Source: Saccharopolyspora shandongensis (GTDB lineage: Bacteria > Actinomycetota > Actinomycetes > Mycobacteriales > Pseudonocardiaceae). From it: a stretch of DNA of 64,000 nucleotides. Below are positions 1 through 64,000 of this stretch, piece by piece; positions within the stretch are counted from its first letter, which is position 1; every line of letters starts with the position of its first letter. The position numbers were made by a program, and so were the translations under genes. Below the pieces are notes generated by a model. That model was not told the DNA's origin and made no database searches. It saw nothing but the letters and a program-made list of their open reading frames with translations. The stretch is taken from the NCBI RefSeq assembly GCF_900106995.1, contig NZ_FNOK01000036.1:1-64000 (forward strand). Reading direction: 5' to 3'.

Positions 1-230
1 CCAACTCGGCCACCCGCTTACGCAGCGCCCGCAGCTCTTCCTGCTCGCTCGTGGAGACGCTGCCCGGCGACGCGGTCTCAGCGCGTTCGGCGGTGCGGAC
101 CCAGTTCCGCAGCGTCTCGTGGTTCACCCCAAGCTCGCGGGCGACCTGCCGTAACGGGCGATCCGAGGACCGGGCCAACTCGACCGCATCCTTGCGGAAC
201 TGCTCGGGAAACTTCGACGAACCTGACACA
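1..230 (-). mobile_element. IS3-type transposase OrfA, N-terminal part, cut by window edge
   Basis: Reading the minus strand, a GTG start at 230 with an upstream AGGA gives 76 visible codons that run off the window. The product begins VSGSSKFPEQFRKDAVELA and continues with a helix-turn-helix (LGVNHETLRNWV) and then a Glu/Leu-rich stretch resembling the coiled coil that follows the HTH in OrfA proteins of IS3-family elements (HTH_Tnp_1 type). OrfA binds the element ends and is normally joined by frameshifting to the OrfB integrase, which would lie to the left of the window. Whether the element is complete cannot be judged from here. Confidence 0.8.
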
Positions 231-261
231 GAGACATCCTTGCTCAGGCAACTACTGCCTG

Positions 262-281
262 GGATCAGGGTGTCCGGTTCA
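262..281 (-). repeat. Probable terminal end of the IS3-type element
   Basis: Read on the minus strand the sequence is TGAACCGGACACCCTGATCC. It begins with the TGA that many IS3-family ends carry and lies about 30-50 bp upstream of the orfA start, the usual place for the left inverted repeat. The partner end and target duplication are outside the window, so the boundary at 281 is an inference. Confidence 0.4.
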
Positions 282-628
282 CAGGGGCAACCTCAGTGGC
301 TGCCCAACGAACCTGCAGACGGTGCAGGAGTTCTACCAAAGACGTCCGGGACTAGTGTCCGAAAGACGCCCCTTGGGCTCGGTAGGTGACGTCATCTCCG
401 ATCGCGCGCGTTGGAACCGGCGGCGTGGCCAAGCCGTTTCGACGTCGGCATTTAAGCCGGCGCTTCAGCGGACCAGTTCCAGTCGCAGCACTATAGACTC
501 TGGCGGTACCGCCGGTTCCCACTCGGCAGCTACGGATCGTAGTGTCCGCGATGTGCGGTGGGTTCCCAGGAATTCCCGGCATCAGCGCGTGGATCCAAGA
601 CCGCAACGCACGTCCGGTTGCGTCTCGG
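282..628. other. Intergenic stretch without a convincing gene
   Basis: No open frame here shows coding bias or a recognisable product on either strand. The only regular feature I see is a 12-bp perfect palindrome GGCGGTACCGCC at 502-513. The stretch lies between the IS end and the stop codon of the MFS gene. Confidence 0.5.
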
Positions 629-2029
629 TCAGATCTTCTCTGCTGAGGTTTGCTTGCCTGGCAGGACGAAGGACGCCAGCAGGGCCACCGCCGAGATCGC
701 CGTTGCCACCACCAGGGCCATTGTGAAGCCTGCCGGGTCCGTTGCGCCTTCCGGGGTTCCCTGGGCTGCGAGGCCCGAGAGGACTCCGATGCCTACGGAG
801 GCTCCGAGGTTGAACATTGTTGCGTTTAGGCCTGGGAGGATTCCTGGGGACTCCTTGGGGGCATAGATCACTCCCATTCCGTTCAGGGCCGTTGCTGCGC
901 ACGCCGCGTAGGACACACCCATCAGCGCTACCAGGGCGAACAGGAGCCAGGGGGACTTCACTGCGAATACCGTTGCCGCGATCAGCGCCAGGTTTCCCAC
1001 CAGGCCGATTCTCAGCATTTTTCGGTAGCCGATCTTCGGTGCCAGGGTTCCCGCTAGGGGCGCCAGGACCCAGCCCGCCAGGGCGTAGGGCATCAGGAAC
1101 ATCAGCGCCGTTGTCGTGCCGTCGTAGCCGAAGCCCGCCGTCGCGTTCTGGGCCAGCGTCGGGTACACGAACGTCAGGACCGCGAAGATCGACGCCATCG
1201 TGCAGAACGTCGTCACCAGCAGGCCCCAGACGCCTCGGCTGCGCAAGGCCGCCAGGGGCAGGAGCGGGTCTGCTTGGCCTCGTTCCACCAGCCAGAACAC
1301 CACCAGGAGCACCACGCCCGCCGCCAGGCATGCCAGTGGCCACGGGGCGAACCAGCCCAGCGTCGGGCCGAGCGAGAGCCAGGCGTTCAGGCCCAGCAGT
1401 GCCAGGCAGATCACCGCCGCGCCCTTCCAGTCCATTCGGGTGCCCGTGCGCTCCGAGTCCGGGACCCAGGCTCCGATCATTACCACCGCGATCACCTCCA
1501 GGGCGAAGGTGAAGCCGAAGATGCCCCGGAAGCCGATCGTGTCCGTGATGACTCCGCCCAGCAGCGTGTCCACGCCCGCGACGCCGCTGTTCACCGCCGT
1601 CAGGATGCCCAGGTAGCGGCCGAACTGCTTGGTCGGCAGGATGTCGCGCAGCGTCAGGATGCCGAGGGAAATCGTTGCGCCGCAGGCACCTTGCAGCGCC
1701 CGGCCGACCATCAGCACCTCGACGTTCGGCGCGATCGTCGCGATCAGGCTGCCCGCCGCCATCACCGCGATCGAACCGAACAGCGCGCGGCGGCGGCCGA
1801 TGATGTCGCTGTAGCGGGGCAGCACCACGCCCGCTAGGCCCGCCACGAACAGGAACACCGTCGCCGTCAGGCCGATCGTGCCGACGTCCGTGTTCAACGA
1901 CGTCGTCATGTTGTCGATGGCCGGCGACAGCATGGTCGCGTTCATCTGGAAGCTGGCCACCGCCACCAGCAGGGCCGTGAGCACCAGTGGCGGGCGGGCC
2001 GCGACGCGCGGCGGGGCAGTTGCAGTCAT
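629..2029 (-). CDS. MFS transporter downstream of nucleoside hydrolase
   Basis: A 466-aa inner-membrane major facilitator with about twelve hydrophobic segments. The conserved loop 2-3 motif is seen as YSDIIGRRRALFGS near residues 73-86, followed by RALQGACGATISLG in TM4. The start is ATG 2029, only 31 bp after the nucleoside hydrolase stop on the same strand, so both are probably cotranscribed. The context suggests import of a nucleoside or sugar, but the sequence looks like a general drug/proton antiporter-type MFS, so the substrate is unknown. The C-terminal third uses A-ending codons (GGA, GCA, ACA, CCA) noticeably more than the N-terminal part or the neighbours. Confidence 0.85.
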   Translation of the reverse strand: MTATAPPRVAARPPLVLTALLVAVASFQMNATMLSPAIDNMTTSLNTDVGTIGLTATVFLFVAGLAGVVLPRYSDIIGRRRALFGSIAVMAAGSLIATIAPNVEVLMVGRALQGACGATISLGILTLRDILPTKQFGRYLGILTAVNSGVAGVDTLLGGVITDTIGFRGIFGFTFALEVIAVVMIGAWVPDSERTGTRMDWKGAAVICLALLGLNAWLSLGPTLGWFAPWPLACLAAGVVLLVVFWLVERGQADPLLPLAALRSRGVWGLLVTTFCTMASIFAVLTFVYPTLAQNATAGFGYDGTTTALMFLMPYALAGWVLAPLAGTLAPKIGYRKMLRIGLVGNLALIAATVFAVKSPWLLFALVALMGVSYAACAATALNGMGVIYAPKESPGILPGLNATMFNLGASVGIGVLSGLAAQGTPEGATDPAGFTMALVVATAISAVALLASFVLPGKQTSAEKI

Positions 2030-2060
2030 CTCAGCGCTCTCGCTCGTGAAGCCCGGGCGG

Positions 2061-3026
2061 TCAGGCGATTTCGCGGGCCGGGGTGGTCTTCGTGGCCAGC
2101 AGGCCCTTGATGTAGCCGAAGAACGCTTCGGCGTCGATCTCCTCGACGACCGTCGCGTTCGCCTCCAGGCCGTGGACTCCCCAGGACATCGCCGCGTAGC
2201 CGCGGGTCAGCTCACCTGCCGTCTCCACGTCGACGTGGTAGCGGGCGCTGCTGCGGATCAGCTCGGGGTGCAGGAGGACCGCCGCCGTCAGCGAGTCGGG
2301 GTGGGTGGTGCCGTCGATGCCGACGCTGCGGTCGAAATCCAGCGTCGCCGCGCAGACCCGGGTGAAGAAGTCCGACAGCGGGGTGCCCAGCGCTGCGATC
2401 TCGTCCAGCGCCGGCTGCGTGAACACCGCCTGGTCCAGGGTGAGCGGCGCCCACGGGACCACGACGATCTCGAAGCCCGCCGCGAACACCGTCTTGGCCG
2501 CCTCCGGGTCGACGTAGAAGTTGAATTCGGCCGATGCGGTGATGTTGCCGCGGGCGTTGTTGGAACCGCCCATCACGTAGAGGGTTTTGACGTTCTGGAC
2601 GAAGTCCGGGTCCTTCACGACGGCCGTCGCGATGTTGGTCAGCGGGCCGATCGCGACGATCGACAGCTCGCCGGGATTCTCCGTGGCCAGCCGGAGCAGC
2701 GCGTCCACCGCGTGCTCGGATTCCGGGTCGCAGTCCGTCATGTCCATCGCCAGGCCGCCCGCGCCGTCACCGTGCACGTTCTCCGCGCTCTCCCACGCCC
2801 GGACCATCGGGCGGCGGCAGCCGAGGTGGATCGGGACCTCGCCGAGCCGTCCGGCGACGTTGCAGGTCAGGTAGGCGTTGCGGACCTGGTGGCCGAAGTC
2901 GACGTTGCCGGCGACCATCGTCACGGCGCGCAGGTCGGCTCGGGGGTCGAGGAGGCCCGCGAGCAGGGCGATGCAGTCGTCCTGGGCCGTGTCGGTGTCG
3001 ATCACCAGTGGGATGCGCTCAGGCAT
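2061..3026 (-). CDS. Inosine-uridine-type nucleoside hydrolase
   Basis: A 321-aa protein of the nucleoside hydrolase (IUNH) superfamily, which cleaves the N-glycosidic bond of ribonucleosides to base plus ribose in the cytoplasm. The Ca-binding Asp cluster is DTDTAQDD at residues 10-17, a variant of DTDPGxDD that keeps all the Asp residues. The later THPDSLTAAV stretch carries the conserved Asp of the C-terminal active-site loop. ATG 3026 is preferred because GGAG lies 7 nt upstream; a frame extension to 3065 has no better signal. It is divergent from the ribokinase gene, which would phosphorylate the ribose it releases. Confidence 0.9.
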   Translation of the reverse strand: MPERIPLVIDTDTAQDDCIALLAGLLDPRADLRAVTMVAGNVDFGHQVRNAYLTCNVAGRLGEVPIHLGCRRPMVRAWESAENVHGDGAGGLAMDMTDCDPESEHAVDALLRLATENPGELSIVAIGPLTNIATAVVKDPDFVQNVKTLYVMGGSNNARGNITASAEFNFYVDPEAAKTVFAAGFEIVVVPWAPLTLDQAVFTQPALDEIAALGTPLSDFFTRVCAATLDFDRSVGIDGTTHPDSLTAAVLLHPELIRSSARYHVDVETAGELTRGYAAMSWGVHGLEANATVVEEIDAEAFFGYIKGLLATKTTPAREIA

Positions 3027-3079
3027 GACGTCTCCAGTGCGGCCATTGTTCACGTCTTTGTTCACTTGGCAAAGCCGGA

Positions 3080-3151
3080 TGTACTGTAAATCTGCCCTGT
3101 GGACCCGTCAATCGGGGCCTACCGGACTCACATATGTACACTTTTGTACAC
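3080..3151. promoter_or_regulatory. Divergent control region with TGTACA repeats (GntR operator candidate)
   Basis: The 139-bp gap between the divergent nucleoside hydrolase and ribokinase genes holds two TGTACAC units at 3135-3141 and 3145-3151, exactly 10 bp apart. A related TGTACT lies at 3080-3085. TGTACA is itself palindromic and resembles the GT-N-TA-N-AC half-site arrangement described for HutC-type GntR proteins. The HutC-like regulator at 5009-5758 is the natural candidate to bind here; this is inference. Confidence 0.5.
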
Positions 3152-3165
3152 AACAGGGAGGTGTC

Positions 3166-4062
3166 ATGCGGATCGCGGTTGTCGGCAGCTACGGCACGGG
3201 AATGACCATGCGCACCAGCCGGATGCCCGGGCGCGGGGAGACGCTCAGCGGGGCCGCCTTCTCGCTCGGCCCCGGCGGCAAGGGGTCGAACCAGGCCATC
3301 GGCGCCGCGCGGCTGGGCGCGGAAGTCGCGCTGCTGACCGCGGTCGGCGACGATGTGCTCGGCGCGCAGGGCCGCGAGCTGTGGCGACACGAGGGCGTGG
3401 ACGCGAGCGCCGTCGTCACCGTCGACGCCGCGACCATGACCGGCGTGATCCTCGTCGAGGACGACGGGGAGAACCGGATCATCGTCGCGCCCGGCGCCCT
3501 CGACCTGCTCCGCCCTGTGCACGTCGACGGCTTCGCCGACACCATCGCCGCCGCCGACCTGCTGATGGTCTGCAACGAGATCCCCGCCGACGTGGTCGTT
3601 GCCGCGGTGCGGACCGCCGCCGACCGCGGCACCCGGGTGCTGTTCAACCCGGCCCCGGCCCGCGACCTGCCCCAGGACGCCGCGGACCTGGTCGACCTCC
3701 TCACCCCGAACCTCACCGAGGCCCAGGTGCTGACCGGCCTGGACACCACCGACCCGGACGCCCTGCTGGACGCGCTGCGCGAGCGGTTCTCCTCGACCAT
3801 CGCGCTGACCTGCGGCACCGACGGCGCCTACGTGGACGACGGAACCGATCGCACGCACATCTCGCCGGTCCGGGCGGCTCGCGTCGTGGACACCACCGGC
3901 GCGGGCGACGCGTTCAACGCCGCCTTCGCCGTCGCGTGGTGCCGCGGCTGGGACCTGCGCCGCGCCGCCCGCTACGCCGCCGCGGCCGGGGCTTTCGCCG
4001 TCGCCCACCACGAGGTGATCCCCGGCCTGCCCCATTCCGAAGATCTAGGGCCTGCTTTATAA
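3166..4062 (+). CDS. rbsK: Ribokinase
   Basis: A 298-aa PfkB-family sugar kinase that phosphorylates D-ribose (or deoxyribose) at O5 with ATP. The N-terminal signature GPGGKGSNQAIGAARLG lies near residues 36-52 and the C-terminal ATP/anion-hole motif DTTGAGDAFNAAFA near 244-257 contains the catalytic Asp. The length is typical. ATG 3166 follows AGGGAGG at a good distance. The gene sits between nucleoside hydrolase and deoC, consistent with converting released pentose to the 5-phosphate. Specificity for ribose over deoxyribose is not decided by the sequence. Confidence 0.9.
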   Translation: MRIAVVGSYGTGMTMRTSRMPGRGETLSGAAFSLGPGGKGSNQAIGAARLGAEVALLTAVGDDVLGAQGRELWRHEGVDASAVVTVDAATMTGVILVEDDGENRIIVAPGALDLLRPVHVDGFADTIAAADLLMVCNEIPADVVVAAVRTAADRGTRVLFNPAPARDLPQDAADLVDLLTPNLTEAQVLTGLDTTDPDALLDALRERFSSTIALTCGTDGAYVDDGTDRTHISPVRAARVVDTTGAGDAFNAAFAVAWCRGWDLRRAARYAAAAGAFAVAHHEVIPGLPHSEDLGPAL

Positions 4063-4143
4063 GCGGCGTGAGCCGCTTGCGGTGTGGGACTCAGCTCGCA
4101 CCGCCGCGGGTTCACGATGCCCACCCCTGCCGGGGTTCTCCCA

Positions 4144-4240
4144 GCGAGGACAGCCCCAGCGCCGCGTATTGGACATACATAAGTCGGGGATCCCGGAGTC
4201 GAGAAGGCCGCTGAGGTTCCGCCACCCGCACCGCTACGCA
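4144..4240 (+). repeat. Dispersed intergenic repeat, copy A
   Basis: This stretch between the ribokinase and deoC genes matches 37477-37562 read on the other strand. Shared blocks are GCGAGGACAGCCC, then CATAC, GTCGGGGATCCCGGAGTC and TTCCGCxACCCGCACCGCxACGCA, with a small insertion in this copy. A shorter third match is at about 54297-54325. A small hairpin (AAGCGGC/GCCGCTT, about 4061-4078) lies just upstream. Confidence 0.6.
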
Positions 4241-4280
4241 AACCACCGTTGGAACACTCGCTAGACGAAAGGTGATCGAC

Positions 4281-4970
4281 GTGCCCAGTTACTCGGCCGA
4301 CCGACCGGCTTCCCTCGCACCGTTCATCCAGCACACCGCCATCGACATCGGCATCACTCGCGAGGACATGATCCGGCACTGCGAGGAGGCCGTTCGCTTC
4401 GGCTTCAACGCCGCGATGGTCCCGGCGTCGTGGGTTCCGCTGGTCGCCGAGCGGCTGCGCGGCACCGGCGTGCAGGTCGCCAGCGCCCTGGACTTCCCCA
4501 CCGTCGGCTCGATGACCTCCGCAGGCAAGGCCGCCGAGGCTCGTGCCATCGCCGAGGCCGGCGCCGACCAGCTGGACATGGGCGTGCAGGTCGGCTGGCT
4601 GCGCAGCGGCATGGAGCAGGAGTTCCGAGACGACATCGCCGGCGTGGTGGAAGCCGCCGGGATCCCCGTGAAGGTCATGCTGGAGCTGCCGAAGTTCACT
4701 GCTGCCGAGCGGGAGCGCGCGGTCGAGCTGGCGATGGACGCCGGGGCTGCCTACCTGAAGAACGCCAGCAGCGGGGCGGTCGAGATCGCCAACCCGGACA
4801 GCATCGCCTACCTGGTCGAACGCGCCCGGCCGGGCATCGCGGTCAAGGCCTCGGGCGGGATCAAGTCCGTCGAGCAGGCGGTTTCGCTGCTCGACGCGGG
4901 CGCGTCGCTGCTGGGCACCAGCGCCGGCATCGCGATCGTCACGGGCGGCGAGGCCGCTTCGTCATACTGA
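4281..4970 (+). CDS. deoC: Deoxyribose-phosphate aldolase
   Basis: A 229-aa class I aldolase that splits 2-deoxyribose-5-phosphate into glyceraldehyde-3-phosphate and acetaldehyde. The three catalytic positions are present: Asp99 in LDMGVQ, Schiff-base Lys160 in YLKNASSG and Lys189 in VKASGGIK, matching E. coli D102, K167 and K201. The start is taken as GTG 4281 because AAAGGTGAT just upstream is a near-perfect Shine-Dalgarno; an in-frame GTG at 4272 lies inside that signal. The gntR gene begins 38 bp after its stop. The motif flanks are unusual (NASSG where most family members have TSTGF), so it belongs to a divergent DeoC branch. Confidence 0.88.
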   Translation: MPSYSADRPASLAPFIQHTAIDIGITREDMIRHCEEAVRFGFNAAMVPASWVPLVAERLRGTGVQVASALDFPTVGSMTSAGKAAEARAIAEAGADQLDMGVQVGWLRSGMEQEFRDDIAGVVEAAGIPVKVMLELPKFTAAERERAVELAMDAGAAYLKNASSGAVEIANPDSIAYLVERARPGIAVKASGGIKSVEQAVSLLDAGASLLGTSAGIAIVTGGEAASSY

Positions 4971-5008
4971 GTCGTGATCGTCGAAGGCGCGCAACACCGG
5001 GGGTTCAG

Positions 5009-5758
5009 GTGACGGAGGCCGACACGTCGCGCATCTCGCGCGACGCACCCGAGCCGCTGCACGTGCAGATCGCGGCGGTGTTCCGCGATGACATCCTCGG
5101 TGGGCAGTGGCCGGCGCACTACAAGCTGCCGCCGGAGCCCGCGCTCGCGGAGCAGCTGGGGGTCAGCCGCGGCACGTTGCGGAAGGCGCTGGCCGTCCTC
5201 ATCGAGGAGGGGCTGCTCAGGCAGACCCGCGGCCGCGGCACGTTCGTCACCGCGGGCGTGCTGGAGCCGCGGATCGCGCAGCGGCTGCACTCGCTGTCCG
5301 AGGACTTCCGCGCGCAGGGATTCGCGCTGGACGTCCAGGTGATCGGCGCCCGGCTGGAGGGCCTGCAGATGACCGTGCAGGCCCTCCTCGGCGCGCCGCC
5401 CGGCACGCCCGGGCTCAAGCTGGTCCGGATCTTCCGGGGCGCGCAGGGGCCGCTCGCGTACCTGGTCAACTGGGTGCGTGCGGACCTCTGCCCCGGCATC
5501 GAGAAGGTCGACTTCGAGCGGCATTCGCTGTTCGACGTGCTGGAGGAGTCCTACGGATTGCCGGTCGCCGAGGGCCGGCGGACCTTCAGCGCCGAACCCG
5601 CCCGCGAGGACGTCGCGGAGGCCTTGGAGGTCCCGGCGGGCACGCCGTTGCTGTACCTGGAGCAGGTGACCTACACCCGCGACGGCCAGGCCGTGGAGTA
5701 CTCGGACGTGTGGATCAACAGCACCGCGGTGAAGGTCACCTCGCTGCTGACCCGCTGA
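5009..5758 (+). CDS. GntR/HutC-family transcriptional regulator
   Basis: A 249-aa regulator. The N-terminal winged helix covers roughly residues 12-80, with recognition segment LGVSRGTLRKALAVL and wing motif TRGRGTFV. The C-terminal UTRA ligand-binding domain follows, with its typical ending (LYLEQVTYTRDGQAVEYSDVW). GTG 5009 is preceded by CGGGGG. It is probably the local repressor of the nucleoside catabolism genes, releasing DNA on binding a sugar phosphate or nucleoside. Candidate sites are the TGTACA repeats at 3080-3151. Its 3' end overlaps the convergent AhpD-like gene by 23 bp. Confidence 0.88.
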   Translation: MTEADTSRISRDAPEPLHVQIAAVFRDDILGGQWPAHYKLPPEPALAEQLGVSRGTLRKALAVLIEEGLLRQTRGRGTFVTAGVLEPRIAQRLHSLSEDFRAQGFALDVQVIGARLEGLQMTVQALLGAPPGTPGLKLVRIFRGAQGPLAYLVNWVRADLCPGIEKVDFERHSLFDVLEESYGLPVAEGRRTFSAEPAREDVAEALEVPAGTPLLYLEQVTYTRDGQAVEYSDVWINSTAVKVTSLLTR

Positions 5759-6299
5759 GCCCCGGCCAGGCGAAGGGTTCGAGCCACTCGTCGAGCGGCG
5801 CGTCGACCAGCCGGTTCGCCAGCGTGGACATCGTGTAGGCACCGATGCCGAGGACCACTTCGAGCGCGTTGCGGGTCGTGTAGCCGTGCGCCAGGAATGC
5901 TTGCAGCGCTGCGGGTTCCACCGCCCCGGACCGCTCCACCACCTGGACCGCGAACTCCCGGATAGCCGCCAGGCGCGGATCGTCCAGCGGTCCGCCGTCG
6001 CGCAGCGCGGCGATGGTCCCGGGGCTGGCGCCCATGGTGGTCAGCTTGGCGGTGTGCATCGCGACGCAGAGGTGGCACTCGTTGCGGGTGGCGATCGTGA
6101 GGATCACCGTCTCGCGGGCCAGCGGGTCCAGCGTGGTCGCCTCGAACATGGCGCTGAGCTTGAGGAATCCGTCGAGCAGGTGCGGCGATTCGGCCAGCCG
6201 CCCGATCGCGGCCGGCAGGTGGCCGAGGCGCTCGGCCGTCGCCGCCATGGCCCGCCGCGAGGCCGCGGGCGCGGATTCCACCGAGTGGTCGGTGAACAT
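5736..6299 (-). CDS. AhpD-like carboxymuconolactone decarboxylase-family protein
   Basis: A 187-aa all-helical protein of the CMD/AhpD superfamily. The redox motif NECHLCVAMHTA near residues 76-87 has the paired cysteines (CxxC) and downstream His used by alkylhydroperoxidase AhpD. It likely reduces peroxides or acts as a thiol oxidoreductase in the cytoplasm. The start is ATG 6299. It is divergent from a marR gene with a 17-bp palindrome in between, so redox or ligand-dependent control by that regulator is likely. Confidence 0.85.
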   Translation of the reverse strand: MFTDHSVESAPAASRRAMAATAERLGHLPAAIGRLAESPHLLDGFLKLSAMFEATTLDPLARETVILTIATRNECHLCVAMHTAKLTTMGASPGTIAALRDGGPLDDPRLAAIREFAVQVVERSGAVEPAALQAFLAHGYTTRNALEVVLGIGAYTMSTLANRLVDAPLDEWLEPFAWPGLSGSAAR

Positions 6300-6343
6300 G
6301 TCAGGTTCCCCCGTTCCAGGCGGCGTCACCCGCCACCTAGGAT

Positions 6344-6381
6344 CGACAACATGGTTGTCGAAAAGGTAAACCAGGTTGTCG
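6344..6381. promoter_or_regulatory. MarR operator candidate
   Basis: A perfect inverted repeat CGACAAC-ATG-GTTGTCG lies at 6344-6360, and the half-site GGTTGTCGAA recurs at about 6373-6382, right before the marR start. Its position between divergent genes, partly overlapping the marR translation start region, fits autorepression and joint control of the AhpD-like gene. Confidence 0.65.
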
Positions 6382-6384
6382 AAT

Positions 6385-6861
6385 ATGGCAACGACTGAAT
6401 CGCGCGGATTCGAGCTGCCGCTGCTGCTGTTCGCGGGATTCCGCTCGCTGATCGACCAGCTGCACGCGGAGCTGGCCGCACAGGGGCATCCCGAGGTGCG
6501 CCCGGCGCACGGATTCGCCCTGCAGGCGATCGGGCGCGACGGCGCGACGGCCAGCGAGCTGGGCCGCAGGCTCGGCATCTCCAAGCAGGCCGCGGGCAAG
6601 ACCGTGGATCGCCTGGCGAGCCTCGGCTACGTCGAGCGGGCCGATGACGCGGCGGACGCGCGCCGGAAGCTGATCCGGCTCACCGACCGGGGCGTCGACG
6701 TGCTCGCCCGCTCGGCGGCGATCTTCGAGTCGCTCTGGTCGCAGTGGGCGAAAACCCTTGGCACGCAGCGGCTTCGGGAGCTTGAGTCGGACCTGCGCAC
6801 CATGGCGCCGGCGGAGACGTTCCGCCTCGACGTTCCGGGGTGGTTCGGCACGTCGGTGTGA
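6385..6861 (+). CDS. MarR-family transcriptional regulator
   Basis: A 158-aa winged-helix regulator. The DNA-binding core reads LGRRLGISKQAAGKTVDRL followed by the wing DDAADARRKLIRLTDRG, typical of MarR proteins. There is no obvious N-terminal sensing cysteine. ATG 6385 is preferred; an in-frame TTG at 6376 is also possible. The divergent AhpD-like gene and the palindrome between them suggest peroxide or small-ligand control. A long hairpin directly overlaps and follows its stop codon. Confidence 0.87.
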   Translation: MATTESRGFELPLLLFAGFRSLIDQLHAELAAQGHPEVRPAHGFALQAIGRDGATASELGRRLGISKQAAGKTVDRLASLGYVERADDAADARRKLIRLTDRGVDVLARSAAIFESLWSQWAKTLGTQRLRELESDLRTMAPAETFRLDVPGWFGTSV

Positions 6862-6914
6862 GTGAACGGCCCGTTCGCGCCGCCTATCGAAGCGAACGGG
6901 CCGTTCACTCACAC
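6856..6914 (+). terminator. Long perfect hairpin after marR
   Basis: Arms of 23 bp are perfectly complementary (left 6856-6878, beginning GTGTGAGTGAACGGCCCGTT; right 6892-6914) around a 13-nt loop. The left arm begins inside the last codons of marR. There is no T-tract, as is usual for GC-rich actinobacterial terminators. Confidence 0.7.
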
Positions 6915-6933
6915 CCAAAGAAGGTTTTCATGT

Positions 6934-6948
6934 GGACAGGACCTGTCC
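6934..6948. promoter_or_regulatory. Palindrome upstream of alpha/beta hydrolase
   Basis: GGACAGG-A-CCTGTCC is a perfect 7-1-7 inverted repeat 50 bp before the hydrolase start. It is a plausible operator within the promoter of that gene; the protein that binds is unknown. Confidence 0.5.
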
Positions 6949-6997
6949 TAAACGGCTCCTAGGGTTGTGGTCACGACGACCTCGAAGGAGACGAGAC

Positions 6998-7660
6998 ATG
7001 GCGATCTACGTGCTGGTTCCCGGCGCCTGCCACGGCGGATGGTGGTACGAGCAGCTGGCCGCGGAGCTGCGCGACGAGGGGCACCGGGCGTACCCCATGA
7101 CGCTGACCGGTCTCGGCCCGCAGGCCGCGCCGACCGGCGCGGTCAACCTGGACACGCACATCGACGACGTGGTGCGCCTGCTGGAGGAGGAGAACCTGCG
7201 CGACGTCGTCCTGTGTGGACACAGCTACGGCGGGATGGTGATCACCGGGGCCGCCGACCGGGTGCCGGAGCGGATCGCGTCGCTGGTCTACGTCGACGCC
7301 TTCGTGCCGCAGGACGGCGATTCGGTGATGTCGCTGACCGACGACCACTGGCACCAGTGGTACATCGGCGGCTCGGCGGGCGACGGCTTCTCGGTCGCGC
7401 CGCTGCCGGTGCTGAGCCCGCGCGCGACGCCGCACCCGCTGGCCACGCTGGTGCAGGGCATCCGACTCACCGGTGCGCTGGACCGGATTCCGCGCCGCGA
7501 GTACGTGTTCTGCTCCGAGTTCGAGCACACCCCGTTCGCCTCGACCTACGAGCGCCTGCGGAACGATCCGGCGTGGCACGTCCGGTCGCTGCCGATCGGG
7601 CACAACATCATCGGCGACGCCCCGGACGACTTCCGCAAGATCCTCCTCGACGTGGCCTAG
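6998..7660 (+). CDS. Alpha/beta hydrolase, esterase type
   Basis: A 220-aa cytoplasmic alpha/beta hydrolase without signal peptide. The oxyanion region is VPGACHGGWWYE at residues 6-17, the nucleophile elbow GHSYGG has Ser76, and the catalytic His lies in IGHNIIGD near the C-terminus. The sequence pattern (GACHGGWW, short lid, IGHxxxxDAPD) resembles plant-type salicylate/methyl-jasmonate esterase and hydroxynitrile lyase relatives common in actinobacteria; the natural substrate is unknown. ATG 6998 follows AAGGAG. A 15-bp palindrome upstream suggests dedicated regulation. Confidence 0.85.
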   Translation: MAIYVLVPGACHGGWWYEQLAAELRDEGHRAYPMTLTGLGPQAAPTGAVNLDTHIDDVVRLLEEENLRDVVLCGHSYGGMVITGAADRVPERIASLVYVDAFVPQDGDSVMSLTDDHWHQWYIGGSAGDGFSVAPLPVLSPRATPHPLATLVQGIRLTGALDRIPRREYVFCSEFEHTPFASTYERLRNDPAWHVRSLPIGHNIIGDAPDDFRKILLDVA

Positions 7661-7684
7661 GCACGGAATATTCGCTGGTCAGGA

Positions 7685-7730
7685 CCCGTGTGTGTTTTGT
7701 GCTGCTGCAGCAACACAAAACACACACGGG
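7685..7730. terminator. 46-nt convergent hairpin, family copy 1
   Basis: Arms CCCGTGTGTGTTTTGTG and CACAAAACACACACGGG are perfectly complementary over 17 bp. They are followed inward by one C/A mismatch and a TGC/GCA pairing. It lies between convergent genes. The mismatch would be a G-U wobble in the minus-strand transcript. The hairpin at 13944-13989 has the same length and design with compensatory changes. Confidence 0.75.
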
Positions 7731-7758
7731 CCCGTCGCTCACCGGAGCCGGCCGAGGA

Positions 7759-9417
7759 TCATTCGCCGGCGATCTTGAAGCCCGCCTTCCGGGCCGCCTT
7801 GGCGATCTTCTTGTCCGGATGCTGGTCGCCGATCAGGGCCAGGACCTCGCGGACGTCCGGGTGCTCCAGGCGCCACATCTCCTCGAAGACCGCCGGCTCC
7901 TGCCCGGCCGGCACGGTCTCCGCGAGCACGTCGGGCAGCTCCTCCGGGTCGACCGAGTCGAGCGCGGCCGCGAGCATGTCGGTGAGCAACCGCGCCGCGT
8001 CGGCCACCGTCGATTCGAGCTCCTCGGACGGATTCAGCTGGTGCAGCGTCACCTTCGCGTAAGGCCGGAGCATCGGCTCGTCCAGGGCCTCCTGCCACCG
8101 CTGCGTCGCGGTCGCGGCGTGCGGCCCCGCGATGGAGACCGCGATCATCCGGTCTTCCGCCTCGCCTTCCGCCGCGGCGGTCAGCAGGTCGTCGGTGGCG
8201 GCGACGGCTCCGCGCGCCTCGAACCAGGCGTCGGTTTCCGCGTCCAGCTCCTCGTCGGTCGCGCCCTTGGCGAAGTCCACCAGGTCGAAGGCGGCCATCT
8301 CCTCGACCGGCGGCAGCAGCGGAACCTCGACGCCGCCGTCGGTCAACGCGCCGCCGAAGGTGTACTGGCCGAGCGGGGTGAGGCGGGCGATGTCCCCTTC
8401 CATCGTCACCGCGCCCAGGTCGGCGAGGACCGCCAGCAGCCGCTCCGCCGGGTCGCCGCAGTTCGCGATCCAGTTGTCCCACGCGCTGTCGGAAGTGGTC
8501 TCGTCCACGGCGATATCGCGGATCATGTCCCGCAGCTCGGCGACGGGCGCGCCTTCGCTGCGGGCCAGGAACAGCGACACCATCGCGTAGTAGGCGACGT
8601 CCTCCAGGTCGAGGTCGGCGCACTCGTCCTGGAAGATCTCCTCCAGCAACAGCCCCAGCGCGTCCGCCCAGACGTCCAGCACCGCTTGGTCGTCGCCGTC
8701 CGGCCAGTCGTCGACACTGGGGCCGACCTCGACGATTTCCGTTGAGGGGCCGATGAATTCCAGCTCGGCCGCCCACTCCCACAGCCGCTCCAGCTCCGGG
8801 ATGTCCGCCATGCCCTCCACGGCGTCCGGAACCGCGAAGCCGAGCGCCTCGGCGGCGGCGATGGCGTCGGCGGTGCTCAGCGCGCCGGCCTGGATCGGGC
8901 AGGCGACCGTGCGGACCGCCAGCCGCCGGGCCCGGTCCAGCAGCGGGCTCTGCCGCGCCGCGGCGGCGAGCTCTTCGTCCGACGGCAACCGCAGCGGCGG
9001 CAGCCGGTCCGGCAGCCCGAGCTCCTCGCGGAGGTCGTAGGGCTGCTCGTCGGGCGGGGCCGTCGCGACCTCGGCGAACCGCGGCTCGATCTCGTCGACC
9101 TTCCGCCGCAGGTCGTCGACCTGTCCCGGCTCGATCCGGCCGGTGTCGCCGGCGAAGGTCAGCAGTTCGCGGAGCGTCGCGAGCACCTCGGTCAGGTCCT
9201 CGTCCTCCTCCACGGCGACCTTCGCGGGGAACTGCTCCAGCAGCAGCTCCTCGAGATCGTCCGGGCGCAGTTCGCCGAGTTCGGGCAGGCCAACGTGCTC
9301 GTACAGCAGCCGGAGCAGGATCTCGGCGTCATTGCTGTTCCCCTGCACCGGTTGTGCCTGCTTTTCGGCCCACTCCGCCAGTTCTGGCAGCAGGCTGTCG
9401 ACCGGATCGCGCTCCAT
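7759..9417 (-). CDS. Conserved hypothetical acidic protein
   Basis: A 552-aa, very acidic, Leu/Ala/Glu-rich cytoplasmic protein with no signal peptide or membrane segment. Predicted to be mainly helical throughout. The C-terminal part (around residues 420-552) has helical pairs and ends with HPDKKIAKAARKAGFKI, which looks like a HEAT-type or armadillo-like repeat end. I cannot assign a family with certainty. The gene is monocistronic: it is convergent with the hydrolase to its left through a long hairpin and is separated from the TetR gene by 90 bp. No catalytic motif is visible. ATG 9417 lacks a strong ribosome-binding site. Confidence 0.75.
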   Translation of the reverse strand: MERDPVDSLLPELAEWAEKQAQPVQGNSNDAEILLRLLYEHVGLPELGELRPDDLEELLLEQFPAKVAVEEDEDLTEVLATLRELLTFAGDTGRIEPGQVDDLRRKVDEIEPRFAEVATAPPDEQPYDLREELGLPDRLPPLRLPSDEELAAAARQSPLLDRARRLAVRTVACPIQAGALSTADAIAAAEALGFAVPDAVEGMADIPELERLWEWAAELEFIGPSTEIVEVGPSVDDWPDGDDQAVLDVWADALGLLLEEIFQDECADLDLEDVAYYAMVSLFLARSEGAPVAELRDMIRDIAVDETTSDSAWDNWIANCGDPAERLLAVLADLGAVTMEGDIARLTPLGQYTFGGALTDGGVEVPLLPPVEEMAAFDLVDFAKGATDEELDAETDAWFEARGAVAATDDLLTAAAEGEAEDRMIAVSIAGPHAATATQRWQEALDEPMLRPYAKVTLHQLNPSEELESTVADAARLLTDMLAAALDSVDPEELPDVLAETVPAGQEPAVFEEMWRLEHPDVREVLALIGDQHPDKKIAKAARKAGFKIAGE

Positions 9418-9507
9418 GCTGAAAGCGTAACGACCCGGGCACCAGCGCGAAGGCAGTGGTCGGCTCGAACCGCTCCCCGACGGTAAAGCCGCGCCGGATG
9501 CATCCGC

Positions 9508-10143
9508 CTACCGCGGGCGGTAGGCGCGCAGGAACACCTCGACGCCGGCGGTGACGATGGCGTCGACCGCTCCCTCGTCGATCGGCTGCGCGCCCCAGAA
9601 AGTCAGGCTCTGCACCTCCCCGGCGGCCAGGAGCACGAAGTGCACCGCCGCCCGCCGCGGGTCGTCGATCTGCAGCAGCCCCTTGTCGCTCAGCTCCGCC
9701 AGCCGCCGGGCCAGATCGGCCTGCACCCGGTGCGGCCCGGTCTCCTGCCACGCCGCCAGCACCTCCGCCGGGATGTGCCCGACGTCGGCGTTGATCTGCC
9801 GCACCAGGGCGAAGTGGGCGCCGAACTCGGCCATCGCGGCGATGAGGGCATGTCCGAGGCCGATCAGGTCCGATCGCAGGTCGACGATCTTGCCGAGGTG
9901 CCGGTCGAGGTCGGCCAGTTGCGCGTCCCGGACCACCGCCGCGCTCTCCAGGATGACCGCGCGGAACAGCTCGCCCTTGTCCGCGAAGTGGTTGTAGATG
10001 GTGCGGGTCGACACCTCGGCCGCCTTGGCGATCGTGTCGATGCTGGCGCGCGTGTAGCCGTCCCGGCCGAACACCTCGCGGGCCCCGTCGATGATCGCCC
10101 GACGCTTCTCCGGGCCACGCCGCGAGACGTTTTCCCTGCTCAT
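9508..10143 (-). CDS. TetR-family regulator of the reductase-exporter pair
   Basis: A 211-aa TetR protein. The N-terminal HTH is ASIDTIAKAAEVSTRTIYNH around residues 34-53 with the usual FADKGELF continuation; the C-terminal ligand domain is unclassified. ATG 10143 is preceded by GGAAGGG; an upstream in-frame start at 10167 lies inside the operator region and is unlikely. It is divergent from an FMN reductase and a DHA2 exporter, with an AT-rich palindromic region between, so it probably represses both directions and responds to a compound handled by them. Confidence 0.88.
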   Translation of the reverse strand: MSRENVSRRGPEKRRAIIDGAREVFGRDGYTRASIDTIAKAAEVSTRTIYNHFADKGELFRAVILESAAVVRDAQLADLDRHLGKIVDLRSDLIGLGHALIAAMAEFGAHFALVRQINADVGHIPAEVLAAWQETGPHRVQADLARRLAELSDKGLLQIDDPRRAAVHFVLLAAGEVQSLTFWGAQPIDEGAVDAIVTAGVEVFLRAYRPR

Positions 10144-10158
10144 CAATACCCTTCCGCC

Positions 10159-10203
10159 AAAGTACAACGTTCATTGCATTAAGTGCATTACATGTTGTAC
10201 TTT
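10159..10203. promoter_or_regulatory. TetR operator and divergent promoter
   Basis: An AT-rich island in the GC-rich surroundings. Outer arms AAAGTACAAC (10159-10168) and GTTGTACTTT (10194-10203) are perfect inverted repeats. They enclose TGCATTAAGTGCATTA, in which TGCATT is directly repeated with 9-bp spacing and TGCA halves form a second inverted repeat. It lies exactly between the tetR start and the reductase gene. Confidence 0.7.
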
Positions 10204-10247
10204 ACCATCGCGCCGCTTCCGGAGCGCCAAACCACGAGGAGTGGAAC

Positions 10248-10808
10248 ATGTCCGCACTGCGCTTGGCCGTGATCATCGGGACCAACCGCGAGGGCCGCTT
10301 CGGCCCGACCGTCGGCGACTGGTTCACCCGGCAGGCCCGGGAGTTCGGCGGCCTCGACGTCGACGTCATCGACCTGGCCGAGATCGACCTGCCCGCCACC
10401 CTCGACTTCGGCGCCCGGCCGGTCGTCGAGCTGGCCGGGCGGCTGGCCGCCGCCGACGCCTACGTCGTCGTGACCCCCGAGTACAACCACAGCTTCCCGG
10501 CCGTGCTGAAGCACGCGATCGACCTCTACCGCGAGGAGTGGCAGGCGAAGCCGGTCGGTTTCGTCTCCTACGGCGGGATGGGCGGCGGCCTGCGCGCCGT
10601 CGAGCAGCTGCGGCTGGTCTTCGCCGAACTGCACGCGACGACCGTCCGCGAAACGGTCAGCTTCCACAACGCCTGGGAGCGCTTCGACGAGACCGGCGCC
10701 CCGGTCGACGAGGGCTGCAACGAGGCCGCCAAGGGCATGCTCGGCCAGCTCACCTGGTGGGCGCGCGCCCTGCGCGCCGCCCGCGCCGCCGAGCCGTACG
10801 CCGCGTGA
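10248..10808 (+). CDS. NADPH-dependent FMN reductase
   Basis: A 186-aa flavodoxin-like reductase of the NADPH:FMN reductase/azoreductase family. It shows the phosphate-binding start IIGTNREGRFGPTVGDWF near residues 8-25 and the family motif TPEYNHSFPAVLKHAID near 79-95. It would use NADPH to reduce bound FMN and then quinones, azo compounds or metals in the cytosol. ATG 10248 follows GAGGAG. It is the first gene of a two-gene unit with the DHA2 exporter, whose frame begins near its stop codon. Confidence 0.88.
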   Translation: MSALRLAVIIGTNREGRFGPTVGDWFTRQAREFGGLDVDVIDLAEIDLPATLDFGARPVVELAGRLAAADAYVVVTPEYNHSFPAVLKHAIDLYREEWQAKPVGFVSYGGMGGGLRAVEQLRLVFAELHATTVRETVSFHNAWERFDETGAPVDEGCNEAAKGMLGQLTWWARALRAARAAEPYAA

Positions 10809-10825
10809 TCCACCGGAGTTCTCCC

Positions 10826-12274
10826 GTGCAGAACAAGCTCACCCTGGTGGTCGTGCTGCTCGGCTACCTGGTCCTGCCGATGTCGATGTCCGGCACGACC
10901 GTGGCGCTGCCCCAGATCGGCGCCTCGCTCGACGCCTCCGGCGGCGCCCTGCAGTGGGTGGTGACCGGCTACTTCCTCACCGCCTCGTCGTTCATGCTCG
11001 TCGCCGGCTCGACCGGCGACCTGTTCGGCAGGCGCCGGATCTACCGGGCCGGCGCCGCGGTCTACGCGCTCGGCAGCCTGGCCGCCGCGCTCACGCCGGG
11101 CATCCTGGTGCTCGACGTGGCCCGCACGCTCACCGGCGTCGGGGCGGCGGGCGTGATGGCGGGTGGCGGCGCGATCCTCGCGTCCACGTTCACCGGGACC
11201 GAGCGGACCAGGGCGTTCGCCGCGATGGGCACGACCGCGGGCCTGGGCATGGCGATCGGCCCGACGCTGGCGGGCTGGCTGGTCGGCGAGCTCGGCTGGC
11301 GCGCGACGTTCGGCACCTTCGCGGCCGCCGGAATGCTCCTGCTGGCAGGCACTTTCGCGATGGCCGAGTCGCGGGCCGACCGGCGCCCGCGGGTGGACTG
11401 GGGCGGCGCGGTGACCTTCATCGCCGGGCTCGCCTCGGTGATGCTCGCGATCACCCAGAGCTCGCGGGCCGGCTGGACGAGCCCGCTGGTGCTGGGCCTG
11501 CTCGCCGCGGGCGGCGCGCTGCTGGCGCTGTTCGCGGCCGTCCAACGGCGCAGCGCGCATCCGGTGCTGGACCTGACCCTGCTGCGCAACCGGCGGTTCG
11601 TCGGCTGGCTCACCTCGGGCGTCGTGATGGTGCTGGGCTTCGGCGGGATGATGTCCTACCTGCCCACGTTCCTGCAGGGCGCGAACGGGATGTCGGCGCG
11701 GGACGCCGGGCTGATCATGCTGATGTCGACGGCGCCGACGCTGTTCATGCCGCTGCTCGGCGGGCGGCTGGTCAACCGGGGCGTCTCGCCGCACGCGCTG
11801 ATCACCGCCGGGCTGCTGCTGATCGCGGCGGGCAACGCCTGGCTGACCGTGCTGCACCCCGGGATCGGCGCGGGCGGGCTGCTCGGCCCGCTGCTGACGG
11901 TCGGCGTCGGGATCGGCCTGGCCACCGGCCTCATCGACGCGCAGGCGATGAACCAGGTCGCCCAGTCCCGGACCGGCATGGCGGCGGGCCTGCTGAACAC
12001 GATCCGCGGCGGCTCCCAGACGCTTGTGCTCGCGCTGTTCGGTTCGGTGCTGATCAGCCTGCTGACCGGCCGCGTCGGCGACCAGGCCGGGAAAGTGGCG
12101 ACCGGGGAGCTGGCCGCGGCGCAGCACGACTTCCTGGCCGCCCAGCTCAGCGATGCCTGGCAGGTCCTGCTCTGGGCGATCGCGGCGGTCACCGCGCTCG
12201 GCGCCCTGGCGGTCGCGGCCCTGCTCGCCCCGGCCCGCGAACCAGCCCGGCACGCGGTCCCGCAAGCCAGCTGA
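10826..12274 (+). CDS. DHA2-type MFS drug exporter
   Basis: A 482-aa membrane protein with about 14 hydrophobic segments, as in the DHA2 (EmrB/QacA) group. Motifs are seen as STGDLFGRRRIYRAG in loop 2-3 and the TM5 antiporter motif GLGMAIGPTLAGWL. GTG 10826 is chosen because CACCGGAG lies 7 nt upstream; a GTG at 10805 overlapping the reductase stop is possible. Coupled to a flavin reductase and a divergent TetR, it likely exports the compound the regulator senses, or its reduction product. Confidence 0.87.
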   Translation: MQNKLTLVVVLLGYLVLPMSMSGTTVALPQIGASLDASGGALQWVVTGYFLTASSFMLVAGSTGDLFGRRRIYRAGAAVYALGSLAAALTPGILVLDVARTLTGVGAAGVMAGGGAILASTFTGTERTRAFAAMGTTAGLGMAIGPTLAGWLVGELGWRATFGTFAAAGMLLLAGTFAMAESRADRRPRVDWGGAVTFIAGLASVMLAITQSSRAGWTSPLVLGLLAAGGALLALFAAVQRRSAHPVLDLTLLRNRRFVGWLTSGVVMVLGFGGMMSYLPTFLQGANGMSARDAGLIMLMSTAPTLFMPLLGGRLVNRGVSPHALITAGLLLIAAGNAWLTVLHPGIGAGGLLGPLLTVGVGIGLATGLIDAQAMNQVAQSRTGMAAGLLNTIRGGSQTLVLALFGSVLISLLTGRVGDQAGKVATGELAAAQHDFLAAQLSDAWQVLLWAIAAVTALGALAVAALLAPAREPARHAVPQAS

Positions 12275-12351
12275 CCGTTCCTCGCGGCATGCGGGTGACC
12301 GGAGCGGACGTTAGATTGCGGCGCGAAACCGGCATTCGAGGAGCAGCCACG

Positions 12352-12762
12352 ATGACCAGCCCGGATTCCCCGCGGATCACGACGTTCCTGATGTTCGAGG
12401 GCAAGGCGGAGGAGGCGATGAACTTCTACACCTCGCTGTTCGAGGACAGCGAGATCCTCGACATCACCCGCTACGGCGCCGACGGCCCCGGCGACGAGGG
12501 CACCGTGCAGCTCGCCACGTTCACGATCCTCGGCCAGCAGTTCATGTGCATCGACAGCCACGTGTCGCACGCCTTCACCTTCACGCCGTCGATGTCGCTG
12601 TTCGTCAACTGCCGCACGGAAGCCGAGCTCGACGGCGCCTACGCGGCGCTCATCGAGGGCGGCGCAGCGCTGATGCCGCTGGGCTCCTACGGCTTCAGCC
12701 CCAAGTTCGGCTGGGTGAACGACCGCTTCGGCGTCTCCTGGCAGCTGAACCTCCCCGGCTGA
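12352..12762 (+). CDS. PhnB-like VOC-fold protein
   Basis: A 136-aa protein of the PhnB/3-demethylubiquinone-methyltransferase-like branch of the vicinal-oxygen-chelate superfamily. It begins ITTFLMFEGKAEEAMNFYTS and ends WVNDRFGVSWQLN, both signature stretches of this group. The fold binds metal or small ligands, but members rarely have known reactions, so only the family can be stated. It is monocistronic, with GAGGAG before ATG 12352. Confidence 0.85.
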   Translation: MTSPDSPRITTFLMFEGKAEEAMNFYTSLFEDSEILDITRYGADGPGDEGTVQLATFTILGQQFMCIDSHVSHAFTFTPSMSLFVNCRTEAELDGAYAALIEGGAALMPLGSYGFSPKFGWVNDRFGVSWQLNLPG

Positions 12763-12836
12763 CGGCCCGGGATCACCGCTGGAGCGCGCAATGGAAAACT
12801 ATTGCGGGAGAAGCCGTTCTAGCGGATGGGATGCTT

Positions 12837-13919
12837 ATGACGATCGTCGGCAGCGAGCGCGTCAGCCGGACCGAAGAGGCGTTGGCCGTGCTGCGGGCGG
12901 ACGTGCGCGAGTTGACCGCGAGCGTTGATGCCGCCGTGCTGCGCCCGGCCGACGAGTCCGTGCTCAGCCACGCCGATCGGGCCCGGATCGCGCTGCGCGT
13001 CGCGCTGGTCAACGAACACCAGGAGTACGCGGACGAGCTGGCCGCACAGCTCGATTCGCTGGCCGGGGACGGCGCCGCCGAGGCGGTCCTCGACGTCGAG
13101 CGCTGGTCCGAGCTTCCGGAGGCGCTGCAAGCGCTGCTCGCGCACTGCGAGCAGGTCGCGCTGGACCCGGCCGATGCGGGATTCGACGAGATCACCGCGC
13201 TGCGGGCGCACGGGTTCAGCTCCGCGCAGGTGGTGGCTGCGGCGCAGATCGTCGCGTACGTCAGCTACCGGGTCCGGTTGCTGCTCGGGTTGTCGCTCGT
13301 CGAGGAGGCCGGCGACGGGCCGGTTCCCGACGGCCCGGTGAACACCATCGAGGCCGGGGCCACCGCCGACGGCTGCGAACTCCCCGCACCCGCCGAGGCG
13401 TTCCGGGCACTGCGCTGGGTTCCGTGGGTCGAGCCGGCGGACGCGCCGGAGGAGTCCGCCGGGGCGCAGTGGACGCAGTTCTACCTGACGCTGCGGCACG
13501 ATCCGCAGGTGTTGGCGGAGCGCACCGCGCTGCACAACGCGATCATGAGCGGTGCCGGCGCCCTCGACCCGGCCGACCGCGAGCTGGCCGCGCTCGCCAC
13601 GTCGCTGATCACGGGCTGCGAGTACTGCGCCGGGGTGCACGGCCGTCGCCAGGTGCAGTTGTCGGGCGACGAGGTCACTGCCGTGGCGCTGGCGGAGGCG
13701 GGCCCGGCGGCGGTGGCGGATCCGCGCCGGCGCGCCATCGTCGACACCGCGGGTGCCCTCGCCCCCACTCCGGCGGCGCTGTCCGCCGCCGACATCCGCC
13801 GCCTGCACGCCGTCGGCCTCAGCGCCGACGACGTCCGCGACCTCGTGGCGGTCTCAGCGATGTTCACCTGGGACAACCGGCTGCTGATGACCCTCGGCAA
13901 CGCCGCCCGACCCCGATAA
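12837..13919 (+). CDS. Double-domain CMD/alkylhydroperoxidase-family protein
   Basis: A 360-aa protein with two carboxymuconolactone-decarboxylase-like helical halves. The first (about residues 1-165) lacks the redox cysteines. The second carries TGCEYCAGVHGRR near residues 261-273 with the CxxC and His expected for AhpD-type activity. It probably reduces peroxides or transfers electrons from a lipoyl or thioredoxin partner. ATG 12837 has GGATGGG 6 nt upstream; ATG 12831 is also in frame. Its 3' end faces the molybdoenzyme gene across a long hairpin. Confidence 0.83.
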   Translation: MTIVGSERVSRTEEALAVLRADVRELTASVDAAVLRPADESVLSHADRARIALRVALVNEHQEYADELAAQLDSLAGDGAAEAVLDVERWSELPEALQALLAHCEQVALDPADAGFDEITALRAHGFSSAQVVAAAQIVAYVSYRVRLLLGLSLVEEAGDGPVPDGPVNTIEAGATADGCELPAPAEAFRALRWVPWVEPADAPEESAGAQWTQFYLTLRHDPQVLAERTALHNAIMSGAGALDPADRELAALATSLITGCEYCAGVHGRRQVQLSGDEVTAVALAEAGPAAVADPRRRAIVDTAGALAPTPAALSAADIRRLHAVGLSADDVRDLVAVSAMFTWDNRLLMTLGNAARPR

Positions 13920-13943
13920 CAGCCTCGTTTCCGCTGTTCAGGT

Positions 13944-13989
13944 CCCGTGCGCGTTTTGTGCTGCTATCGCAACACAAAACGCGCACGGG
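13944..13989. terminator. 46-nt convergent hairpin, family copy 2
   Basis: Arms CCCGTGCGCGTTTTGTG and CACAAAACGCGCACGGG pair perfectly over 17 bp, then the same C/A mismatch and TGC/GCA step as at 7685-7730. Compared with that copy, two base pairs are changed on both arms (TG pairs become CG), so pairing is preserved. It separates the CMD gene from the convergent molybdoenzyme gene. Confidence 0.75.
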
Positions 13990-14012
13990 TGTTTACCAGG
14001 CGAAACGGAGCC

Positions 14013-16280
14013 TCAGCCGGTTTCGACCGGCGGATCGTAGGCGCGCAGGGGCGGCGGCGGATCCTCGTGGCGCCGGACCTCGACCCGGGTCAGTTGGCCC
14101 GTGCAGCCCTGGGCCAGGCTCGAAGTTCCGATGTCCCGCGTCACCGCGTTCGGGTTGCCGTGGATGCAGGTCGCGACCTCGGGCGCGCTCGGGTCGAACC
14201 AGGCGCCGGTCGAGAGCTGGACCACGCCGGGTCGCACCTCGTCGCTGATCAGCACCGCCGCGAGGGCGCTGCCCGTGGCGCTCACAACCCGCGCGATATC
14301 CCCTGTGGACAGTCCTCGCGCCGCCGCGTCGGCGGGGTGGACGCGCATCGGTTCCCGGTCGTGGACCTTGGAATCCGCGCTGGTCGCGCCGTGGTCGAGC
14401 TGGCTGTGCAGGCGGGTCGCCGGGTTGTTCGCGACCAGGAACAGCGGGAACTCGCCCGATCCCGGCGGGACCTGCAGCTCCTCCGGGACCAGCCAGGCCG
14501 GGTGGCCGGGGCAGTCGGCGTAGCCGAAGGAGTCGATGCGCTGCGAGAACAGCTCGATCCGCCCGCTCGGCGTCGGCAGCGGGTTGCCGACCGGGTCGGC
14601 GCGGAACCGGTCGTAGAGGACCTGGTCGTCCGGCTCCCCCGGCAGGTCGAGCCGGCCGATCTCCCAGAACTGCGCGAAGTCCAGGCCCGGATCGAAGTTC
14701 TGCCGCCACTGCTCGTACATGTGCTCCAGCCAGGCGCGCTCGTCGCGGCCCTCGGTGAACTCCGGCGCCAGCCCGAGCTTGTCGGCCAGGGCGGCGAAGA
14801 TCTCGAAGTCCGACCGGGCCTCCCCGAGCGGCGGAACCACCTGGCGCATGGCGACCAGCGCGCGATCCTCCCTGGCACAGCCCAGGTCGTTGCGCTCCAG
14901 CGTGGTCGTGGCCGGGAACACGATGTCGGCGTGCCGCGCCGTCGCCGTCCAGAACGGGTCGTGCACGATGACCGCCTCGGGGCGGTTGAACGCCTCCGCG
15001 AGCCGCGTCAGGTCCTGGTGGTGGTGGAACGGGTTCCCGCCGGCCCAGTACACCAGCCTGATGTCCGGGTAAGTGCGCCGCTCGCCGTCGTACTCGTACT
15101 CCTGCCCCGGATTCAGCAGCATGTCCGCGATGCGCGCGACCGGGATGAACTGGCGCACCGGGTTCACGCCCTGCGGCAACTTCGGCAACCGGTACGGCAG
15201 CGGGCGCACGCCGATGCCGGCCATCGAGCCGTAACCGTGGCCGAATCCCCCACCGGGCAGGCCGATCTGGCCGAGCACGCACGCCAGCGCGATGCCCGCC
15301 CACAGCGGCTGCTCGCCGTGGCGGGCGCGCTGCAGCGACCAGCTCAGCGTCACCATCGTCCGCCGCGTCGCCATGGACTCGGCGAGCCGGACGATCGCCG
15401 CCGCGTCGATGCCGCAGATCTCCTCCGCCCACTGTGGACTCTTCGCGGTGCCGTCCGCCGCGCCGGATAAGTACTTCCAGAACTCCTCGAAGCCCTCGCA
15501 GTGCGTGCGCAGGAATTCCTCGGCGTGCCAACCACGTTCGATCAGCACGTGGCACAGCGCCAGCATCAGCGCGGCGTCGGTGCCCGGCACCGGCGCCAGC
15601 CACTCGGCGTCGAGCTCCGCGGCGAGGTCGTCGCGCAGCGGGCCGACCAGCGTGAACCGCGCGCCGCGCGCCCACGCCCGGCGCAGGTGCCCGGCGACCG
15701 AATGCCGGCTGATGCCGCCCGAGTTGACCTGCGAGTTCTTCGCCGCGATGCCGCCGAAGCAGACGAAGTGCTCGGTGTGCTCGGCCAGCACCGGCCACGC
15801 CGTCGGGCGGCCGATCGGGTCTTCGCTGCCCACGACGTGCCGCAGCAGCGGCGTGGCGGCGCCCAGGCTGTAGGAGTTCACCGAGCGGGTGTAGCCGCCG
15901 ATGACGTTCAGGAACCGGTGGATCTGGCTCTGCGCGTGGTGGAACCGGCCCGCGCTGCCCCAGCCGTAGGAGCCGCCGTAGATCGCCTCGTTGCCGTGGG
16001 TGCGGCGGACCCGGTCCAACTCGCCCGCCGCGAGCTCGACCGCCTCGGCCCAGCTGACCTGCACGTACTCGTCCCGGCCGCGCACGCCCCGGCCTTCCAG
16101 CCAGCCCTTCCGCACGTGCGGCGCGAGCACGCGCACCCGTTCGTCGAGCGCTGCGGGCACGTTGCGCAGCAGTGGAGCCGGGTCTGGGTCGCCGGGGTCG
16201 GCGATCACGTCCAGGCCGTCCGGCGTGCCGGCCGCGGTGAACAGTCCCCAGTGCGAGCTCTGCTGCCGATACGTGGTCAT
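14013..16280 (-). CDS. Molybdopterin oxidoreductase of the BisC/TorA type
   Basis: A 755-aa bis-MGD molybdoenzyme of the DMSO-reductase family. The Mo-ligand region reads VNSYSLGAATPLLRHVVG near residues 134-151, where the Ser of SYSLGA matches the serine ligand of TorA/BisC/DmsA. There is no twin-arginine signal and no N-terminal Fe-S cysteine motif, as in cytoplasmic biotin sulfoxide reductase BisC. The C-terminal dinucleotide-binding domain with HGNPNAVTRDIGTSSLAQG is complete. It likely reduces S- or N-oxides (biotin or methionine sulfoxide). No electron-donor subunit is adjacent. Substrate assignment is by family only. Confidence 0.88.
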   Translation of the reverse strand: MTTYRQQSSHWGLFTAAGTPDGLDVIADPGDPDPAPLLRNVPAALDERVRVLAPHVRKGWLEGRGVRGRDEYVQVSWAEAVELAAGELDRVRRTHGNEAIYGGSYGWGSAGRFHHAQSQIHRFLNVIGGYTRSVNSYSLGAATPLLRHVVGSEDPIGRPTAWPVLAEHTEHFVCFGGIAAKNSQVNSGGISRHSVAGHLRRAWARGARFTLVGPLRDDLAAELDAEWLAPVPGTDAALMLALCHVLIERGWHAEEFLRTHCEGFEEFWKYLSGAADGTAKSPQWAEEICGIDAAAIVRLAESMATRRTMVTLSWSLQRARHGEQPLWAGIALACVLGQIGLPGGGFGHGYGSMAGIGVRPLPYRLPKLPQGVNPVRQFIPVARIADMLLNPGQEYEYDGERRTYPDIRLVYWAGGNPFHHHQDLTRLAEAFNRPEAVIVHDPFWTATARHADIVFPATTTLERNDLGCAREDRALVAMRQVVPPLGEARSDFEIFAALADKLGLAPEFTEGRDERAWLEHMYEQWRQNFDPGLDFAQFWEIGRLDLPGEPDDQVLYDRFRADPVGNPLPTPSGRIELFSQRIDSFGYADCPGHPAWLVPEELQVPPGSGEFPLFLVANNPATRLHSQLDHGATSADSKVHDREPMRVHPADAAARGLSTGDIARVVSATGSALAAVLISDEVRPGVVQLSTGAWFDPSAPEVATCIHGNPNAVTRDIGTSSLAQGCTGQLTRVEVRRHEDPPPPLRAYDPPVETG

Positions 16281-16330
16281 CTCGGCATCGTCGCAAACAC
16301 CTGCCCTCCGCTGAAGCCCTGTAGGCGGGA

Positions 16331-16767
16331 TCAGCGGAGGAGGCGGGCGGCGCCGACATCGCGGACGTGGAGAGCCATTCGGCCAGGGACCCGCCGGAGA
16401 GGTGGTAGGAGGCGTCGTCGGCGGGGTCGTAGTCCGGGCCGATCAGCCGCGTCCGCGTCGGGGCGGCGAGCAAGGCGCGCACGTCCGCCGGGGCATCGGC
16501 GTGCAGGTCGAGCACGTAGGCGGCGAGCACGGCTTCGGCGAAGTCCGCGGGCGGTGCGGGCCCCTCGTGGCCGCTGTGGAAGGTCAACCCGACGGGGACG
16601 TATCCGTCGCCGAAGCGTTCGCGCAGGTAGCTGCCGGCGTTGCGGTGGGTCATCGCGCCCGGCGACACCGTGCGCGCCGCACCGTTGACGAGGTGCGCGA
16701 AGCCGCCCCTGTAGACGAACTGTGCAAGAGGCACTTTGCGCCCATCTGGACTGTGCATTAAGCCCAC
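16331..16767 (-). pseudogene. C-terminal remnant of an erythromycin-esterase-family gene
   Basis: On the minus strand the segment encodes NAGSYLRERFGDGYVPVGLTF, RTRLIGPDYDPADDASYHLS and GGSLAEWL, which match the C-terminal part of erythromycin-esterase-family hydrolases (EreA/EreB superfamily). The N-terminal two thirds, with the catalytic His/Glu residues, are absent. Right after GGSLAEW a one-base deletion appears to shift the frame: the +1 frame continues HVRDVGAARLLR and then stops at 16331. The remnant lies between the molybdoenzyme and the permease genes. Interpretation as a decayed gene is inference from homology remembered, not a search. Confidence 0.6.
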
Positions 16768-16833
16768 TGACGACGAGCTGACCTGGTCTTACGGTTACCG
16801 GCTAACACCGACGCCCATCCGAAGGAGCTCGCC

Positions 16834-18162
16834 ATGGCCTCATCCGTCGGGGTCGACGACTACGCGCTCACCCGGGTGCCCGCCGGCGCCCGCTACTCCT
16901 GGTGGTCCGTCGCGGTGCAGCGGTTCGGCCAGGTGTCCGCGCTCAGCCAGTTCCTGCTCGGCGCCACCCTCGGCTTCGGGATGACCTTCTGGAACGCCTT
17001 CCTCGCGCTGACGCTCGGCGCGGTGATCCTGGAGATCGTCGCGATCTTCGTCGGCATCATCGGCGCCCGCGAGGGCCTGTCCACCTCGATGCTGGCCCGC
17101 TGGACCGGCTTCGGCCGCGCCGGGTCCGCGCTGATCGGCCTGGCCATCGCGATCAGCCTGATCGGCTGGTTCGGCATCCAGTCGGCGGTGTCCGCCAAGG
17201 GCCTGGTGGCGCTGGTCGGCGGGCTGCCGGAATGGGGTTGGGCGCTGGTGTTCGGGCTGATCGTCACCGCCGTCGTGCTGCGCGGGTTCGGCTCGATGGC
17301 CTGGGTCGCCTACGTGACCGTGCCGGCCTTCCTGGTCCTGGTCGGCTGGTCGATCGGCGTGGAGCTCTGGCAGCACGACATCGGCGCGCTGATGGCCTCC
17401 GCCCCACCTGGCCCGCAGCTGTCGCTGCTGGAGGGCACAACGCTGGTGGCAGGCGGTTTCATCACCGGCGCGGTGATCACCCCGGACATGACCCGCTTCA
17501 ACCGCTCCGTCGGCGACGTGGTCAAGCAGACGCTGGTCGGCATCACCCTCGGCGAGTACGTGATCGGGCTGGCCGGGGTCCTGCTCGCGCACGCCGTGCG
17601 GTCCGCCGACATCACCACCATCGTCACCTCCTCGGTCGGCTGGGTCGGCATCCTGGTGGTCGTCGCCGGCACCGTGAAGATCAACGACTGGAACCTGTAC
17701 TCGTCCGGGCTGGGCCTGGTGAACTTCGTCGGCACGGTCTTCGGCAAGAGGCTCGACCGCGGCGTCGCGACCGCGATGTTCGGCCTGATCGGCAGCGTGC
17801 TGGCGGCCGTCGGCATCCTCGACCAGTTCACCGGCTTCCTGACCGTGCTCGGCGTGGTGTTCCCGCCGATCGGCGGGATCATGGTCGCCGAGTACTTCAT
17901 CGTGCGGCGCTGGCGGGGCGAGCTGGAGGCGTCGCGGGCGCTGGGCGAGATCCCGGCCTCCGCGCCGAACTGGGTGCCCGCCACGCTGGTCGTCTGGCTG
18001 GTCGCCTCGCTGGTCGGCGGGTTCGTCGAGATCGGCCTGCCGAGCATCAACTCGCTCGTGCTCGCGTTCGTGCTCTACGTCGTCGCCGGGAAGCTCGGCC
18101 TCGTCCGCGGCGTCGGCAGCACCCGTACCACCGCCGAGGTCGTGAGCGCTGACGCCGGTTAG
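16834..18162 (+). CDS. NCS1-family cytosine/purine permease
   Basis: A 442-aa membrane protein of the nucleobase-cation symporter-1 family (CodB-like), with about 12 hydrophobic segments. Characteristic stretches are GATLGFGMTFWNAFLALTLG in TM1-2, IGWFGIQ in TM3 and GGFITGAVITPDMTRFNRS in the loop before TM6. It imports a nucleobase, hydantoin or related ring compound with a cation. ATG 16834 follows AAGGAG. It is the first gene of an apparent operon with a HyuA-like ATPase and three DUF917 genes, so its substrate probably feeds that pathway. Confidence 0.88.
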   Translation: MASSVGVDDYALTRVPAGARYSWWSVAVQRFGQVSALSQFLLGATLGFGMTFWNAFLALTLGAVILEIVAIFVGIIGAREGLSTSMLARWTGFGRAGSALIGLAIAISLIGWFGIQSAVSAKGLVALVGGLPEWGWALVFGLIVTAVVLRGFGSMAWVAYVTVPAFLVLVGWSIGVELWQHDIGALMASAPPGPQLSLLEGTTLVAGGFITGAVITPDMTRFNRSVGDVVKQTLVGITLGEYVIGLAGVLLAHAVRSADITTIVTSSVGWVGILVVVAGTVKINDWNLYSSGLGLVNFVGTVFGKRLDRGVATAMFGLIGSVLAAVGILDQFTGFLTVLGVVFPPIGGIMVAEYFIVRRWRGELEASRALGEIPASAPNWVPATLVVWLVASLVGGFVEIGLPSINSLVLAFVLYVVAGKLGLVRGVGSTRTTAEVVSADAG

Positions 18163-18209
18163 AACCGGACTCAGCACTCACGACACCAACCCAGACAAGG
18201 AGTTCCGAC

Positions 18210-19760
18210 TTGCGCATCGGCATTGACGTCGGCGGCACCAACACCGACGCCGTCCTGCTGGACGGCACCTTGGTGCTCGCCGCGGTGAAGATGAGCACCA
18301 CCACCGATGTCACCTCCGGGATCGTCGCGGCCATCGACGGCCTCCAGCGGCAGCACGCCTTCGATCCGGCCGGCGTGCGGGCGGTGATGATCGGCACCAC
18401 GCACTTCATCAACGCCCTCGTCGAGGCCCGCCGCCTCGCCCCGACCGCCGCGGTGCGGCTCAGCCTCCCCGCGGGCGCGTCGCTGCCGCCGATGGTGGAC
18501 TGGCCGCAGCGGCTGGTGGACGCCGTTTCCGGGCGCAGCTACCTGTGCCACGGCGGGCACGAGTTCGACGGCAGGCACATCGCCGAGCTCGACGAGGCCG
18601 AGCTGCGCAAGGCCATCGACGACATGGGCCGCAACGGCATCCGCAGCGTCGCGATCACCTCGGTGTTCTCGCCCGTCAACCACGAATTCGAGCAGCGCGC
18701 AGCGGAGCTCATCGCCGCGGAGCTGCCGGACGTGGCGATCTCGCTGTCCCACGAGATCGGCCGGATCGGCCTGCTGGAGCGGGAGAACGCCACCGTCATC
18801 AACGCCGCGCTGCGCGAGCTCGCGGCCAACATCGTGGACGGCCTGGCCGCGTCGGTGACCGGCGCCGGCATCACCGCCCCGCTCTACCTGAGCCAGAACG
18901 ACGGCACCCTGATGGACGTCGACTTCGCCCGCCGCTACCCGGTGGCGACGTTCGCCTCCGGCCCGACGAACTCGATGCGCGGCGCCGCCGTGCTCTCCGG
19001 CCTGGACACCTGCGCGGTGGTCGACGTCGGCGGCACGACCAGCGACGTCGGCGTGCTCAACCAGGGCTTCCCCCGCGAGGCGACCACGGCGGTCAGCGTC
19101 GCCGGGATCCGCACCAACTTCCGGATGCCGGACGTGCTGTCGATCGGCATCGGCGGCGGCAGCCTGGTGCTCGGCGAGCCGTCGGCGGTGACCGTCGGGC
19201 CCGAGTCGGTGGGCTACCGGCTGACCTCGAAGGCGCTGGTGTTCGGCGGCGACACGCTGACCGCGACGGACATCGCGGTGGCGGCCGGGCGCGCCGAGAT
19301 CGGCGACCCGGAGCTGGTCAAGCACCTGGACCGCGACCTGGTGCGGGCCGCGCTGGAGCGCATCGCCGCGGACAACGCCGACGCGGTCGAGCGGATGCGG
19401 ACCTCGGCGGAGCCGCTGCCGGTGGTCGCCGTCGGCGGCGGTTCGGTGCTGCTGCCGGACGAGCTCGGCGACGCCGGCGAGGTGCACCGGCCGGAGAACT
19501 ACGCGGTGGCCAACGCCATCGGGGCCGCGATCGCGCAGATCGGCGGCGAGGTGGACCGGGTGTACGCGATCGAGCCGGGCCGCCGCGAGTCGGTGGTCGA
19601 CGAGGCAAAGCAGGAAGCGATCGACCGGGCGGTGGCGGCGGGCGCGAGTCCGTCCACAGTGGACATCGTGGACTTCGACGAGGTGCCGATCCCGTACCTG
19701 CCGGGCAACGCGACCCGGATCCGGGCGAAGGCCGTCGGCGACCTGCAACTGGGGGTGTGA
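18210..19760 (+). CDS. Hydantoinase/oxoprolinase A-family ATPase
   Basis: A 516-aa protein with the HyuA/acetone carboxylase ASKHA fold. Phosphate-binding motifs are MRIGIDVGGTNTD at the N-terminus, VVDVGGTTSDVGVL near residues 269-282 and GIGGGSLVLGEP near 313-324. Family members use ATP to open cyclic amides such as hydantoin or 5-oxoproline. It is shorter than classic HyuA (near 690 aa) and matches the short clade that is found with DUF917 proteins. The start is TTG 18210, set by AAGGAG seven bases upstream. The next gene begins 2 bp after its stop, so coupling is likely. Confidence 0.87.
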   Translation: MRIGIDVGGTNTDAVLLDGTLVLAAVKMSTTTDVTSGIVAAIDGLQRQHAFDPAGVRAVMIGTTHFINALVEARRLAPTAAVRLSLPAGASLPPMVDWPQRLVDAVSGRSYLCHGGHEFDGRHIAELDEAELRKAIDDMGRNGIRSVAITSVFSPVNHEFEQRAAELIAAELPDVAISLSHEIGRIGLLERENATVINAALRELAANIVDGLAASVTGAGITAPLYLSQNDGTLMDVDFARRYPVATFASGPTNSMRGAAVLSGLDTCAVVDVGGTTSDVGVLNQGFPREATTAVSVAGIRTNFRMPDVLSIGIGGGSLVLGEPSAVTVGPESVGYRLTSKALVFGGDTLTATDIAVAAGRAEIGDPELVKHLDRDLVRAALERIAADNADAVERMRTSAEPLPVVAVGGGSVLLPDELGDAGEVHRPENYAVANAIGAAIAQIGGEVDRVYAIEPGRRESVVDEAKQEAIDRAVAAGASPSTVDIVDFDEVPIPYLPGNATRIRAKAVGDLQLGV

Positions 19761-19762
19761 GC

Positions 19763-20833
19763 ATGCGCGAGATCACGCTGTCCGACCTGGACGACATCGC
19801 CCGCGGCGCTGCCATCCTGGGCACCGGTGGCGGCGGCGACCCGCACATCGGCCGGCTGCTGGCCGCCGCCTCGGTGCGCGAGCACGGCTCGGTTTCCCTG
19901 ACGCCGCTGGAAGAAGTACCCACGGACGCCGCGGTGCTGCCGGTGGCGATGATGGGCGCGCCGACCGTGATGGTCGAGAAGCTGCCGTCGATCGAGCAGA
20001 TCGGCCTGGCGGCCCGCACCCTCGCCGACTACCTCGGCCGCGAGCTCACGCACATCGCGTGCGCCGAGGCGGGCGGGGTCAACTCGCTGATCCCGGTCGC
20101 CGCCGCCGCGCAGCTGGGCCTGCCGCTGATCGACGGCGACGGCATGGGGCGCGCGTTCCCCGAGATCCAGATGGTGCTGCCGACGCTGTACGGCATCGAG
20201 GCCACCCCGATGGCCATCGCCGACGAGAAGGGCAACCGCGGCGTGCTGGACACGGTGGACAACCACTGGGCCGAGCGGCTGGCGCGCAGCGCCACCATCG
20301 ACATGGGCTGCTCGGCGATGATCAGCACGTACGCGATGACCGGCCAGCAGGCCCGCGACTCGCTGGTGCCGGGCACCCTGACGCTCTGCGCCGAGCTGGG
20401 CCGCCTGGTGCGCACCGCGCAGGCCGAGCACGCCGATCCGGCGGACGCGGTCGTCGCGCGGCTGGGCGGGCGGCGGCTGTTCACCGGCAAGGTCGTCGAC
20501 GTTTCGCGGCGCACCGTCTCGGGCTTCGCGCGCGGCGACGCGCGGCTGACCGGCATGGACGCCGACAGCGGCAGCGAACTGGTGCTGCGGTTCCAGAACG
20601 AGCACCTGGTCGCCGAGCGCGACGGCGCCGTCCTGGCCTCGGTGCCGGATCTGATCTGCACGCTGGACCGGGAGTCCGGCGAGGCCGTCACCACCGAAGC
20701 GCTGCGCTTCGGCCAGCGGATCGCGGTCATCGCCGCGCCAGCCGATCCGCGCTGGCACACCCCGGCCGGCCTGGAGCTGGCCGGGCCGCGCTACTTCGGC
20801 TACGACATCGACCCGGTGGGGGTCGCGCGGTGA
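19763..20833 (+). CDS. DUF917 (S-Me-THD-type) protein, paralogue 1
   Basis: A 356-aa DUF917-family protein. Key motifs are LGTGGGGDPHIGRLL near residues 19-33, EAGGVNSLIP near 98-107 and DGDGMGRAFPE near 121-131. The family has been linked to desulfuration of thiohydantoin-type rings (S-Me-THD in Pfam, from memory) and often neighbours HyuA-like ATPases. It probably acts on a ring compound brought in by the permease. The gene overlaps the next one by a GTGA stop-start junction. Confidence 0.85.
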   Translation: MREITLSDLDDIARGAAILGTGGGGDPHIGRLLAAASVREHGSVSLTPLEEVPTDAAVLPVAMMGAPTVMVEKLPSIEQIGLAARTLADYLGRELTHIACAEAGGVNSLIPVAAAAQLGLPLIDGDGMGRAFPEIQMVLPTLYGIEATPMAIADEKGNRGVLDTVDNHWAERLARSATIDMGCSAMISTYAMTGQQARDSLVPGTLTLCAELGRLVRTAQAEHADPADAVVARLGGRRLFTGKVVDVSRRTVSGFARGDARLTGMDADSGSELVLRFQNEHLVAERDGAVLASVPDLICTLDRESGEAVTTEALRFGQRIAVIAAPADPRWHTPAGLELAGPRYFGYDIDPVGVAR

Positions 20834-21930
20834 GCTGGCAGCTGACCGAGGAGCACCTCGAAGATCTGGCCCGCGGCGCGGCACTGCTGGGCACCGGTGG
20901 CGGCGGCGACCCGTACGTGGGCCGCCTGCTAGTGCAGCAGGCGATCCGCGAGTCGGGGCCGATCACGGTGCTCGATCCGTCCGAAGTGGACGATGATGCG
21001 CTGGTGATCCCGACGGCGCAGATGGGCGCGCCCACGGTGGTGCACGAGAAGATCCCCAGCGGCGCCGAGCCGGTGTCGGCGCTGCGCGCGCTGGAGTCCT
21101 ACCTCGGCGCCGAGGCGAGCGCGACCATGCCGATCGAGTGCGGCGGGATCAACTCGATGATCCCGCTGGTGGTGGCCGCGCGCACCGGCCTGCCGGTGGT
21201 GGACGCCGACGGCATGGGCCGGGCGTTCCCGGAACTGCAGATGGAGACCTTCGGGGTCTACGGCGTGCCGGGTTCGCCGATGGCGGTGGCCGGGGAGCGC
21301 GGCGAGACGGCGGTGATCGACGCCGGCGACGACAACGAGCGGATGGAGTGGCTGGCGCGCGGCATCACCATCCGGCTGGGCGGCGTCGCGCACATCGCCG
21401 AGTACTCGATGAGCGGCGCGGACGTGAAGCGCACCGCGATCCCGCGCACGCTCACCCTGGCGCACACCGTCGGCAAGGCCATCCGCGAGGCGCGGGAGGG
21501 CAACGGCGATCCGATCGCGCACCTCGGCGAGGTCCTGGCGGACACGCTGTACGGGAACCTGCGGGTGCTGTTCCGGGGCAAGGTCTCGGACGTGGAGCGG
21601 CGCACCGAGGCCGGGTTCGCCCGCGGGCGCGCGGCGGCGACGTCCTTCGACGGCGAGCACAAGCTGGAGCTGGAGTTCCAGAACGAGAACCTGGTGGCGC
21701 TGGTCGACGGCGAGGTGCGGTGCGTGGTGCCGGACCTGGTGTGCGTGCTGGAATCCGAGCAGGCGGAGCCGATCACCACCGAAACCCTGCGCTACGGCCA
21801 GCGGGTCGCGGTCATCGGCATCTCCACCCCGGACCTGATGCGAACCCCGGAAGCCCTGGCGGTCTTCGGCCCGGCGGCCTTCGGCCTCCCCTACGACTTC
21901 CGCCCCGTGGAAGACCTCGTCGATCCCTGA
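20830..21930 (+). CDS. DUF917 (S-Me-THD-type) protein, paralogue 2
   Basis: A 366-aa protein closely similar in layout to the preceding gene. It has LGTGGGGDPYVGRLL, ECGGINSMIP and DADGMGRAFPELQM, so all family motifs are retained, with a Cys next to the GG of the second motif that paralogue 1 lacks (ECGG versus EAGG). GTG 20830 overlaps the TGA of paralogue 1, which implies translational coupling. Tandem similar genes in coupled frames suggest two subunits of one enzyme complex or two successive steps. A 28-bp perfect palindrome begins on the last base of its stop codon. Confidence 0.85.
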   Translation: MSWQLTEEHLEDLARGAALLGTGGGGDPYVGRLLVQQAIRESGPITVLDPSEVDDDALVIPTAQMGAPTVVHEKIPSGAEPVSALRALESYLGAEASATMPIECGGINSMIPLVVAARTGLPVVDADGMGRAFPELQMETFGVYGVPGSPMAVAGERGETAVIDAGDDNERMEWLARGITIRLGGVAHIAEYSMSGADVKRTAIPRTLTLAHTVGKAIREAREGNGDPIAHLGEVLADTLYGNLRVLFRGKVSDVERRTEAGFARGRAAATSFDGEHKLELEFQNENLVALVDGEVRCVVPDLVCVLESEQAEPITTETLRYGQRVAVIGISTPDLMRTPEALAVFGPAAFGLPYDFRPVEDLVDP

Positions 21931-21957
21931 TCCCCAGTTTCAATTGAAACTGGGGAT
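21930..21957. promoter_or_regulatory. 28-bp perfect palindrome inside the DUF917 operon
   Basis: Both halves of 14 bp (ATCCCCAGTTTCAA and TTGAAACTGGGGAT) are exact reverse complements with no spacer. It begins at the last base of paralogue 2 and ends about 70 bp before paralogue 3. It could be an operator for the PucR regulator encoded downstream, a processing site or a partial terminator. The missing loop argues more for protein binding than for a simple RNA hairpin. Confidence 0.65.
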
Positions 21958-22025
21958 GGACCGGTGCCCGGGTGACGGCGGGGCCGTCCGCGCTGGATCT
22001 TCGCTGGTGGGGCAGGCTGTGGGGC

Positions 22026-23105
22026 ATGCGCATCGGTCTGCCGGACGTGCCCGCGCTGGAGCGGGGCGTTTCGCTGCTCGGCTCCGGTGGCGGCGGCGAC
22101 ACCGTCACCGGCGCCGCGCTGCTGCGCAACCGGCTCGCCGCCGGTCACCGGGTGGCGCTCACCCCGGTCGGCGAGCTCGGCGCCGATGCGCAGGTGGTGC
22201 CGATCGGCGTGGTCGGCGCGACCGCCGTGTTCGCCGAGAAGCTGCCCAGCGGGGCGGAGTTCGGCGCGGCCATCGCCGCGATCGAGCGGTGGACCGCCCG
22301 GCGCGCGGACGCGTTGGTCTCGATCGAGGTCGGCGGGCTCAACGGGGTCCTGCCGCTGGTCGTCGGCGGGCGGCTGGGTCTGCCGGTGGCGGATGCCGAT
22401 CTGTCGGGGCGCGGCGTGCCCCGGCTGAACCAGCTCTCCGTGGCCGCCGCGGGCAAGGGGCTGACGCCCGCGGCGCTGGCCGAGCCCGGCGGGCAGGTGC
22501 TGGTGCTCGCCGAGGCGACCGCCGCCGAGCTGGAGCGCACCGCGCGCGCCTTCCTCGCCGGATCCGGCGGCTGGGCGGTTCTCGCTCTAGCCCCGATCTC
22601 CGCAGGCGAGCTGCCGTCGTGCGCGATCACCGGCAGCATGAGCTCCGCGGTTTCCCTTGGCAGGCAAGCACTTTCGGTGGGCGAACGATCCGGTGCCGAG
22701 GAGCTGGCGGCGGCCACCGGCGGGCGGGTGATCGGGCTGGGCCGGGTGGTCGAGGTGTCGCGGCGGCCGGGCCCCGGCGAGCACGGCCGGACCGGGTTCG
22801 CCCGCGGCAGCGCGACGATCCTGGATCACCGGAGCCGGTCGTTGCTGCGGCTGGAGATGGAGAACGAGTACCTGTTCGCGATGCGCGACGGCGAGCCCGT
22901 GGCGTCCACACCGGACGTTCTCGCGGTGCTCGATCGCCGCACCGGCGTGCCGATCGCCTGCGACGTCGTCCGCCAAGGCGTCGAGGTCACCGTCCTGCAG
23001 CTGCCCGCCGCGGAGTTCTGGACCGATCCGCGGCGCCTGCCGGTGCTGGAGCCGCGCGCCTTCGGCATCGACTGCGATCCGATCCTGATGGAGGCGCGGC
23101 GATGA
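22026..23105 (+). CDS. Divergent DUF917-family protein, paralogue 3
   Basis: A 359-aa DUF917 relative. It keeps LGSGGGGDTVTGAALL and EVGGLNGVLP but has DADLSGRGVPRL where the other two have DGMGRAFPE, so the third motif is degenerate. It may be a regulatory or structural subunit, or have another substrate. ATG 22026 is used; an in-frame GTG at 21972 would add 18 residues of less typical sequence. The stop overlaps the ATG of the PucR gene (ATGA), placing both in one transcript. Confidence 0.78.
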   Translation: MRIGLPDVPALERGVSLLGSGGGGDTVTGAALLRNRLAAGHRVALTPVGELGADAQVVPIGVVGATAVFAEKLPSGAEFGAAIAAIERWTARRADALVSIEVGGLNGVLPLVVGGRLGLPVADADLSGRGVPRLNQLSVAAAGKGLTPAALAEPGGQVLVLAEATAAELERTARAFLAGSGGWAVLALAPISAGELPSCAITGSMSSAVSLGRQALSVGERSGAEELAAATGGRVIGLGRVVEVSRRPGPGEHGRTGFARGSATILDHRSRSLLRLEMENEYLFAMRDGEPVASTPDVLAVLDRRTGVPIACDVVRQGVEVTVLQLPAAEFWTDPRRLPVLEPRAFGIDCDPILMEARR

Positions 23106-24607
23106 GCATCAGCGTGCGCCGGCTGCTCGCACTGCCGGAGTGGCGCGAGTCGGTGGGCGTGCTGGCGGGCGACGTCGAGCGCGTCGTGCGGCTGGCGCGG
23201 CCGATGGCGCCCGACCGTCCAGTCGAGCCGGGCGAGCTCGTCGTGCTGGTCCAGCCGATACCGGCCACCGACTGGCGCATCGACGCCCTGCTCCGCCGGG
23301 TCGCCGACGGCGGCGGCGCGGGCGTGCTGCTGCCTGCCGGAGAGTTGCTGGAAACCACCCGGCTGCTCGCCGACCGGCTCGGTATCCCGCTGCTGGCGGC
23401 GGCCGCATCGCCGCTCGACCTGCTGATCTCCGCCCGGCTCCTGCTGGCGGCTCCCGCGCTCGACCGCGCGGACCTGGTGCTGGCGACCCACGAGGCGCTC
23501 GGCTCGCGCATCCGCACCCCCGAGGAGATCGTCGCGACGTTGACGGGGCTGCTGGACGCGCCGGTCGCGTTGCTCGATGACAGCGGCGCGCTGCTCGCCG
23601 GAAAACTCCCCCACATCAACGAAGTCCGCGTGCACGAGCCGGTTCCGCAGCGCATCAAGCTCGACTACAGCGTGCTGCTCGCGCACCCGGTGCTGCTCCC
23701 CGACACGGCTCGGCCGACGCTCTGGCTGGCCACCGAGCTCCCTGACGCCAACGCGGCGCGCGCCGACATCGTGCCGCCGGCTCTGTCGGTCGCCGCCGCG
23801 GCGGTCCAGCGCTGGCTGCTCGCCAACCGGCTCGAACTCGAACGCGACGCCCGGTCCCGGGCCGCGCTGCTGAGCGACCTGCTGCGGCTGGACGACGAGC
23901 CGACCGCCGACCTGCGCCGTCGCGCGGCGGACGCGGGCTGGGGACTCGGCGGCTGGCACGTCGGCATCCGGATCGGCACCCAATCCACAGTGGACACGGT
24001 TGCGCGCGGCCGGGAAGTGGAGCGGGTGCTGCACGCCGAAGGCGTCGACGCGGTGGTGATCGAGCACGGCGACGGCTGGACCGGCTGGGTCACCTTCGAC
24101 CAGGAGCCGACGGCCGACCGGGTGCGAGCGCTGGCCGCCCAGCTGCGCGCCGCCACCCACGAGCTGCAGCGCACGCTGGACGCGCACATGGGCGTCGGTC
24201 GCCCGCACCCGCGGGCGGACGGGCTGGCGACGACGATCGCCGAGGCCACCGACGCCGCGCGGATGGCCAGGACCCGCCCGGAGTCCGGCCGGTTCCTGCA
24301 CGTCGACCAGCTCGGCATGGCCCAGCTGCTGCTGGAGTGGACCCGCACGGACACCTTCGAACCGGCGGCCCGCGCCCTCATCGCCCCGCTGCGCGGCCAA
24401 CCCGGCGACCTGATCCGGACCCTGGCGACCTACCTGGACGCGGAGTCGTCGATCGCGGAGACGGCGGCGGTGCTCGGCGTGCACCGCAACACGGTCGCGG
24501 CCCGCATCGAACGGATCGAACGCCTCCTCGCGGTCGACCTGAGCCACCGCGACGAGCGCCTGGCCCTGCACCTGGCCTGCCGCGCGGTCACCCTCGCCGA
24601 GGGCTAG
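23102..24607 (+). CDS. PucR-family transcriptional regulator
   Basis: A 501-aa regulator with the N-terminal PucR sensor domain (about residues 5-125), a central GGDEF-like region and a C-terminal HTH_30 domain with AAVLGVHRNTVAARIERIE near residues 459-477. PucR proteins commonly activate purine or ring-amide catabolic genes in response to the substrate. Its coupling by ATGA to DUF917 paralogue 3 suggests it controls the permease-HyuA-DUF917 operon, with the palindrome at 21930 as a possible site. Confidence 0.88.
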   Translation: MSISVRRLLALPEWRESVGVLAGDVERVVRLARPMAPDRPVEPGELVVLVQPIPATDWRIDALLRRVADGGGAGVLLPAGELLETTRLLADRLGIPLLAAAASPLDLLISARLLLAAPALDRADLVLATHEALGSRIRTPEEIVATLTGLLDAPVALLDDSGALLAGKLPHINEVRVHEPVPQRIKLDYSVLLAHPVLLPDTARPTLWLATELPDANAARADIVPPALSVAAAAVQRWLLANRLELERDARSRAALLSDLLRLDDEPTADLRRRAADAGWGLGGWHVGIRIGTQSTVDTVARGREVERVLHAEGVDAVVIEHGDGWTGWVTFDQEPTADRVRALAAQLRAATHELQRTLDAHMGVGRPHPRADGLATTIAEATDAARMARTRPESGRFLHVDQLGMAQLLLEWTRTDTFEPAARALIAPLRGQPGDLIRTLATYLDAESSIAETAAVLGVHRNTVAARIERIERLLAVDLSHRDERLALHLACRAVTLAEG

Positions 24608-24756
24608 GCCCCGTCACTCGTGAGCACCTTCGGGCTGATGTGAAGGCCGTGCCCGAGCCTGCGCCGGCCGCGCCCGGCTCATCACCTCCGGTCGTCCGCG
24701 TGTCGGCGCACGCGGGTCGGGGTAGTCGGAGCTTGCGGAACTGGAGGAGGCTCAAC

Positions 24757-25500
24757 ATGGTTCAAGTCGCAACCGAGCCGGTGATCGTCAAGACCCCCAA
24801 GGGCGACCTCGAAGGGGATCTCGTCGTGCCACCGCCTGCTCGGGCGGTGGTTCTTTTCGCGCACGGTTCGGGGAGCTCCCGGCACAGCCCCCGCAACCGC
24901 GCGGTTGCAGAGTCGTTGCAGTACTCCGGATTCGGCACCCTGCTGCTGGACCTGCTCACCCCGGAGGAGGCGAAGTTCGACCAGCGGACCCATGAACTGC
25001 GCTTCGACATCGAGCTGCTCGCCGAACGGCTGGTGCCCGCGATCGACCAGCTCGACGAGTGGTCGGCCACCAGGCGCATGCCGATAGGGCTGTTCGGCGC
25101 CAGCACCGGCGCTGCCGCCGCGCTGAAGGCCGCAGCCCGGCGTCCGGACCGCATCGCCGCCGTGGTGTCGCGCGGCGGCCGCCCGGATCTCGGCGGCGAG
25201 GGGCTGGCATCGGTGCAGGCGCCGACGCTGCTGATCGTCGGCGGCGACGACCGCGAGGTGCTCAACCTGAACCGGCAGGCGGCCGAGCTGCTCACGTCGC
25301 TGCCGCTGACTGACGTCAAGATCGAGATCGTGCCGCACGCCGGTCACCTCTTCGAAGAGCCCGGCGCGCTGGACCAGGTCGCGGAGCTGGCCGCGAGCTG
25401 GTTCCGCAACTACCTCGGCGCCGGGGTCGAGCGCTGGACCGGCCCGGACGGAGGTCACTGGAAGCCGCCGGAACCCCGCCGACGGCCACCGATCGCGTAG
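24757..25500 (+). CDS. Dienelactone-hydrolase-like alpha/beta hydrolase
   Basis: A 247-aa alpha/beta hydrolase. It has the oxyanion region FAHGSGSSRHSPRN near residues 34-47, the nucleophile Ser116 in FGASTGAAAAL, an acid in VGGDDREV and the catalytic His in PHAGHLFEEPG. This pattern is that of the actinobacterial hydrolases often annotated as dienelactone hydrolase family or fused to phosphoribosyltransferases. The substrate is unknown. ATG 24757 follows GGAGGAGG. Its last 46 bp overlap the convergent lyase gene. Confidence 0.83.
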   Translation: MVQVATEPVIVKTPKGDLEGDLVVPPPARAVVLFAHGSGSSRHSPRNRAVAESLQYSGFGTLLLDLLTPEEAKFDQRTHELRFDIELLAERLVPAIDQLDEWSATRRMPIGLFGASTGAAAALKAAARRPDRIAAVVSRGGRPDLGGEGLASVQAPTLLIVGGDDREVLNLNRQAAELLTSLPLTDVKIEIVPHAGHLFEEPGALDQVAELAASWFRNYLGAGVERWTGPDGGHWKPPEPRRRPPIA

Positions 25501-26243
25501 TCCTGCACAACCGAATAAGCGGGGATACCGGTCGCCACGGACGCACCGTCACGGACGCTGCGCGCCGTGGCGACCGCTGCGTGCAGCGCGGCCCGGTACA
25601 GCAGCGAGCCCGTGCTGATGCGCTGGACGCCGAGCTCCGCGAGGTGCTCGATGCGTTGTCCCGGTTGGAAGAGGATGTTGATCGGCACGTCGATCGCGTC
25701 CCGCAGCGCGCGGATGTCGTCGTCCGCGGCCATGCCCGGCACGAAGACGCCGTCCGCACCGGCGGCGGCGTAGCGCTTCGCGCGGTCGATCGTGTCGGCC
25801 AGCGACGGTTCGTCGCGCAGCCAGTAGGTGTCGGTGCGGGCGTTGAGGAACAGCTCCGGAACCCGCTCCTTCACCGCGCCGATCAGCTCTTGATGACGCG
25901 CCGGGTCACCGAGTTCGTCTTCGAGGTTGATCCCGGCGACGCCCGCCGCGGCCAGTTCCGCGGCCAGCTCCGCGACCTCTCCGGGGCCACCGCCGAAGCC
26001 CGATTCGACATCGACGGTGACCGGCCGCGGCAGGTCCGCCAGGCGACGGGCGAGTTCGATCGTCTGCGTGCGCGTACGCCCCTCGCCGTCCGGCAGTCCG
26101 TGGGCGGCCGCAACGCCGAGGCTCGTCGTGCCGATCGCCTCGAAACCGGCCTCGACCAGCGCCGCAGCGGAGGCGAAGTCCCAGGCGTTCGGCAGCAGCA
26201 ACGGCGCGTCGGCGTGGTGCAGCGCGTGGAATTCTCGGAACAT
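25455..26243 (-). CDS. Isocitrate lyase/PEP mutase-family protein
   Basis: A 262-aa TIM-barrel enzyme of the PEP mutase/ICL superfamily. Motifs are LLPNAWDFASAAALVEAGF near residues 15-33, DVESGFGGGP near 78-87 and GINLEDELGDP near 103-113, with FLNARTDTY following. Members cleave or form C-C or P-C bonds of 2-methylisocitrate, oxaloacetate or phosphonates; the exact reaction is not visible. It starts at ATG 26243 and is divergent from an ArsR-type regulator across a perfect palindrome. Confidence 0.85.
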   Translation of the reverse strand: MFREFHALHHADAPLLLPNAWDFASAAALVEAGFEAIGTTSLGVAAAHGLPDGEGRTRTQTIELARRLADLPRPVTVDVESGFGGGPGEVAELAAELAAAGVAGINLEDELGDPARHQELIGAVKERVPELFLNARTDTYWLRDEPSLADTIDRAKRYAAAGADGVFVPGMAADDDIRALRDAIDVPINILFQPGQRIEHLAELGVQRISTGSLLYRAALHAAVATARSVRDGASVATGIPAYSVVQDYAIGGRRRGSGGFQ

Positions 26244-26262
26244 GCCCGCACCATAGGACCGG

Positions 26263-26288
26263 GATGGTTCGGCGGCCGCCGAACCATC
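26263..26288. promoter_or_regulatory. 26-bp perfect palindrome, ArsR-type operator candidate
   Basis: The halves GATGGTTCGGCGG and CCGCCGAACCATC are exact reverse complements with no spacer. The site sits in the 64-bp gap between the divergent lyase and ArsR-type regulator genes, so it can cover both promoters. Confidence 0.7.
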
Positions 26289-26307
26289 GGTGTTGCAGGA
26301 TGACCGC

Positions 26308-27018
26308 ATGACGATGGCACGCGACGTCGCACAACTGGCCGGACTGCTGGCCGACACGACCCGTGCCGCGTTCTGCCTGGCGATGCTCGACGGCCGGGCG
26401 TGGACGGCGACGGAGCTCGCCGTCCACGCCGGGGTCGCCGCCTCGACGGCCAGCGAGCACCTGAACCGGCTGGTCGCGGGCGGTCTGCTGGTCGAACGCC
26501 GACAGGGACGGCACCGGTACGTCCAGCTCGCGAACTCGCAGGCGGCGGACCTGCTGGAGGCGTTCATCGGCCACCTGGGGCCGAGCCGGGAACAGCCGCG
26601 CGGCCTGCGTGCGGTCGGCGCCTCGGCGGCCCTGGCCCGGGGCCGGACCTGCTACGACCACCTGGCCGGCCGGATCGGGGTCGCGATCGCCGACGGCATG
26701 ACCGAGGCGGGCCTGCTCGACCAGACCGGCGGATTCGCGATGACCGAGGCGGGCGTGAGCTGGCTGACCGGCGCCCTCGGCATCCCCGCCGCGGACCTCA
26801 CCGGCACCCGGCGCCCGCTCGCCCGCGCCTGCCTGGACTGGACGGAGCGCCGCTCCCACCTGGCCGGCACGGCCGGAGCCCACCTCCTGCGCAGCTTCTT
26901 GGAAAAGGGCTGGATCAAGCGAATAGGAACCGGCCGAGCGGTCCGCCTCACCGAACCGGGCACCGAAGCCCTCCGCGATCTCCTCGCGATCGACGCAACG
27001 GCCCGGGGTTTGACGTGA
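26308..27018 (+). CDS. ArsR-type winged-helix regulator
   Basis: A 236-aa regulator. The N-terminal ArsR-like helix-turn-helix includes LAVHAGVAASTASEHLNRL near residues 37-55 and wing VERRQGRHRYVQLA. A long C-terminal region of unknown fold follows, which is larger than in metal-sensing ArsR proteins. No metal-binding Cys cluster is seen. It probably represses itself and the divergent lyase through the 26-bp palindrome. ATG 26308 with CAGGA upstream is chosen over the TTG at 26290. Confidence 0.82.
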   Translation: MTMARDVAQLAGLLADTTRAAFCLAMLDGRAWTATELAVHAGVAASTASEHLNRLVAGGLLVERRQGRHRYVQLANSQAADLLEAFIGHLGPSREQPRGLRAVGASAALARGRTCYDHLAGRIGVAIADGMTEAGLLDQTGGFAMTEAGVSWLTGALGIPAADLTGTRRPLARACLDWTERRSHLAGTAGAHLLRSFLEKGWIKRIGTGRAVRLTEPGTEALRDLLAIDATARGLT

Positions 27019-27032
27019 ACGCGGACATCTCT

Positions 27033-27100
27033 GCAGGTCAGTACCCGTGAGCACCTTGTGTCGCCATAGCAGCAAAAAGCACTCACGGCCTGCGACCTGC
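27033..27100 (-). terminator. Interrupted convergent hairpin
   Basis: Outer arms GCAGGTC (27033-27039) and GACCTGC (27094-27100), then CCGTGAG (27045-27051) and CTCACGG (27082-27088), flank a less regular centre. Several C/A mismatches next to the inner arms would be G-U wobbles in the minus-strand RNA, so it suits a terminator for the SDR gene. The CGTGAGCACCTT element here recurs at about 24620-24631. Confidence 0.5.
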
Positions 27101-27193
27101 GGATACCGCACCGAAGCCGGGTACTGACGCAATTTCCATTTACTGAAACTGCACCCATGCGGCAGGCGCAGCCGCGCAGAACGAGACCGGGGA

Positions 27194-27937
27194 TCAGCGG
27201 GGCATGCGACGCCAGATCGCCTGCGGCACCAGGCGCATCACCGCGAACACCCAGCGCAGGATCGGCGGCACCCACACCACTCGCCGCCCGCGCCGCAAGG
27301 CGTTGACCGTCGCGTCCGCGACCTGGTCTGGCGTGCTGGACCACGGCGCGGGGCTCATGCCCTGGGTCATCCGGCCGATGACGAACCCCGGCCGCACGAT
27401 CAGCAACCGCACGCCGCTGCCGACCAGCGCGTCGGACAGCCCGTTGGCGAACCCGTCGAGCCCGGCCTTCGCCGACCCGTAGACGTAGTTCGCGCGCCGC
27501 ACCCGCACGCCCGCGACCGACGAGAACACGACGATCTCGCCACTGCCCTGCTCGCGCAGCAGATTCGCCAGGTGCGTCAGCACGCTGATGTGCGCGACGT
27601 AGTCGACGTGCACGATGTCGATCGCGTGCGCCGCGTCCCGCTCGGCCCGCTCCTGGTCGCCGAGCAAGCCGAAGGCGGTCACCGCGACGGCGATCGGCCC
27701 GTGCCGGTCGACGATGCCGCGGAGCAGCTCCGCGTGGCTGTCGACGTCCGAGGCGTCGAACTCCACCCGCGCCACGTCGGTGGCTCCGGCCTCGCGGAGC
27801 GCGGCCTCCTCGGCGTCCAAGTCCGCCGACCGCCGCGCCGCCAGCACCACGGTGCCGTGCCCGCGCTTGACGAGGCGCTCCGCCACCGCCACACCGATTT
27901 CGCTGCGGCCCCCGAGGACCAATACCGCTCCGCTCAT
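27194..27937 (-). CDS. DprE2-like short-chain dehydrogenase
   Basis: A 247-aa SDR. It has a Rossmann start VLVLGGRSEIGVAVAERL, the catalytic Ser-Tyr-Lys (FSSVAGVRVRRANYVYGSAK near residues 138-157) and an ending VPPILRWVFAVMRLVPQAIW. The sequence layout closely recalls mycobacterial DprE2, the NADH-dependent reductase that completes epimerisation of decaprenylphosphoryl ribose to arabinose for cell-wall arabinan. The flavoenzyme partner DprE1 is not adjacent. It could be the true dprE2 or a paralogue with another substrate. The C-terminal hydrophobic amphipathic stretch suggests membrane association. Confidence 0.8.
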   Translation of the reverse strand: MSGAVLVLGGRSEIGVAVAERLVKRGHGTVVLAARRSADLDAEEAALREAGATDVARVEFDASDVDSHAELLRGIVDRHGPIAVAVTAFGLLGDQERAERDAAHAIDIVHVDYVAHISVLTHLANLLREQGSGEIVVFSSVAGVRVRRANYVYGSAKAGLDGFANGLSDALVGSGVRLLIVRPGFVIGRMTQGMSPAPWSSTPDQVADATVNALRRGRRVVWVPPILRWVFAVMRLVPQAIWRRMPR

Positions 27938-28044
27938 CGCCGCAAGTCTGCCATCGGCGCCCCCGCCCGCCTCGCACCGCCGCGTGCTGCCGCGAAAACC
28001 CGTCGGTCCGACGACATAAGGTCGCCTCCGGCGAGAGGAAGACG

Positions 28045-29148
28045 ATGACGGTGCTGAGCCTGCGCGAGCTGAACCGCGCGACGCTGGAACGGCAACTGCT
28101 GCTGCGCCGCTCCGAGCGATCCGCGGTGGAGGTGATCGACCACCTCGTCGGGATGCAGGCGCAGGCGCCGTTCCCGCCGTACTTCGGCCTGTGGACCCGA
28201 ATCACCGGGTTCCGGCCCGACGATCTCGCGCAGCGGCTGCTGGATCGCAGCGTGGTCCGCATCGTGCTGATGCGCGGCACCGTCCACCTGGTTTCCGCCG
28301 CCGACTGCGTGCTGCTGCGCCCGCTGGTGCAGCCGATCATGGATCGCAGCCTGCGCACGAACAACCAGCACCGGGACGAGATCGCGGACCTGGACCACGT
28401 CGAGCTCGCCGCCGCTGCCCGGGAACTGCTCGACGAGCAGCCCAGGACGGCCGCCCAGCTCGGCCCGCTGCTCGCCGAGCGGTGGCCGGACCGGCAGCCG
28501 GCCTCGCTGGCGCACGCGGCCCGCTGCCTGTTGCCGCTGGTGCAGGTCCCGCCGCGCGCGATCTGGGGCCGCAGCGGACAACCGGCCTACGCGACGGCCG
28601 AAACCTGGCTCGGCCGACCGCTGGCCACCGAACCCGCGATGGAAGACGTCCTGCGCCGCTATCTCGCGGCCTTCGGCCCGGCCACGGTCGCGGACATGCA
28701 GACCTGGTCCGGCCTCACGGGCTTGAAGGCCGTCGCGTCGAAGCTGGATCTGCGCAGCTTCCGCGACGAGAACGGCCGCGAGCTGCTCGACCTCCCCGAC
28801 GCGCCCCGCCCGGATCCCGACGTGCCCAGCCCGCCGCGCTTCCTGCCGCCGTTCGACAACCTGCTGCTCTCGCACAAGGACCGCACCCGCGTCATGCGGG
28901 AGGACGACCGAAAGCGCCTGTTCGCCGTCAAGAACGCCGTGCTGCCGGGCACGATCCTGGTCGACGGCTTCCTGCACGGCACCTGGCGGATCGACCGGCA
29001 GAAGAACTCCGCGACGCTCCTGGTCGAGCCGTACCGGAAGCTGCCGGAAGGGGACGCCGACGCCATCGAGGCGGAAGGCCGCCGGCTGCTGGAGTTCGCT
29101 GAGCCGGATGCCGACCACGACGTCCAGATCGCCGAAGTCGATCAGTAA
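28045..29148 (+). CDS. AlkZ-like winged-helix DNA glycosylase
   Basis: A 367-aa protein of the HTH_42 family (tandem winged helix), which includes AlkZ and YcaQ DNA glycosylases that unhook interstrand crosslinks. The catalytic QxQ motif is seen as Gln38-Ala-Gln40 in HLVGMQAQAP, the AlkZ form rather than the QxD/E form of YcaQ. The body has the usual RGTVHLVSAADC and FLPPFDNLLLSHKDR signatures. AlkZ of Streptomyces confers self-resistance to azinomycin B. Related proteins are common outside such clusters, so a housekeeping repair role is as likely. GAGGAA precedes ATG 28045. Confidence 0.82.
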   Translation: MTVLSLRELNRATLERQLLLRRSERSAVEVIDHLVGMQAQAPFPPYFGLWTRITGFRPDDLAQRLLDRSVVRIVLMRGTVHLVSAADCVLLRPLVQPIMDRSLRTNNQHRDEIADLDHVELAAAARELLDEQPRTAAQLGPLLAERWPDRQPASLAHAARCLLPLVQVPPRAIWGRSGQPAYATAETWLGRPLATEPAMEDVLRRYLAAFGPATVADMQTWSGLTGLKAVASKLDLRSFRDENGRELLDLPDAPRPDPDVPSPPRFLPPFDNLLLSHKDRTRVMREDDRKRLFAVKNAVLPGTILVDGFLHGTWRIDRQKNSATLLVEPYRKLPEGDADAIEAEGRRLLEFAEPDADHDVQIAEVDQ

Positions 29149-29225
29149 CAGGTGTTTACCTGGCGCATTCGGCGGAATACGCTGCGCTTGATCGTTTCGA
29201 CCCCGGACCGAGCGGACCCTTCCCC

Positions 29226-30041
29226 ATGGCAACTGCTGACAGGCCGCAGATCGACACCACCAAGCCCAGCATCGCGCGGGTCTACGACGCCTTCGTCGGT
29301 GGCAAGGACAACTTCGAGGTGGACCGCCAAGTCCTGCAGCAGATCTTGAAGCTCGCCCCCGAGGCGGTGCAGGTCGGCAGGCAGTGCCGGGCATGGCTGA
29401 TCCGCGTGGTCCGGTTCCTCTCCGGCCACGCCGGCATCGACCAGTTCCTCGACCTCGGTTCCGGGCTGCCCACCGCGGAGAACACCCACCAGGCGGCGCA
29501 GCGGCTCAACGCCGAGGCCCGGGTGGTCTACATCGACAACGACGCGTCGGTCGCGGCGCACGGCCGCGCGCTGCTGGAGGAGAACGACTACACCCACTTC
29601 ACGGTCGGCGACCTGCGCAATCCCGCGGAGATCCTGTCCGACCCGGTGGTGACCAAGTACCTGGACTTCAGCCGCCCGGTGGCGCTGATCCAGTGCAACA
29701 CCCTGCACCACGTCACCAACGACGAGGATCCGCAGGGCATCATGTCGGCCTACGTCGACGCGCTGGCGCCTGGCTCCTACCTCGCGATCTCGCACCTGCA
29801 CAACCCGGCCGACGGCAGCTCGCGGGCCAAGCTCGCGACGGAGTCCCAGCTGCGGTTCAACTCGATGATGGGCAGCTGCTACTACCGCAAGTGGGAAGAG
29901 ATCCAGGACCTGTTCTGCGGGCTCGAAATGGTCGAGCCCGGCCTGGCGTACCTCTTCGACTGGTGGCCCGACGGCCCGCGCCTCACCGAGCCGACCGACG
30001 CCGAGCACAACCTCCTCGGCGGCGTCGCCCGCAAGATCTGA
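29226..30041 (+). CDS. DUF574 SAM-dependent methyltransferase
   Basis: A 271-aa member of the actinobacterial DUF574 (Methyltransf_19) family. The conserved start DTTKPSIARVYDAFVGGKDNF at residues 10-30 and the SAM-binding FLDLGSGLPTAENTHQ near 76-91 are clear. VVYIDNDASV carries the acidic ribose-binding residue. These enzymes are very abundant in actinomycetes, often near conservons, but substrates are mostly unknown. It is convergent with the conservon and separated from it by a strong hairpin. Confidence 0.88.
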   Translation: MATADRPQIDTTKPSIARVYDAFVGGKDNFEVDRQVLQQILKLAPEAVQVGRQCRAWLIRVVRFLSGHAGIDQFLDLGSGLPTAENTHQAAQRLNAEARVVYIDNDASVAAHGRALLEENDYTHFTVGDLRNPAEILSDPVVTKYLDFSRPVALIQCNTLHHVTNDEDPQGIMSAYVDALAPGSYLAISHLHNPADGSSRAKLATESQLRFNSMMGSCYYRKWEEIQDLFCGLEMVEPGLAYLFDWWPDGPRLTEPTDAEHNLLGGVARKI

Positions 30042-30048
30042 AAGGAAG

Positions 30049-30086
30049 TAGGGGGGTGTTCCGGCAGCGGCCGGAACACCCCCCTA
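30049..30086. terminator. Convergent 16-bp stem hairpin
   Basis: Perfect arms TAGGGGGGTGTTCCGG and CCGGAACACCCCCCTA enclose a 6-nt loop. The hairpin lies 7 bp after the methyltransferase stop and 13 bp before the end of the cvnD gene. There is no T-tract. It can act in both directions. Confidence 0.8.
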
Positions 30087-30099
30087 TCTCGTGCCTGGA

Positions 30100-30729
30100 T
30101 CAGCCGAGCTGCCGAGAGGTCCAGTGCCGCATGGCGTGCTCGACCAGCGCGATCAGGGTCCGCTTGGTCGACTCCCGGTCCCGGGCGTCGCACGGCCCCA
30201 TCGGCACGTCCGGGCCGATCGCCATGGCCTCGCGGACCTGTTCGAGCGAGTGCAGCATCCGCCCGTCGAACATGTTCACGCCGACCAGGTAGGGCAGCCC
30301 GCGGTCCTCGAAGAAGTCGATCGCCGAGAACGAGTCGGCCAGCCGCCGGGTGTCCACCAGCACGACCGCGCCGATCGCGCCGCGCACCAGGTCGTCCCAC
30401 ATGAACCAGAACCGCTGCTGCCCTGGCGTGCCGAACAGGTACAGGATCAGGTCGGAAGCCAGCGAGATCCGGCCGAAGTCCATCGCCACCGTGGTGGTGG
30501 TCTTGTTCGGCGTGGCGCCGAGGTCGTCGACGCCGCGACTGGCCTCCGTCATCACCGCCTCGGTGGTCAACGGCACGATCTCCGACACCGACCCGACGAA
30601 CGTCGTCTTGCCGACCCCGAAGCCACCCGCGACGACGATCTTCGCCGACGTCGACGTGGTGCTGCCCTGGTTGACGGCCTGCGGCGGCGCGGAGCCGAGT
30701 TGGGGCGCGCTAAAGCCGACGGAGTCCAC
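30100..30729 (-). CDS. cvnD: Conservon GTPase CvnD
   Basis: A 209-aa small GTPase of the MglA/Ras-like conservon group. The P-loop GGFGVGKTTFVGSVSE lies near residues 35-50 and the switch II DxxG equivalent is LFGTPGQQRFW near 98-108. A TTTT stretch precedes a conserved Ala-Met-Asp-Phe-Gly. CvnD proteins act with the A, B and C partners in a membrane-associated signalling complex that influences differentiation in Streptomyces. GTG 30729 starts 20 bp inside the DUF742 gene, so they are translationally coupled. Confidence 0.9.
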   Translation of the reverse strand: MDSVGFSAPQLGSAPPQAVNQGSTTSTSAKIVVAGGFGVGKTTFVGSVSEIVPLTTEAVMTEASRGVDDLGATPNKTTTTVAMDFGRISLASDLILYLFGTPGQQRFWFMWDDLVRGAIGAVVLVDTRRLADSFSAIDFFEDRGLPYLVGVNMFDGRMLHSLEQVREAMAIGPDVPMGPCDARDRESTKRTLIALVEHAMRHWTSRQLG

Positions 30730-31279
30730 TCAAAACCCTTTCCATCAACACCATGTGTGGTGCGCTACCGCTTTCGCTCACCGTCTGGTGCACGGTGATC
30801 AACCCCAGTTCGGCCATGTCGGCCAGGAGCACGCGGGCGACCCCGATCGGCACGGACAACAACGCCCCCACCTCCGCCACCGACCTGGGGTGCTGGCACA
30901 GCTCGGCGATCGACTGGTGCTCCAGCCGAACCGCCGCGCCCGGCTGGTACATCTCCCCCGTGGAGACCAGGGTTTCCAGCTCCAGCTTGTGGTTCGACCT
31001 GGTGCGCCCGCCGGTCCAGGTGTAGGAGCGGATGCTGGACGCGGCCGGCGCCTCCGGCTCGACGAGTTCGTCCGGGTACGGCTGCCGGTCTTCGTAGTCG
31101 CCGTACCCGTCGTCGTACTGGTCCTCGTAGTGCTCGGCGGGCTGTTCCTGCGGCTCGTCCCGCTTGCGCTTCTTGCGCCCGCTGCCGAAGGTGAACCCGT
31201 TGACGACGTGGGCGAAGCTGTCGTCCCCCGAGCCGTCCCGTCTTCGGCCCCGCCGTGGGTATTCAGAGCGTCTACTCAT
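30710..31279 (-). CDS. cvnC: Conservon DUF742 protein CvnC
   Basis: A 189-aa DUF742 protein. The N-terminal 75 residues are charged and disordered (Arg/Lys then Glu/Asp/Tyr-rich). The conserved DUF742 winged-helix-like domain follows: RSYTWTGGRTRSNHKLELETL near residues 84-104, and IAELCQHPRSVAEVGALL. It is the third component of the conservon and overlaps cvnD. ATG 31279 follows GAGGA. The long acidic N-terminal extension is variable in this family. Confidence 0.9.
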   Translation of the reverse strand: MSRRSEYPRRGRRRDGSGDDSFAHVVNGFTFGSGRKKRKRDEPQEQPAEHYEDQYDDGYGDYEDRQPYPDELVEPEAPAASSIRSYTWTGGRTRSNHKLELETLVSTGEMYQPGAAVRLEHQSIAELCQHPRSVAEVGALLSVPIGVARVLLADMAELGLITVHQTVSESGSAPHMVLMERVLSGLRRL

Positions 31280-31286
31280 CGCATCC

Positions 31287-31727
31287 TCACACCAGTTGGC
31301 CGCTGAACGCGTTCGGTGCCCCCTGCAGCTGCGACCGGATCTCCGGGGTGAGCATCTGGCCGACGCGCTCCACGAGCATGGTCATCTCGTAGGCGACCAG
31401 TCCCATGTCGCACTGCGGGGCGGCGAGCACGGTCAGGCACGAACCGTCGCTGATGCCCATCTGCAGCAGGGTGCCGCGATGCATCTCGACGATGGTCTGA
31501 ACGACCCGTCCGGCCTCGAAGCACTTCGCCGAGCCCTGGGTGAGGCTCAGCAGCCCAGAGGCGACCGCGGCCAGCTGATCGGCCCGGTCCCTGGGCAACT
31601 TCGCCGAGGCGGTCAGCACCAGGCCGTCGGCGGACACCACGATCGCGTGCGCCACACCGGCCACGCGCTCGGTGAAGTCAGTGATCAGCCAGCCGAACCT
31701 GCGGGAAATCATCTCCTGAGCAGTCAT
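31287..31727 (-). CDS. cvnB: Roadblock/LC7-domain protein CvnB
   Basis: A 146-aa roadblock/LC7 protein. It starts with FGWLITDFTERVAGVAHAIVVS and continues with SADGLVLTASAKLPRDRADQ, typical of CvnB/MglB proteins that serve as regulators of the associated GTPase. AGGAGG precedes ATG 31727. It lies between the sensor kinase and the DUF742 gene with only 7 bp to the latter, in the standard conservon order A-B-C-D. Confidence 0.92.
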   Translation of the reverse strand: MTAQEMISRRFGWLITDFTERVAGVAHAIVVSADGLVLTASAKLPRDRADQLAAVASGLLSLTQGSAKCFEAGRVVQTIVEMHRGTLLQMGISDGSCLTVLAAPQCDMGLVAYEMTMLVERVGQMLTPEIRSQLQGAPNAFSGQLV

Positions 31728-31781
31728 GCAACCTCCTGTTCGTTGCCGCGGTGATCACGCCTTCGCGCTGCGGAATCCATG

Positions 31782-34733
31782 TCAGCCCTCGTCCGTTGCT
31801 CGATGCCGACCACGACTGATACCGCTCTGGAAGTCGGCCAGCCGACCGCGGAGTTGATCCGCGTCGCGCTGGAAGGGCTCGGCCTCGACCGGGCGCTCGG
31901 AGTTCGTCACGCTGCCCGGCACCAGGTGCGCCTTCGGGGTCCGGCGCGGCAAGCCTGCCTGGGTGAACGACGCCGGCTGCGGGTTCGCCGCGGCCTCCGC
32001 CGCCTCGCGCGCCTTGTCGGCGGCGAAGTTCCAGGCGTCCTCCCCGGAGGTGTCCGGGATCCACGACGATTCGGCGGCCGCCGCGCCGTCCGAACCGGCC
32101 GGCTCCGTCCACGGATCCTGCCGTGCGGGCTCCGACGACCAGGAACCCGCCCCGGAGGTCTCCGCGGGCGTTTCCGCGGGGACCTCGGCCGGGTGCCCGA
32201 ACTGGATCCCGTTCTGGGCCAGCCGCCGGCTGATGTCCTCCGCGCTGCGGGCGGGCTTGTCGGCCGGCGCTTCCGGCTGCTGCCCGCGCGGCACGCGGCG
32301 CGGCAGCCCGGACGAGGTGAACGACGGCTCTTCCGGCTGCCGGTCGTCCGGCGGGAAGTCCGAGCTCGACGGGAAGCCCGCCGGTTCGCCCTCCGCGCCG
32401 GGCCAGCCGAACTCGTCGGCGTCGGCCCGCTCCTTCGCGTGCGGGTTCTGGCCGGCCGGCTGGAACCACTGGGTCGAGGCCTCGGTGAACAGCGGCGCCG
32501 CCGCGGGCCGCTCCGCGGGCGGCTCGGCCTCCGGCCAGTCGACGCCCAGGTCCGGGGACACCGCGCGCGGCTGCTGCGGGATGTCGATCGGCGCGTCGAA
32601 GAGGTACTCCGTCGGCGATTCGTCCCGGGTGGGGCCGGGTTCGAAGAGGCTCGCCGGCGCCGGTTCCTGCCACGGCGAGCTGTCCTCCGCCGGTTCGGGC
32701 TGCGCACCGCGGCGCGGCAGCACCCCGGAGGTCGGCAGGTCGGTGTGCGAGTGTCCGTTGCGCTGCCCCGGCGGCGTCGTCGCGGGCTGCAGGGCCGGCC
32801 CGGATTCGACCGAGACGACGTGCTCGGCCGGGATCATCACGGTCGCCCGAACGCCCTCGACGTCCGGCCCGCCGTGCAGCTCGACGCCGACGGCGTGGCG
32901 AACCGCCAGCCGCCCGGCGACGTACAGCCCCATCCGCCGCGAGGTGCCGAGGTCGTCCTCGTCCGCGTGGGCCAGCTGGTCGTTGGCCCGGGCGATCTCC
33001 TCGTGCCCCATGCCGATGCCCTGGTCCAGCACGTCGAGCACCACAGTGCCGTCGCCGGACTGGTAGCTGGAGACCGTGACGGTCGTGTCCGGGGCGGAGA
33101 AGTTGGCCGCGTTGTCCAGCAGCTCGGCGACCAGCCGCACCAGGTCGCTGGCGGTGTGCCCGCGCAGCTTGACCGCCGGCGGCGGCTGCACCATGACCCG
33201 CGGGTACTGCTCGATCTCGGACACGGCGGCGCGCAGCACGTCCGCCAGGTCGGTGGGCTGGGTGAAGCGGCGCGCCAGGTCGCTGCCCGAGAGGACCATC
33301 AGGTTCTCGTTGTTGCGCCGCATCCGGGTGGCCAGGTGGTCCAGCTGGAACAACCGCGCGAGCTGGTCCGGGTCTTCCTCGTCCTGCTCCAGCTGCTCGA
33401 ACAGCCGCAGCTGCCGTTCCAGCAGGCTCTGGCTGCGCCGCGAGATGCTGATGAACACCTCGCCGTAGCCGCGCCGCAGGTCCGCCTGCTCCACCGCGAG
33501 CCGCAGCGCCTGCTGGTTCACCTCGTCGAAGGCGCGGGCCAGCTGCCCAACCTCCTCGGTGGTGTCCACCGGGAACGGTTCGATCACGGCGTCGGCGATC
33601 CGGCCCTGCCGGATGCTGGCCACCGCCGCGGGCAGCTCGTACTCCGCGGCGTCCAGCGCGCTGCTGCGCAGGTCGCGCAGCGAGCCGAGCAGCTGCCGGG
33701 CGATCACGATGATGACCGCGGCGGCGGCGATCAGCGCGGACAGCAGCAACACCGAGTCCCAGCCGGCGGCGTTGCTGGCCTCGTCCTCCAGCTGCGAAGC
33801 GGTGGCGCGCACGTCGGCCGCGAGGTCGTCGTGGCCCTGGCCGATCAGCGTGACCGAGGCGTCGGTGGCGGCGTTCCATGCCTCGCGCTGCACCGAGAAC
33901 CCGCCGGAGAAGATGTTGTCGGTGCTCTCGCGCACTATCGCGTCGAGCATCCGGTTGCGATCCACGATCGCCGGGGCGGTGAGCGTCTGGTCCAGCCGCT
34001 GCTGCCAGTGCGCGGCGACGGTGGAGCGCGCGTCGCCGATCTTGCTGAGCAGGCGGGCCCGCGAACCGCTCAGGTTCTCCAGCGCGACCGGTTCGAGGTC
34101 GGCTTCGGTCAGCCCGGTCAGCACCCATGCCTGCTGCAGCCGCACTTCTTCGGTCAGGCCCAGCATGTTCTGCAGCGCGGTCGCCGTGCTGGACAGGCTC
34201 CGGTCGGCGACGCTGCTGCTCAGCGCGCGGTCGAGGGCCAGCACCGAGTTGATCACGCGGGTGTACTCGCCGATCGCCTTGGCCGGGCCGATCCGGTGCT
34301 CGCGGATCTGCTGCCGGAGCTGCCCGAGACCGTCCAGCAGGGGCCGGAGTTCGCCGTAGCGGTCGGCGACGACGCCGGCGTCGACCTCGGACGAGGTGAG
34401 GATCTGGCCGAGGTCGGCGACCGCCCGGTCCACCGCGGCGGCCGGCTCCTCGGCCGCGGCGAGGTCACCGTCGCCGACCAGGAACTCGACGGAGCGGGTG
34501 CGCTCGTGCTGGACGCCGACGAGCAGCGGCTCGATCTGGTCGACGGCGTTCAGCACGTCCGCGACGCGGCCGTACTCGGCGGCGCGGTCGACCTGCCACC
34601 GGATCTGCCCGATACCGAGCGTGATCGCGAAGATGACCGGCACCAGCACGACCGCGCCCAGCTTGGTCGGCAGCGACCAGTTGCGCCACTGCATCACGTT
34701 GTCGCGGGCCCGCTCGAATCCGCCCGTGGTCAC
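31782..34733 (-). CDS. cvnA: Conservon sensor histidine kinase-like protein CvnA
   Basis: A 983-aa membrane protein. A TM helix near residues 25-45 is followed by a nitrate/nitrite-sensor (NIT-type) extracytoplasmic domain, a second TM near 325-345, a HAMP region and a histidine-kinase-like ATPase domain (LLDNAANFSAPDTTVTV with the N-box, DQGIGMGHEE as G1, GTSRRMGLYVAGRLA). The phospho-acceptor region has LDHLATRMRRNNENLMVLSG. The last 330 residues are Pro/Glu/Ser-rich with repeated RRxP blocks and probably disordered. The start GTG 34733 is set by GGAGGG. It acts as the receptor of the conservon complex. Confidence 0.9.
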   Translation of the reverse strand: MTTGGFERARDNVMQWRNWSLPTKLGAVVLVPVIFAITLGIGQIRWQVDRAAEYGRVADVLNAVDQIEPLLVGVQHERTRSVEFLVGDGDLAAAEEPAAAVDRAVADLGQILTSSEVDAGVVADRYGELRPLLDGLGQLRQQIREHRIGPAKAIGEYTRVINSVLALDRALSSSVADRSLSSTATALQNMLGLTEEVRLQQAWVLTGLTEADLEPVALENLSGSRARLLSKIGDARSTVAAHWQQRLDQTLTAPAIVDRNRMLDAIVRESTDNIFSGGFSVQREAWNAATDASVTLIGQGHDDLAADVRATASQLEDEASNAAGWDSVLLLSALIAAAAVIIVIARQLLGSLRDLRSSALDAAEYELPAAVASIRQGRIADAVIEPFPVDTTEEVGQLARAFDEVNQQALRLAVEQADLRRGYGEVFISISRRSQSLLERQLRLFEQLEQDEEDPDQLARLFQLDHLATRMRRNNENLMVLSGSDLARRFTQPTDLADVLRAAVSEIEQYPRVMVQPPPAVKLRGHTASDLVRLVAELLDNAANFSAPDTTVTVSSYQSGDGTVVLDVLDQGIGMGHEEIARANDQLAHADEDDLGTSRRMGLYVAGRLAVRHAVGVELHGGPDVEGVRATVMIPAEHVVSVESGPALQPATTPPGQRNGHSHTDLPTSGVLPRRGAQPEPAEDSSPWQEPAPASLFEPGPTRDESPTEYLFDAPIDIPQQPRAVSPDLGVDWPEAEPPAERPAAAPLFTEASTQWFQPAGQNPHAKERADADEFGWPGAEGEPAGFPSSSDFPPDDRQPEEPSFTSSGLPRRVPRGQQPEAPADKPARSAEDISRRLAQNGIQFGHPAEVPAETPAETSGAGSWSSEPARQDPWTEPAGSDGAAAAESSWIPDTSGEDAWNFAADKAREAAEAAANPQPASFTQAGLPRRTPKAHLVPGSVTNSERPVEAEPFQRDADQLRGRLADFQSGISRGRHRATDEG

Positions 34734-35440
34734 GAGCGCCCTCCAGGCTGCGATCTCGGGTCCTCGTGCAGGTCAACCAAGGCCTGGACCCTCTCGGGCG
34801 AACAATGCGTTAGAGAACGGCGCATGCGTGCGGTCCCGCAATCGTCGTCTGGGGTGTCGGGGGCGAAATCCAGCCGCGGTCGAGCACCACCCGACGCCCG
34901 GAAACGGCTTACGGTTCGGGACCGTATCAATGCGTGATCGGATTCACTCAGCGTAACCGCGAGCGTCCCCGGTTGGCGCATTTCGAACACTGGTACCGAA
35001 CCGTGACCTTCCAGATCGCGCGACTATCTTTCAGTGCCCAAGCACTATAAGGCCCAGGACCGTGGATAGCACCGGGGGCTTTTTCCCATTCCGCTACGAC
35101 AATCAGGCGATGTCACGCCGAGTGTTCGAACCCGACTCCGCACCCGGTGGCATTTTCACTCGTTCAGCCTAGAGCTCGATAATCCACTTTGGTCACAAGC
35201 GGCGCAAAAGACCTGGTCAACAAGATCATGAGGATTGCAGCCAGACCTCTGACCTGGCAATACCGGACAGTAACCAAGCGTCGACGACCGGCATCGCCGA
35301 GCCCCGCGAGCCGCTCCGCAACCACCGAAACCCGTGGTGATCACCACACTGTCGATCTCGCGCGACACTGTGGTTAGAATTCCCCGCCACCGCCAGGCCC
35401 TTCAGCCGAGCGGCCAACCGCGAAGTTCCAGGAAGGATGC
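34734..35440. other. Long divergent intergenic region before the DUF485-actP unit
   Basis: About 700 bp of lower GC content than the neighbouring genes, with no supported gene. Near its right end lies a 14-bp perfect palindrome GTGGTGATCACCAC (35334-35347). It runs into an inverted repeat ACCACACTGTCG (35343-35354) / CGACACTGTGGT (35363-35374) with one mismatch. These sit about 65-105 bp before the DUF485 start and are likely promoter-operator elements. Nothing recognisable is seen at 34900-35300. Confidence 0.6.
35334..35374. promoter_or_regulatory. Nested palindromes upstream of DUF485-actP
   Basis: A GTGGTGATCACCAC palindrome shares its right half with a larger imperfect inverted repeat whose arms are ACCACACTGTCG and CGACACTGTGGT. 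The arrangement places three TGGT/ACCA half-sites on about four turns of DNA, as expected for cooperative binding by a dimeric regulator. The binding protein is unknown. Confidence 0.5.
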
Positions 35441-35860
35441 ATGAGCAACGCAACGCAATCCGCGCTGCGCGGCGGTCCCCGTGACCAGCCCGGAAATCCG
35501 CGGGTGGCCTTCGGTGGAATCGACAAGAGCTCCGTTCGCGCGACTGACGAACGTCCTGATTTCGTCGCTATCCAGCAGAGTCCGGAATTCCGCGCCCTGC
35601 GCCGCCGACTGAAATGGTTCGTTTTCCCGGCTACGGCGTTTTTCCTGATCTGGTACATCGGGTACGTGGCGATCGCCGCCTACGCCCGGGAATTCATGGC
35701 CCGGCCGCTCATCGGCGAGATCAACGTCGGCCTGGTCATGGGCGTCGGCCAGTTCGTCACCACCCTGGGCCTGACCACGCTCTACGTCCGGTTCGCCCGC
35801 CGCCGCATCGACCCCGAGGTCGACCGGATCCGACAGGACGCTGGGGAGTCCGACCAGTGA
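35441..35860 (+). CDS. DUF485 membrane protein
   Basis: A 139-aa protein with a 45-residue hydrophilic N-terminus, then two TM helices (around residues 62-84 and 95-118). The DUF485 signature is FRALRRRLKWFVFPATAFFL. YjcH-type DUF485 proteins are encoded directly upstream of acetate permease genes and are thought to be accessory subunits. AGGAAGG precedes ATG 35441, and its stop overlaps the GTG of the symporter gene. Confidence 0.9.
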   Translation: MSNATQSALRGGPRDQPGNPRVAFGGIDKSSVRATDERPDFVAIQQSPEFRALRRRLKWFVFPATAFFLIWYIGYVAIAAYAREFMARPLIGEINVGLVMGVGQFVTTLGLTTLYVRFARRRIDPEVDRIRQDAGESDQ

Positions 35861-37449
35861 ATGAACCGCAGCTGATCCCGGCCGACAACGCGATCATCAA
35901 CACCAGCGTCTTCGCGGTGTTCGTGCTGATCACGCTGTTCGTCGTGTACCGGGTGAGCAACCGGGGCACCTCCAGCGACTACTTCGTCGCGGGCAGCTCG
36001 TTCAGCGGCGTGCAGAACGGCATCGCGCTCTCCGGCGACTACCTGTCCGCCGCGTCGTTCCTGGGCATCGCCGGGGCGATCGCGGTCTACGGCTACGACG
36101 GCTTCCTGTACTCGATCGGCTTCCTGGTCGCCTGGCTGATCAACCTGCTGCTGCTCGCCGAGCGCACCCGCAACACCGGCCGCTTCACCATGGGCGACGT
36201 GCTCAGCTTCCGGATGCGCCAGCGCCCGGTGCGGGCCGCGGCGGCGTCCTCGACGCTGGCCATCACGATCATCTACATGATCGCCCAGATCGCCGGCGCG
36301 GGCGGCCTGGTCGCCCTGCTGCTCAACGTGAACGGCAAGTTCGGCCAGGCCCTGGTGATCGCCGCGGTCGGCGCGATCATGATGATCTACGTGCTGGTCG
36401 GCGGCATGAAGGGCACCACCTGGGTGCAGATCATCAAGGCCGCCATGCTGCTGCTGTCGGTCGTGATGATCACGATCTTCCTGCTCGGCAAGTTCGGCTA
36501 CAGCTTCACGAACCTGCTGCAGAGCGCCGCCGAGAACAACCCGCACGGCCGCGACATCTTCGCCCCGGGCGTCCAGTACGGAAAGTCCGAGCTCACCAAG
36601 CTGGACTTCGTGTCGCTGTCGATGGCCCTGGTGCTCGGCACCGGCGGCCTCCCGCACGTGCTGATGCGGTTCTACACCGTGCCCAACGCCCGCGAGGCCC
36701 GCCGCTCGGTGGTCTGGTCGACCTGGGTGGTGGCGACGTTCTACATCTGCACCCTGGTCATCGGCTACGGCGCGGCCGCGCTGGTGGGCACGGACGCGAT
36801 CCTCGACGCGCCGGGCGCGGAGAACTCCGCCGCCCCGCTGCTCGCCTACCGGATCGGCGGCACGGTGCTGCTGGGCATCATCGCCGCGGTCGCCTTCGCC
36901 ACGATCCTGGCGGTGGTGGCGGGGTTGACGCTGACCGCATCGGCGTCGTTCGCGCACGACATCTACGCCAACGTGATCCGCCGCGGCGACATCGACTCGG
37001 ACTCCGTGGTGCGGGTGGCCCGGTTGACGGCGCTGGTGATCGGCGTGGCCTCGATCCTCGGCGGCGTCCTCGTCATCGGGCAGAACATCGCGTTCCTGGT
37101 CGGCCTGGCGTTCGCGTTCGCCGCCTCGGCGAACCTGTCCACGCTGCTGTACTCGCTGTTCTGGAGGCGGTTCAACACCACCGGCACGCTGTGGGGCATC
37201 TACAGCGGACTCGGCTCCTGCCTGCTGCTGGTGATCTTCTCGCCGGTGCTGTCCGGCTCGCCGGACTCGATCATCCCGAGCCTGGACTTCGCCTTCTTCC
37301 CGCTGAAGAACCCGGGCATCGTGTCCATCCCGGTCTCGTTCATCTGCGGCATCATCGGCACCTTCGTGGGCAAGGAAGCGGTCGACGAAGAACGCCAGGC
37401 GGAGATGGAGGTCCGCGCCCTGACCGGCATCGGCTCCCGAGTCGGCTGA
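35857..37449 (+). CDS. actP: Cation/acetate symporter
   Basis: A 530-aa sodium:solute symporter-family protein with about 13 hydrophobic segments. Family motifs include SDYFVAGSSFSGVQNGIALS near residues 41-60, GDYLSAASFLGIAGAI, and GTGGLPHVLMRFYTVPNARE near 262-281. The ActP group imports acetate and other short monocarboxylates. The start is GTG 35857 in a GTGA overlap with the DUF485 gene, with GGGGAG upstream. A dispersed repeat follows close after the stop. Confidence 0.9.
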   Translation: MNEPQLIPADNAIINTSVFAVFVLITLFVVYRVSNRGTSSDYFVAGSSFSGVQNGIALSGDYLSAASFLGIAGAIAVYGYDGFLYSIGFLVAWLINLLLLAERTRNTGRFTMGDVLSFRMRQRPVRAAAASSTLAITIIYMIAQIAGAGGLVALLLNVNGKFGQALVIAAVGAIMMIYVLVGGMKGTTWVQIIKAAMLLLSVVMITIFLLGKFGYSFTNLLQSAAENNPHGRDIFAPGVQYGKSELTKLDFVSLSMALVLGTGGLPHVLMRFYTVPNAREARRSVVWSTWVVATFYICTLVIGYGAAALVGTDAILDAPGAENSAAPLLAYRIGGTVLLGIIAAVAFATILAVVAGLTLTASASFAHDIYANVIRRGDIDSDSVVRVARLTALVIGVASILGGVLVIGQNIAFLVGLAFAFAASANLSTLLYSLFWRRFNTTGTLWGIYSGLGSCLLLVIFSPVLSGSPDSIIPSLDFAFFPLKNPGIVSIPVSFICGIIGTFVGKEAVDEERQAEMEVRALTGIGSRVG

Positions 37450-37929
37450 ACCCCGGCTGGATTCCAGGCTCGTCCTGCGTGGCGGTGCGGGTAGCGGAAG
37501 CGCAGCCGCCGTCTGGACTCCGGGATCCCCGACGCACGTATGACCCGGGCTGTCCTCGCCAGACGCCCCTGAGTTGCGAGGGTGGGCCAAGCCTCGCGGT
37601 CCCATCTGGATCGTGCTTTGAAGCAGCCACGAACAAGTGTTGGAAGTGCTCGAGAACGGCCCCGGGACCTCGGTGTCCCGGGGTCGTTCTCGTCTGCACG
37701 CACCGCAGCGGTGGCCCGACCGGTGCTAACCCACAGGTGGGCTTCACCGCGCCCCCGATCGCCATGGGTCACCGGCAGTCCGGTCGCCGTGCCCAATTGC
37801 GCTCTACCCAATCGGATACTGCCGGGCGGCCGCAATTCTCCATAAAATGGAACTGCCCGCCAACGGGGCGCTTCGGCAATAGCAGGGGGCAATGGGAAGC
37901 GGTCCGGTGGGCGAATCGGGGGGTATTCC
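37450..37929. other. Intergenic region containing the dispersed repeat
   Basis: No gene is supported in this 480-bp stretch. Its left part holds the minus-strand copy of the dispersed repeat (37477-37562). Its right part, about 37830-37925, is richer in A/T and leads to the ribosome-binding site of the small secreted protein. Confidence 0.6.
37477..37562 (-). repeat. Dispersed intergenic repeat, copy B
   Basis: Read on the minus strand this matches 4144-4240, with blocks GCGAGGACAGCCC, GTCGGGGATCCCGGAGTC and TTCCGCTACCCGCACCGCCA, and a deletion of about 11 bp relative to copy A. It begins about 30 bp after the actP stop, so it is a 3'-flanking element here too. Confidence 0.6.
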
Positions 37930-38292
37930 ATGCGAACGGTTCGCAATGCACTGCTCGCTGCGGTCACCGCCGCCGTCCTGCCCATGTCCGGGCTGGGCAC
38001 CCAGGTCGTCATCATCGCGGCCGAAGTCAAGAACGGCCTGGTCGAGCTGGTCCAGAAGGCTTCCCACGGCCGGTCGGGCGACTTCCGCGAGCCCGGGGTG
38101 CTGATCCGCTCGGCGCCCGATACCGGCAGCGCCGCACGCGGCGTGGGAAATCCCGGCGACGACGTCAGCATTCGCCAGGCGACGAGCGGGGAATCCGTCC
38201 GCTGCCCGGACGGATCGGCGAATTCGGAATGGTTCGACATCACGAATCGCCGCACCCGCGTCAGCGGATTCGTCAGCGGCTGCTTCCTGTGA
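37930..38292 (+). CDS. Small secreted SH3-like protein
   Basis: A 120-aa protein with an N-terminal signal-like segment (MRTVRNALLAAVTAAVLPMS) and a charged middle. The C-terminus is about 45 residues, VSIRQATSGESVRCPDG then FDITNRRTRVSGFVSGCFL. It reads like a short bacterial SH3 or similar beta-rich domain with two Cys that may form a disulfide. GGGGG precedes ATG 37930. The function is unknown; small secreted SH3-type proteins of actinomycetes are thought to bind cell wall or proteins. Confidence 0.7.
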   Translation: MRTVRNALLAAVTAAVLPMSGLGTQVVIIAAEVKNGLVELVQKASHGRSGDFREPGVLIRSAPDTGSAARGVGNPGDDVSIRQATSGESVRCPDGSANSEWFDITNRRTRVSGFVSGCFL

Positions 38293-38325
38293 TCGAGCCG
38301 CATTCGGCCGCCGGGAATGGGCGGG

Positions 38326-38616
38326 TCAGAAATCCTGGTCCGATCCGCGCAGCCCGGCCGGCCGCAACCGCCGCAGGCGCACGTGCCGCGCGAGCCTGAT
38401 CATCGGCCGCACCGCGAGCTCGCAGCTGCCCAACAGGAACAGCCAGGTGCCCGCGGTCGCCGTGGATTCGTGGAAGAACAGCAGGCTGCCGACGGCGAAC
38501 CAGATGGCGATCAGGAAGTCGTTGACGATGCTGATGACCTCGTACCGCCGCCGGATCAGCAGCTCCTCGCGCCCGATCCGCAGCACCAACGGGCCCGACT
38601 CGGCCGGATCTCGCAT
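38326..38616 (-). CDS. YrhK-domain membrane protein
   Basis: A 96-aa protein with two TM helices. The sequence RRRYEVISIVNDFLIAIWFA and the following TAGTWLFLLGSCEL are the signature of the YrhK domain. Function is unknown. It ends 33 bp from the stop of the secreted protein and begins 45 bp after the flavoprotein gene stop on the same strand, so it could be cotranscribed with that gene. Confidence 0.85.
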   Translation of the reverse strand: MRDPAESGPLVLRIGREELLIRRRYEVISIVNDFLIAIWFAVGSLLFFHESTATAGTWLFLLGSCELAVRPMIRLARHVRLRRLRPAGLRGSDQDF

Positions 38617-38661
38617 GATCCGATTGTCCGCGAACCGGGCGAACTCCGCAGGTCAGCAGGG

Positions 38662-40317
38662 CTACACGACGGCAACAGCGGCCGCTCGCCCGGCCTGCCG
38701 GCCGGAGAACAGGCAGCCGCCGAGGAACGTGCCCTCCAGCGCCCGGTACCCGTGCACACCGCCGCCGCCGAAGCCCGCGACCTCCCCGGCCGCGTAGAGC
38801 CCGGGCAGCGGCTCGCCCGAATCCTGCAGGACCCGGCCGGACAGGTCGGTCTCCAGCCCGCCCAGCGTCTTGCGGGTCAGGATGGACAGCCGCACGGCGA
38901 TCAGCGGCCCGGCGGCCGGGTCCAGCAGCCGGTGCGGCTCGGCGACCCGGATCATCCGGTCGACCACGTAGCGGCGGGCCGCGCGGATGGCGATGACCTG
39001 CTCGTCCTTGCCCAGCCCCGATTCGACCTGGCGGTCCCGGGCGACGATCTCGCGTTCCAGCGCGGCCGCGTCGATCAGCGGCTCGCCGACCAGGTCGTTC
39101 ATCCCGCGCACCAGCTCCGGCACGGTGCGCCGGACGACGAAGTCGGGACCGCGGCGAACGAACTCGGCGACCGGCCCCGGCGTGGCGCCGCCGCCGCGCT
39201 GGAGCAGCTTGCGGATGCTGCGGTCGGTCAGGTCCGGGTTCTGCTCGGAGCCGGACAGCGCGAACTCGCGGCTGATGATGCGCCGGTTGAGCACGAACCA
39301 GGTGTAATCGTGGCCGGTCCGCACGATGTGCTCCATCGTGCCGAGGGTGTCGAAGCCCGGGAACAGCGGCGAGGGCAGCCGGCGGCCCTCCGCGTCCACC
39401 CACAGCGGCGACGGGCCGGACAGGATCCGGATGCCGTGCTTGCTCCAGATCGGCGCGTAGTTGCGGATTCCCTCGGTGTAGTGCCACATCCGGTCCGGGT
39501 TGATGATGTGCCCACCGCTGCGGGACACCACCTCCAGCATCCGCCCGTCCACGTGGTCGGGCACCCCGGCGATCATCTCCTTCGGCGGCTCGCCGTAGCG
39601 CTTGGGCCAGTTCCTGCGCACCAGGTCCAGATTGCCGCCGATGCCGCCGGACGCGACGACCACGGCCTGCGCGTGCAGCTCGAAATCGCCTGCCACGTCG
39701 CGAGAACTCGGCTGCCCGCGCTCCGCCGCGCTCGGCACGAGCACTTCGCCGCGCACGCCGGTCACCGCTCCGCCGCTGGTGATCAGCTCGCTGACGCGGT
39801 GCCGGAACCGGAACGACACCAGGCCGCACTCGGCCGCCTCCCGCACGCGGCGGATGAACGGGGCGAGCACCCCGGGACCGGTGCCCCAGGTGACGTGGAA
39901 CCGCGGCACGGAGTTGCCATGCCCGGTGGCCAGGTGGCCGCCGCGCTCGGCCCATTGCACCAGTGGGAAGAACCGCACGCCCTGCTCGACCAGCCAGGCG
40001 CGCTTCTCCCCGGCGGCGAAGTCCACGTAGGCCTCCGCCCACTGCCGGGGCCAGTGGTCCTCGGGCCGGTCGAACCCGGCGGAGCCGAGCCAGTCCTGGA
40101 GGGCCAGCTCGTGGGAGTCGCGGACGCCCAGCCTGCGCTGTTCCGGGGAGTCCACCAGGAACAGGCCGCCGAACGACCAGTGCGCCTGGCCGCCCAGGGA
40201 GGCTTCAGGTTCCTGGTCGACCAGGATGACCCGGCGGCCCGCGTCGGCCAGCTCGGCGGTGGCGACCAGACCGGCCAGGCCGGCGCCCACCACGATGACA
40301 TCAGCGTCCAACGTCAC
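38662..40317 (-). CDS. FAD-dependent dehydrogenase, KstD/fumarate-reductase type
   Basis: A 551-aa flavoprotein. The FAD-binding Rossmann motif VIVVGAGLAGLVATAELADA is at residues 7-26. The C-terminal FAD contact AAGEVAGFGGGGVHGYRALE is near 504-523. The layout is that of the FAD-binding-2 family with 3-ketosteroid-delta1-dehydrogenase and fumarate reductase. Actinobacterial relatives are annotated only as FAD-binding dehydrogenase; the substrate is unknown. GTG 40317 is preferred, with GGAGG 6 nt upstream; a GTG at 40332 would overlap that signal. A direct repeat ACCGAGTG (40334, 40345; 11 bp apart) lies just upstream. Confidence 0.85.
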   Translation of the reverse strand: MTLDADVIVVGAGLAGLVATAELADAGRRVILVDQEPEASLGGQAHWSFGGLFLVDSPEQRRLGVRDSHELALQDWLGSAGFDRPEDHWPRQWAEAYVDFAAGEKRAWLVEQGVRFFPLVQWAERGGHLATGHGNSVPRFHVTWGTGPGVLAPFIRRVREAAECGLVSFRFRHRVSELITSGGAVTGVRGEVLVPSAAERGQPSSRDVAGDFELHAQAVVVASGGIGGNLDLVRRNWPKRYGEPPKEMIAGVPDHVDGRMLEVVSRSGGHIINPDRMWHYTEGIRNYAPIWSKHGIRILSGPSPLWVDAEGRRLPSPLFPGFDTLGTMEHIVRTGHDYTWFVLNRRIISREFALSGSEQNPDLTDRSIRKLLQRGGGATPGPVAEFVRRGPDFVVRRTVPELVRGMNDLVGEPLIDAAALEREIVARDRQVESGLGKDEQVIAIRAARRYVVDRMIRVAEPHRLLDPAAGPLIAVRLSILTRKTLGGLETDLSGRVLQDSGEPLPGLYAAGEVAGFGGGGVHGYRALEGTFLGGCLFSGRQAGRAAAVAVV

Positions 40318-40333
40318 TGCCGACCTCCGCACT

Positions 40334-40352
40334 ACCGAGTGGTAACCGAGTG
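40334..40352. promoter_or_regulatory. Direct repeats upstream of the FAD dehydrogenase
   Basis: ACCGAGTG occurs at 40334-40341 and again at 40345-40352, one helical turn apart, directly upstream of the flavoprotein start. This spacing suits a dimeric regulator binding one DNA face. No local regulator gene is present. Confidence 0.35.
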
Positions 40353-40560
40353 CCTGTATACCTCAGTCGGGGGCGCTCCGACAGCCCGTCCGGCCGATCG
40401 TCGCGGCGCCGCGACATTGCGCGCAGGCGCGGAATTCCACTCGGTCGGGGTGTATCCAGCAAATTTGCTGGCATTCCGATCCGCGCTTCGGGAATCTTGT
40501 TTTCAGCGCGCCGATTTCGGCCGCGATCCACTCATTGTCCGTTCATGAAAGGGTTTTCGC

Positions 40561-41001
40561 ATGTCCAAGTGCGCTTCTCCCGCCGCGTCGCGCCGAATCG
40601 CGATCCGCCCGTCCGCCCGGCGAGGAGCCTGGCGGAGCGGCCTCCGGAGAATAGTCGTCCCGGTGCTGTCCGTCCTCGCCGCGATCGCGGTCGGTGCGGG
40701 CGGAGCGTACGCCGCGCCACCTGGAAATCTTTGCCCCGCAGGGTCTTTCTGCAGTTGGCCGGAGGAGAACTTCGCCGGCCAGGCACATGAGGTCGGCCTC
40801 CAGGCGACCTCGTTGGAGCAGTGCGTCCGGCTGCAGCAGGGCATGGAGGCGCGGTCCTTCGCGAACAGCACCGGCCACCCGGTGACGGTCTACCAGGACC
40901 CCGACTGCGACACCGAAGCGGAATTCAGCACGTATCCAACGGGTTCCCAGAATCCACGGGCGACTTACGTCGCGCGAGCAATCAAGATCTGGTCGCACTG
41001 A
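40561..41001 (+). CDS. Secreted peptidase-inhibitor family I36 protein
   Basis: A 146-aa protein with a long positively charged N-region, a hydrophobic core VVPVLSVLAAIAVGAGGAYA and a likely signal peptidase site near residue 52. The mature domain has NLCPAGSFCSWPEENFAGQ, QC and DPDCDTEAEF: four cysteines in the pattern of family I36 (SMI-type) beta/gamma-crystallin-like inhibitors of metallopeptidases. GAAAGGG precedes ATG 40561. It is probably secreted to inhibit proteases or to bind calcium. Confidence 0.8.
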   Translation: MSKCASPAASRRIAIRPSARRGAWRSGLRRIVVPVLSVLAAIAVGAGGAYAAPPGNLCPAGSFCSWPEENFAGQAHEVGLQATSLEQCVRLQQGMEARSFANSTGHPVTVYQDPDCDTEAEFSTYPTGSQNPRATYVARAIKIWSH

Positions 41002-41173
41002 CCGGCGAGAACCTGCCCCGACACGCAATTCGCGGCGCAGGCGGAATCTCAGACGCCGTCGACGACATCCCGTTCGCGCATTCACCGATGCGCGGCGCCG
41101 ATGCCGTCCTCCCGAGGCGACGCCTGAGAACCCGCCGCAGGAACCACGCGTCGCACCGATTCCCGGCAGGAAC

Positions 41174-42337
41174 TCAGCGGACCAGGTCCCGCATCAGCTC
41201 CAGCAGGCGTTCGGCGGAGTTGGCCCAGGTGAACTTCGCCGCCTGACCGCGAGCCGCGGCGATCAGATCCGCACGCGTCCGGGGATCCTCCACGGCACGC
41301 ACCGCGGCGGCGAAGTCCTTCGACGACCCCGGATCGAAGAACCTCGCGTGTCCCCCGGTCACCTCGTGGAAGATCTCCAGGTCGCTGCAGACCACCGGCG
41401 TCCCCGCGTTCATCGCCTCGATGATCGGCAGCCCGAAACCCTCGTCCCGCGAAGCGGTCACCAAGGCGCTCGCCCTACCGAGCAGCGCCTGGTAGTCGCT
41501 TTCGCTGATGCCCTGCCAGAAAACGACATCGGAGTCCGGAGGCAGCTGCGCGCGCAATTCCGCCTCGCGCGCGGCTGCGATCCGGCTGACCAGGTGCAAC
41601 CGGTGTCCCGGAAGGAGAGCCATGCCCGCGATCAACGTTTCCACGTTCTTGTACGGCATGAACGAGCCCATGTACACGAGCTCCCGCGGCCCGCCCGGCT
41701 CCGCGCCGGAATCGACGCCGGGATCCCCGTTTTCGGCGTCCTCCGACGGCGGCGACGGTGCATTGTGGACAACCGTCACCGAGCGCCGGGTGAGCCGGTG
41801 TTCCTCGATGAGCTTGCGGGTCGTCCCGCTGACCGTGACCACCGCGTCCGCCCGGTTGAGCATGACCCGCTGCGGCCAGAACGCCTTGTGGTAGAGCCGC
41901 CACGCGATGCGCACCGGCAGCGGCAGGAAGCCCGGCGGCTTCGGGTGCCGGTAGTAGATCAGGTCGTGCAGCGTGAGGACGAGCCGGTAGTCGCGCCGGA
42001 ACCCGCCGATCACCTGCATCGGGCTGAACACGACGTCCGCACCGAGCCGGTTGAGCGTGCGGGAGAGCCACAACTCCCGCGGCGAGAAAGGGCTGTTGAC
42101 CTTCACGTGCGGAACCCCGGACGGCAGCAGCCGCAGCTGCCGCTCGTCATGGATCAACATCGTCACCGGATGGAGGTGGTGCAATGCCTCGATCAAGCTC
42201 GCGCCGAAACGGCTGATCCCGTCGTGCTGATCGGTTCGCGTCCAACGCGCGTCGACGAAGACCTTCATCGTCGCCGCCCCGGCCTCGCCCGAACGCTGGC
42301 CGGAGGTACCGCTCCTGTGCTGTCCGAGGCCGTTCAT
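41174..42337 (-). CDS. GT4-family glycosyltransferase (last gene of the glycosylation operon)
   Basis: A 387-aa cytoplasmic glycosyltransferase with GT-B fold. The nucleotide-sugar end shows GSFMPYKNVETLIAGMALLP and the E-x7-E motif in DEGFGLPIIEAMNAGTPVVC near residues 309-328. The acceptor half has LVLTLHDLIYYRHPKPPGFL. ATG 42337 is inside an ATGA overlap with the hydrolase gene, implying coupled translation. A conserved-looking start at ATG 42268 (MKVFVDARWT) is also possible, which would remove a 23-residue Gly/Ser/Arg tail. Its donor is probably a GDP- or UDP-hexose. Confidence 0.87.
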   Translation of the reverse strand: MNGLGQHRSGTSGQRSGEAGAATMKVFVDARWTRTDQHDGISRFGASLIEALHHLHPVTMLIHDERQLRLLPSGVPHVKVNSPFSPRELWLSRTLNRLGADVVFSPMQVIGGFRRDYRLVLTLHDLIYYRHPKPPGFLPLPVRIAWRLYHKAFWPQRVMLNRADAVVTVSGTTRKLIEEHRLTRRSVTVVHNAPSPPSEDAENGDPGVDSGAEPGGPRELVYMGSFMPYKNVETLIAGMALLPGHRLHLVSRIAAAREAELRAQLPPDSDVVFWQGISESDYQALLGRASALVTASRDEGFGLPIIEAMNAGTPVVCSDLEIFHEVTGGHARFFDPGSSKDFAAAVRAVEDPRTRADLIAAARGQAAKFTWANSAERLLELMRDLVR

Positions 42338-43254
42338 GGCGTTCCGAGGAAACGTCGGATCGCTTCGGCCGCCGGTGCCGGCGTCTCGTAGTGCACCAGG
42401 TGGCCGACGTTCGGAATCACCACGAGTTCGGCGTCCGCGAGCCGAGCCGCCAGCGCGCGCTGGCCGGCCAGGGGCGCGATCTCGTCGGACTCCCCCGCGA
42501 TCAGCAGGGTCGGCATCCTGAGCTCGTCGACGTGGTCCGCGACGGTGTGAGTCACCGAAGCCTCGAAGGTCTCGCTGAGCAGCGCCGGGCTGTGGAAGCG
42601 GCTGAAGTACCGCAGGTGGTTCTCGTCGATGAACCCGCGCAGCTGCTTGTCCTTCGTCCGCGTCATCGCCCGGCTCGCGGCGAGCACGACCCACCTGTTG
42701 CTCAGCAACGAGTGCCCGGCCCGGAGCGGCAGCCGCTTGCCCAGCGAGTAGTAGGCGGAGGTCAGCCCGGACAGCACCACGCGGGGCCCGCGCAGCGCGG
42801 GCGTCGAGATCGGGTTGATCAGCACCAGGCGCCGGACGAGTTCCGGCGAGGCGGCGGCGACGCGCGACGCCACGATCGAGCCGAAGGAGTGCCCGAGCAG
42901 CACCACCGGCCGGGTCCGGCCGCCGAGCCGCTCGATGAGTTCGGTGATGACGTGCGCGTAACCGGCGACGTCGTGCCGTCGCCCGGTCATCGGCCCGGAG
43001 TCCCCGAACCCGGGCAGGTCCGGGATCACGACGCGCTGGTCAGGCAGGCCCGCCGCGACGAGTTCCAGGCCGTGGTGGGTACCGCGCAGGCCGTGCACCA
43101 TCACCACCGCCTCGGCTGCGTCGACCGGTTCGGTAGGCGCGACCGGCGAGGTGGAACCGCTCTCTGCGAGGTGGTCGCGGTAGACCCAGTAGTGCAGCTC
43201 GGCGCCGCTGATGTGCTCCACCCGCTCCGCGGGCTGGAGTTCCGGGACGATCAT
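42334..43254 (-). CDS. Alpha/beta hydrolase in the glycosylation operon
   Basis: A 306-aa alpha/beta hydrolase. It shows MVHGLRGTHHGLEL near residues 52-65, VIPDLPGFGDSG near 76-87, the nucleophile elbow GHSFGS and a C-terminal His in VIPNVGHLVHYE. It has no signal peptide. Its position between two glycosyltransferase genes, with gaps of 6 bp and an ATGA overlap, suggests it acts on an acyl or ester group of the glycoconjugate made by this operon, for example a glycolipid. This role is inference. Confidence 0.85.
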   Translation of the reverse strand: MIVPELQPAERVEHISGAELHYWVYRDHLAESGSTSPVAPTEPVDAAEAVVMVHGLRGTHHGLELVAAGLPDQRVVIPDLPGFGDSGPMTGRRHDVAGYAHVITELIERLGGRTRPVVLLGHSFGSIVASRVAAASPELVRRLVLINPISTPALRGPRVVLSGLTSAYYSLGKRLPLRAGHSLLSNRWVVLAASRAMTRTKDKQLRGFIDENHLRYFSRFHSPALLSETFEASVTHTVADHVDELRMPTLLIAGESDEIAPLAGQRALAARLADAELVVIPNVGHLVHYETPAPAAEAIRRFLGTP

Positions 43255-43260
43255 GGTGGG

Positions 43261-44493
43261 TCAGCTCGCCAGCTCGGTGCGGATCTCGTCGAGCTCGACG
43301 GTGCCCTCCGGGTCCGTCACGTGGTGGTAGATCGCCTCGAACCGGCCCAAGATCTCGTCGATGTCGTGGCGGGACACCAGCCGCTCGCTGGCCGCGCCCA
43401 TCCGGTCGATCGTCGCGCGATCGCTGATCACGTCGTCGATCGCCCGGGCCAGGGCGTGCACGTCCCGCGGCGGGTAGAGCCAGCCGTTCTCGCCCGGCTG
43501 CACGAGGTGCGGCAGGGCCATGGCGTTGGCCAGCACCACCGGGGTGCCCGCCGACATGGCTTCCATGGTGGCCAGGCTCTGCAGCTCGGCGATGCTGGGC
43601 ATGCAGAACAGGTCCGCGCGGGCGTAGGCGTCCAGGAGTTCGTCATCGCTGAGGAACCCGTGGAAGTGCACCCGGTCGGCGATGCCGAGTTCCACCGCGA
43701 GCTGCTCGAAGGCGTCACGCCGGCTGCCGTTGCCGACGATCTCCAACCGCGTCGGCACCTCGGTGCGCAGCAGCACCATGGCCCGCAGCAGGTCGTCGAT
43801 GTGCTTCTCCTCGTCGAGGCGCCCGACGAACAGCACGGTGCGGGTGGCCGGATCCGGGTGCTGCTTGCGGTAGCTCCGGGCCCGCCGCCGGTACCGCGCG
43901 ACGTCGATGCCGCAGGAGACCGGCAGCGCCAGGTCGGTGAACCCGTTCTCCTGCAGCAGCTGGACGGCGCGCGGGGTCGGCGCGGTGACGAGCTGCGCCT
44001 TCCCGTAGTGCTTGACCAGGTTGTGCCACAGCAGGCGGCCGGCCGCCTGCTGGAGGAACTCCGGGACCTTGAAGTAGCCGAAGATGTTCTCCGGCATGAA
44101 GTGGTTGGTGGCGATCAGCCCGATGTCCCGGCGGCGCGCCGAGTTGATCAGGCCGCGGCAGATGAAGAAGTGCGATTGCACGTGCACGACGTCGGGCTGG
44201 ATCTCGGCGATCAGCCGGTCCGCCTGGCGGGCCTGCCAAGGGAGGAGGCCCCGGATCGACGGGTGAAACGGCGAGCCGTAGGAGCCGACGCGGTGCACGG
44301 TCACGCCGTCCTCGACCTCGGAGCGCGACTCCCGGTCGGTCGAGTGGCAGACGACGTGCACGTCGTGGCCGCGACCGGACAGCCCGGTCGCCAGGCGGTG
44401 GCCGAAGTTCGCCGCCCCGTTCACGTCGGGGGGGTACGTGGTCGCGCCGACCACGATCCGCATCGGGCGCCTGCTAGGCGGTTGCGAAGTCAA
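43261..44493 (-). CDS. GT4-family glycosyltransferase (second gene of the operon)
   Basis: A 410-aa GT-B glycosyltransferase. The N-terminal half has VVGATTYPPDVNGAANFGHR near residues 14-33, typical of mannosyl- and glucosyltransferases acting on lipids. The C-terminal half has LFVGRLDEEKHIDDLLRAM and ELQSLATMEAMSAGTPVVLA, a variant of the E-x7-E motif. The start is taken as TTG 44493, in a TTGA overlap with the transporter stop and preceded by GGGAG at 7 nt; ATG 44463 is the alternative. It may glycosylate a phosphatidylinositol or diacylglycerol acceptor, by analogy. Confidence 0.87.
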   Translation of the reverse strand: MTSQPPSRRPMRIVVGATTYPPDVNGAANFGHRLATGLSGRGHDVHVVCHSTDRESRSEVEDGVTVHRVGSYGSPFHPSIRGLLPWQARQADRLIAEIQPDVVHVQSHFFICRGLINSARRRDIGLIATNHFMPENIFGYFKVPEFLQQAAGRLLWHNLVKHYGKAQLVTAPTPRAVQLLQENGFTDLALPVSCGIDVARYRRRARSYRKQHPDPATRTVLFVGRLDEEKHIDDLLRAMVLLRTEVPTRLEIVGNGSRRDAFEQLAVELGIADRVHFHGFLSDDELLDAYARADLFCMPSIAELQSLATMEAMSAGTPVVLANAMALPHLVQPGENGWLYPPRDVHALARAIDDVISDRATIDRMGAASERLVSRHDIDEILGRFEAIYHHVTDPEGTVELDEIRTELAS

Positions 44494-45497
44494 GTGGAAC
44501 TCCCGTCAGGACGATCTGTCGAACTCGGTCCGGCAAGATCACTGCTGCTGTTCGCAGTGTTCGGTGAGGTCGCAGTGTTCGTTGAGGTCGCAATGGTCAC
44601 GGTGGTCGAGGGGAGCGAAGCGGCGGCGGGTGCGCTCCGCTCCTGGGTGTCGGGGTGGTAGCGGGCCAGCGCGAAGACGCCCGCGCAGGCCACGACGGCG
44701 CACAGGACCTCACCGACGGCGGTCCAGCTGCCGACCTGATCGGCCTCGCCGAGCAGGCCGATGCCCAGCCCCACCGCCACCAGCGGATCGATCACGGTCA
44801 GGCAGGCCACCACGAGGTCCGGCGGGCCACTGGCGTACCCGTGCTGCAGCAGCCAGCCGCCGACGACCATCGCGACGACGATGCCGAGCAGCGGCAGCGG
44901 GTTGATGTCCAGCAGCTCGGTCGTGCCCAGCTGCTGAGCCACCGCCCGCATCAGCACCGACACGTACCCGTACGCCACCGCGCAACCGGCGGCGAAGAGG
45001 ATGCAACGAGCCTTCGAGCGGGTCAGCATCGCGAGCACGCCCAGCGCCAGGATCGCGCCGGCCACCAGCTGCGTCGCCAGCAACTGCGCGTCACCGGCGA
45101 TCGGGGTGGCCGTCGCGCTGCCCGCGGCGAGGAAGACGAAGGCACCGACGCCGCCAGTGGCCGCGACCACCGACAGCGCGACGCTGGGCTTGAGGTCCCG
45201 GGCGGTGATGCCTTGCTGCCTGAGGTTCAGCAGGACGGTGATCGGCAGCGCCAGCACGCCGACCGGCTGCACCACGCTCAGCGGTGCCAGGCCGAGCGCG
45301 CAGGCGTGCAGGACGGTGCCGCTGCCGAGCGCGGCGAGGCCGCCCAGCCAACGGGGGTTGCGGATGAGCTGGGCCTGGCTGCGGAGGCCGAGCCCGCGGC
45401 CGTCCATCGCGTCGTGCACAGCAGCGTGCTGCAGCCTCGCCCCCACGGCATATCCGCAGGCCCCCAATGCAGCGAGCAGTACCGCGAGCGCAGTCAT
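44490..45497 (-). CDS. DMT-superfamily membrane transporter (first gene of the operon)
   Basis: A 335-aa protein with about nine to ten hydrophobic segments and a Ser/Thr/Pro-rich C-terminal tail from about residue 290. It resembles actinobacterial DMT-family proteins annotated as NIPA-like or EamA-like transporters, with VVQPVGVLALPITVLLN near residues 75-91 and internal two-fold repeat. Substrate is unknown. It starts the four-gene unit that includes two GT4 enzymes, so it may move a sugar, lipid-linked intermediate or ion needed by them. Confidence 0.8.
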   Translation of the reverse strand: MTALAVLLAALGACGYAVGARLQHAAVHDAMDGRGLGLRSQAQLIRNPRWLGGLAALGSGTVLHACALGLAPLSVVQPVGVLALPITVLLNLRQQGITARDLKPSVALSVVAATGGVGAFVFLAAGSATATPIAGDAQLLATQLVAGAILALGVLAMLTRSKARCILFAAGCAVAYGYVSVLMRAVAQQLGTTELLDINPLPLLGIVVAMVVGGWLLQHGYASGPPDLVVACLTVIDPLVAVGLGIGLLGEADQVGSWTAVGEVLCAVVACAGVFALARYHPDTQERSAPAAASLPSTTVTIATSTNTATSPNTANSSSDLAGPSSTDRPDGSST

Positions 45498-46449
45498 CGT
45501 GGACCACGTCCCGCGACGGTGGCCGGATGGTGCTGCACGACCGGATCAGTCCTCTTCACCAGGCTGCGGGAACGTTCGGTTACCGAACACCCTAGTGCGC
45601 GATCCATGACACGTCCTGCTGTCGAGCCCCGCGGCGTCCGCCACGTCGGCCTGCTACCAGTATCGGGCTCCGAACCCGCTGATTCCCGCCTTCGCTGTCC
45701 GTCCACACCGCTCAATCTCGCGTCTCGCGAGTCCGACTCACATCCGGGGCCGGACCCCCAATTTCCCTGAGACGTTCCGGGTTCGCACCCTGGGATGCCC
45801 GCCAGGCCCCCGGGCCACGCCGACCCGGAACCAACCCCAGAACCCTTCCGGACCTGCGCAAACACGCTTCGGCGCCGACCCGGCCAACTCTCCGGGTAAC
45901 CCGCACGCAGATCCCGGCCCGCCCGGTGGGCATTACAGCAAAGCACGGAATTGCGGCGGCTCGTGAAACGTCAGACGAATATGCGCGAACCGATCCGGTG
46001 AACGAAAGTCGACCGCCAGGAGAAACAAGCGGAATGAACCCAACCGGTTTCGGAATCGTTGCACTCGCGCACGATGGAGGCGCGCCGGACGCACCTCGCG
46101 CGTGCGCTTCTGCACTGTCCGCCGGATCCACGTGCTCGACTGTAGAACAACGTCGCTGAGGACTTTGCCAGCAACACATCATGACTCGCCCGGAGGTCGG
46201 CGACAGCGTCGCGACCGCAAACCCGCGGAATATCGATGCGCCGCCAAAAACACGCCGCCAGCAGGGAAATCCGAAACAATGAAGATCAACTAATCGTGGC
46301 GTAGCGGTGACGAATACGACATCACGACAACATCACGCCCCGCAAACCGTTCGCGCACCGAAACAAATCGGTCACGACCCGTGATCAAATTCGGCTCATC
46401 CTCGGGACCGAAGGCCGATGTGTGCTCGTCCGGGTGAGACGATGCACTC
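45498..46449. other. Long intergenic region between the glycosylation operon and the CopD-like gene
   Basis: About 950 bp without a supported gene; small frames exist but lack coding bias and relatives I can recognise. A perfect 7-1-7 palindrome GTTCGGT-T-ACCGAAC lies at 45574-45588, about 80 bp upstream of the transporter start. The middle, about 45940-46400, is visibly lower in GC than the genes around it. I see no tRNA or other RNA structure in it. Confidence 0.55.
45574..45588. promoter_or_regulatory. Operator candidate for the glycosylation operon
   Basis: GTTCGGT-T-ACCGAAC is a perfect inverted repeat located about 80 bp before ATG 45497 of the divergent-facing transporter gene. Its place and symmetry suit a repressor or activator site. 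No regulator gene adjoins it. Confidence 0.5.
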
Positions 46450-47529
46450 GTGGCTGCCGACTCTGACGTCTCACAGCACGGCCGGACCGCGAAGCCGGAG
46501 CACCCCGCCGACGCCGACGAACGCAACGTGTTCGGCGCCAAGGCAGCCGTGGTGGCCGCATTGCTCGGCGGCGCGCTGCTGACCGCGCTCGCCGCGACCG
46601 CCTACACCGCGGTCGGCACCATCCCCGGCCTCGCCGACCCGCCGCCGCTCGTGCACTTCGGCCTGCCCGTCGCCCGAGCCGTGCTCGACATCGCGGCGCT
46701 CGGCACCGTCGGCCTGAGCCTGCTGCCGAAGCTGCTGGGCTTCGACCGCCCGAAGCACACCGAGCCGGTCATGTCGCTGGCCCGGCGGGTCACCGTGATC
46801 ACCTCGCTGATCTGGATGCTCAGCGCCCTGGTCTCGCTGGTCCTGCACGCCGCGGAGCTCAGCCCCGGCCGGCCCGTGACCACCCAGCTGCTGATCGACT
46901 ACGTCGTGAACGTGCCGGCCGGTCCCGGCCTGCTCGCCAGCGCCGGCGCCGGGCTGGTGTGCGCGGCGCTGGGCCTGCTCGCGATCCGGTTCGGCGAGAG
47001 CGTCCCGGCGGAACTGCGCACCATCATCGCGCTGCTCGGGCTGCTCCCGATTCCGCTGACCGGCCACGCCACGGACTGGCAATACCACGACTTCAGCATG
47101 ATCTCGATGGAGCTGCACGTGATCGGCGCGGCGATGTGGACCGGCGGCCTGGCCGCGATCGCGCTGTTCGTCGCCCCGCGCCGCGGGCTGCTCGCCGAGG
47201 CCCTGCCGCGGTTCTCGAAGCTCGCCACCATCGCGATCGTCGTGGTCGGCGCCTCCGGGTTGTTCAACGGCCTGATGGTGCTGATCATCACGCCGACCGT
47301 CGGCCTGCCCGGCCTGATCAACACCGGCTACGGCCAGATCATCCTGGCCAAGACCGGCTGCCTGGTGCTGCTGGGCATCGTGGCATCGCAGATGCGGTTC
47401 CGGCTACTTCCCCGCATCGCGCGCCACCAGCGCGCGGCGTTGATCGGCTGGGCCGCTGCCGAGGTCGGCGTGATGGGTATCGCCTACGGCTTGGGCGTCG
47501 TGCTCTCCCGCGCCCCGGTCATCGTCTGA
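46450..47529 (+). CDS. CopD-family copper-resistance membrane protein
   Basis: A 359-aa membrane protein with about nine TM helices after a 30-residue hydrophilic N-terminus. The CopD domain is recognised by ELHVIGAAMWTGGLAAIALF near residues 218-237, which contains the conserved His, and by HFGLPVARAVLDIAALGTVG. The family is implicated in copper uptake or transfer to periplasmic partners. There is no CopC gene here. GTG 46450 has a weak ribosome-binding signal, so the start is uncertain. Its 3' end overlaps the next, convergent gene by 46 bp. Confidence 0.82.
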   Translation: MAADSDVSQHGRTAKPEHPADADERNVFGAKAAVVAALLGGALLTALAATAYTAVGTIPGLADPPPLVHFGLPVARAVLDIAALGTVGLSLLPKLLGFDRPKHTEPVMSLARRVTVITSLIWMLSALVSLVLHAAELSPGRPVTTQLLIDYVVNVPAGPGLLASAGAGLVCAALGLLAIRFGESVPAELRTIIALLGLLPIPLTGHATDWQYHDFSMISMELHVIGAAMWTGGLAAIALFVAPRRGLLAEALPRFSKLATIAIVVVGASGLFNGLMVLIITPTVGLPGLINTGYGQIILAKTGCLVLLGIVASQMRFRLLPRIARHQRAALIGWAAAEVGVMGIAYGLGVVLSRAPVIV

Positions 47530-48623
47530 CCGCGCGACAGCAACCGGCGCCCGCGCTCGGTTTCGAGCAGGTACGAGACGCCCCACCACAGCGCGGCGAA
47601 CATGACCACCGTGTACAGCACCGACCAGTAGTCGACCGGCGGTGCGGCGATGTAGGTCTGCTGCGCCCACAGGGCGAGGTACGCCACCGCGGTCACGATC
47701 GCCGCCCCGGCGAACGGCCGGATGCGCGGCGCCAGCCGGAACGACAGGTCGATCGCCACCGCCCCAGCCAGCAGGAAGAACGGCACGGTCGAGATCGGGA
47801 AATCGGCCGCCGCCAGCAATCCCCAGGCCACGCAGCGGAAAACGAGGTAGCCGGCGGTGATCGTGGTCGCCGTCCAGCGGCGCCCGGCCAGCTGCCGGGC
47901 CAGCAGCAGCGTGCCCAGCCCGGTCATGACCGCCCAGGTCGGGTAGACCCAGTCCGGCACCGGGAGCGTGAAGGACTTGACGGCGATCCAGTCCAGCGGC
48001 CGCCCGAGGTCGTCGGCGGCGAACTGCAGCAGGATGTCCTCGGCGTAGGGCGTGCCGCGCTCCCACGCCGCCAGCCCGAGCACGCCGTATTCCTGGTGCT
48101 GGTTGAGGAACAGGAAGTTGTCCAGCACCGTGAACCAGAGGAAGCAGGTGATCGGGTAGTAGTACCGGTCGCCGCCGCCGTTGCGGGCCCAGCCGCGGAG
48201 CAGGCCGACGCTCATCAGCCCGGTGCCGAGGTAGAGCAGGGCGTGCGACGGGCTCCACGCGGTGATGTCCAGCCCGTTGATCCGGTGGTTGATCACGTCC
48301 AGCGGCGCGGCGACCAGGAAGATGCCCAGCCCCCACTGCATCCAGCGCAGCGTGGCGCGATCGGCGCCGATGCCGGTGTAGGTGTGGAAGATCACCAGCC
48401 CGATCACGATCACGGTGCCGACCGTGTTGATCATGTGCGGTGGCGCGAGATCGTCGCGGAGCCACCGGAAATGCCAGCAGATGTCCCAGGTGGCACCCGC
48501 GATCTTGAGCACCATCGCGATCACCCACCAGCGATAGAGCGCGACCACGAGTTCCGGGGGAGCCTCCCGACCCGGCTCGCCACGCGTCCAGTGGCTTCGG
48601 ACCAGCTCAGCTGTACCCGCCAT
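47484..48623 (-). CDS. Polytopic membrane protein of unknown function
   Basis: A 379-aa membrane protein with about eight to nine hydrophobic segments and many conserved-looking Trp and His residues, such as TWDICWHFRWLRDD near residues 45-58 and INHRINGLDITAWSPSHALL near 110-129. Relatives are found in actinobacteria next to CopD-like genes, and the His-rich membrane face recalls heme- or copper-handling proteins, but I cannot name a family. ATG 48623 is set by AGGTGGAGGTGA upstream. It is convergent with and overlaps the CopD-like gene. Confidence 0.75.
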   Translation of the reverse strand: MAGTAELVRSHWTRGEPGREAPPELVVALYRWWVIAMVLKIAGATWDICWHFRWLRDDLAPPHMINTVGTVIVIGLVIFHTYTGIGADRATLRWMQWGLGIFLVAAPLDVINHRINGLDITAWSPSHALLYLGTGLMSVGLLRGWARNGGGDRYYYPITCFLWFTVLDNFLFLNQHQEYGVLGLAAWERGTPYAEDILLQFAADDLGRPLDWIAVKSFTLPVPDWVYPTWAVMTGLGTLLLARQLAGRRWTATTITAGYLVFRCVAWGLLAAADFPISTVPFFLLAGAVAIDLSFRLAPRIRPFAGAAIVTAVAYLALWAQQTYIAAPPVDYWSVLYTVVMFAALWWGVSYLLETERGRRLLSRGQTMTGARESTTPKP

Positions 48624-48809
48624 CGCGTTCACCTCCACCTTGCGCGATGTTCACGCGAAAAACGGTAGTCGGTACTGATCGCGAGTGTGCGGCAACGACG
48701 TACGTGGCAGTAACATTTTGGGCAATCGGCCGGAAAAGCGAACGTCGACGGAGCCCCGAGCGGCCGCCACGAGGACGGCCGGGGACTCCGCCGGGAGAAC
48801 GGCGCCAGC

Positions 48810-49601
48810 TCAGCGCGGGATTTTCAGCACCTGGCCGACGTAGATCAGGTCCGGGTCGGCGATGCCGTTGACCCGCGCGATCTCCCGCCAGTCGACGCCC
48901 AGCTTCTGCCCGATCTCGGAGAGCGTGTCACCGGGCTGCACGACGTAGGTCTCCTGCGGCGGCGGAGGAGGCGGCGGTGGCGGGGCACCGGCTCCGGTGA
49001 GCACCTCCAGCGGGACCAGCGAGACGTTCAAGTCGGTGTCGCCGGCGATCCCGGGAACCTTCCCGTCCGAGGCGTGCTGGTGGATCGCGACCCGGTCGGT
49101 GAGGTAGCCGGGCTCGCCCGGCGGGCGCCCGTAGTGCGCGACCCACAGGAACACGCCGGGGTCGACCCAGGTCTCCGGCGCGAGCTTGCTCTGGAACCAG
49201 GACGTCGAGGCGTAGACCACGATCTCGTGCCGCCCGGTGTGCCCGCGGACCGCGTCGATGAACCCCTTGACCCAGCCTCCGAGGTTCGGCGCGTCGGTCT
49301 CCATGTCCAGGCACGGCGGCAGGTTGCCCGCCGCGCTGGAGTTCAGCCGCGCCAGCTGGGCGGCGAAGTCGGCCGCGTCCTGCTGCGGCGAATTCGTGTC
49401 CGGGCGGGCGAAGTGGTAGAGCCCGGTGACCATCCCGGCGCCGCGGGCGCCGGCCAGTTGGGCGTCCAGCGTCGGGCTCACATATCCGATTCCCTCGGTC
49501 GCCTTGATGTACGTGAAGGCATATCCGGCGCCGCGAACCGCACCCCAGTCGGGTTCCCCCTGATATCGCGCGACGTCAATGCCCGGAATTCGCTCGGCCA
49601 T
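48810..49601 (-). CDS. GH25 lysozyme with C-terminal LysM domain
   Basis: A 263-aa protein. The GH25 domain covers residues 5-195, with start IPGIDVARYQGEPDW holding the catalytic Asp9 and the PPCLDMETD stretch with the Asp-x-Glu pair. A proline run (nine Pro) links to a LysM module (YVVQPGDTLSEIGQKLGVDW) at about 214-263. It cleaves the beta-1,4 bond between MurNAc and GlcNAc. No signal peptide is present, so export would need another route. ATG 49601 is preceded by CAGGGGG. Confidence 0.9.
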   Translation of the reverse strand: MAERIPGIDVARYQGEPDWGAVRGAGYAFTYIKATEGIGYVSPTLDAQLAGARGAGMVTGLYHFARPDTNSPQQDAADFAAQLARLNSSAAGNLPPCLDMETDAPNLGGWVKGFIDAVRGHTGRHEIVVYASTSWFQSKLAPETWVDPGVFLWVAHYGRPPGEPGYLTDRVAIHQHASDGKVPGIAGDTDLNVSLVPLEVLTGAGAPPPPPPPPPQETYVVQPGDTLSEIGQKLGVDWREIARVNGIADPDLIYVGQVLKIPR

Positions 49602-49988
49602 GATCAACCCCCTGACTTCGGCCTTCTGGAGTTGCCAAACTATCGAAGTCAGCCAAAGGGGCAGTCCCGCCGTTCAGGTCAAGATCCCCACCCGATCGGT
49701 CGATATCTGCGCAAGGCGTAACGGATTCTCGGCGCCGTGAATTACCCGAATCGGGTTGCTTCTAGCCGCGGCAATACCTATTCGGCGCAGCCGACCGTCA
49801 CTCGATCCGCTAGTCGAGCTAGTCGATCGGGGCAACCGGAGCATCCGACGCACCGCAGGTCACGAAGTCGCCGACGGCGGGAAAATCGACCGTGCGGGCA
49901 ACCTCGCCAACGGCCGGACGTCTTCAGGAACAGCAGAGCAAATACCGACGACCCCGCCCGCGAGGCCGGGGGACGGGAGGTGGTCACC
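49602..49988. other. Divergent intergenic region
   Basis: A 387-bp gap between the lysozyme and lipoprotein genes. It holds a tandem repeat GCTAGTCGA-GCTAGTCGA at 49809-49826. I find no gene, tRNA or strong hairpin in the rest. Confidence 0.5.
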
Positions 49989-50687
49989 GTGACCCCGAAC
50001 CGATTGCGGATTTTCGGCTCGCGGACGCTCCAGGCGTCCGGAGCACTGCTGATCGCCGGGCTGATGGCGGGCTGCGGAGCGCAAAGCGCGCAAACAGCGC
50101 AGACCGGCCAGGTTGTCACTGCACCGGAGCAGAAACTCCAGCCGGCGCCGCCTGCCACGAACGCGGATGCACGACCGGATCCCCAGGCTTCCGAGGCCCC
50201 CGCGAACGGCCCCGCCACGGGCGGCAGCACGACGCCGGCCTCGTCGCCAGGACGGGTCCAGCCGAAGAAGGTGGAGCGCTGCCACACCTCGATGCTCACG
50301 GGCACGGTGGAGGGCGCCGAGGCCGGGGCGGGCCAGCGCTACGCCGACCTGGTGCTGCGCAATTCCAGCAACGAGACCTGCACGCTCTACGGGTACGGCG
50401 GCATGCAGCTGGTCGACGCCTCCGGCCAGGCGGTGCCCACCAAGATGGAGCGGACGCCGAACCCCGGCCCGGGCCTGATCACGCTGGCGCCCGGTGAGTC
50501 GGCCCGCGCGACGCTGCACTGGACGGCCGTCCCGCACGAGGGCGAGCCGATGGAGGGCCCCTGCCAGCCGACCCCGGCGCGTGCGCAGGTCATCCCGCCG
50601 GACGAGACCGACGCGCTCTCCGTCACCTGGAACGTGGGTGCGGTCTGCGGGTTCGGCGAAATCGACAACAGCGCGTACCACCGGTGA
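49989..50687 (+). CDS. DUF4232 lipoprotein
   Basis: A 232-aa secreted lipoprotein. A signal peptide ends in the lipobox LMAGC with Cys29. A Pro/Ala/Thr-rich linker of about 55 residues follows, then a DUF4232 domain from about residue 95 (CHTSMLTGTVEGAEAGAG, YADLVLRNSSNETCTLYGY, GVRCGF-like end with VCGFGEI). Conserved Cys pairs probably form disulfides. DUF4232 proteins are abundant on actinobacterial surfaces with no known function. GTG 49989 is used with GGGAGG upstream; GTG 49980 is too close to that signal. Confidence 0.85.
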   Translation: MTPNRLRIFGSRTLQASGALLIAGLMAGCGAQSAQTAQTGQVVTAPEQKLQPAPPATNADARPDPQASEAPANGPATGGSTTPASSPGRVQPKKVERCHTSMLTGTVEGAEAGAGQRYADLVLRNSSNETCTLYGYGGMQLVDASGQAVPTKMERTPNPGPGLITLAPGESARATLHWTAVPHEGEPMEGPCQPTPARAQVIPPDETDALSVTWNVGAVCGFGEIDNSAYHR

Positions 50688-50724
50688 CGGCAGCGCGGCC
50701 TCGCGCGGAATCGGCGCTCCCGGT

Positions 50725-50742
50725 CGATTTCGCGCGAAATCG
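50725..50742. repeat. Palindrome with TTTCGCGCGAAA core
   Basis: CGATTTCGCGCGAAATCG is an 18-bp perfect palindrome after the lipoprotein gene. It shares its TTTCGCGCGAAA core with two palindromes at 60679 and 60721, differing by a paired A/T exchange that keeps symmetry. It may be a terminator or a chromosome-wide binding site. Confidence 0.6.
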
Positions 50743-50801
50743 CCGTTCGGCGGACAAGGCCGGGGTTGGCCCGAACGGATGAGGTGTGCTGGGGTGGCGG
50801 C

Positions 50802-51605
50802 ATGATCGAGTCAACGGATCGAGTGGTCAACGGACGGCACGGCGAGCTGGCGGTGCGCGAGTGGTCGGGGACCAACCCCGGCTGGATCGCGCTGATCGCG
50901 CACGGCTACGGCGAGCACTCCGGCCGGTACCAGTGGGTCGCGGAGCAGCTGGTCGGCGCCCGCGCGCTGGTCTACGCCCCGGACCACGTCGGGCACGGCC
51001 GCTCCCCCGGCGACCGGGTCTACTTCGAGGACGCCGAGACGATCGTGGCCGATCTGGAGGAGCTCCGCAGGCAGGTCACCGCCGAGCACCCGGACCTGCC
51101 GGTCGTCCTCATCGGTCATTCGATGGGCGGGATGCTCGCCGCCCGCTACGCGCAGGAGCACCAGGAGCACCTGGCGGCGGTCGTGCTGTCCGCGCCGGTG
51201 CTGGGCACCTGGCACGTGCTGGACCTGCTGGAGCACGACGAGATTCCGGACGTCCCGATCGATCCGGCGACGCTGTCCCGCGACCCCGAGGTCGGCGCGG
51301 CGTACATCGCCGATCCGCTGGTCTGGCACGGCCCGTTCAAGCGCGCCACGCTGCAGGCGATCGACGAGTGCCTGCTGGCCATCAACGACGGGCCCGCACT
51401 GGACCGGCCGACGCTGTGGGTGCACGGCGAGGACGACGAGCTGGTGCCGGAGGCCGACACCCGCACCGGCATCGACCGCATCCGCGGCAGCGAGTTCCAC
51501 GAGCACATCTACCCGGGTGGCCGCCACGAGCTGCTCAACGAGGTCAACAAGGCCGAGGTGATGAACGACGTCCTCACCTTCATCGGCCGCGAGCTGAATT
51601 CGTAG
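50802..51605 (+). CDS. Monoacylglycerol-lipase-type serine hydrolase
   Basis: A 267-aa alpha/beta hydrolase of the MGLL (hydrolase_4) group. It has ALIAHGYGEHSGRYQWVAEQ near residues 32-51, APDHVGHGRSPG near 61-72, the nucleophile Ser107 in GHSMGGMLAARY, the acid in HGEDDELVPE and the His in YPGGRHELLNE. It likely releases glycerol and fatty acid from monoacylglycerols. No signal peptide is seen. ATG 50802 is preceded by GGGGTGG. Confidence 0.9.
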   Translation: MIESTDRVVNGRHGELAVREWSGTNPGWIALIAHGYGEHSGRYQWVAEQLVGARALVYAPDHVGHGRSPGDRVYFEDAETIVADLEELRRQVTAEHPDLPVVLIGHSMGGMLAARYAQEHQEHLAAVVLSAPVLGTWHVLDLLEHDEIPDVPIDPATLSRDPEVGAAYIADPLVWHGPFKRATLQAIDECLLAINDGPALDRPTLWVHGEDDELVPEADTRTGIDRIRGSEFHEHIYPGGRHELLNEVNKAEVMNDVLTFIGRELNS

Positions 51606-51928
51606 CCACTTGTCTCCGCACAGCGGCTCCCTGCGGGAATTGCGGCCGTCGCCCGGGTTTGTGGGAGCCCCGACTTGCGCATGACCGAATTCGCGCTTCG
51701 CCGGACGGCGTCCGAGAACCCGCGGTACCGCTTCAAAGCAAGTCCGAGGGCGAGCGAGTCATGCCCGAAAATGAAGGATCATTAATAGTGGGCGCCGAAT
51801 AATCTCGATCATTACCTGTTCGGGTGAGGCGTGTCGCTTGCGCAGTTGCAGCTCAAGCGCTCCACGGGCAGCTTGAGGATTGCCGACGGGGAGGTCGGCA
51901 ATCGGGGTTGGGGTGGAGCGAGGTGGCC
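51606..51928. other. Intergenic region with a structured leader before the PRC-barrel gene
   Basis: No gene is supported in this 323-bp stretch. Its last 80 bp hold several complementary segments described under the leader element at 51851-51920. The left part, 51606-51770, has no clear feature. Confidence 0.55.
51851..51920 (+). promoter_or_regulatory. Structured 5' leader of the PRC-barrel gene
   Basis: Three complementary pairs lie in the 80 nt before the start codon. A 9-bp stem ATTGCCGAC/GTCGGCAAT (51879-51887, 51894-51902) is closed by a 6-nt loop. CGCTCCAC (51858-51865) pairs with GTGGAGCG (51913-51920), which is part of the ribosome-binding region. CTCAAG (51852-51857) pairs with CTTGAG (51872-51877), and this pairing crosses the second. 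The arrangement could form alternative structures or a pseudoknot affecting translation. Confidence 0.45.
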
Positions 51929-52273
51929 ATGAACGTCGAGCGCGCACAGGACCTGATCGGCACTCCGGTGTTCGACCGCAACGGCGACCGCGTCGGCCGG
52001 GTCGGCAACGTCTACGTCGACGACGTGACCCATCAGCCGGAGTGGGTCACCGTCCGGATCGGCGTGTTCGGCGTCAAGGAGACCTTCGTACCGCTGGCCG
52101 GCGCGACCACCGAGGAGAACCGCCTCGACCTGCGCGTCTCCAAGGACCGGGTGCGCAACGCCCCGCGCGTCGAGGCCGAGCACGGCCACCTCTCCGACCA
52201 GGAGGGCCGCGACCTCTTCCACTACTACGGCCTGGATCAGGGCGAACCGCCCGCCGAGGCCGAGCAGCTCTAG
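51929..52273 (+). CDS. PRC-barrel domain protein
   Basis: A 114-aa protein with one PRC-barrel domain (LIGTPVFDRNGDRVGRVGNV at residues 9-28, then PEWVTVRIGVFGVKETFVPL near 42-61) and an acidic tail. In actinobacteria such proteins are stress-related and often occur beside or within multi-domain stress proteins; a direct function is not known. GAGG precedes ATG 51929. It faces the deacetylase gene across an 11-bp stem hairpin. Confidence 0.87.
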   Translation: MNVERAQDLIGTPVFDRNGDRVGRVGNVYVDDVTHQPEWVTVRIGVFGVKETFVPLAGATTEENRLDLRVSKDRVRNAPRVEAEHGHLSDQEGRDLFHYYGLDQGEPPAEAEQL

Positions 52274-52290
52274 GCGGCACGCGACGCCGT

Positions 52291-52323
52291 GAGCCCGTGG
52301 CAGCGGTCGGCCGCCACGGGCTC
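52291..52323. terminator. Convergent hairpin between PRC-barrel and deacetylase genes
   Basis: GAGCCCGTGGC (52291-52301) and GCCACGGGCTC (52313-52323) are perfect arms around an 11-nt loop. It begins 18 bp after the PRC-barrel stop and ends 11 bp before the end of the opposite gene. Confidence 0.7.
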
Positions 52324-52333
52324 GGCTACCGGA

Positions 52334-53200
52334 TCAACCGCGATCGGCCGAGCGGGCGTGGTGCTCGGCGATCTCGTCGCTGGTGGTCAGCCACACGCCC
52401 TCGTGACCGGTGATGTACTCCAGCGCCTGGTCCAGGTACTTGGCCCGGAACGGCTGACCGATGACGAACGGGTGCAGCGCCAGCGACATCACCCGCCCGC
52501 TGTCCGCCGATTCGGCGTAGAGCTGGTCGAACTGGTCCTTGACCGCCTGCAGGAAGTCAGGGCCGCTCACCCCGGTGCCCACGAACATCGTCACGTCGTT
52601 GAGCTCGGTCTGGTACGGCACGCTGAGCAGGCCGGGCACGTTCAGCCGGTACGGCTGGTCGTCGTTGCTCCAGTCCAGCACGTAGCGCAGGCCGAGCTCC
52701 GCGAGGAGCGCTGGCGTGTGGAACGTTTCGGTCAGTCCCGGCCCCATCCACCCGCGCGGGCGGGTGCCGGTCGCGGCCTCGATGGTGTCCACCACGTCCC
52801 GCAGGTAGGCGCGCTCCTCGTCGACCGGCATGCCCGCCTGCAGGATCGAGTTGTTCTTGCCGTGCGCCAACCAGGCCCAGTCGCGCTGCTTGCCCGCGTC
52901 GATGATCTGCGGGTTGTGCTCGGTGACGTCGGAGTTCAGCAGCACGCTGGGGCGGATGCCGTGCCGGTCGAAGATGTCCACCAGCCGCCAGATGCCGACC
53001 CGCGGGCCGTAGTCCCGCCAGCCGTAGTTCAGCGGGTCGGGCGCCAGGTCCCTGGTCCCGGCGAAGATGCTGGTGGACGGCCGGTCGATCTCGTAGTGCT
53101 CGACGTTGAGGCCCACGTAGAACGCCAGCCGGGCGCCGCCCGGCCACCGCACCGGGGCGCGGTCGACGATCGGGCTGTAGTCGAAGAGCTGGTTGTGCAC
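52334..53200 (-). CDS. Polysaccharide deacetylase-family protein, PuuE-like
   Basis: A 288-aa NodB-homology protein of the allantoinase/PuuE-like branch. It has NVEHYEID near residues 32-39, VGIWRLVDIFDRHGIRPSVL near 68-87 and the C-terminal LALHPFVIGQPFRAKYLDQA near 250-269 that is typical of this branch. It likely deacetylates a sugar or hydrolyses a cyclic amide using a metal, in the cytoplasm. The start is GTG 53200 with GGAGG upstream; a longer frame to 53359 lacks a signal. Confidence 0.83.
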   Translation of the reverse strand: MHNQLFDYSPIVDRAPVRWPGGARLAFYVGLNVEHYEIDRPSTSIFAGTRDLAPDPLNYGWRDYGPRVGIWRLVDIFDRHGIRPSVLLNSDVTEHNPQIIDAGKQRDWAWLAHGKNNSILQAGMPVDEERAYLRDVVDTIEAATGTRPRGWMGPGLTETFHTPALLAELGLRYVLDWSNDDQPYRLNVPGLLSVPYQTELNDVTMFVGTGVSGPDFLQAVKDQFDQLYAESADSGRVMSLALHPFVIGQPFRAKYLDQALEYITGHEGVWLTTSDEIAEHHARSADRG

Positions 53201-53390
53201 TGCCGCCTCCTGGTCGGGCTGCCCGCGGCGGGTTTTCCCTGCTATCGCGGTGTTTTCCGGGTGTTGCGGCAATGCTCCAACCATCACACCAGTGTGAAGG
53301 TCAAACCGGCCCGCTGTGCCGTCGGACACAGTCCTTCTGCCCGCTCGTCGCGACTTCACCTGATCATCCGTTCGACGTTCCAGTTCGGTG

Positions 53391-53409
53391 CGCGAGAATG
53401 CTTCTCGCG
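53391..53409 (+). promoter_or_regulatory. Hairpin abutting the start codon of the next gene
   Basis: CGCGAGAA-TGC-TTCTCGCG is a perfect 8-bp stem with 3-nt loop that ends one base before ATG 53410. It would mask the place where a ribosome-binding site is expected, and no clear Shine-Dalgarno is seen nearby. The alternative ATG 53398 lies inside it. Confidence 0.45.
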
Positions 53410-54264
53410 ATGGCTGAAAACACCGAGCTCGAATTGCTGATCATCGTCGTCGTCGCGGCCGATGACGAGACCGCTGCGCGCGCCGCCTGCCGCGACCTGG
53501 TGCGGCGGATCGACGGCCGGATCGTGGCGTCCGGGGACTGCTCCGACGAGGAACCCGGCTGCTGGTCGGTCACGATCAGCCGGGCCAGCGCGGAGACCGG
53601 GCAGCACGTGGCCGGGTTGTCCCGCGCGGTGCGCAACTTCCTGCGCGAGCTCGGGCCCGACTACGCCAGGCACCGGGTGTCCTGCGAGCCGCCGACGGCG
53701 TGGACGGTGGTGGAGCACCCGGATCTGGTGGGCGATCTGGTCGCCGGCGGCGAGCGGCTGCTGGTCGAGGCGTGGTCCGGCGGGTCGATCCTGTTCGGCA
53801 GGCCCGACCCTGGCGACCCGGACGAACCGCCGGCGGAGGCACCAGAAGGCGTCAGCGACCTGGACGAACGCGGCAACCCGCGCCCGCGCCTGCGGCTGCT
53901 CGTGGACGTGGTCACCGAGCGGCGGGCGGGCGCGGAGTGGCCGGCACGAGCGGTGGCCAGCCGCCTGTCGCACACGGCCATGATCAGCGAGTACACGGTG
54001 GATCCGCCGCTGGTCCGGGTCGCGATGGACCTCGGGCCGGCGCTCGGCGACCTGCCGGAGATCGTGCTCGGCGCGATTTCGACCCTCGGCGGCAACGGCT
54101 GGTCGCGGCTGCGCGTCGACGAGCACCGCGCCACCGCCCGGTGGTCGGCCGCACCGACGCCGCCGTCCGGCGTCGCGGCGATCGAGGTGTCCGCCGTCGA
54201 GGCCGAAGCGGACGAGGCGACAGCGGGCGGACCATCCACAGTGGGCACCACGGGCCACGACTGA
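53410..54264 (+). CDS. Hypothetical protein upstream of the FtsK locus
   Basis: A 284-aa protein without signal peptide. Two similar beta-alpha units appear: LELLIIVVVAADDETAARAACRDL near the N-terminus (split here as LELLIIVVVAADD and ETAARAACRDL) and LRLLVDVVTERRAGAEWPAR around residues 155-174. This suggests a duplicated ferredoxin-like or ACT-like fold. The tail is Ala/Glu-rich. I do not recognise the family. The start could be ATG 53398. It lies 400 bp upstream of the FtsK locus on the same strand, so it may or may not belong to it. Confidence 0.65.
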   Translation: MAENTELELLIIVVVAADDETAARAACRDLVRRIDGRIVASGDCSDEEPGCWSVTISRASAETGQHVAGLSRAVRNFLRELGPDYARHRVSCEPPTAWTVVEHPDLVGDLVAGGERLLVEAWSGGSILFGRPDPGDPDEPPAEAPEGVSDLDERGNPRPRLRLLVDVVTERRAGAEWPARAVASRLSHTAMISEYTVDPPLVRVAMDLGPALGDLPEIVLGAISTLGGNGWSRLRVDEHRATARWSAAPTPPSGVAAIEVSAVEAEADEATAGGPSTVGTTGHD

Positions 54265-54296
54265 GCGACGACCGCAATTTCAATGAGGTATTTCCA

Positions 54297-54325
54297 TCCT
54301 CGTTCTGCGTGGCGGTGCGGGCGGC
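54297..54325 (-). repeat. Dispersed intergenic repeat, partial copy C
   Basis: Read on the minus strand, CCCGCACCGCCACGCA followed by GAACGAGG matches the end of copy B (37477-37562) and its continuation GGACGAGC. Only about 30 bp are alike, so this is a truncated copy or a chance short match. Confidence 0.4.
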
Positions 54326-54432
54326 GGTGCAAGCTGCGCGGGTGGGCTATGCGCCTGCGGGGCATGCGACCGCTTTCGGGATGCGGTCCGTTAGCCATCG
54401 CGACTGCGGTCACCAGCCAAGACGAAAAGCGC

Positions 54433-54464
54433 TCAATGGAAATCGAAGGCCCGATTTCCATTGA
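54433..54464. terminator. 13-bp stem hairpin upstream of the FtsK locus
   Basis: TCAATGGAAATCG (54433-54445) and CGATTTCCATTGA (54452-54464) are perfect arms around a 6-nt loop. It could terminate transcripts coming from the hypothetical gene and insulate the FtsK locus. Confidence 0.6.
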
Positions 54465-54667
54465 ACCGCGGGCGCACCGGACGGCGGGGCGGGCAAAAGG
54501 CGCATTTCAGGAGGATCGCCTGCCGGTCGGGTGATCAATTTCCCTGGTCGTCACGCACCGCGATCGAGTCGTGATCATCCGCACCCACCTGCCTGCGCCG
54601 TCGCCGCCACCGGGCGCTAACTTGTGGGCCGATACAGCGTTGTGCACCACGGAGGTCCAGAGTCCAG

Positions 54668-54928
54668 ATGGCGGGCGTCGAAGAAGTTCGCGCGGGAATT
54701 GCCTTGGCAAACCAGAAGATGCAGGAGAGCATCGCCGCCCTGCAACAGGGCAACCTCGCGCTCGAAGAGGCGCAGTCGGCCCTTGTCACCGCCACCCAGG
54801 GCAGCTCCCAGGAGGAGATGCAGCACGCGCACGGCTCGCTCGCCGAGGTGATGCAGGTGATCAGCGGGGTGCAGGCGCAGATCAGCGCGACGATCAACGC
54901 CACCGAGGGCTACGCGGGCCGCCTCTAG
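54668..54928 (+). CDS. Small helical protein 1 of the FtsK locus
   Basis: An 86-aa protein predicted to be a pair of long amphipathic helices: residues 3-45 are rich in Ala/Gln/Glu/Leu with heptad spacing, a Gly-Ser turn lies near 45-48, and a second helix follows to residue 80. It resembles WXG100-sized proteins in length and layout but lacks a W-x-G at the turn and the C-terminal YxxxD/E secretion motif. It is followed after 55 bp by a second small helical protein and then by the FtsK-type ATPase, so it may be a substrate or adaptor of that ATPase. Confidence 0.75.
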   Translation: MAGVEEVRAGIALANQKMQESIAALQQGNLALEEAQSALVTATQGSSQEEMQHAHGSLAEVMQVISGVQAQISATINATEGYAGRL

Positions 54929-54983
54929 GTCCCGGCAACGGCGGAAAGTCCAACCCGACCTCGTAGACAGGCTCTGTGGCACC

Positions 54984-55235
54984 GTGTCGACACTCGACGA
55001 ACTGATGCAGACGTTGCGCCTCGTGGAGGAACACCTGGCGGACGCGGGCGCCCACCTCGGCACCAGCCGGACCGCGCTCGCCGAGGCGGAGCAGGCGCTG
55101 GCGAAGCTCGACCCGGAACACCCGGAGACGGTGGTGCCGCCGAGCCTGCACCGCGCCGATGACCAGATCGAGCGATCCCTGGGGATGATCGAACACGTCC
55201 TCAACACGGTGCGCGACTTCGCCACCCGGTTGTAG
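54984..55235 (+). CDS. Small helical protein 2 of the FtsK locus
   Basis: An 83-aa protein with a helical N-terminal half (LDELMQTLRLVEEHLADAG, then TSRTALAEAEQALAKL), a proline-containing turn HPETVVPPSLH near residues 46-56 and a C-terminal helix. The helix-turn-helix hairpin shape is like that of protein 1, and together they may form a heterodimer. There is no WXG motif. It starts at GTG 54984 with a weak ribosome-binding site and ends 137 bp before the ATPase gene. Confidence 0.75.
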   Translation: MSTLDELMQTLRLVEEHLADAGAHLGTSRTALAEAEQALAKLDPEHPETVVPPSLHRADDQIERSLGMIEHVLNTVRDFATRL

Positions 55236-55372
55236 GACGCGGCGGCGTTCTCGGCTTTCGGCGCTCAACCGAGCCACATTCGCCCTCGTGCATGGGCACA
55301 CCAGGGGCCTGCCCGACTCCTCGTCGAGTGGTATTTTGATCACGGTCTGTAACACGGGTTCCGAGGTGGGAC

Positions 55373-58198
55373 GTGGGTAAACGCAACGAGCGGCGGAGTC
55401 GGATCGAAGCGGCCTTCGAGCGCCTGCGAACCAGCATCGCCTCCGCGCTCGGCGCCGCCGAGCAGGAACACGACCGCGTCCTCGCCGAATGCTCGCAGCA
55501 GGAGTTCGCGCTGCGCATCGCCCAGGTCGGGGTGGCCGCGGCGGAACGCGAACCGGCGGAGATCGCCGATCCCGAGAACCCGGTCTTCAAGGCCGCGATG
55601 CGGGAGGCGCTGCGCGAGCGGGCGGAGATCTACGCCGAGTGGACCGAGCAGGGCCCGGAGGAGCTCGGCGGGCTCGTCGCGGATGCCGCTCCCGGCGCAG
55701 CTGGGCTCCCGTGGCCGGCGTGGCTCGGCGAGGTCGGCACCCAGGACGCCGTCGCGCCGCCGCCGGAGCTGTGGCGGATCGGCACCGCGACCGTCCCGGA
55801 TTCGCCCGACCCGCAACCGTTCCCGGTCGCCATCCCGCTGCTGGACGAGTCGCACCTGCGGATCGTCACCGAGGACAACCCGGAATCCGCCGAAGCGCTG
55901 GTGCAGAACCTGCTGTTGCGGCTGCTCAGCCAGTTCCAGCCCGGCCTGGTGCGCATCCACGTCTGGGACGTCGCGCAGGTGACCGGCACGCTGCCGGGGC
56001 TCTACCCGCTGACCCGCGCGGGCCTGCTGACGGCGCACGATCCGACCCGGCTCGACGAGATGCTCGAAGCGCTCTCCGACCACATCCGGCGGATCCACAC
56101 CGATTCGCTGGTGGGTGGGCACACGTCGCTGCGCTCGCTGGCCGCGGAAAGCGGGCACCGCTCGGAGCCCTGGCGGGTCGCGGTGCTGTTCGGCGATGGC
56201 AAGGCGCTGCGCGAGGAGCAGCAGCAACAGTTGCAGCGGATCGCGCGCAACGGCCTGGCCTGCGGCATCCAGCTGATCGTCGTGGACCTCTCGCTGACCG
56301 TGAACAGCGCGATCGAGTCCATCAAGCTGCTCGGCGGCGACCGGGCGCGCACCAGCATGACCGGGCCGGAAGCCGTTGTGCAGCTGGACGAATCGCCGTC
56401 GAGCAACGAGGTGACCAAGGCGTGCTCGGCGATCGCGGAGGCGTTCCTCGCCCGGCGGGCGCGGGTGCGGACCTTCGACGACCTGGTGCCGGAGCAGCTG
56501 TGGACGCAGCGCTCGACGGCCGGGCTGCACGCGCCGGTCGGGTTCAACGAGGGCGAGCCGGTGTGGATCACCCTCGGCGACGGCAGCCCGCACACCCTGA
56601 TCGGCGGCCCCAGCGGGTCGGGCAAGACGAACTTCCTCTACGGCATGCTCGGCGGGCTCGCGGCCCGCTACTCGCCGGACGAGCTGGAGCTCTACCTGCT
56701 GGACTTCAAGGAAGGCGTGTCGTTCGCCCAGTTCACCCCGGGCCGCCGCGACCGGAGCTGGCTGCCGAACGCGCAGCTGGTCGGGGTGAACGTCAACACC
56801 GACCGCGAGTTCGGGCTGGCGCTGCTGCGGTTCCTGGCCGACGAGATGCGGCGGCGCGCGGAGTCCGCCAAGGAACACGAGGTCACCAAGCTGGAGGAGC
56901 TGCGCGACGCGGACCCGAACGGCCGGTGGCCGCGGATCGTCGCCGTGATCGACGAGTTCCAGTACCTCTTCGCCGAGCGCGACCCGGTCACGGCGCAGGC
57001 CGCCGCGCTGCTGGAGGACGTCGCGCGGCGCGGCCGCTCGCAGGGCATCCACCTGGTGCTGGCCAGCCAGGACGTGTCCGGGATCGAGGCGTTCTGGGGC
57101 AAGCCGGCGATCTTCGAGCAGTTCATCCTGCGGATCGCGCTGCCCAAGGCGCGGCGGGTGCTGGCCGAGCAGAACAACGCCGCGCTGGAGCTGCCGCGCT
57201 GGCACGCGGTCGTCAACCACGAGTCGGGCGTCAAGCACGGCAACAAGATCGCGCGCATCCCGGACGCCACCGCGAAGAACACCTTCGACGCGCTGCAGCA
57301 AGAGCTGTGGAATCAGCGCGACAAGAACGCCCCGCCGCCGCGGTTGTTCGACGGCTCGAACCTGCCAGAGCTGTCCACGCTGGAGGATTACGCGAAGCTG
57401 CGGGCACCGGTGCCGGTGCCGAAGGTCCTGCTCGGGCAGATCATCGACGTCAACGGCACGGCCGCCGCGGTCCGGCTCGTGCGCTCGCCGGGACGCAACA
57501 TCGCGGTGATCGGATCGGTGCTGGCAGACGCGATCAGCGTGCTCGGCACGGCGACGCTTTCCCTCGCGCGCCAATACGTTCCGGGCAGCATCAAGTTCAC
57601 CATCGCGGCCCTGCTCGACGACATCGACGACGACGCCCGCGGCGTCGCCGAGGCGCTGCGCACCGACGGCCACGACGTCGAGCTGGTCGGCCTGGACGGC
57701 ATCGAGGCCGCGCTGGCCGGCACCGCCGAGACGATCGACCAGCGGTCTGGCGCCGACGTGCCGCACGTCCTGGTGCTCTACGCCGCCGACGCGGCGCACA
57801 CCACGCTGGAGCGCAAGGACCCGACCACCCGCGTCAGCGGGCTGGACCACCTCCGGAAGATCCTCAAGCAGGGCCCGGAACTGCGGGTGCACGTGATCGG
57901 CTGGTGGCGCAGCGCGCAGCGCGTGAAGAACACCCTCGGCATGGGCCCGGTCGACGATATCGGCGCCTGGGTCGCCTTCGACGTGCACGGCCAGGAGCTG
58001 GCGGCGTTCGCGGCCGGGCAGGTGGTCAACTGGTCGCCGCGGGCGCGGCGCGGCCTGTTCTTCGACCGCGCGGTGCACTCCCGGCCCGAGGTGATCCTGC
58101 CCTTCGACCTCGGCGACCAGGCGAAGCCGGTGCCGGCGGTCCTGGCGCCGCAAGCAGCGGACGAGCGGTGCGAGATCCGGGAGGAAGCCGGTGACTGA
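55373..58198 (+). CDS. Soluble FtsK/SpoIIIE-family ATPase
   Basis: A 941-aa protein without membrane segments. Residues 1-90 are a charged helical region. A first FtsK-like domain (about 120-340) lacks the P-loop. The central domain has Walker A GGPSGSGKTN at about 411-420 and Walker B RIVAVIDEFQYLF at 521-533, with LLASQDVSG-type sensor LVLASQDVSGIEAFWGKPA. A third, degenerate domain (about 680-900) has GRNIAVIGSVLADA without a Lys. This three-domain layout recalls EccC of type VII secretion, but without its TM region. GTG 55373 follows GAGGTGG. It is likely a hexameric pump or remodelling motor acting on DNA or on the two small helical proteins. Confidence 0.85.
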   Translation: MGKRNERRSRIEAAFERLRTSIASALGAAEQEHDRVLAECSQQEFALRIAQVGVAAAEREPAEIADPENPVFKAAMREALRERAEIYAEWTEQGPEELGGLVADAAPGAAGLPWPAWLGEVGTQDAVAPPPELWRIGTATVPDSPDPQPFPVAIPLLDESHLRIVTEDNPESAEALVQNLLLRLLSQFQPGLVRIHVWDVAQVTGTLPGLYPLTRAGLLTAHDPTRLDEMLEALSDHIRRIHTDSLVGGHTSLRSLAAESGHRSEPWRVAVLFGDGKALREEQQQQLQRIARNGLACGIQLIVVDLSLTVNSAIESIKLLGGDRARTSMTGPEAVVQLDESPSSNEVTKACSAIAEAFLARRARVRTFDDLVPEQLWTQRSTAGLHAPVGFNEGEPVWITLGDGSPHTLIGGPSGSGKTNFLYGMLGGLAARYSPDELELYLLDFKEGVSFAQFTPGRRDRSWLPNAQLVGVNVNTDREFGLALLRFLADEMRRRAESAKEHEVTKLEELRDADPNGRWPRIVAVIDEFQYLFAERDPVTAQAAALLEDVARRGRSQGIHLVLASQDVSGIEAFWGKPAIFEQFILRIALPKARRVLAEQNNAALELPRWHAVVNHESGVKHGNKIARIPDATAKNTFDALQQELWNQRDKNAPPPRLFDGSNLPELSTLEDYAKLRAPVPVPKVLLGQIIDVNGTAAAVRLVRSPGRNIAVIGSVLADAISVLGTATLSLARQYVPGSIKFTIAALLDDIDDDARGVAEALRTDGHDVELVGLDGIEAALAGTAETIDQRSGADVPHVLVLYAADAAHTTLERKDPTTRVSGLDHLRKILKQGPELRVHVIGWWRSAQRVKNTLGMGPVDDIGAWVAFDVHGQELAAFAAGQVVNWSPRARRGLFFDRAVHSRPEVILPFDLGDQAKPVPAVLAPQAADERCEIREEAGD

Positions 58199-58583
58199 GC
58201 AGATTCCGGCCGCGGAGCGGTACAAGGAGATCACCGCGCGGGCCACCACCGCCGCGCAGCAGCTGCGCAAGCACGAGCGCGAGCGAGCCGGCGAGCTCGG
58301 CGAGGCGGTCGCCGCTGGGAAGCAGCGCCGGGAGGCCGCCGACGAACAGCGCGAGAAGGTGCTCGACGACGTGCGCAAGCGGTGGAACGCCGCGATGGAA
58401 GCGCTGTGGAACGAGCGGTGGATGCAGGTCAAGGGCATGCCCGACCCGGACCGCAAGGCCGCACCGTCCACACCGGACGATTCCCGTCGCGATGTCCAGC
58501 AGGCATACAGGGCGCTCTACGACGCGCTCGAGAAGCCCCGCTTCGCCGCGAGTCTCCGCCCCCGCCGCAAGAAGGATTCCTAG
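58191..58583 (+). CDS. Coiled-coil partner of the FtsK-type ATPase
   Basis: A 130-aa, highly charged, almost entirely helical protein (Glu/Arg/Lys/Ala-rich; heptads in residues 5-65). A tryptophan-rich stretch RWNAAMEALWNERWMQVKG occurs near 64-82 and a basic tail at the end. GTG 58191 starts 8 bp inside the ATPase gene, so its translation is coupled. It is probably an assembly or adaptor subunit. Its stop codon shares the CTAG tetranucleotide with the stop of the convergent tetR gene. Confidence 0.8.
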   Translation: MTEQIPAAERYKEITARATTAAQQLRKHERERAGELGEAVAAGKQRREAADEQREKVLDDVRKRWNAAMEALWNERWMQVKGMPDPDRKAAPSTPDDSRRDVQQAYRALYDALEKPRFAASLRPRRKKDS

Positions 58584-59182
58584 GCGGCGAAGAGCTCGTC
58601 GACGTGGCAGCGCAGCACGGCCTCGGCGTCCTCGCCGGTGCGCTGACCGACGAGCACTGCCGTGCCCAGCCCGTGGTTCAGCGCGATCAGGCGAGCCGCT
58701 TCCACGGACGCGTCGCGATCTCCCGACAGCTCGCCGTCGGTCTGGGCCTTGCGCAGCGCGTCGGCGAGCTGCGCTTCGAGGTGGTTCAGCCCGGCTACGA
58801 AGGGCTGGTCGGCGAGTTCCGGGTCGGTCATCGCCAGCACCGCGTAGGAGGCGCCGACGAGGTGGAACGCCCGGCTCTCCTCGTCGGTCGGTAGCGCCTC
58901 GGCGAGGAACGCTTCGACGAAGGCGCGGCCCGACGGCGGGCTCGGCATCCGCTCCAGCCGCGCCGCCCACCGCTCCTGGCTCTGCCGTTCCAGGTGGCGC
59001 AGGACGTCGTGCATCAGCTGGGCCTTGGTCTGGAAGTAGTACTGCACCAGCCGCAGCGAGACGCCGGCTTCGGCGGCCACCGAACGCATCGTCACCGCGT
59101 GCAGCCCTTCGCGCGCAGCCACCCGCACCAGGCCCTCGGCTATCTGCGCCCGCCGTTGGTCGTGGTCGACGGTCTTCGGCAA
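58580..59182 (-). CDS. TetR-family regulator of MFS exporter 1
   Basis: A 200-aa TetR protein. The HTH is VTMRSVAAEAGVSLRLVQYY near residues 30-49 with FQTKAQLM after it; the C-terminal domain resembles TetR_C_6/BetI-like members. The start is TTG 59182, set by GGAGGGAG at about 7 nt. It is divergent from an MFS exporter gene with two tandem palindromes between them, a classic local repressor arrangement. Confidence 0.88.
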   Translation of the reverse strand: MPKTVDHDQRRAQIAEGLVRVAAREGLHAVTMRSVAAEAGVSLRLVQYYFQTKAQLMHDVLRHLERQSQERWAARLERMPSPPSGRAFVEAFLAEALPTDEESRAFHLVGASYAVLAMTDPELADQPFVAGLNHLEAQLADALRKAQTDGELSGDRDASVEAARLIALNHGLGTAVLVGQRTGEDAEAVLRCHVDELFAA

Positions 59183-59200
59183 TGCGGCTCCCTCCGTTGT

Positions 59201-59229
59201 GATACAAGTGTATCTGATACAGACGTATC
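59201..59229. promoter_or_regulatory. Tandem TetR operators
   Basis: Two perfect palindromes GATAC-AAGT-GTATC (59201-59214) and GATAC-AGAC-GTATC (59216-59229) lie side by side, 15 bp from centre to centre, between the divergent tetR and MFS starts. Such double sites are bound by pairs of TetR dimers in QacR-like systems. Confidence 0.8.
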
Positions 59230-59249
59230 ATCAACTATGGAGGGCTCCC

Positions 59250-60629
59250 TTGCGACAGGGACGAACCGGCGGCGCGGTGCTCGCGCTGGCCTGCGCGGCG
59301 CAGCTGATGGTCGTGCTCGACGTCTCGGTGATCAACGTCGCGCTCCCGTCGATCCAGGCCGAGCTGGGCTTCACCCCCGAATCCCTGCAGTGGGTGGCGA
59401 ACGGCTACCTGCTGACCTTCGGCGGATTCCTGCTGCTGGGCGGGCGATTGGCCGACCTGCACGGCCGGCGGCGGATCTTCCTGGCCGGGCTCGCGGCGTT
59501 CTCCGCGGCGAGCCTGGTGGGCGGCTTGGCCACCGGCCCCGCCGCGCTGATCGCCGCCCGCGCCGCGCAAGGGCTCGGCGCGGCGGTGCTCGCCCCGGCG
59601 ACCCTCAGCATGGTGACGACGACGTTCGCCGAAGGTCCACATCGGACGCGAGCGCTGGCGACCTGGACCGCGGTCAGCGTGGCGGGCGGCGCCGCGGGCA
59701 ATCTCGTCGGCGGCGCCCTCACCGAGTTCCTGTCCTGGCGGGCCACCTTGCTGATCAACGTGCCGATCGGCGCGCTGGCGCTGATCTCCGCGGCCCGCGT
59801 GCTTGCCGCCGACCGTCCTCTCGCGGCGCGCGAGACGCGCCTGGACCTGCCCGGTTCGATCCTCGCCACCGCGGGCCTCACCTGCCTGACCTACGGCGTC
59901 ACGAACGTCCCGCTCGGCTGGACCGCCCCGCAGACCCTGGTGCCGCTCGCCACCGGAGTCGCCGCGCTGGTGCTCTTCACGGTGGTCGAAAGCCGATTCG
60001 CGGCCTCCCCGCTGGTGCCGCCGCAGCTGTTCCGGAATCGTTCGATCGCCGCGGGCAACGCGGTGATGTTGCTGGTAGGAGCGTGCTTCCAGGCGCCGAT
60101 GTGGTACTTCCTCACGCTCTACATGCAGGACGTGCTGCACTACACCGCCCTGCAAACGGGCCTCGGCTTCCTGCCGCACACCCTCGTGACCATCGCGGCC
60201 GGACGGCTCCTCACGCCCTGGCTGATGCGCCACGCCAGCGGCCGAACCTTGATCGTCGCCGGCGCGCTGATCGCCGCGGCCGGGTTCGTGTGGCAGAGCC
60301 GCATCGACGCGGACAGCGGATACCTGGCCGGGATCCTCGGTCCGGCGATCGTCTTCTCCTTCGGCGGCGGCCTGCTGAACACGCCGCTCACGACCACGGT
60401 CACCGCTGGAACCGCCGCCACCGAGGCCGGTGCCGCCGCCGGTTTGATGAACACCACCAAGCAGATCGGCGGCGCCTTCGGGCTCGCCGCGCTGATCTCC
60501 ATCTCCGGCACCCAGGACCCGCAGGCACCGGTGGACTACGCGACGGCGTTCCTGGCCAGCGCGGGCATTCTCGTCGCGGCCGGTGTCGCGGCGGCGGCGC
60601 TACCGGCACGCCGCGACGGCGACCGCTGA
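59250..60629 (+). CDS. MFS multidrug exporter 1 (DHA2-like)
   Basis: A 459-aa major facilitator with about 14 hydrophobic segments. It has VVLDVSVINVALPSIQAELG near residues 22-41 (motif D1), LADLHGRRRIFLAG (motif A) and GGAAGNLVGGALTEFLSWR (motif C), typical of DHA2 exporters. The start is TTG 59250 with GGAGGG at 5 nt. It is regulated by the divergent TetR through the twin palindromes. A long inverted repeat follows. Confidence 0.88.
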   Translation: MRQGRTGGAVLALACAAQLMVVLDVSVINVALPSIQAELGFTPESLQWVANGYLLTFGGFLLLGGRLADLHGRRRIFLAGLAAFSAASLVGGLATGPAALIAARAAQGLGAAVLAPATLSMVTTTFAEGPHRTRALATWTAVSVAGGAAGNLVGGALTEFLSWRATLLINVPIGALALISAARVLAADRPLAARETRLDLPGSILATAGLTCLTYGVTNVPLGWTAPQTLVPLATGVAALVLFTVVESRFAASPLVPPQLFRNRSIAAGNAVMLLVGACFQAPMWYFLTLYMQDVLHYTALQTGLGFLPHTLVTIAAGRLLTPWLMRHASGRTLIVAGALIAAAGFVWQSRIDADSGYLAGILGPAIVFSFGGGLLNTPLTTTVTAGTAATEAGAAAGLMNTTKQIGGAFGLAALISISGTQDPQAPVDYATAFLASAGILVAAGVAAAALPARRDGDR

Positions 60630-60677
60630 GCGGCGTCGAGCCCGACGACACCGGCCCGACCCACAAGGGTGAACTTG

Positions 60678-60738
60678 GCGTTTTCGCGCGAAAACGGCGC
60701 GTCCCCTGAGGGGCGGGCGCCGTTTTCGCGCGAAAACG
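60678..60738. terminator. Long inverted repeat built from two TTTCGCGCGAAA palindromes
   Basis: CGTTTTCGCGCGAAAACG occurs at 60679-60696 and 60721-60738; each copy is itself an 18-bp palindrome, the second extending to 60718-60741. The two copies with their flanks also pair with each other over more than 20 bp, with CCCC-TGA-GGGG (60703-60713) at the tip. It lies between the convergent MFS and tetR genes. Confidence 0.7.
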
Positions 60739-60766
60739 GCGAAACCCGGGCAGGTCGCGGGCCGGA

Positions 60767-61315
60767 TCAGGCGGCGGCGTCCAGCAGCGATCGGGCAATC
60801 GCCTTGGCACGCTTGGCCGGTTCCGCCGTTCGCTCGCGCAGGGCGGTGACGTTCGCCCCGTCGATCAGCAGCATCAGCTGTTCGGCCAGCTGCCGGTGGT
60901 CGCGGTAGCCAGCCTCCACCAGCAGGCCATCCAGGAAGTCGGTGACCTCTTCCTTGTGCTCCGCCGCGACGCGGTGCGCCGCGCTGTCCGGGTCCGCCAT
61001 CTCGACCATGGTGTTGATCGAGGCGCAGCCGCGGAAGTCCGGCGCCTCGAAACGCTCCGCGAAGGCGTCGAAGACCGCCAGCGGCCCGCCGCCGCGGTTG
61101 GCGACCTCGGCCTTCAGGCCCTCCAGCACGGCGTCTGCGTAGCCGCGCAGCATGGTCACGACCAGGTCGTCCTTGCTGCCGAAGTGCCGGTAGAACGAGG
61201 CGCGGCCGACACCCGAGACGGCGACCAGCCGTTCCACTCCGACCGCCCGGATGCCCTCGGTGTAGAAGAGCTGCTCCGCGGCCTCCACCAGACGTTCTCG
61301 AGCGCGCGTTGCCAT
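60767..61315 (-). CDS. TetR-family regulator of the tandem MFS pair
   Basis: A 182-aa TetR protein. HTH near residues 27-46 reads VGVERLVAVSGVGRASFYRH with FGSKDDLV following. ATG 61315 is used. It is divergent from two overlapping MFS genes, with a twice-repeated 18-bp element between. It probably represses itself and the exporters and is released by their substrate. Confidence 0.88.
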   Translation of the reverse strand: MATRARERLVEAAEQLFYTEGIRAVGVERLVAVSGVGRASFYRHFGSKDDLVVTMLRGYADAVLEGLKAEVANRGGGPLAVFDAFAERFEAPDFRGCASINTMVEMADPDSAAHRVAAEHKEEVTDFLDGLLVEAGYRDHRQLAEQLMLLIDGANVTALRERTAEPAKRAKAIARSLLDAAA

Positions 61316-61346
61316 GCCGCCACGATATCCGAGCTTGCGCCAAAAC

Positions 61347-61391
61347 GGAAACGATCGGTACCGTCCAGTACATGGAAACGATCGGTACCGT
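61347..61391. promoter_or_regulatory. Repeated operator for the tandem MFS pair
   Basis: GGAAACGATCGGTACCGT occurs at 61347-61364 and again at 61374-61391, 27 bp apart. Each copy contains an imperfect inverted repeat (AACG/CGTT around ATCGGTAC). It lies between the divergent tetR and MFS genes and overlaps the expected promoters. Confidence 0.7.
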
Positions 61392-61405
61392 TTCGGGGAG
61401 CCTCC

Positions 61406-62581
61406 TTGACCAAGACCGCTGACCCCACCACCGGCCGCGTCCCGCTCCGGGTCGCGGTGCTGGCGCTGGGCACGTTCGCCGTGGGCACGGACGCCTTCGT
61501 CGTCGCCGGTGTCCTGCCGGAGATCTCGGCGGACCTGCAGGTGAGCATCGCCGAGGCCGGGCAGCTGGTGACCGTCTTCGCGATCGCCTACGCCGTGCTC
61601 TCGCCGGTCATGGCGACGCTAACCGGCAACTGGCCCCGCCGCCGCGTCCTGCTCACCGCGCTCGCCGTCTTCGCGGTCGGCAACATCGCCACCGCGCTCG
61701 CCCCGACCTACGGCGCGGTGCTCGCGACCCGCGTCCTCGCCGCCGCCGGCGCCTCGATGTTCACGCCGATCGCCGGGGCGACCGCCGCCGCGCTCGCCCC
61801 GGAGGACCAGCGCGCACGCGCGATCTCCCTGGTGACGCTGGGACTCACCACGTCGACCGCGCTCGGCGTGCCGATCGGCACGCTGCTCGGGACGGTCGCG
61901 ACCTGGCGCGGCACCATGTGGCTGGTCGCCGGGCTCGGCATCGCCGCAGGGATCGGCGTCGCGCTGCTCCTGCCGCCGGTTCCGACGCCGCCCGCCGCGA
62001 GCCTGCGCGAACGGCTTTCGCCGCTGGGCAACGGGAAGGTCGTCGCGATCCTGCTGACCACGGTCGCCGTGTTCACCGGGATCTTCGTGGTCAACACGTA
62101 CGTCAGCGTGGTCGTCGGCGCCGCGACCGGCGGCAGCGGCACGCTGCTGGCGGTGCTGCTGTTCCTGTCCGGTTGCGCCGGAACCGTCGGGAACCTGGTG
62201 GCCGGCGGCTGGACCGACCGGATCGGGCCGCGTCGGGTGATCGCCGCCGCGCTGGTGGTCAGCACTCTCAACTTCGCGGTGATGCCCTGGTCCGCCGCCA
62301 CCTTCGCCGGCGCGGTCGGCGCGATCGTGGTCTTCGGGCTCACCTCGTGGAGCATCACGGTGCCGCAGCAGCACCGGCTGATCGCGGCCGCACCGGCTTC
62401 GGCGCCTTTCGTCATCTCGCTCAACGCCTCCGGCGGGTACCTCGGAACCTCGCTGGCCGGCGTCATCGGCGCCGCCGCCCTGCCGCTCTCCCCTGCCGCG
62501 CTGCCCTGGGTCGCGGCGGTCTTCGTCGTCGCCGGCCTGGCGATGTCCGAGTACGCGAACCGGATCGGAGCCCGCCGATGA
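61406..62581 (+). CDS. DHA1-type MFS exporter, first of an overlapping pair
   Basis: A 391-aa major facilitator with about 12 hydrophobic segments. It has VLALGTFAVGTDAFVVAGVL near residues 16-35 and the A-motif variant ATLTGNWPRRRVLL. It belongs to the AraJ/Cmx-like branch often linked to chloramphenicol or sugar efflux. The start is TTG 61406 with GGGGAG at 5 nt. Its last codons overlap the ATG of a second MFS gene (ATGA), so both are made from one transcript under the divergent TetR. Confidence 0.87.
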   Translation: MTKTADPTTGRVPLRVAVLALGTFAVGTDAFVVAGVLPEISADLQVSIAEAGQLVTVFAIAYAVLSPVMATLTGNWPRRRVLLTALAVFAVGNIATALAPTYGAVLATRVLAAAGASMFTPIAGATAAALAPEDQRARAISLVTLGLTTSTALGVPIGTLLGTVATWRGTMWLVAGLGIAAGIGVALLLPPVPTPPAASLRERLSPLGNGKVVAILLTTVAVFTGIFVVNTYVSVVVGAATGGSGTLLAVLLFLSGCAGTVGNLVAGGWTDRIGPRRVIAAALVVSTLNFAVMPWSAATFAGAVGAIVVFGLTSWSITVPQQHRLIAAAPASAPFVISLNASGGYLGTSLAGVIGAAALPLSPAALPWVAAVFVVAGLAMSEYANRIGARR

Positions 62582-63729
62582 CATCCACAGTGGACACCCC
62601 GAGCCGGTGGGCCGTGCCGGTGCTCGGGTTCGGCACCTTCGCGGTCGGCACCTGCGAGTTCGTGCTCGCGGGCGTGCTTCCGCAGCTCAGCGACACCCTC
62701 GGGGTCTCGATGAGCACGGCGGGCCAGGTGGTGACCGCCTTCGCGCTGACGTGCGCGCTGGTCGCGCCGCTGCTCGTCGCCGCGACCGCGGGCTGGCGGC
62801 GGCGCCCGGTCCTGCTGCTCGCGGTGGCGGTCTACCTGATCGGGAACATCGCCACGGCGGTCGCGCCGTCGTTCCCGCTGGTCCTCGCGGCGCAGGTGGT
62901 CGCGGCCGCGGGGGCGGGCCTGTTCGTGCCGACGGCGGCTGTCACGGCGTCCGCGCTGGTGCCCGAAGACCGGCGAGGCCGCGCCATCGCCGCTGTGACA
63001 ACGGGTTTCACCGCCGCGACCGCGTTGGGCGCGCCGCTGGGCACCGCCCTGGGCGCCGTGTCCGGCTGGCGGATGACGATGTGGTTCGTCGCCGGGCTGG
63101 CGGTGCTGGGCCTGCTGGGCGTGCTCCGACTGGTGCCGGCCGACGTGGCGGCGCCGACGCCCGAATCGCTGCGGGCCCGGTTCGCGCCGCTGGCCGACCG
63201 GCGGGTGCTGGTGGTGCTGGCGACGACGCTCATCGGCTTCACCGCCGTGTACCTGCCGTACACCTACATCGCCGCCGTGTTCGCGCCGGCCACCGCGGGG
63301 AGCGGAATCCGCCTGGCGGTGCTGATGTTCCTGCTCGGGGTGATCGGCACGATCGGCAACTTCGCGGCCGGCGGGCTGGCCGACCGGATCGGCGGGCGCA
63401 AGGTCGTCGCGCTCGCCCTGGCCTGGCTGGTGGTCAGCCTTCTCGTGCTGCCGCTGACCACCGGGAGCTTCGGCCTGGCGACGACGGAGATCGTGTTCTT
63501 CGGCATCGCGGCCTTCGCGATCACGACGCCGCAGCAGCACCGGCTGATCACGCTGTCGCCGGGCTCGGCGTCGGTGCTGGTGTCGCTCAACGCCGCGATC
63601 CTCTACCTGGCCATCGCGGCGTCCGGCATCATCGGCGCGATCGGGATCGAGTGGGCGGGCGCCCAGTACCTGGGCTTCATCGCCGCCGCCCTCGCCGCGG
63701 TGGCGCTGCTCCTGTCGCTCCGCGACTGA
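62578..63729 (+). CDS. DHA1-type MFS exporter, second of an overlapping pair
   Basis: A 383-aa major facilitator that is clearly paralogous to the preceding gene: both share ALGTFAVGT/GFGTFAVGTCEF near the start and PQQHRLI in the C-terminal half. About 12 hydrophobic segments are visible. ATG 62578 lies in an ATGA overlap with the first gene. Tandem related MFS genes in coupled frames suggest a recent duplication with divergence of substrate, or formation of a heteromeric exporter. A strong hairpin closes the unit. Confidence 0.87.
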   Translation: MTSTVDTPSRWAVPVLGFGTFAVGTCEFVLAGVLPQLSDTLGVSMSTAGQVVTAFALTCALVAPLLVAATAGWRRRPVLLLAVAVYLIGNIATAVAPSFPLVLAAQVVAAAGAGLFVPTAAVTASALVPEDRRGRAIAAVTTGFTAATALGAPLGTALGAVSGWRMTMWFVAGLAVLGLLGVLRLVPADVAAPTPESLRARFAPLADRRVLVVLATTLIGFTAVYLPYTYIAAVFAPATAGSGIRLAVLMFLLGVIGTIGNFAAGGLADRIGGRKVVALALAWLVVSLLVLPLTTGSFGLATTEIVFFGIAAFAITTPQQHRLITLSPGSASVLVSLNAAILYLAIAASGIIGAIGIEWAGAQYLGFIAAALAAVALLLSLRD

Positions 63730-63735
63730 AGGTTC

Positions 63736-63777
63736 CGGGAGTGCTTTGGGGCGCCACAACGCCCCAAAGCACTCCCG
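63736..63777 (+). terminator. 18-bp stem hairpin after the MFS pair
   Basis: CGGGAGTGCTTTGGGGCG (63736-63753) and CGCCCCAAAGCACTCCCG (63760-63777) are perfect arms around a 6-nt loop, starting 7 bp after the MFS stop. There is no T-tract. Confidence 0.8.
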
Positions 63778-63858
63778 ACCGAGCGGCGTTTCGCCTGGTC
63801 AGTACGCTCACGGCCCCGTGCCCGCAGCGGCCGAACGCCCGCGAGGGACGATCGGGGC

Positions 63859-64000
63859 ATGCAGGAGCTGTTAACCGCCGACGCCGTCGCCGGAGCCACC
63901 GATGATCTGCTTGTTCACTGGGGCGCGCAGGCGTTGACGCCGGAGTACCCGCACGAGGCCGGGTCCGCGTGGCGGCACGGCGGCGCCGTGGCCGTCTACG
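63859..64000 (+). CDS. Start of an unidentified gene, cut by window edge
   Basis: ATG 63859 opens a frame of 47 codons that runs off the window (MQELLTADAVAGATDDLLVH, then WGAQALTPEYPHEAG and AWRHGGAVAVY). The stretch resembles the N-terminus of some GNAT-type acetyltransferases but is too short to be sure. The fifth codon is TTA, the rare Leu codon read by the bldA tRNA in Streptomyces, which may make expression growth-phase dependent. Confidence 0.55.
   Translation, partial: MQELLTADAVAGATDDLLVHWGAQALTPEYPHEAGSAWRHGGAVAVY

What the first reader, a model, noticed from the sequence alone, without database searches (positions are those of the whole stretch)
54668..58583. FtsK/SpoIIIE ATPase locus with two small helical-hairpin proteins and a coupled coiled-coil partner
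A soluble 941-aa ATPase with one intact and two degenerate FtsK-like domains is preceded by two 83-86-aa helical-hairpin proteins and followed by an overlapping 130-aa coiled-coil protein. The layout echoes EccC with EsxA/EsxB-like partners. However, there is no WXG motif, no YxxxD/E signal, no TM in the ATPase and no EccB, EccD, EccE or mycosin gene nearby. It could be a cytosolic pump or remodelling motor for small helical partners, a conflict or plasmid-transfer-related system, or a reduced type VII relative.
Basis: partly seen in the sequence, partly recalled or inferred. Interest (0 to 1): 0.75.

Follow-up and report, generated by a model that had tools for sequence, protein, structure and literature searches.

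The report
Toxin-linked secretion-type motor gene cassette
Four neighbouring genes encode an ATP-driven protein motor without a membrane anchor and small helical partners whose fold-back shape is reused as the front end of many antibacterial-type toxins, so the genes probably load or export such toxins.

Summary
A 941-aa FtsK/EccC-type ATPase (P0003) with one intact and two degenerate motor domains and no membrane anchor sits in a four-gene cassette with two paralogous 83-86-aa helical hairpins and a coiled-coil protein. P0003 occurs in 119 of 150 sampled genomes of its family; of 62 named loci, 62 keep a coiled-coil match and 56 keep both hairpins. The ATPase anatomy is already described for TM-less 'WXG100/FtsK' systems (PMC11090510, PMC3482391), so the class is known. 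New here: the hairpin domain also heads many polymorphic toxins, mostly DddA-like DNA deaminases (31 of 57 and 17 of 19 scanned), usually followed by Imm1-type immunity genes (45 of 64). Hairpins outside the cassette occur in 16 of 31 ATPase-positive but 1 of 31 ATPase-negative genomes. Related hairpins also lie near FtsK-type motors of likely conjugative elements (7 of 7 regions examined). Best reading: a type-VII-like loading or export motor for hairpin-tagged toxins. Export and the membrane channel are not shown; WXG100 membership was tested and not supported.

The parts
54668..54928 (+). P0001, 86-aa helical hairpin (helices 2-42 and 48-85), turn T-Q-G-S, C-terminal RL
   Evidence: C-terminal Leu nearly invariant in A1 and invariant in A5
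54984..55235 (+). P0002, 83-aa helical-hairpin paralogue of P0001
   Evidence: (profiles started from P0001 and from P0002 end on the same 99 sequences in 61 of 62 loci; recount)
55373..58198 (+). P0003, 941-aa soluble FtsK/EccC-type ATPase
55376..55705 (+). P0003 N-terminal helical part (about residues 2-111), where EccC has its TM and stalk (the comparison is recalled architecture)
   Evidence: secondary structure
55670..56452 (+). P0003 domain 1 (about residues 100-360), degenerate, like the EccC5 DUF domain
56456..57448 (+). P0003 domain 2 (about residues 362-692), the intact motor
56606..56629 (+). Walker A GPSGSGKT (residues 412-419), invariant
   Evidence: 26 of 26
56951..56956 (+). Walker B DE (residues 527-528), invariant
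57341..58114 (+). P0003 domain 3 (about residues 657-914), degenerate, like EccC/EssC D3
58191..58583 (+). P0004, 130-aa charged, probably coiled-coil partner; gene overlaps the ATPase gene by 8 bases
   Evidence: no TM. Slot counterparts in distant relatives have C-terminal TM-like stretches (by eye)

Best explanation
The cassette encodes a membrane-anchorless, type-VII-like motor that recognises a specific helical-hairpin domain. P0001 and P0002 most likely form an EsxA/EsxB-like hairpin pair. P0003 hexamerises through its single active FtsK motor (domain 2) and uses degenerate domain 3 to read hairpin C-termini. P0004 (coiled coil) couples P0003 to a docking site, perhaps at the membrane. 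The clients are proteins with the same hairpin at their N-terminus: polymorphic toxins, mostly DddA-like DNA deaminases with Imm1 immunity, sometimes with a stand-alone hairpin partner encoded just upstream. The motor would bind, unfold or load these toxins for export against competing bacteria. SHOWN here: gene conservation, one intact motor, EccC-like domain order, homology of the hairpins to toxin N-domains, toxin-immunity gene order, co-occurrence with the ATPase. INFERRED: hairpin dimerisation, recognition by domain 3, hexamer, export, direction of transport. UNKNOWN: the membrane channel.
For: Cassette conserved: P0003 in 119/150 family genomes; 62/62 named loci with a P0004-profile match, 56/62 with two hairpins (one miss, L082, is cut by a contig end). 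EccC-like fold. Distant relatives: a hairpin match near the ATPase in 11 of 17 regions from other families, a twelfth (L130's place, held as L102). Toxin link: profile A3, built only from hairpins outside the cassette, finds P0001 (8.5e-17) and P0002 (6.1e-7) as its only hits among 345 window ORFs and none among shuffles; hhalign A1 vs A3 99.2%, E 1e-19, reversed control 9.4%. Payloads: DddA-like 31/57 and 17/19, EndoU 2/57, CdiA_C 1/57. Immunity: 69 of 73 toxin-like ORFs have a downstream ORF within 250 bases, 62 of them between -12 and +9; Imm1 in 45 of 64 scanned. Stand-alone hairpin directly upstream of a toxin in 11 cases. Co-occurrence 16/31 vs 1/31 genomes, Fisher p 2.6e-5; 14/26 vs 1/12 genera, p 0.012. 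A published parallel predicts that TM-less EssC homologues with WXG100 pairs act in secretion (PMC11090510, passages).
Against: No TM protein or channel in the cassette; P0004 lacks TM. The toxins are mostly not near the cassette: in the flanks (up to 10 kb a side) of 62 named loci one hairpin-headed 278-aa ORF away from the cassette was found (L074). One ATPase-negative genome (G074) has a genuine hairpin toxin plus partner (L279), so the ATPase is not strictly required; its partner has a true W-x-G, so a canonical type VII system could serve it. 15 of 31 ATPase-positive genomes show no hairpin outside the cassette. A3 was built from hairpins of ATPase-positive genomes only, which favours finding them there; P values ignore phylogeny beyond genus. 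In a phylum sample hairpin matches outside the family were few and mostly weak (22 of 296 genomes at E <= 1e-3, best outside the window's genome 2.1e-11 then 3.7e-5; not read). The genome has 10 EccB loci that could supply export. No experiment.
Confidence: 0.55

Rival explanations
1. The hairpin toxins are exported by one of the cell's canonical T7SS machines; P0003-P0004 with P0001/P0002 is only a cytosolic chaperone or holdase/unfoldase that prepares them.
For: 10 EccB loci and many EccC-type domains in the same genome; no channel in the cassette; a few hairpins carry W-x-G (4 of 49 in A3; by eye also L279 and L296).
Against: Four of the 31 ATPase-negative genomes show EccC-sized ATPases, and only one of the 31 has a real hairpin toxin. 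EccB was searched only in the window's genome, so full ESX systems in the negatives are not shown.
Confidence: 0.2
2. Intracellular conflict hub: the hairpin is an effector-associated adaptor, and P0003 is an NTP-dependent hub that assembles or releases toxic effectors inside the cell (for example on phage or plasmid entry).
For: Related operons carry Hsp70/DnaK-like, TPR and GrpE genes (L140 by eye; Rhodococcus plasmid L334) or VWA, PP2C, kinase and CARF genes (Caballeronia plasmid L335). Hsp70 with GrpE is reported in actinobacterial NTP-dependent conflict systems (PMC7159879, passages), and related ATPases occur in CoCoNuT defence loci (PMC11090510).
Against: Cognate immunity genes directly follow most toxins, a hallmark of toxins used between cells (recalled); the payloads are polymorphic-toxin domains.
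Confidence: 0.15
3. Conjugation accessory: the hairpins mark proteins for FtsK-type DNA/protein pumps of mobile elements, and the chromosomal cassette is a domesticated or anti-conjugation version.
For: Hairpin genes lie 1.7-3.1 kb from a TraB-like FtsK gene in 7 of 7 regions examined, in five of them as the C-terminus of a larger frame.
Against: No transfer genes among the scanned neighbours of the cassette, its place is syntenic in many genomes, and P0003 does not group with the two TraB-like sequences in the tree (long branches).
Confidence: 0.08

Closest known systems
TM-less EssC homologue with two WXG100-type proteins in Type III-A CoCoNuT loci, said to occur stand-alone elsewhere (PMC11090510, passages read, which credit Anantharaman et al. 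2012, not read)
   Same: Three ATPase domains with only the central one active, N-terminal coiled coil instead of TM, paired small helical proteins one of which lacks WxG, a coiled-coil protein nearby
   Different: Here no VWA, kinase, McrBC or nuclease gene among the scanned neighbours; near-core chromosomal in the family; both hairpins lack W; hairpins shared with polymorphic toxins
[quoted passage not shown]
   Same: ATPase anatomy
   Different: [quoted passage not shown] here actinobacterial, at a mostly syntenic place, with a duplicated non-WXG hairpin
H. pylori 'WXG100 secretion system' gene cluster (DnaK homologue, WxG100 family, FtsK/SpoIIIE, HNH/EndoVII nuclease) (PMC4978471, passages)
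   Same: FtsK-type ATPase plus small helical protein plus toxin-like nuclease; core genome
   Different: WXG100-type partner and DnaK homologue; not compared by sequence here
T7SSa EccC / T7SSb EssC and T7SSc-j (PMC11217815: abstract, passages and section 7)
   Same: Motor fold, small helical partners, toxins with helical targeting domains and small partner proteins
   Different: Those ATPases are membrane-bound with four C-terminal NTPase domains
LXG toxins with Lap partners
   Same: Helical N-domain, variable toxin C-domain, immunity gene, small helical partner upstream (11 cases here)
   Different: Hairpin domain about 85 aa; no LXG family among the Pfam matches of the 57 and 19 members at E <= 1e-3

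Membership tests
T7SSa (ESX) secretion system | membrane-anchored EccC with TM helices | tested here: not met
   P0003 starts with a soluble helix; its only hydrophobic stretch lies in the domain-3 core
T7SSa (ESX) secretion system | EccB at the locus | tested here: not met
   10 EccB loci in the genome, none on the window's contig C47
T7SSa (ESX) secretion system | EccD, EccE and mycosin at the locus | not tested
   no dedicated search; ten proteins of the region scanned with Pfam show none
T7SSa (ESX) secretion system | YxxxD/E secretion signal in the pair | tested here: not met
   sequences
EccCa/EccCb (TIGR03924/TIGR03925) | score above the NCBIfam cut-off | tested here: not met
   94.5 vs 509.15 and 52.3 vs 346.55 bits
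WXG100 (PF06013) | Pfam match of P0001/P0002 | tested here: not met
   no PF06013 match at E up to 1
WXG100 (PF06013) | profile-profile homology above a control | tested here: not met
   hhalign to 21 own-genome WXG100 rows: A1 1.1%, A3 23.8%; reversed controls higher, 35.4% and 65.0%
WXG100 (PF06013) | helical-hairpin fold like EsxA | tested here: inconclusive
   hairpin predicted; Foldseek lists EsxA at rank 2 but E 0.37, among unrelated coiled coils, none at E <= 0.001
TM-less WXG100/FtsK stand-alone system (PMC11090510, PMC3482391) | three FtsK-type domains, only the central one active | tested here: met
TM-less WXG100/FtsK stand-alone system (PMC11090510, PMC3482391) | N-terminal coiled coil, no TM | tested here: met
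   long N-terminal helices in the model, no TM; coiled coil as such not scored
TM-less WXG100/FtsK stand-alone system (PMC11090510, PMC3482391) | at least one WXG100-type partner | tested here: inconclusive
   hairpin pair present; WXG100 kinship not supported by sequence
Polymorphic toxin (hairpin clients) | constant N-domain, variable toxin C-domains, adjacent immunity gene | tested here: met
TraB-type conjugation motor | groups with TraB-like motors in a tree | tested here: inconclusive
   P0003 clade 100/100 apart from two TraB-like and the EccC clades; backbone unresolved and TraB-like branches long

The most novel reading that the evidence does not exclude
Pseudonocardiaceae carry, as a near-core chromosomal system, a dedicated export motor without a membrane-anchored ATPase that is distinct from their ESX systems. 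It reads a private, non-WXG100 hairpin signal and delivers an arsenal of DNA-deaminase and RNase toxins; conjugative elements share the same signal on their own proteins, next to their own FtsK-type pumps.
Probability: 0.3. Interest if true: 0.85.

Novelty: new variant of a known kind. Interest (0 to 1): 0.7.

Why it matters
TM-less EssC-type ATPases were predicted to act in secretion from their WXG100 neighbours (PMC11090510). Here a shared hairpin domain links such a motor to a large set of candidate clients, mostly DddA-like double-stranded DNA deaminases with Imm1 immunity, which makes the prediction directly testable in soil actinomycetes. If the system exports toxins, it is another way in which type-VII-like motors serve bacterial antagonism. 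It may also explain how many actinobacterial SCP1.201/DddA-type deaminases, a family used for base editing (search listing), are recognised by their producers.

Tried and rejected
WXG100 homology of the hairpins: attractive because the turn G is conserved and 4 of 49 A3 domains have W two residues before it, but reversed alignments scored higher than the real comparison; not claimed, kept as analogy.

Cassette as a passenger of its neighbours: an upstream gene cluster (P0005-like) is found in 44 of 62 loci and not in 18, some of them cut by contig ends; not counted as part of the system. Of the window's downstream genes, the TetR gene has no match in the 62 loci and the 60896 MFS gene matches in 4.

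A named defence system: PADLOC hits are domain-level only (mad8, SspH). PHROGs gave FtsK-like domain matches for P0003 (best phrog_1358, 2.4e-29) and nothing below 0.036 for the three small proteins. Plasmid or phage origin: 4 plasmid records and 1 phage record match P0003, none over 80% of it. The toxin L231 has no plasmid match. DUF6244: 6 of 33 A1 members match PF19757, none in the window's genome, and no paper in the library holds the name.

Distant relatives: in the tree the P3-like motors of other families do not join the P0003 clade with support; the backbone is unresolved. Regions L141 and L143-L146 gave no hairpin match at E <= 0.005.

Rows dropped and choices: L232 (hairpin frame that runs into P450-like sequence, by eye), L233 (true WXG100-transglycosylase), L262 (proteasomal-ATPase coiled coil) and L280 (Mce-like by eye) are not counted as hairpin toxins; the first three are inside the 57, and L280 was left out of A7. 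Five of 69 downstream ORFs (L223, L275:5070-5297, L291:1660-2184, L292, L296; at least three look like split toxin ends) were left out of the 64. The 60 regions were picked by hand from the matches in 20 genomes chosen for many or interesting hits, so payload fractions describe a chosen sample. The 31 ATPase-positive genomes were taken by handle number, passing over the genomes and G005, G007, G011, G045. Four of the 16 positives with hairpins outside the cassette (G006, G019, G052, G057) were not read at sequence level. Stand-alone hairpins in L228, L238, L251, L252, L269 and L296 were not checked for nearby FtsK genes.
Full report
1. The observation. The host is a Saccharopolyspora close to S. 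elongata, whose genome holds a 96%-identical ATPase; that species belongs to Pseudonocardiaceae. The ATPase has one Pfam FtsK_SpoIIIE stretch (residues 372-568). Its best solved relative by sequence is T. curvata EccC 4nh0 (E 2.5e-24). It falls far below the EccCa cut-off (94.5 vs 509.15 bits).

3. The hairpins. AlphaFold2 gives helices 2-42 and 48-85 for P0001 (pLDDT 89.8). Iterated profiles from P0001 and from P0002 end on the same 99 sequences in 61 of 62 loci, so the two genes are paralogues. Their lengths hardly vary, and the C-terminal residue is Leu in at least 90% of A1 and all of A5. They are not shown to be WXG100 proteins: no Pfam match; hhalign against own-genome WXG100 proteins (loci) gives 1.1% and 23.8%, below reversed controls of 35.4% and 65.0%; Foldseek finds no hit at E <= 0.001.

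4. The cassette is conserved. P0003 has a match at E <= 1e-60 in 119 of 150 sampled family genomes, 35 of 46 genera. In 62 named loci, all 62 have a P0004-profile match (several in overlong frames) and 56 have two hairpins; one miss is cut at a contig end. A P0005-like upstream gene is found in 44 of 62. The 31 genomes without P0003 lack it even at E <= 1e-15 except for four EccC-sized frames.

5. Distant relatives. Of 20 fetched regions, 17 are from other families, two hold a second system of the family, and one, from the window's own genome, has no P0003 match. A hairpin match lies near the ATPase in 11 of the 17 and, in a twelfth (L130's place, held as L102, E 2.4e-7): for example L132-L135 and L138-L139, L136 beside rpsG/rpsL (by eye), L140 with two hairpins, a DnaK-like and a TPR-like protein (by eye). 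L141 and L143-L146 have none at E <= 0.005. The P0004 slot is taken there by proteins with C-terminal TM-like stretches (L130, L132, L136, by eye). A Rhodococcus plasmid shows Hsp70, TPR, GrpE, a 930-aa FtsK protein, a 203-aa protein with a terminal TM-like stretch, an 86-aa hairpin (A1 profile 6.7e-19) and a 272-aa protein without Pfam match. A Caballeronia plasmid has a gene annotated WXG100 and a 927-aa FtsK protein among VWA, CARF, PP2C and kinase genes. In a phylum sample the hairpin profile matches 22 of 296 genomes at E <= 1e-3, mostly weakly (not read).

6. The toxin link. The hairpin profile finds three more domains in the window's own genome outside the cassette. One (contig C55) is the N-terminus of a 254-258-aa protein with a bacterial EndoU domain (E 4.5e-12) followed by a 203-aa ORF. 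The other two (contig C40) lie beside an FtsK-type gene that I take for TraB of a conjugative element. In 20 family genomes, chosen for many or interesting matches, dozens of such domains appear. I fetched 60 regions and later 20 more (two of them from ATPase-negative genomes). In all, 105 hairpin matches in 82 loci: 28 of stand-alone length (some of them trimmed from longer frames) and 77 with extra sequence, 73 of which I keep as toxin-like. Pfam: DddA-like deaminase in 31 of 57, EndoU in 2, CdiA_C in 1, Imm1 in 2 (three of the 57 are not hairpin toxins), and DddA-like in 17 of 19 of the second batch. L242 is a hairpin fused to Imm1. Of the 73, 69 have a downstream ORF within 250 bases, 62 of them between -12 and +9 bases; Imm1 matches 45 of 64 scanned. 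Imm1 is the reported immunity protein of SCP1.201 deaminases (PMC3482391, passages), the subfamily of DddA (PMC7901873, passage). Stand-alone hairpins lie directly upstream of a toxin in 11 cases, and none of 73 has a 19-residue stretch above Kyte-Doolittle 1.8, so no Sec-type signal is apparent.

7. Is the shared domain real? The profile built only from hairpins outside the cassette (A3) recovers P0001 (8.5e-17) and P0002 (6.1e-7) as its only hits among 345 window ORFs, with none in shuffles. hhalign A1 vs A3 is 99.2%, E 1e-19; reversed control 9.4%. The A3 members had been found with A1, so discovery was not independent, but the controls are.

8. Co-occurrence. With A3 at E <= 1e-4, hairpins outside the cassette occur in 16 of 31 ATPase-positive genomes (12 of the 16 read). 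In 31 ATPase-negative genomes two matched: one Mce-like by eye (L280) and one real pair (L279) whose partner has a true W-x-G. Fisher p 2.6e-5 (1.6e-4 counting both); genus level 14/26 vs 1/12, p 0.012. This is not corrected for phylogeny, and A3 comes from ATPase-positive genomes only. The identical 119-genome sets are expected from linkage and are not used as evidence.

9. Likely conjugative elements. In 7 of 7 regions examined with hairpins outside cassettes (L183, L328-L333), a gene similar to the FtsK-type gene of L183 lies 1.7-3.1 kb away; 'TraB-like' and 'conjugative' are my reading of that ATPase and its neighbours. In five the hairpin is the C-terminus of a larger frame; one shows HEAGH by eye, another a weak, sub-threshold M41 match (E 0.048).

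10. What is known. The ATPase anatomy is in print: Zhang et al. 2012 (PMC3482391, passages) and Bell et al. 2024 (PMC11090510, passages), the latter with two WXG100-type proteins, one without WxG, and a prediction of secretion by another mechanism; H. pylori has a comparable 'WXG100 secretion system' cluster (PMC4978471, passages). T7SSc-j are membrane-bound, and the main text does not name Pseudonocardia (PMC11217815). The listings of my ten paper searches (one search failed on syntax) show no title or abstract start linking this hairpin to deaminase toxins; I read passages of six papers only, and most subscription papers, including Iyer et al. 2011 on deaminases (cited in PMC7901873, not read), are outside that library.

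11. Verdict. The finding is real, and its class is partly known. The most likely role is loading or export of hairpin-tagged antibacterial toxins by a membrane-anchorless EccC-type motor (confidence 0.55). Export, channel and recognition are inferred.

Noticed in passing
L184:9190-9954 (own genome contig C55): Hairpin-EndoU polymorphic toxin with a 203-aa downstream ORF in the window's own genome.
   Followed up: yes
L183 (own genome contig C40, 43000-62000): Likely conjugative element with an FtsK-type gene, a cytosine methylase gene, and two tandem hairpins, the first behind an HEAGH-containing (metallopeptidase-like) stretch.
   Followed up: partly
L242:2550-3266 and L250:2094-2795: Hairpin domain fused to an Imm1 immunity domain instead of a toxin (Pfam for L242; L250 by similarity).
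   Followed up: no
L263-L265, L271-L276: A recurrent hairpin-headed C-terminal domain (seen by eye in most of these loci) without Pfam match in the one tested (L264), usually with its own 114-119-aa downstream ORF; possibly a new toxin family.
   Followed up: no
L140 and L334: P3-type ATPase operons with Hsp70/DnaK-like and TPR genes (and GrpE in L334) plus hairpins.
   Followed up: partly
window 52334-53359 (-): Polysaccharide deacetylase/PuuE-like gene upstream of the cassette; among the loci held only S. elongata (L039) shares it.
   Followed up: no
window 53272-54264 (+): Conserved uncharacterised upstream gene (true start probably near 53410), cluster found in 44 of 62 loci, no Pfam family above cut-off.
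   Followed up: partly
L147 and L149: A second, diverged P3-type system in genus g34 with a membrane/zinc-ribbon-like 499-aa protein (by eye) and a hairpin fused to an extra C-terminal part.
   Followed up: partly
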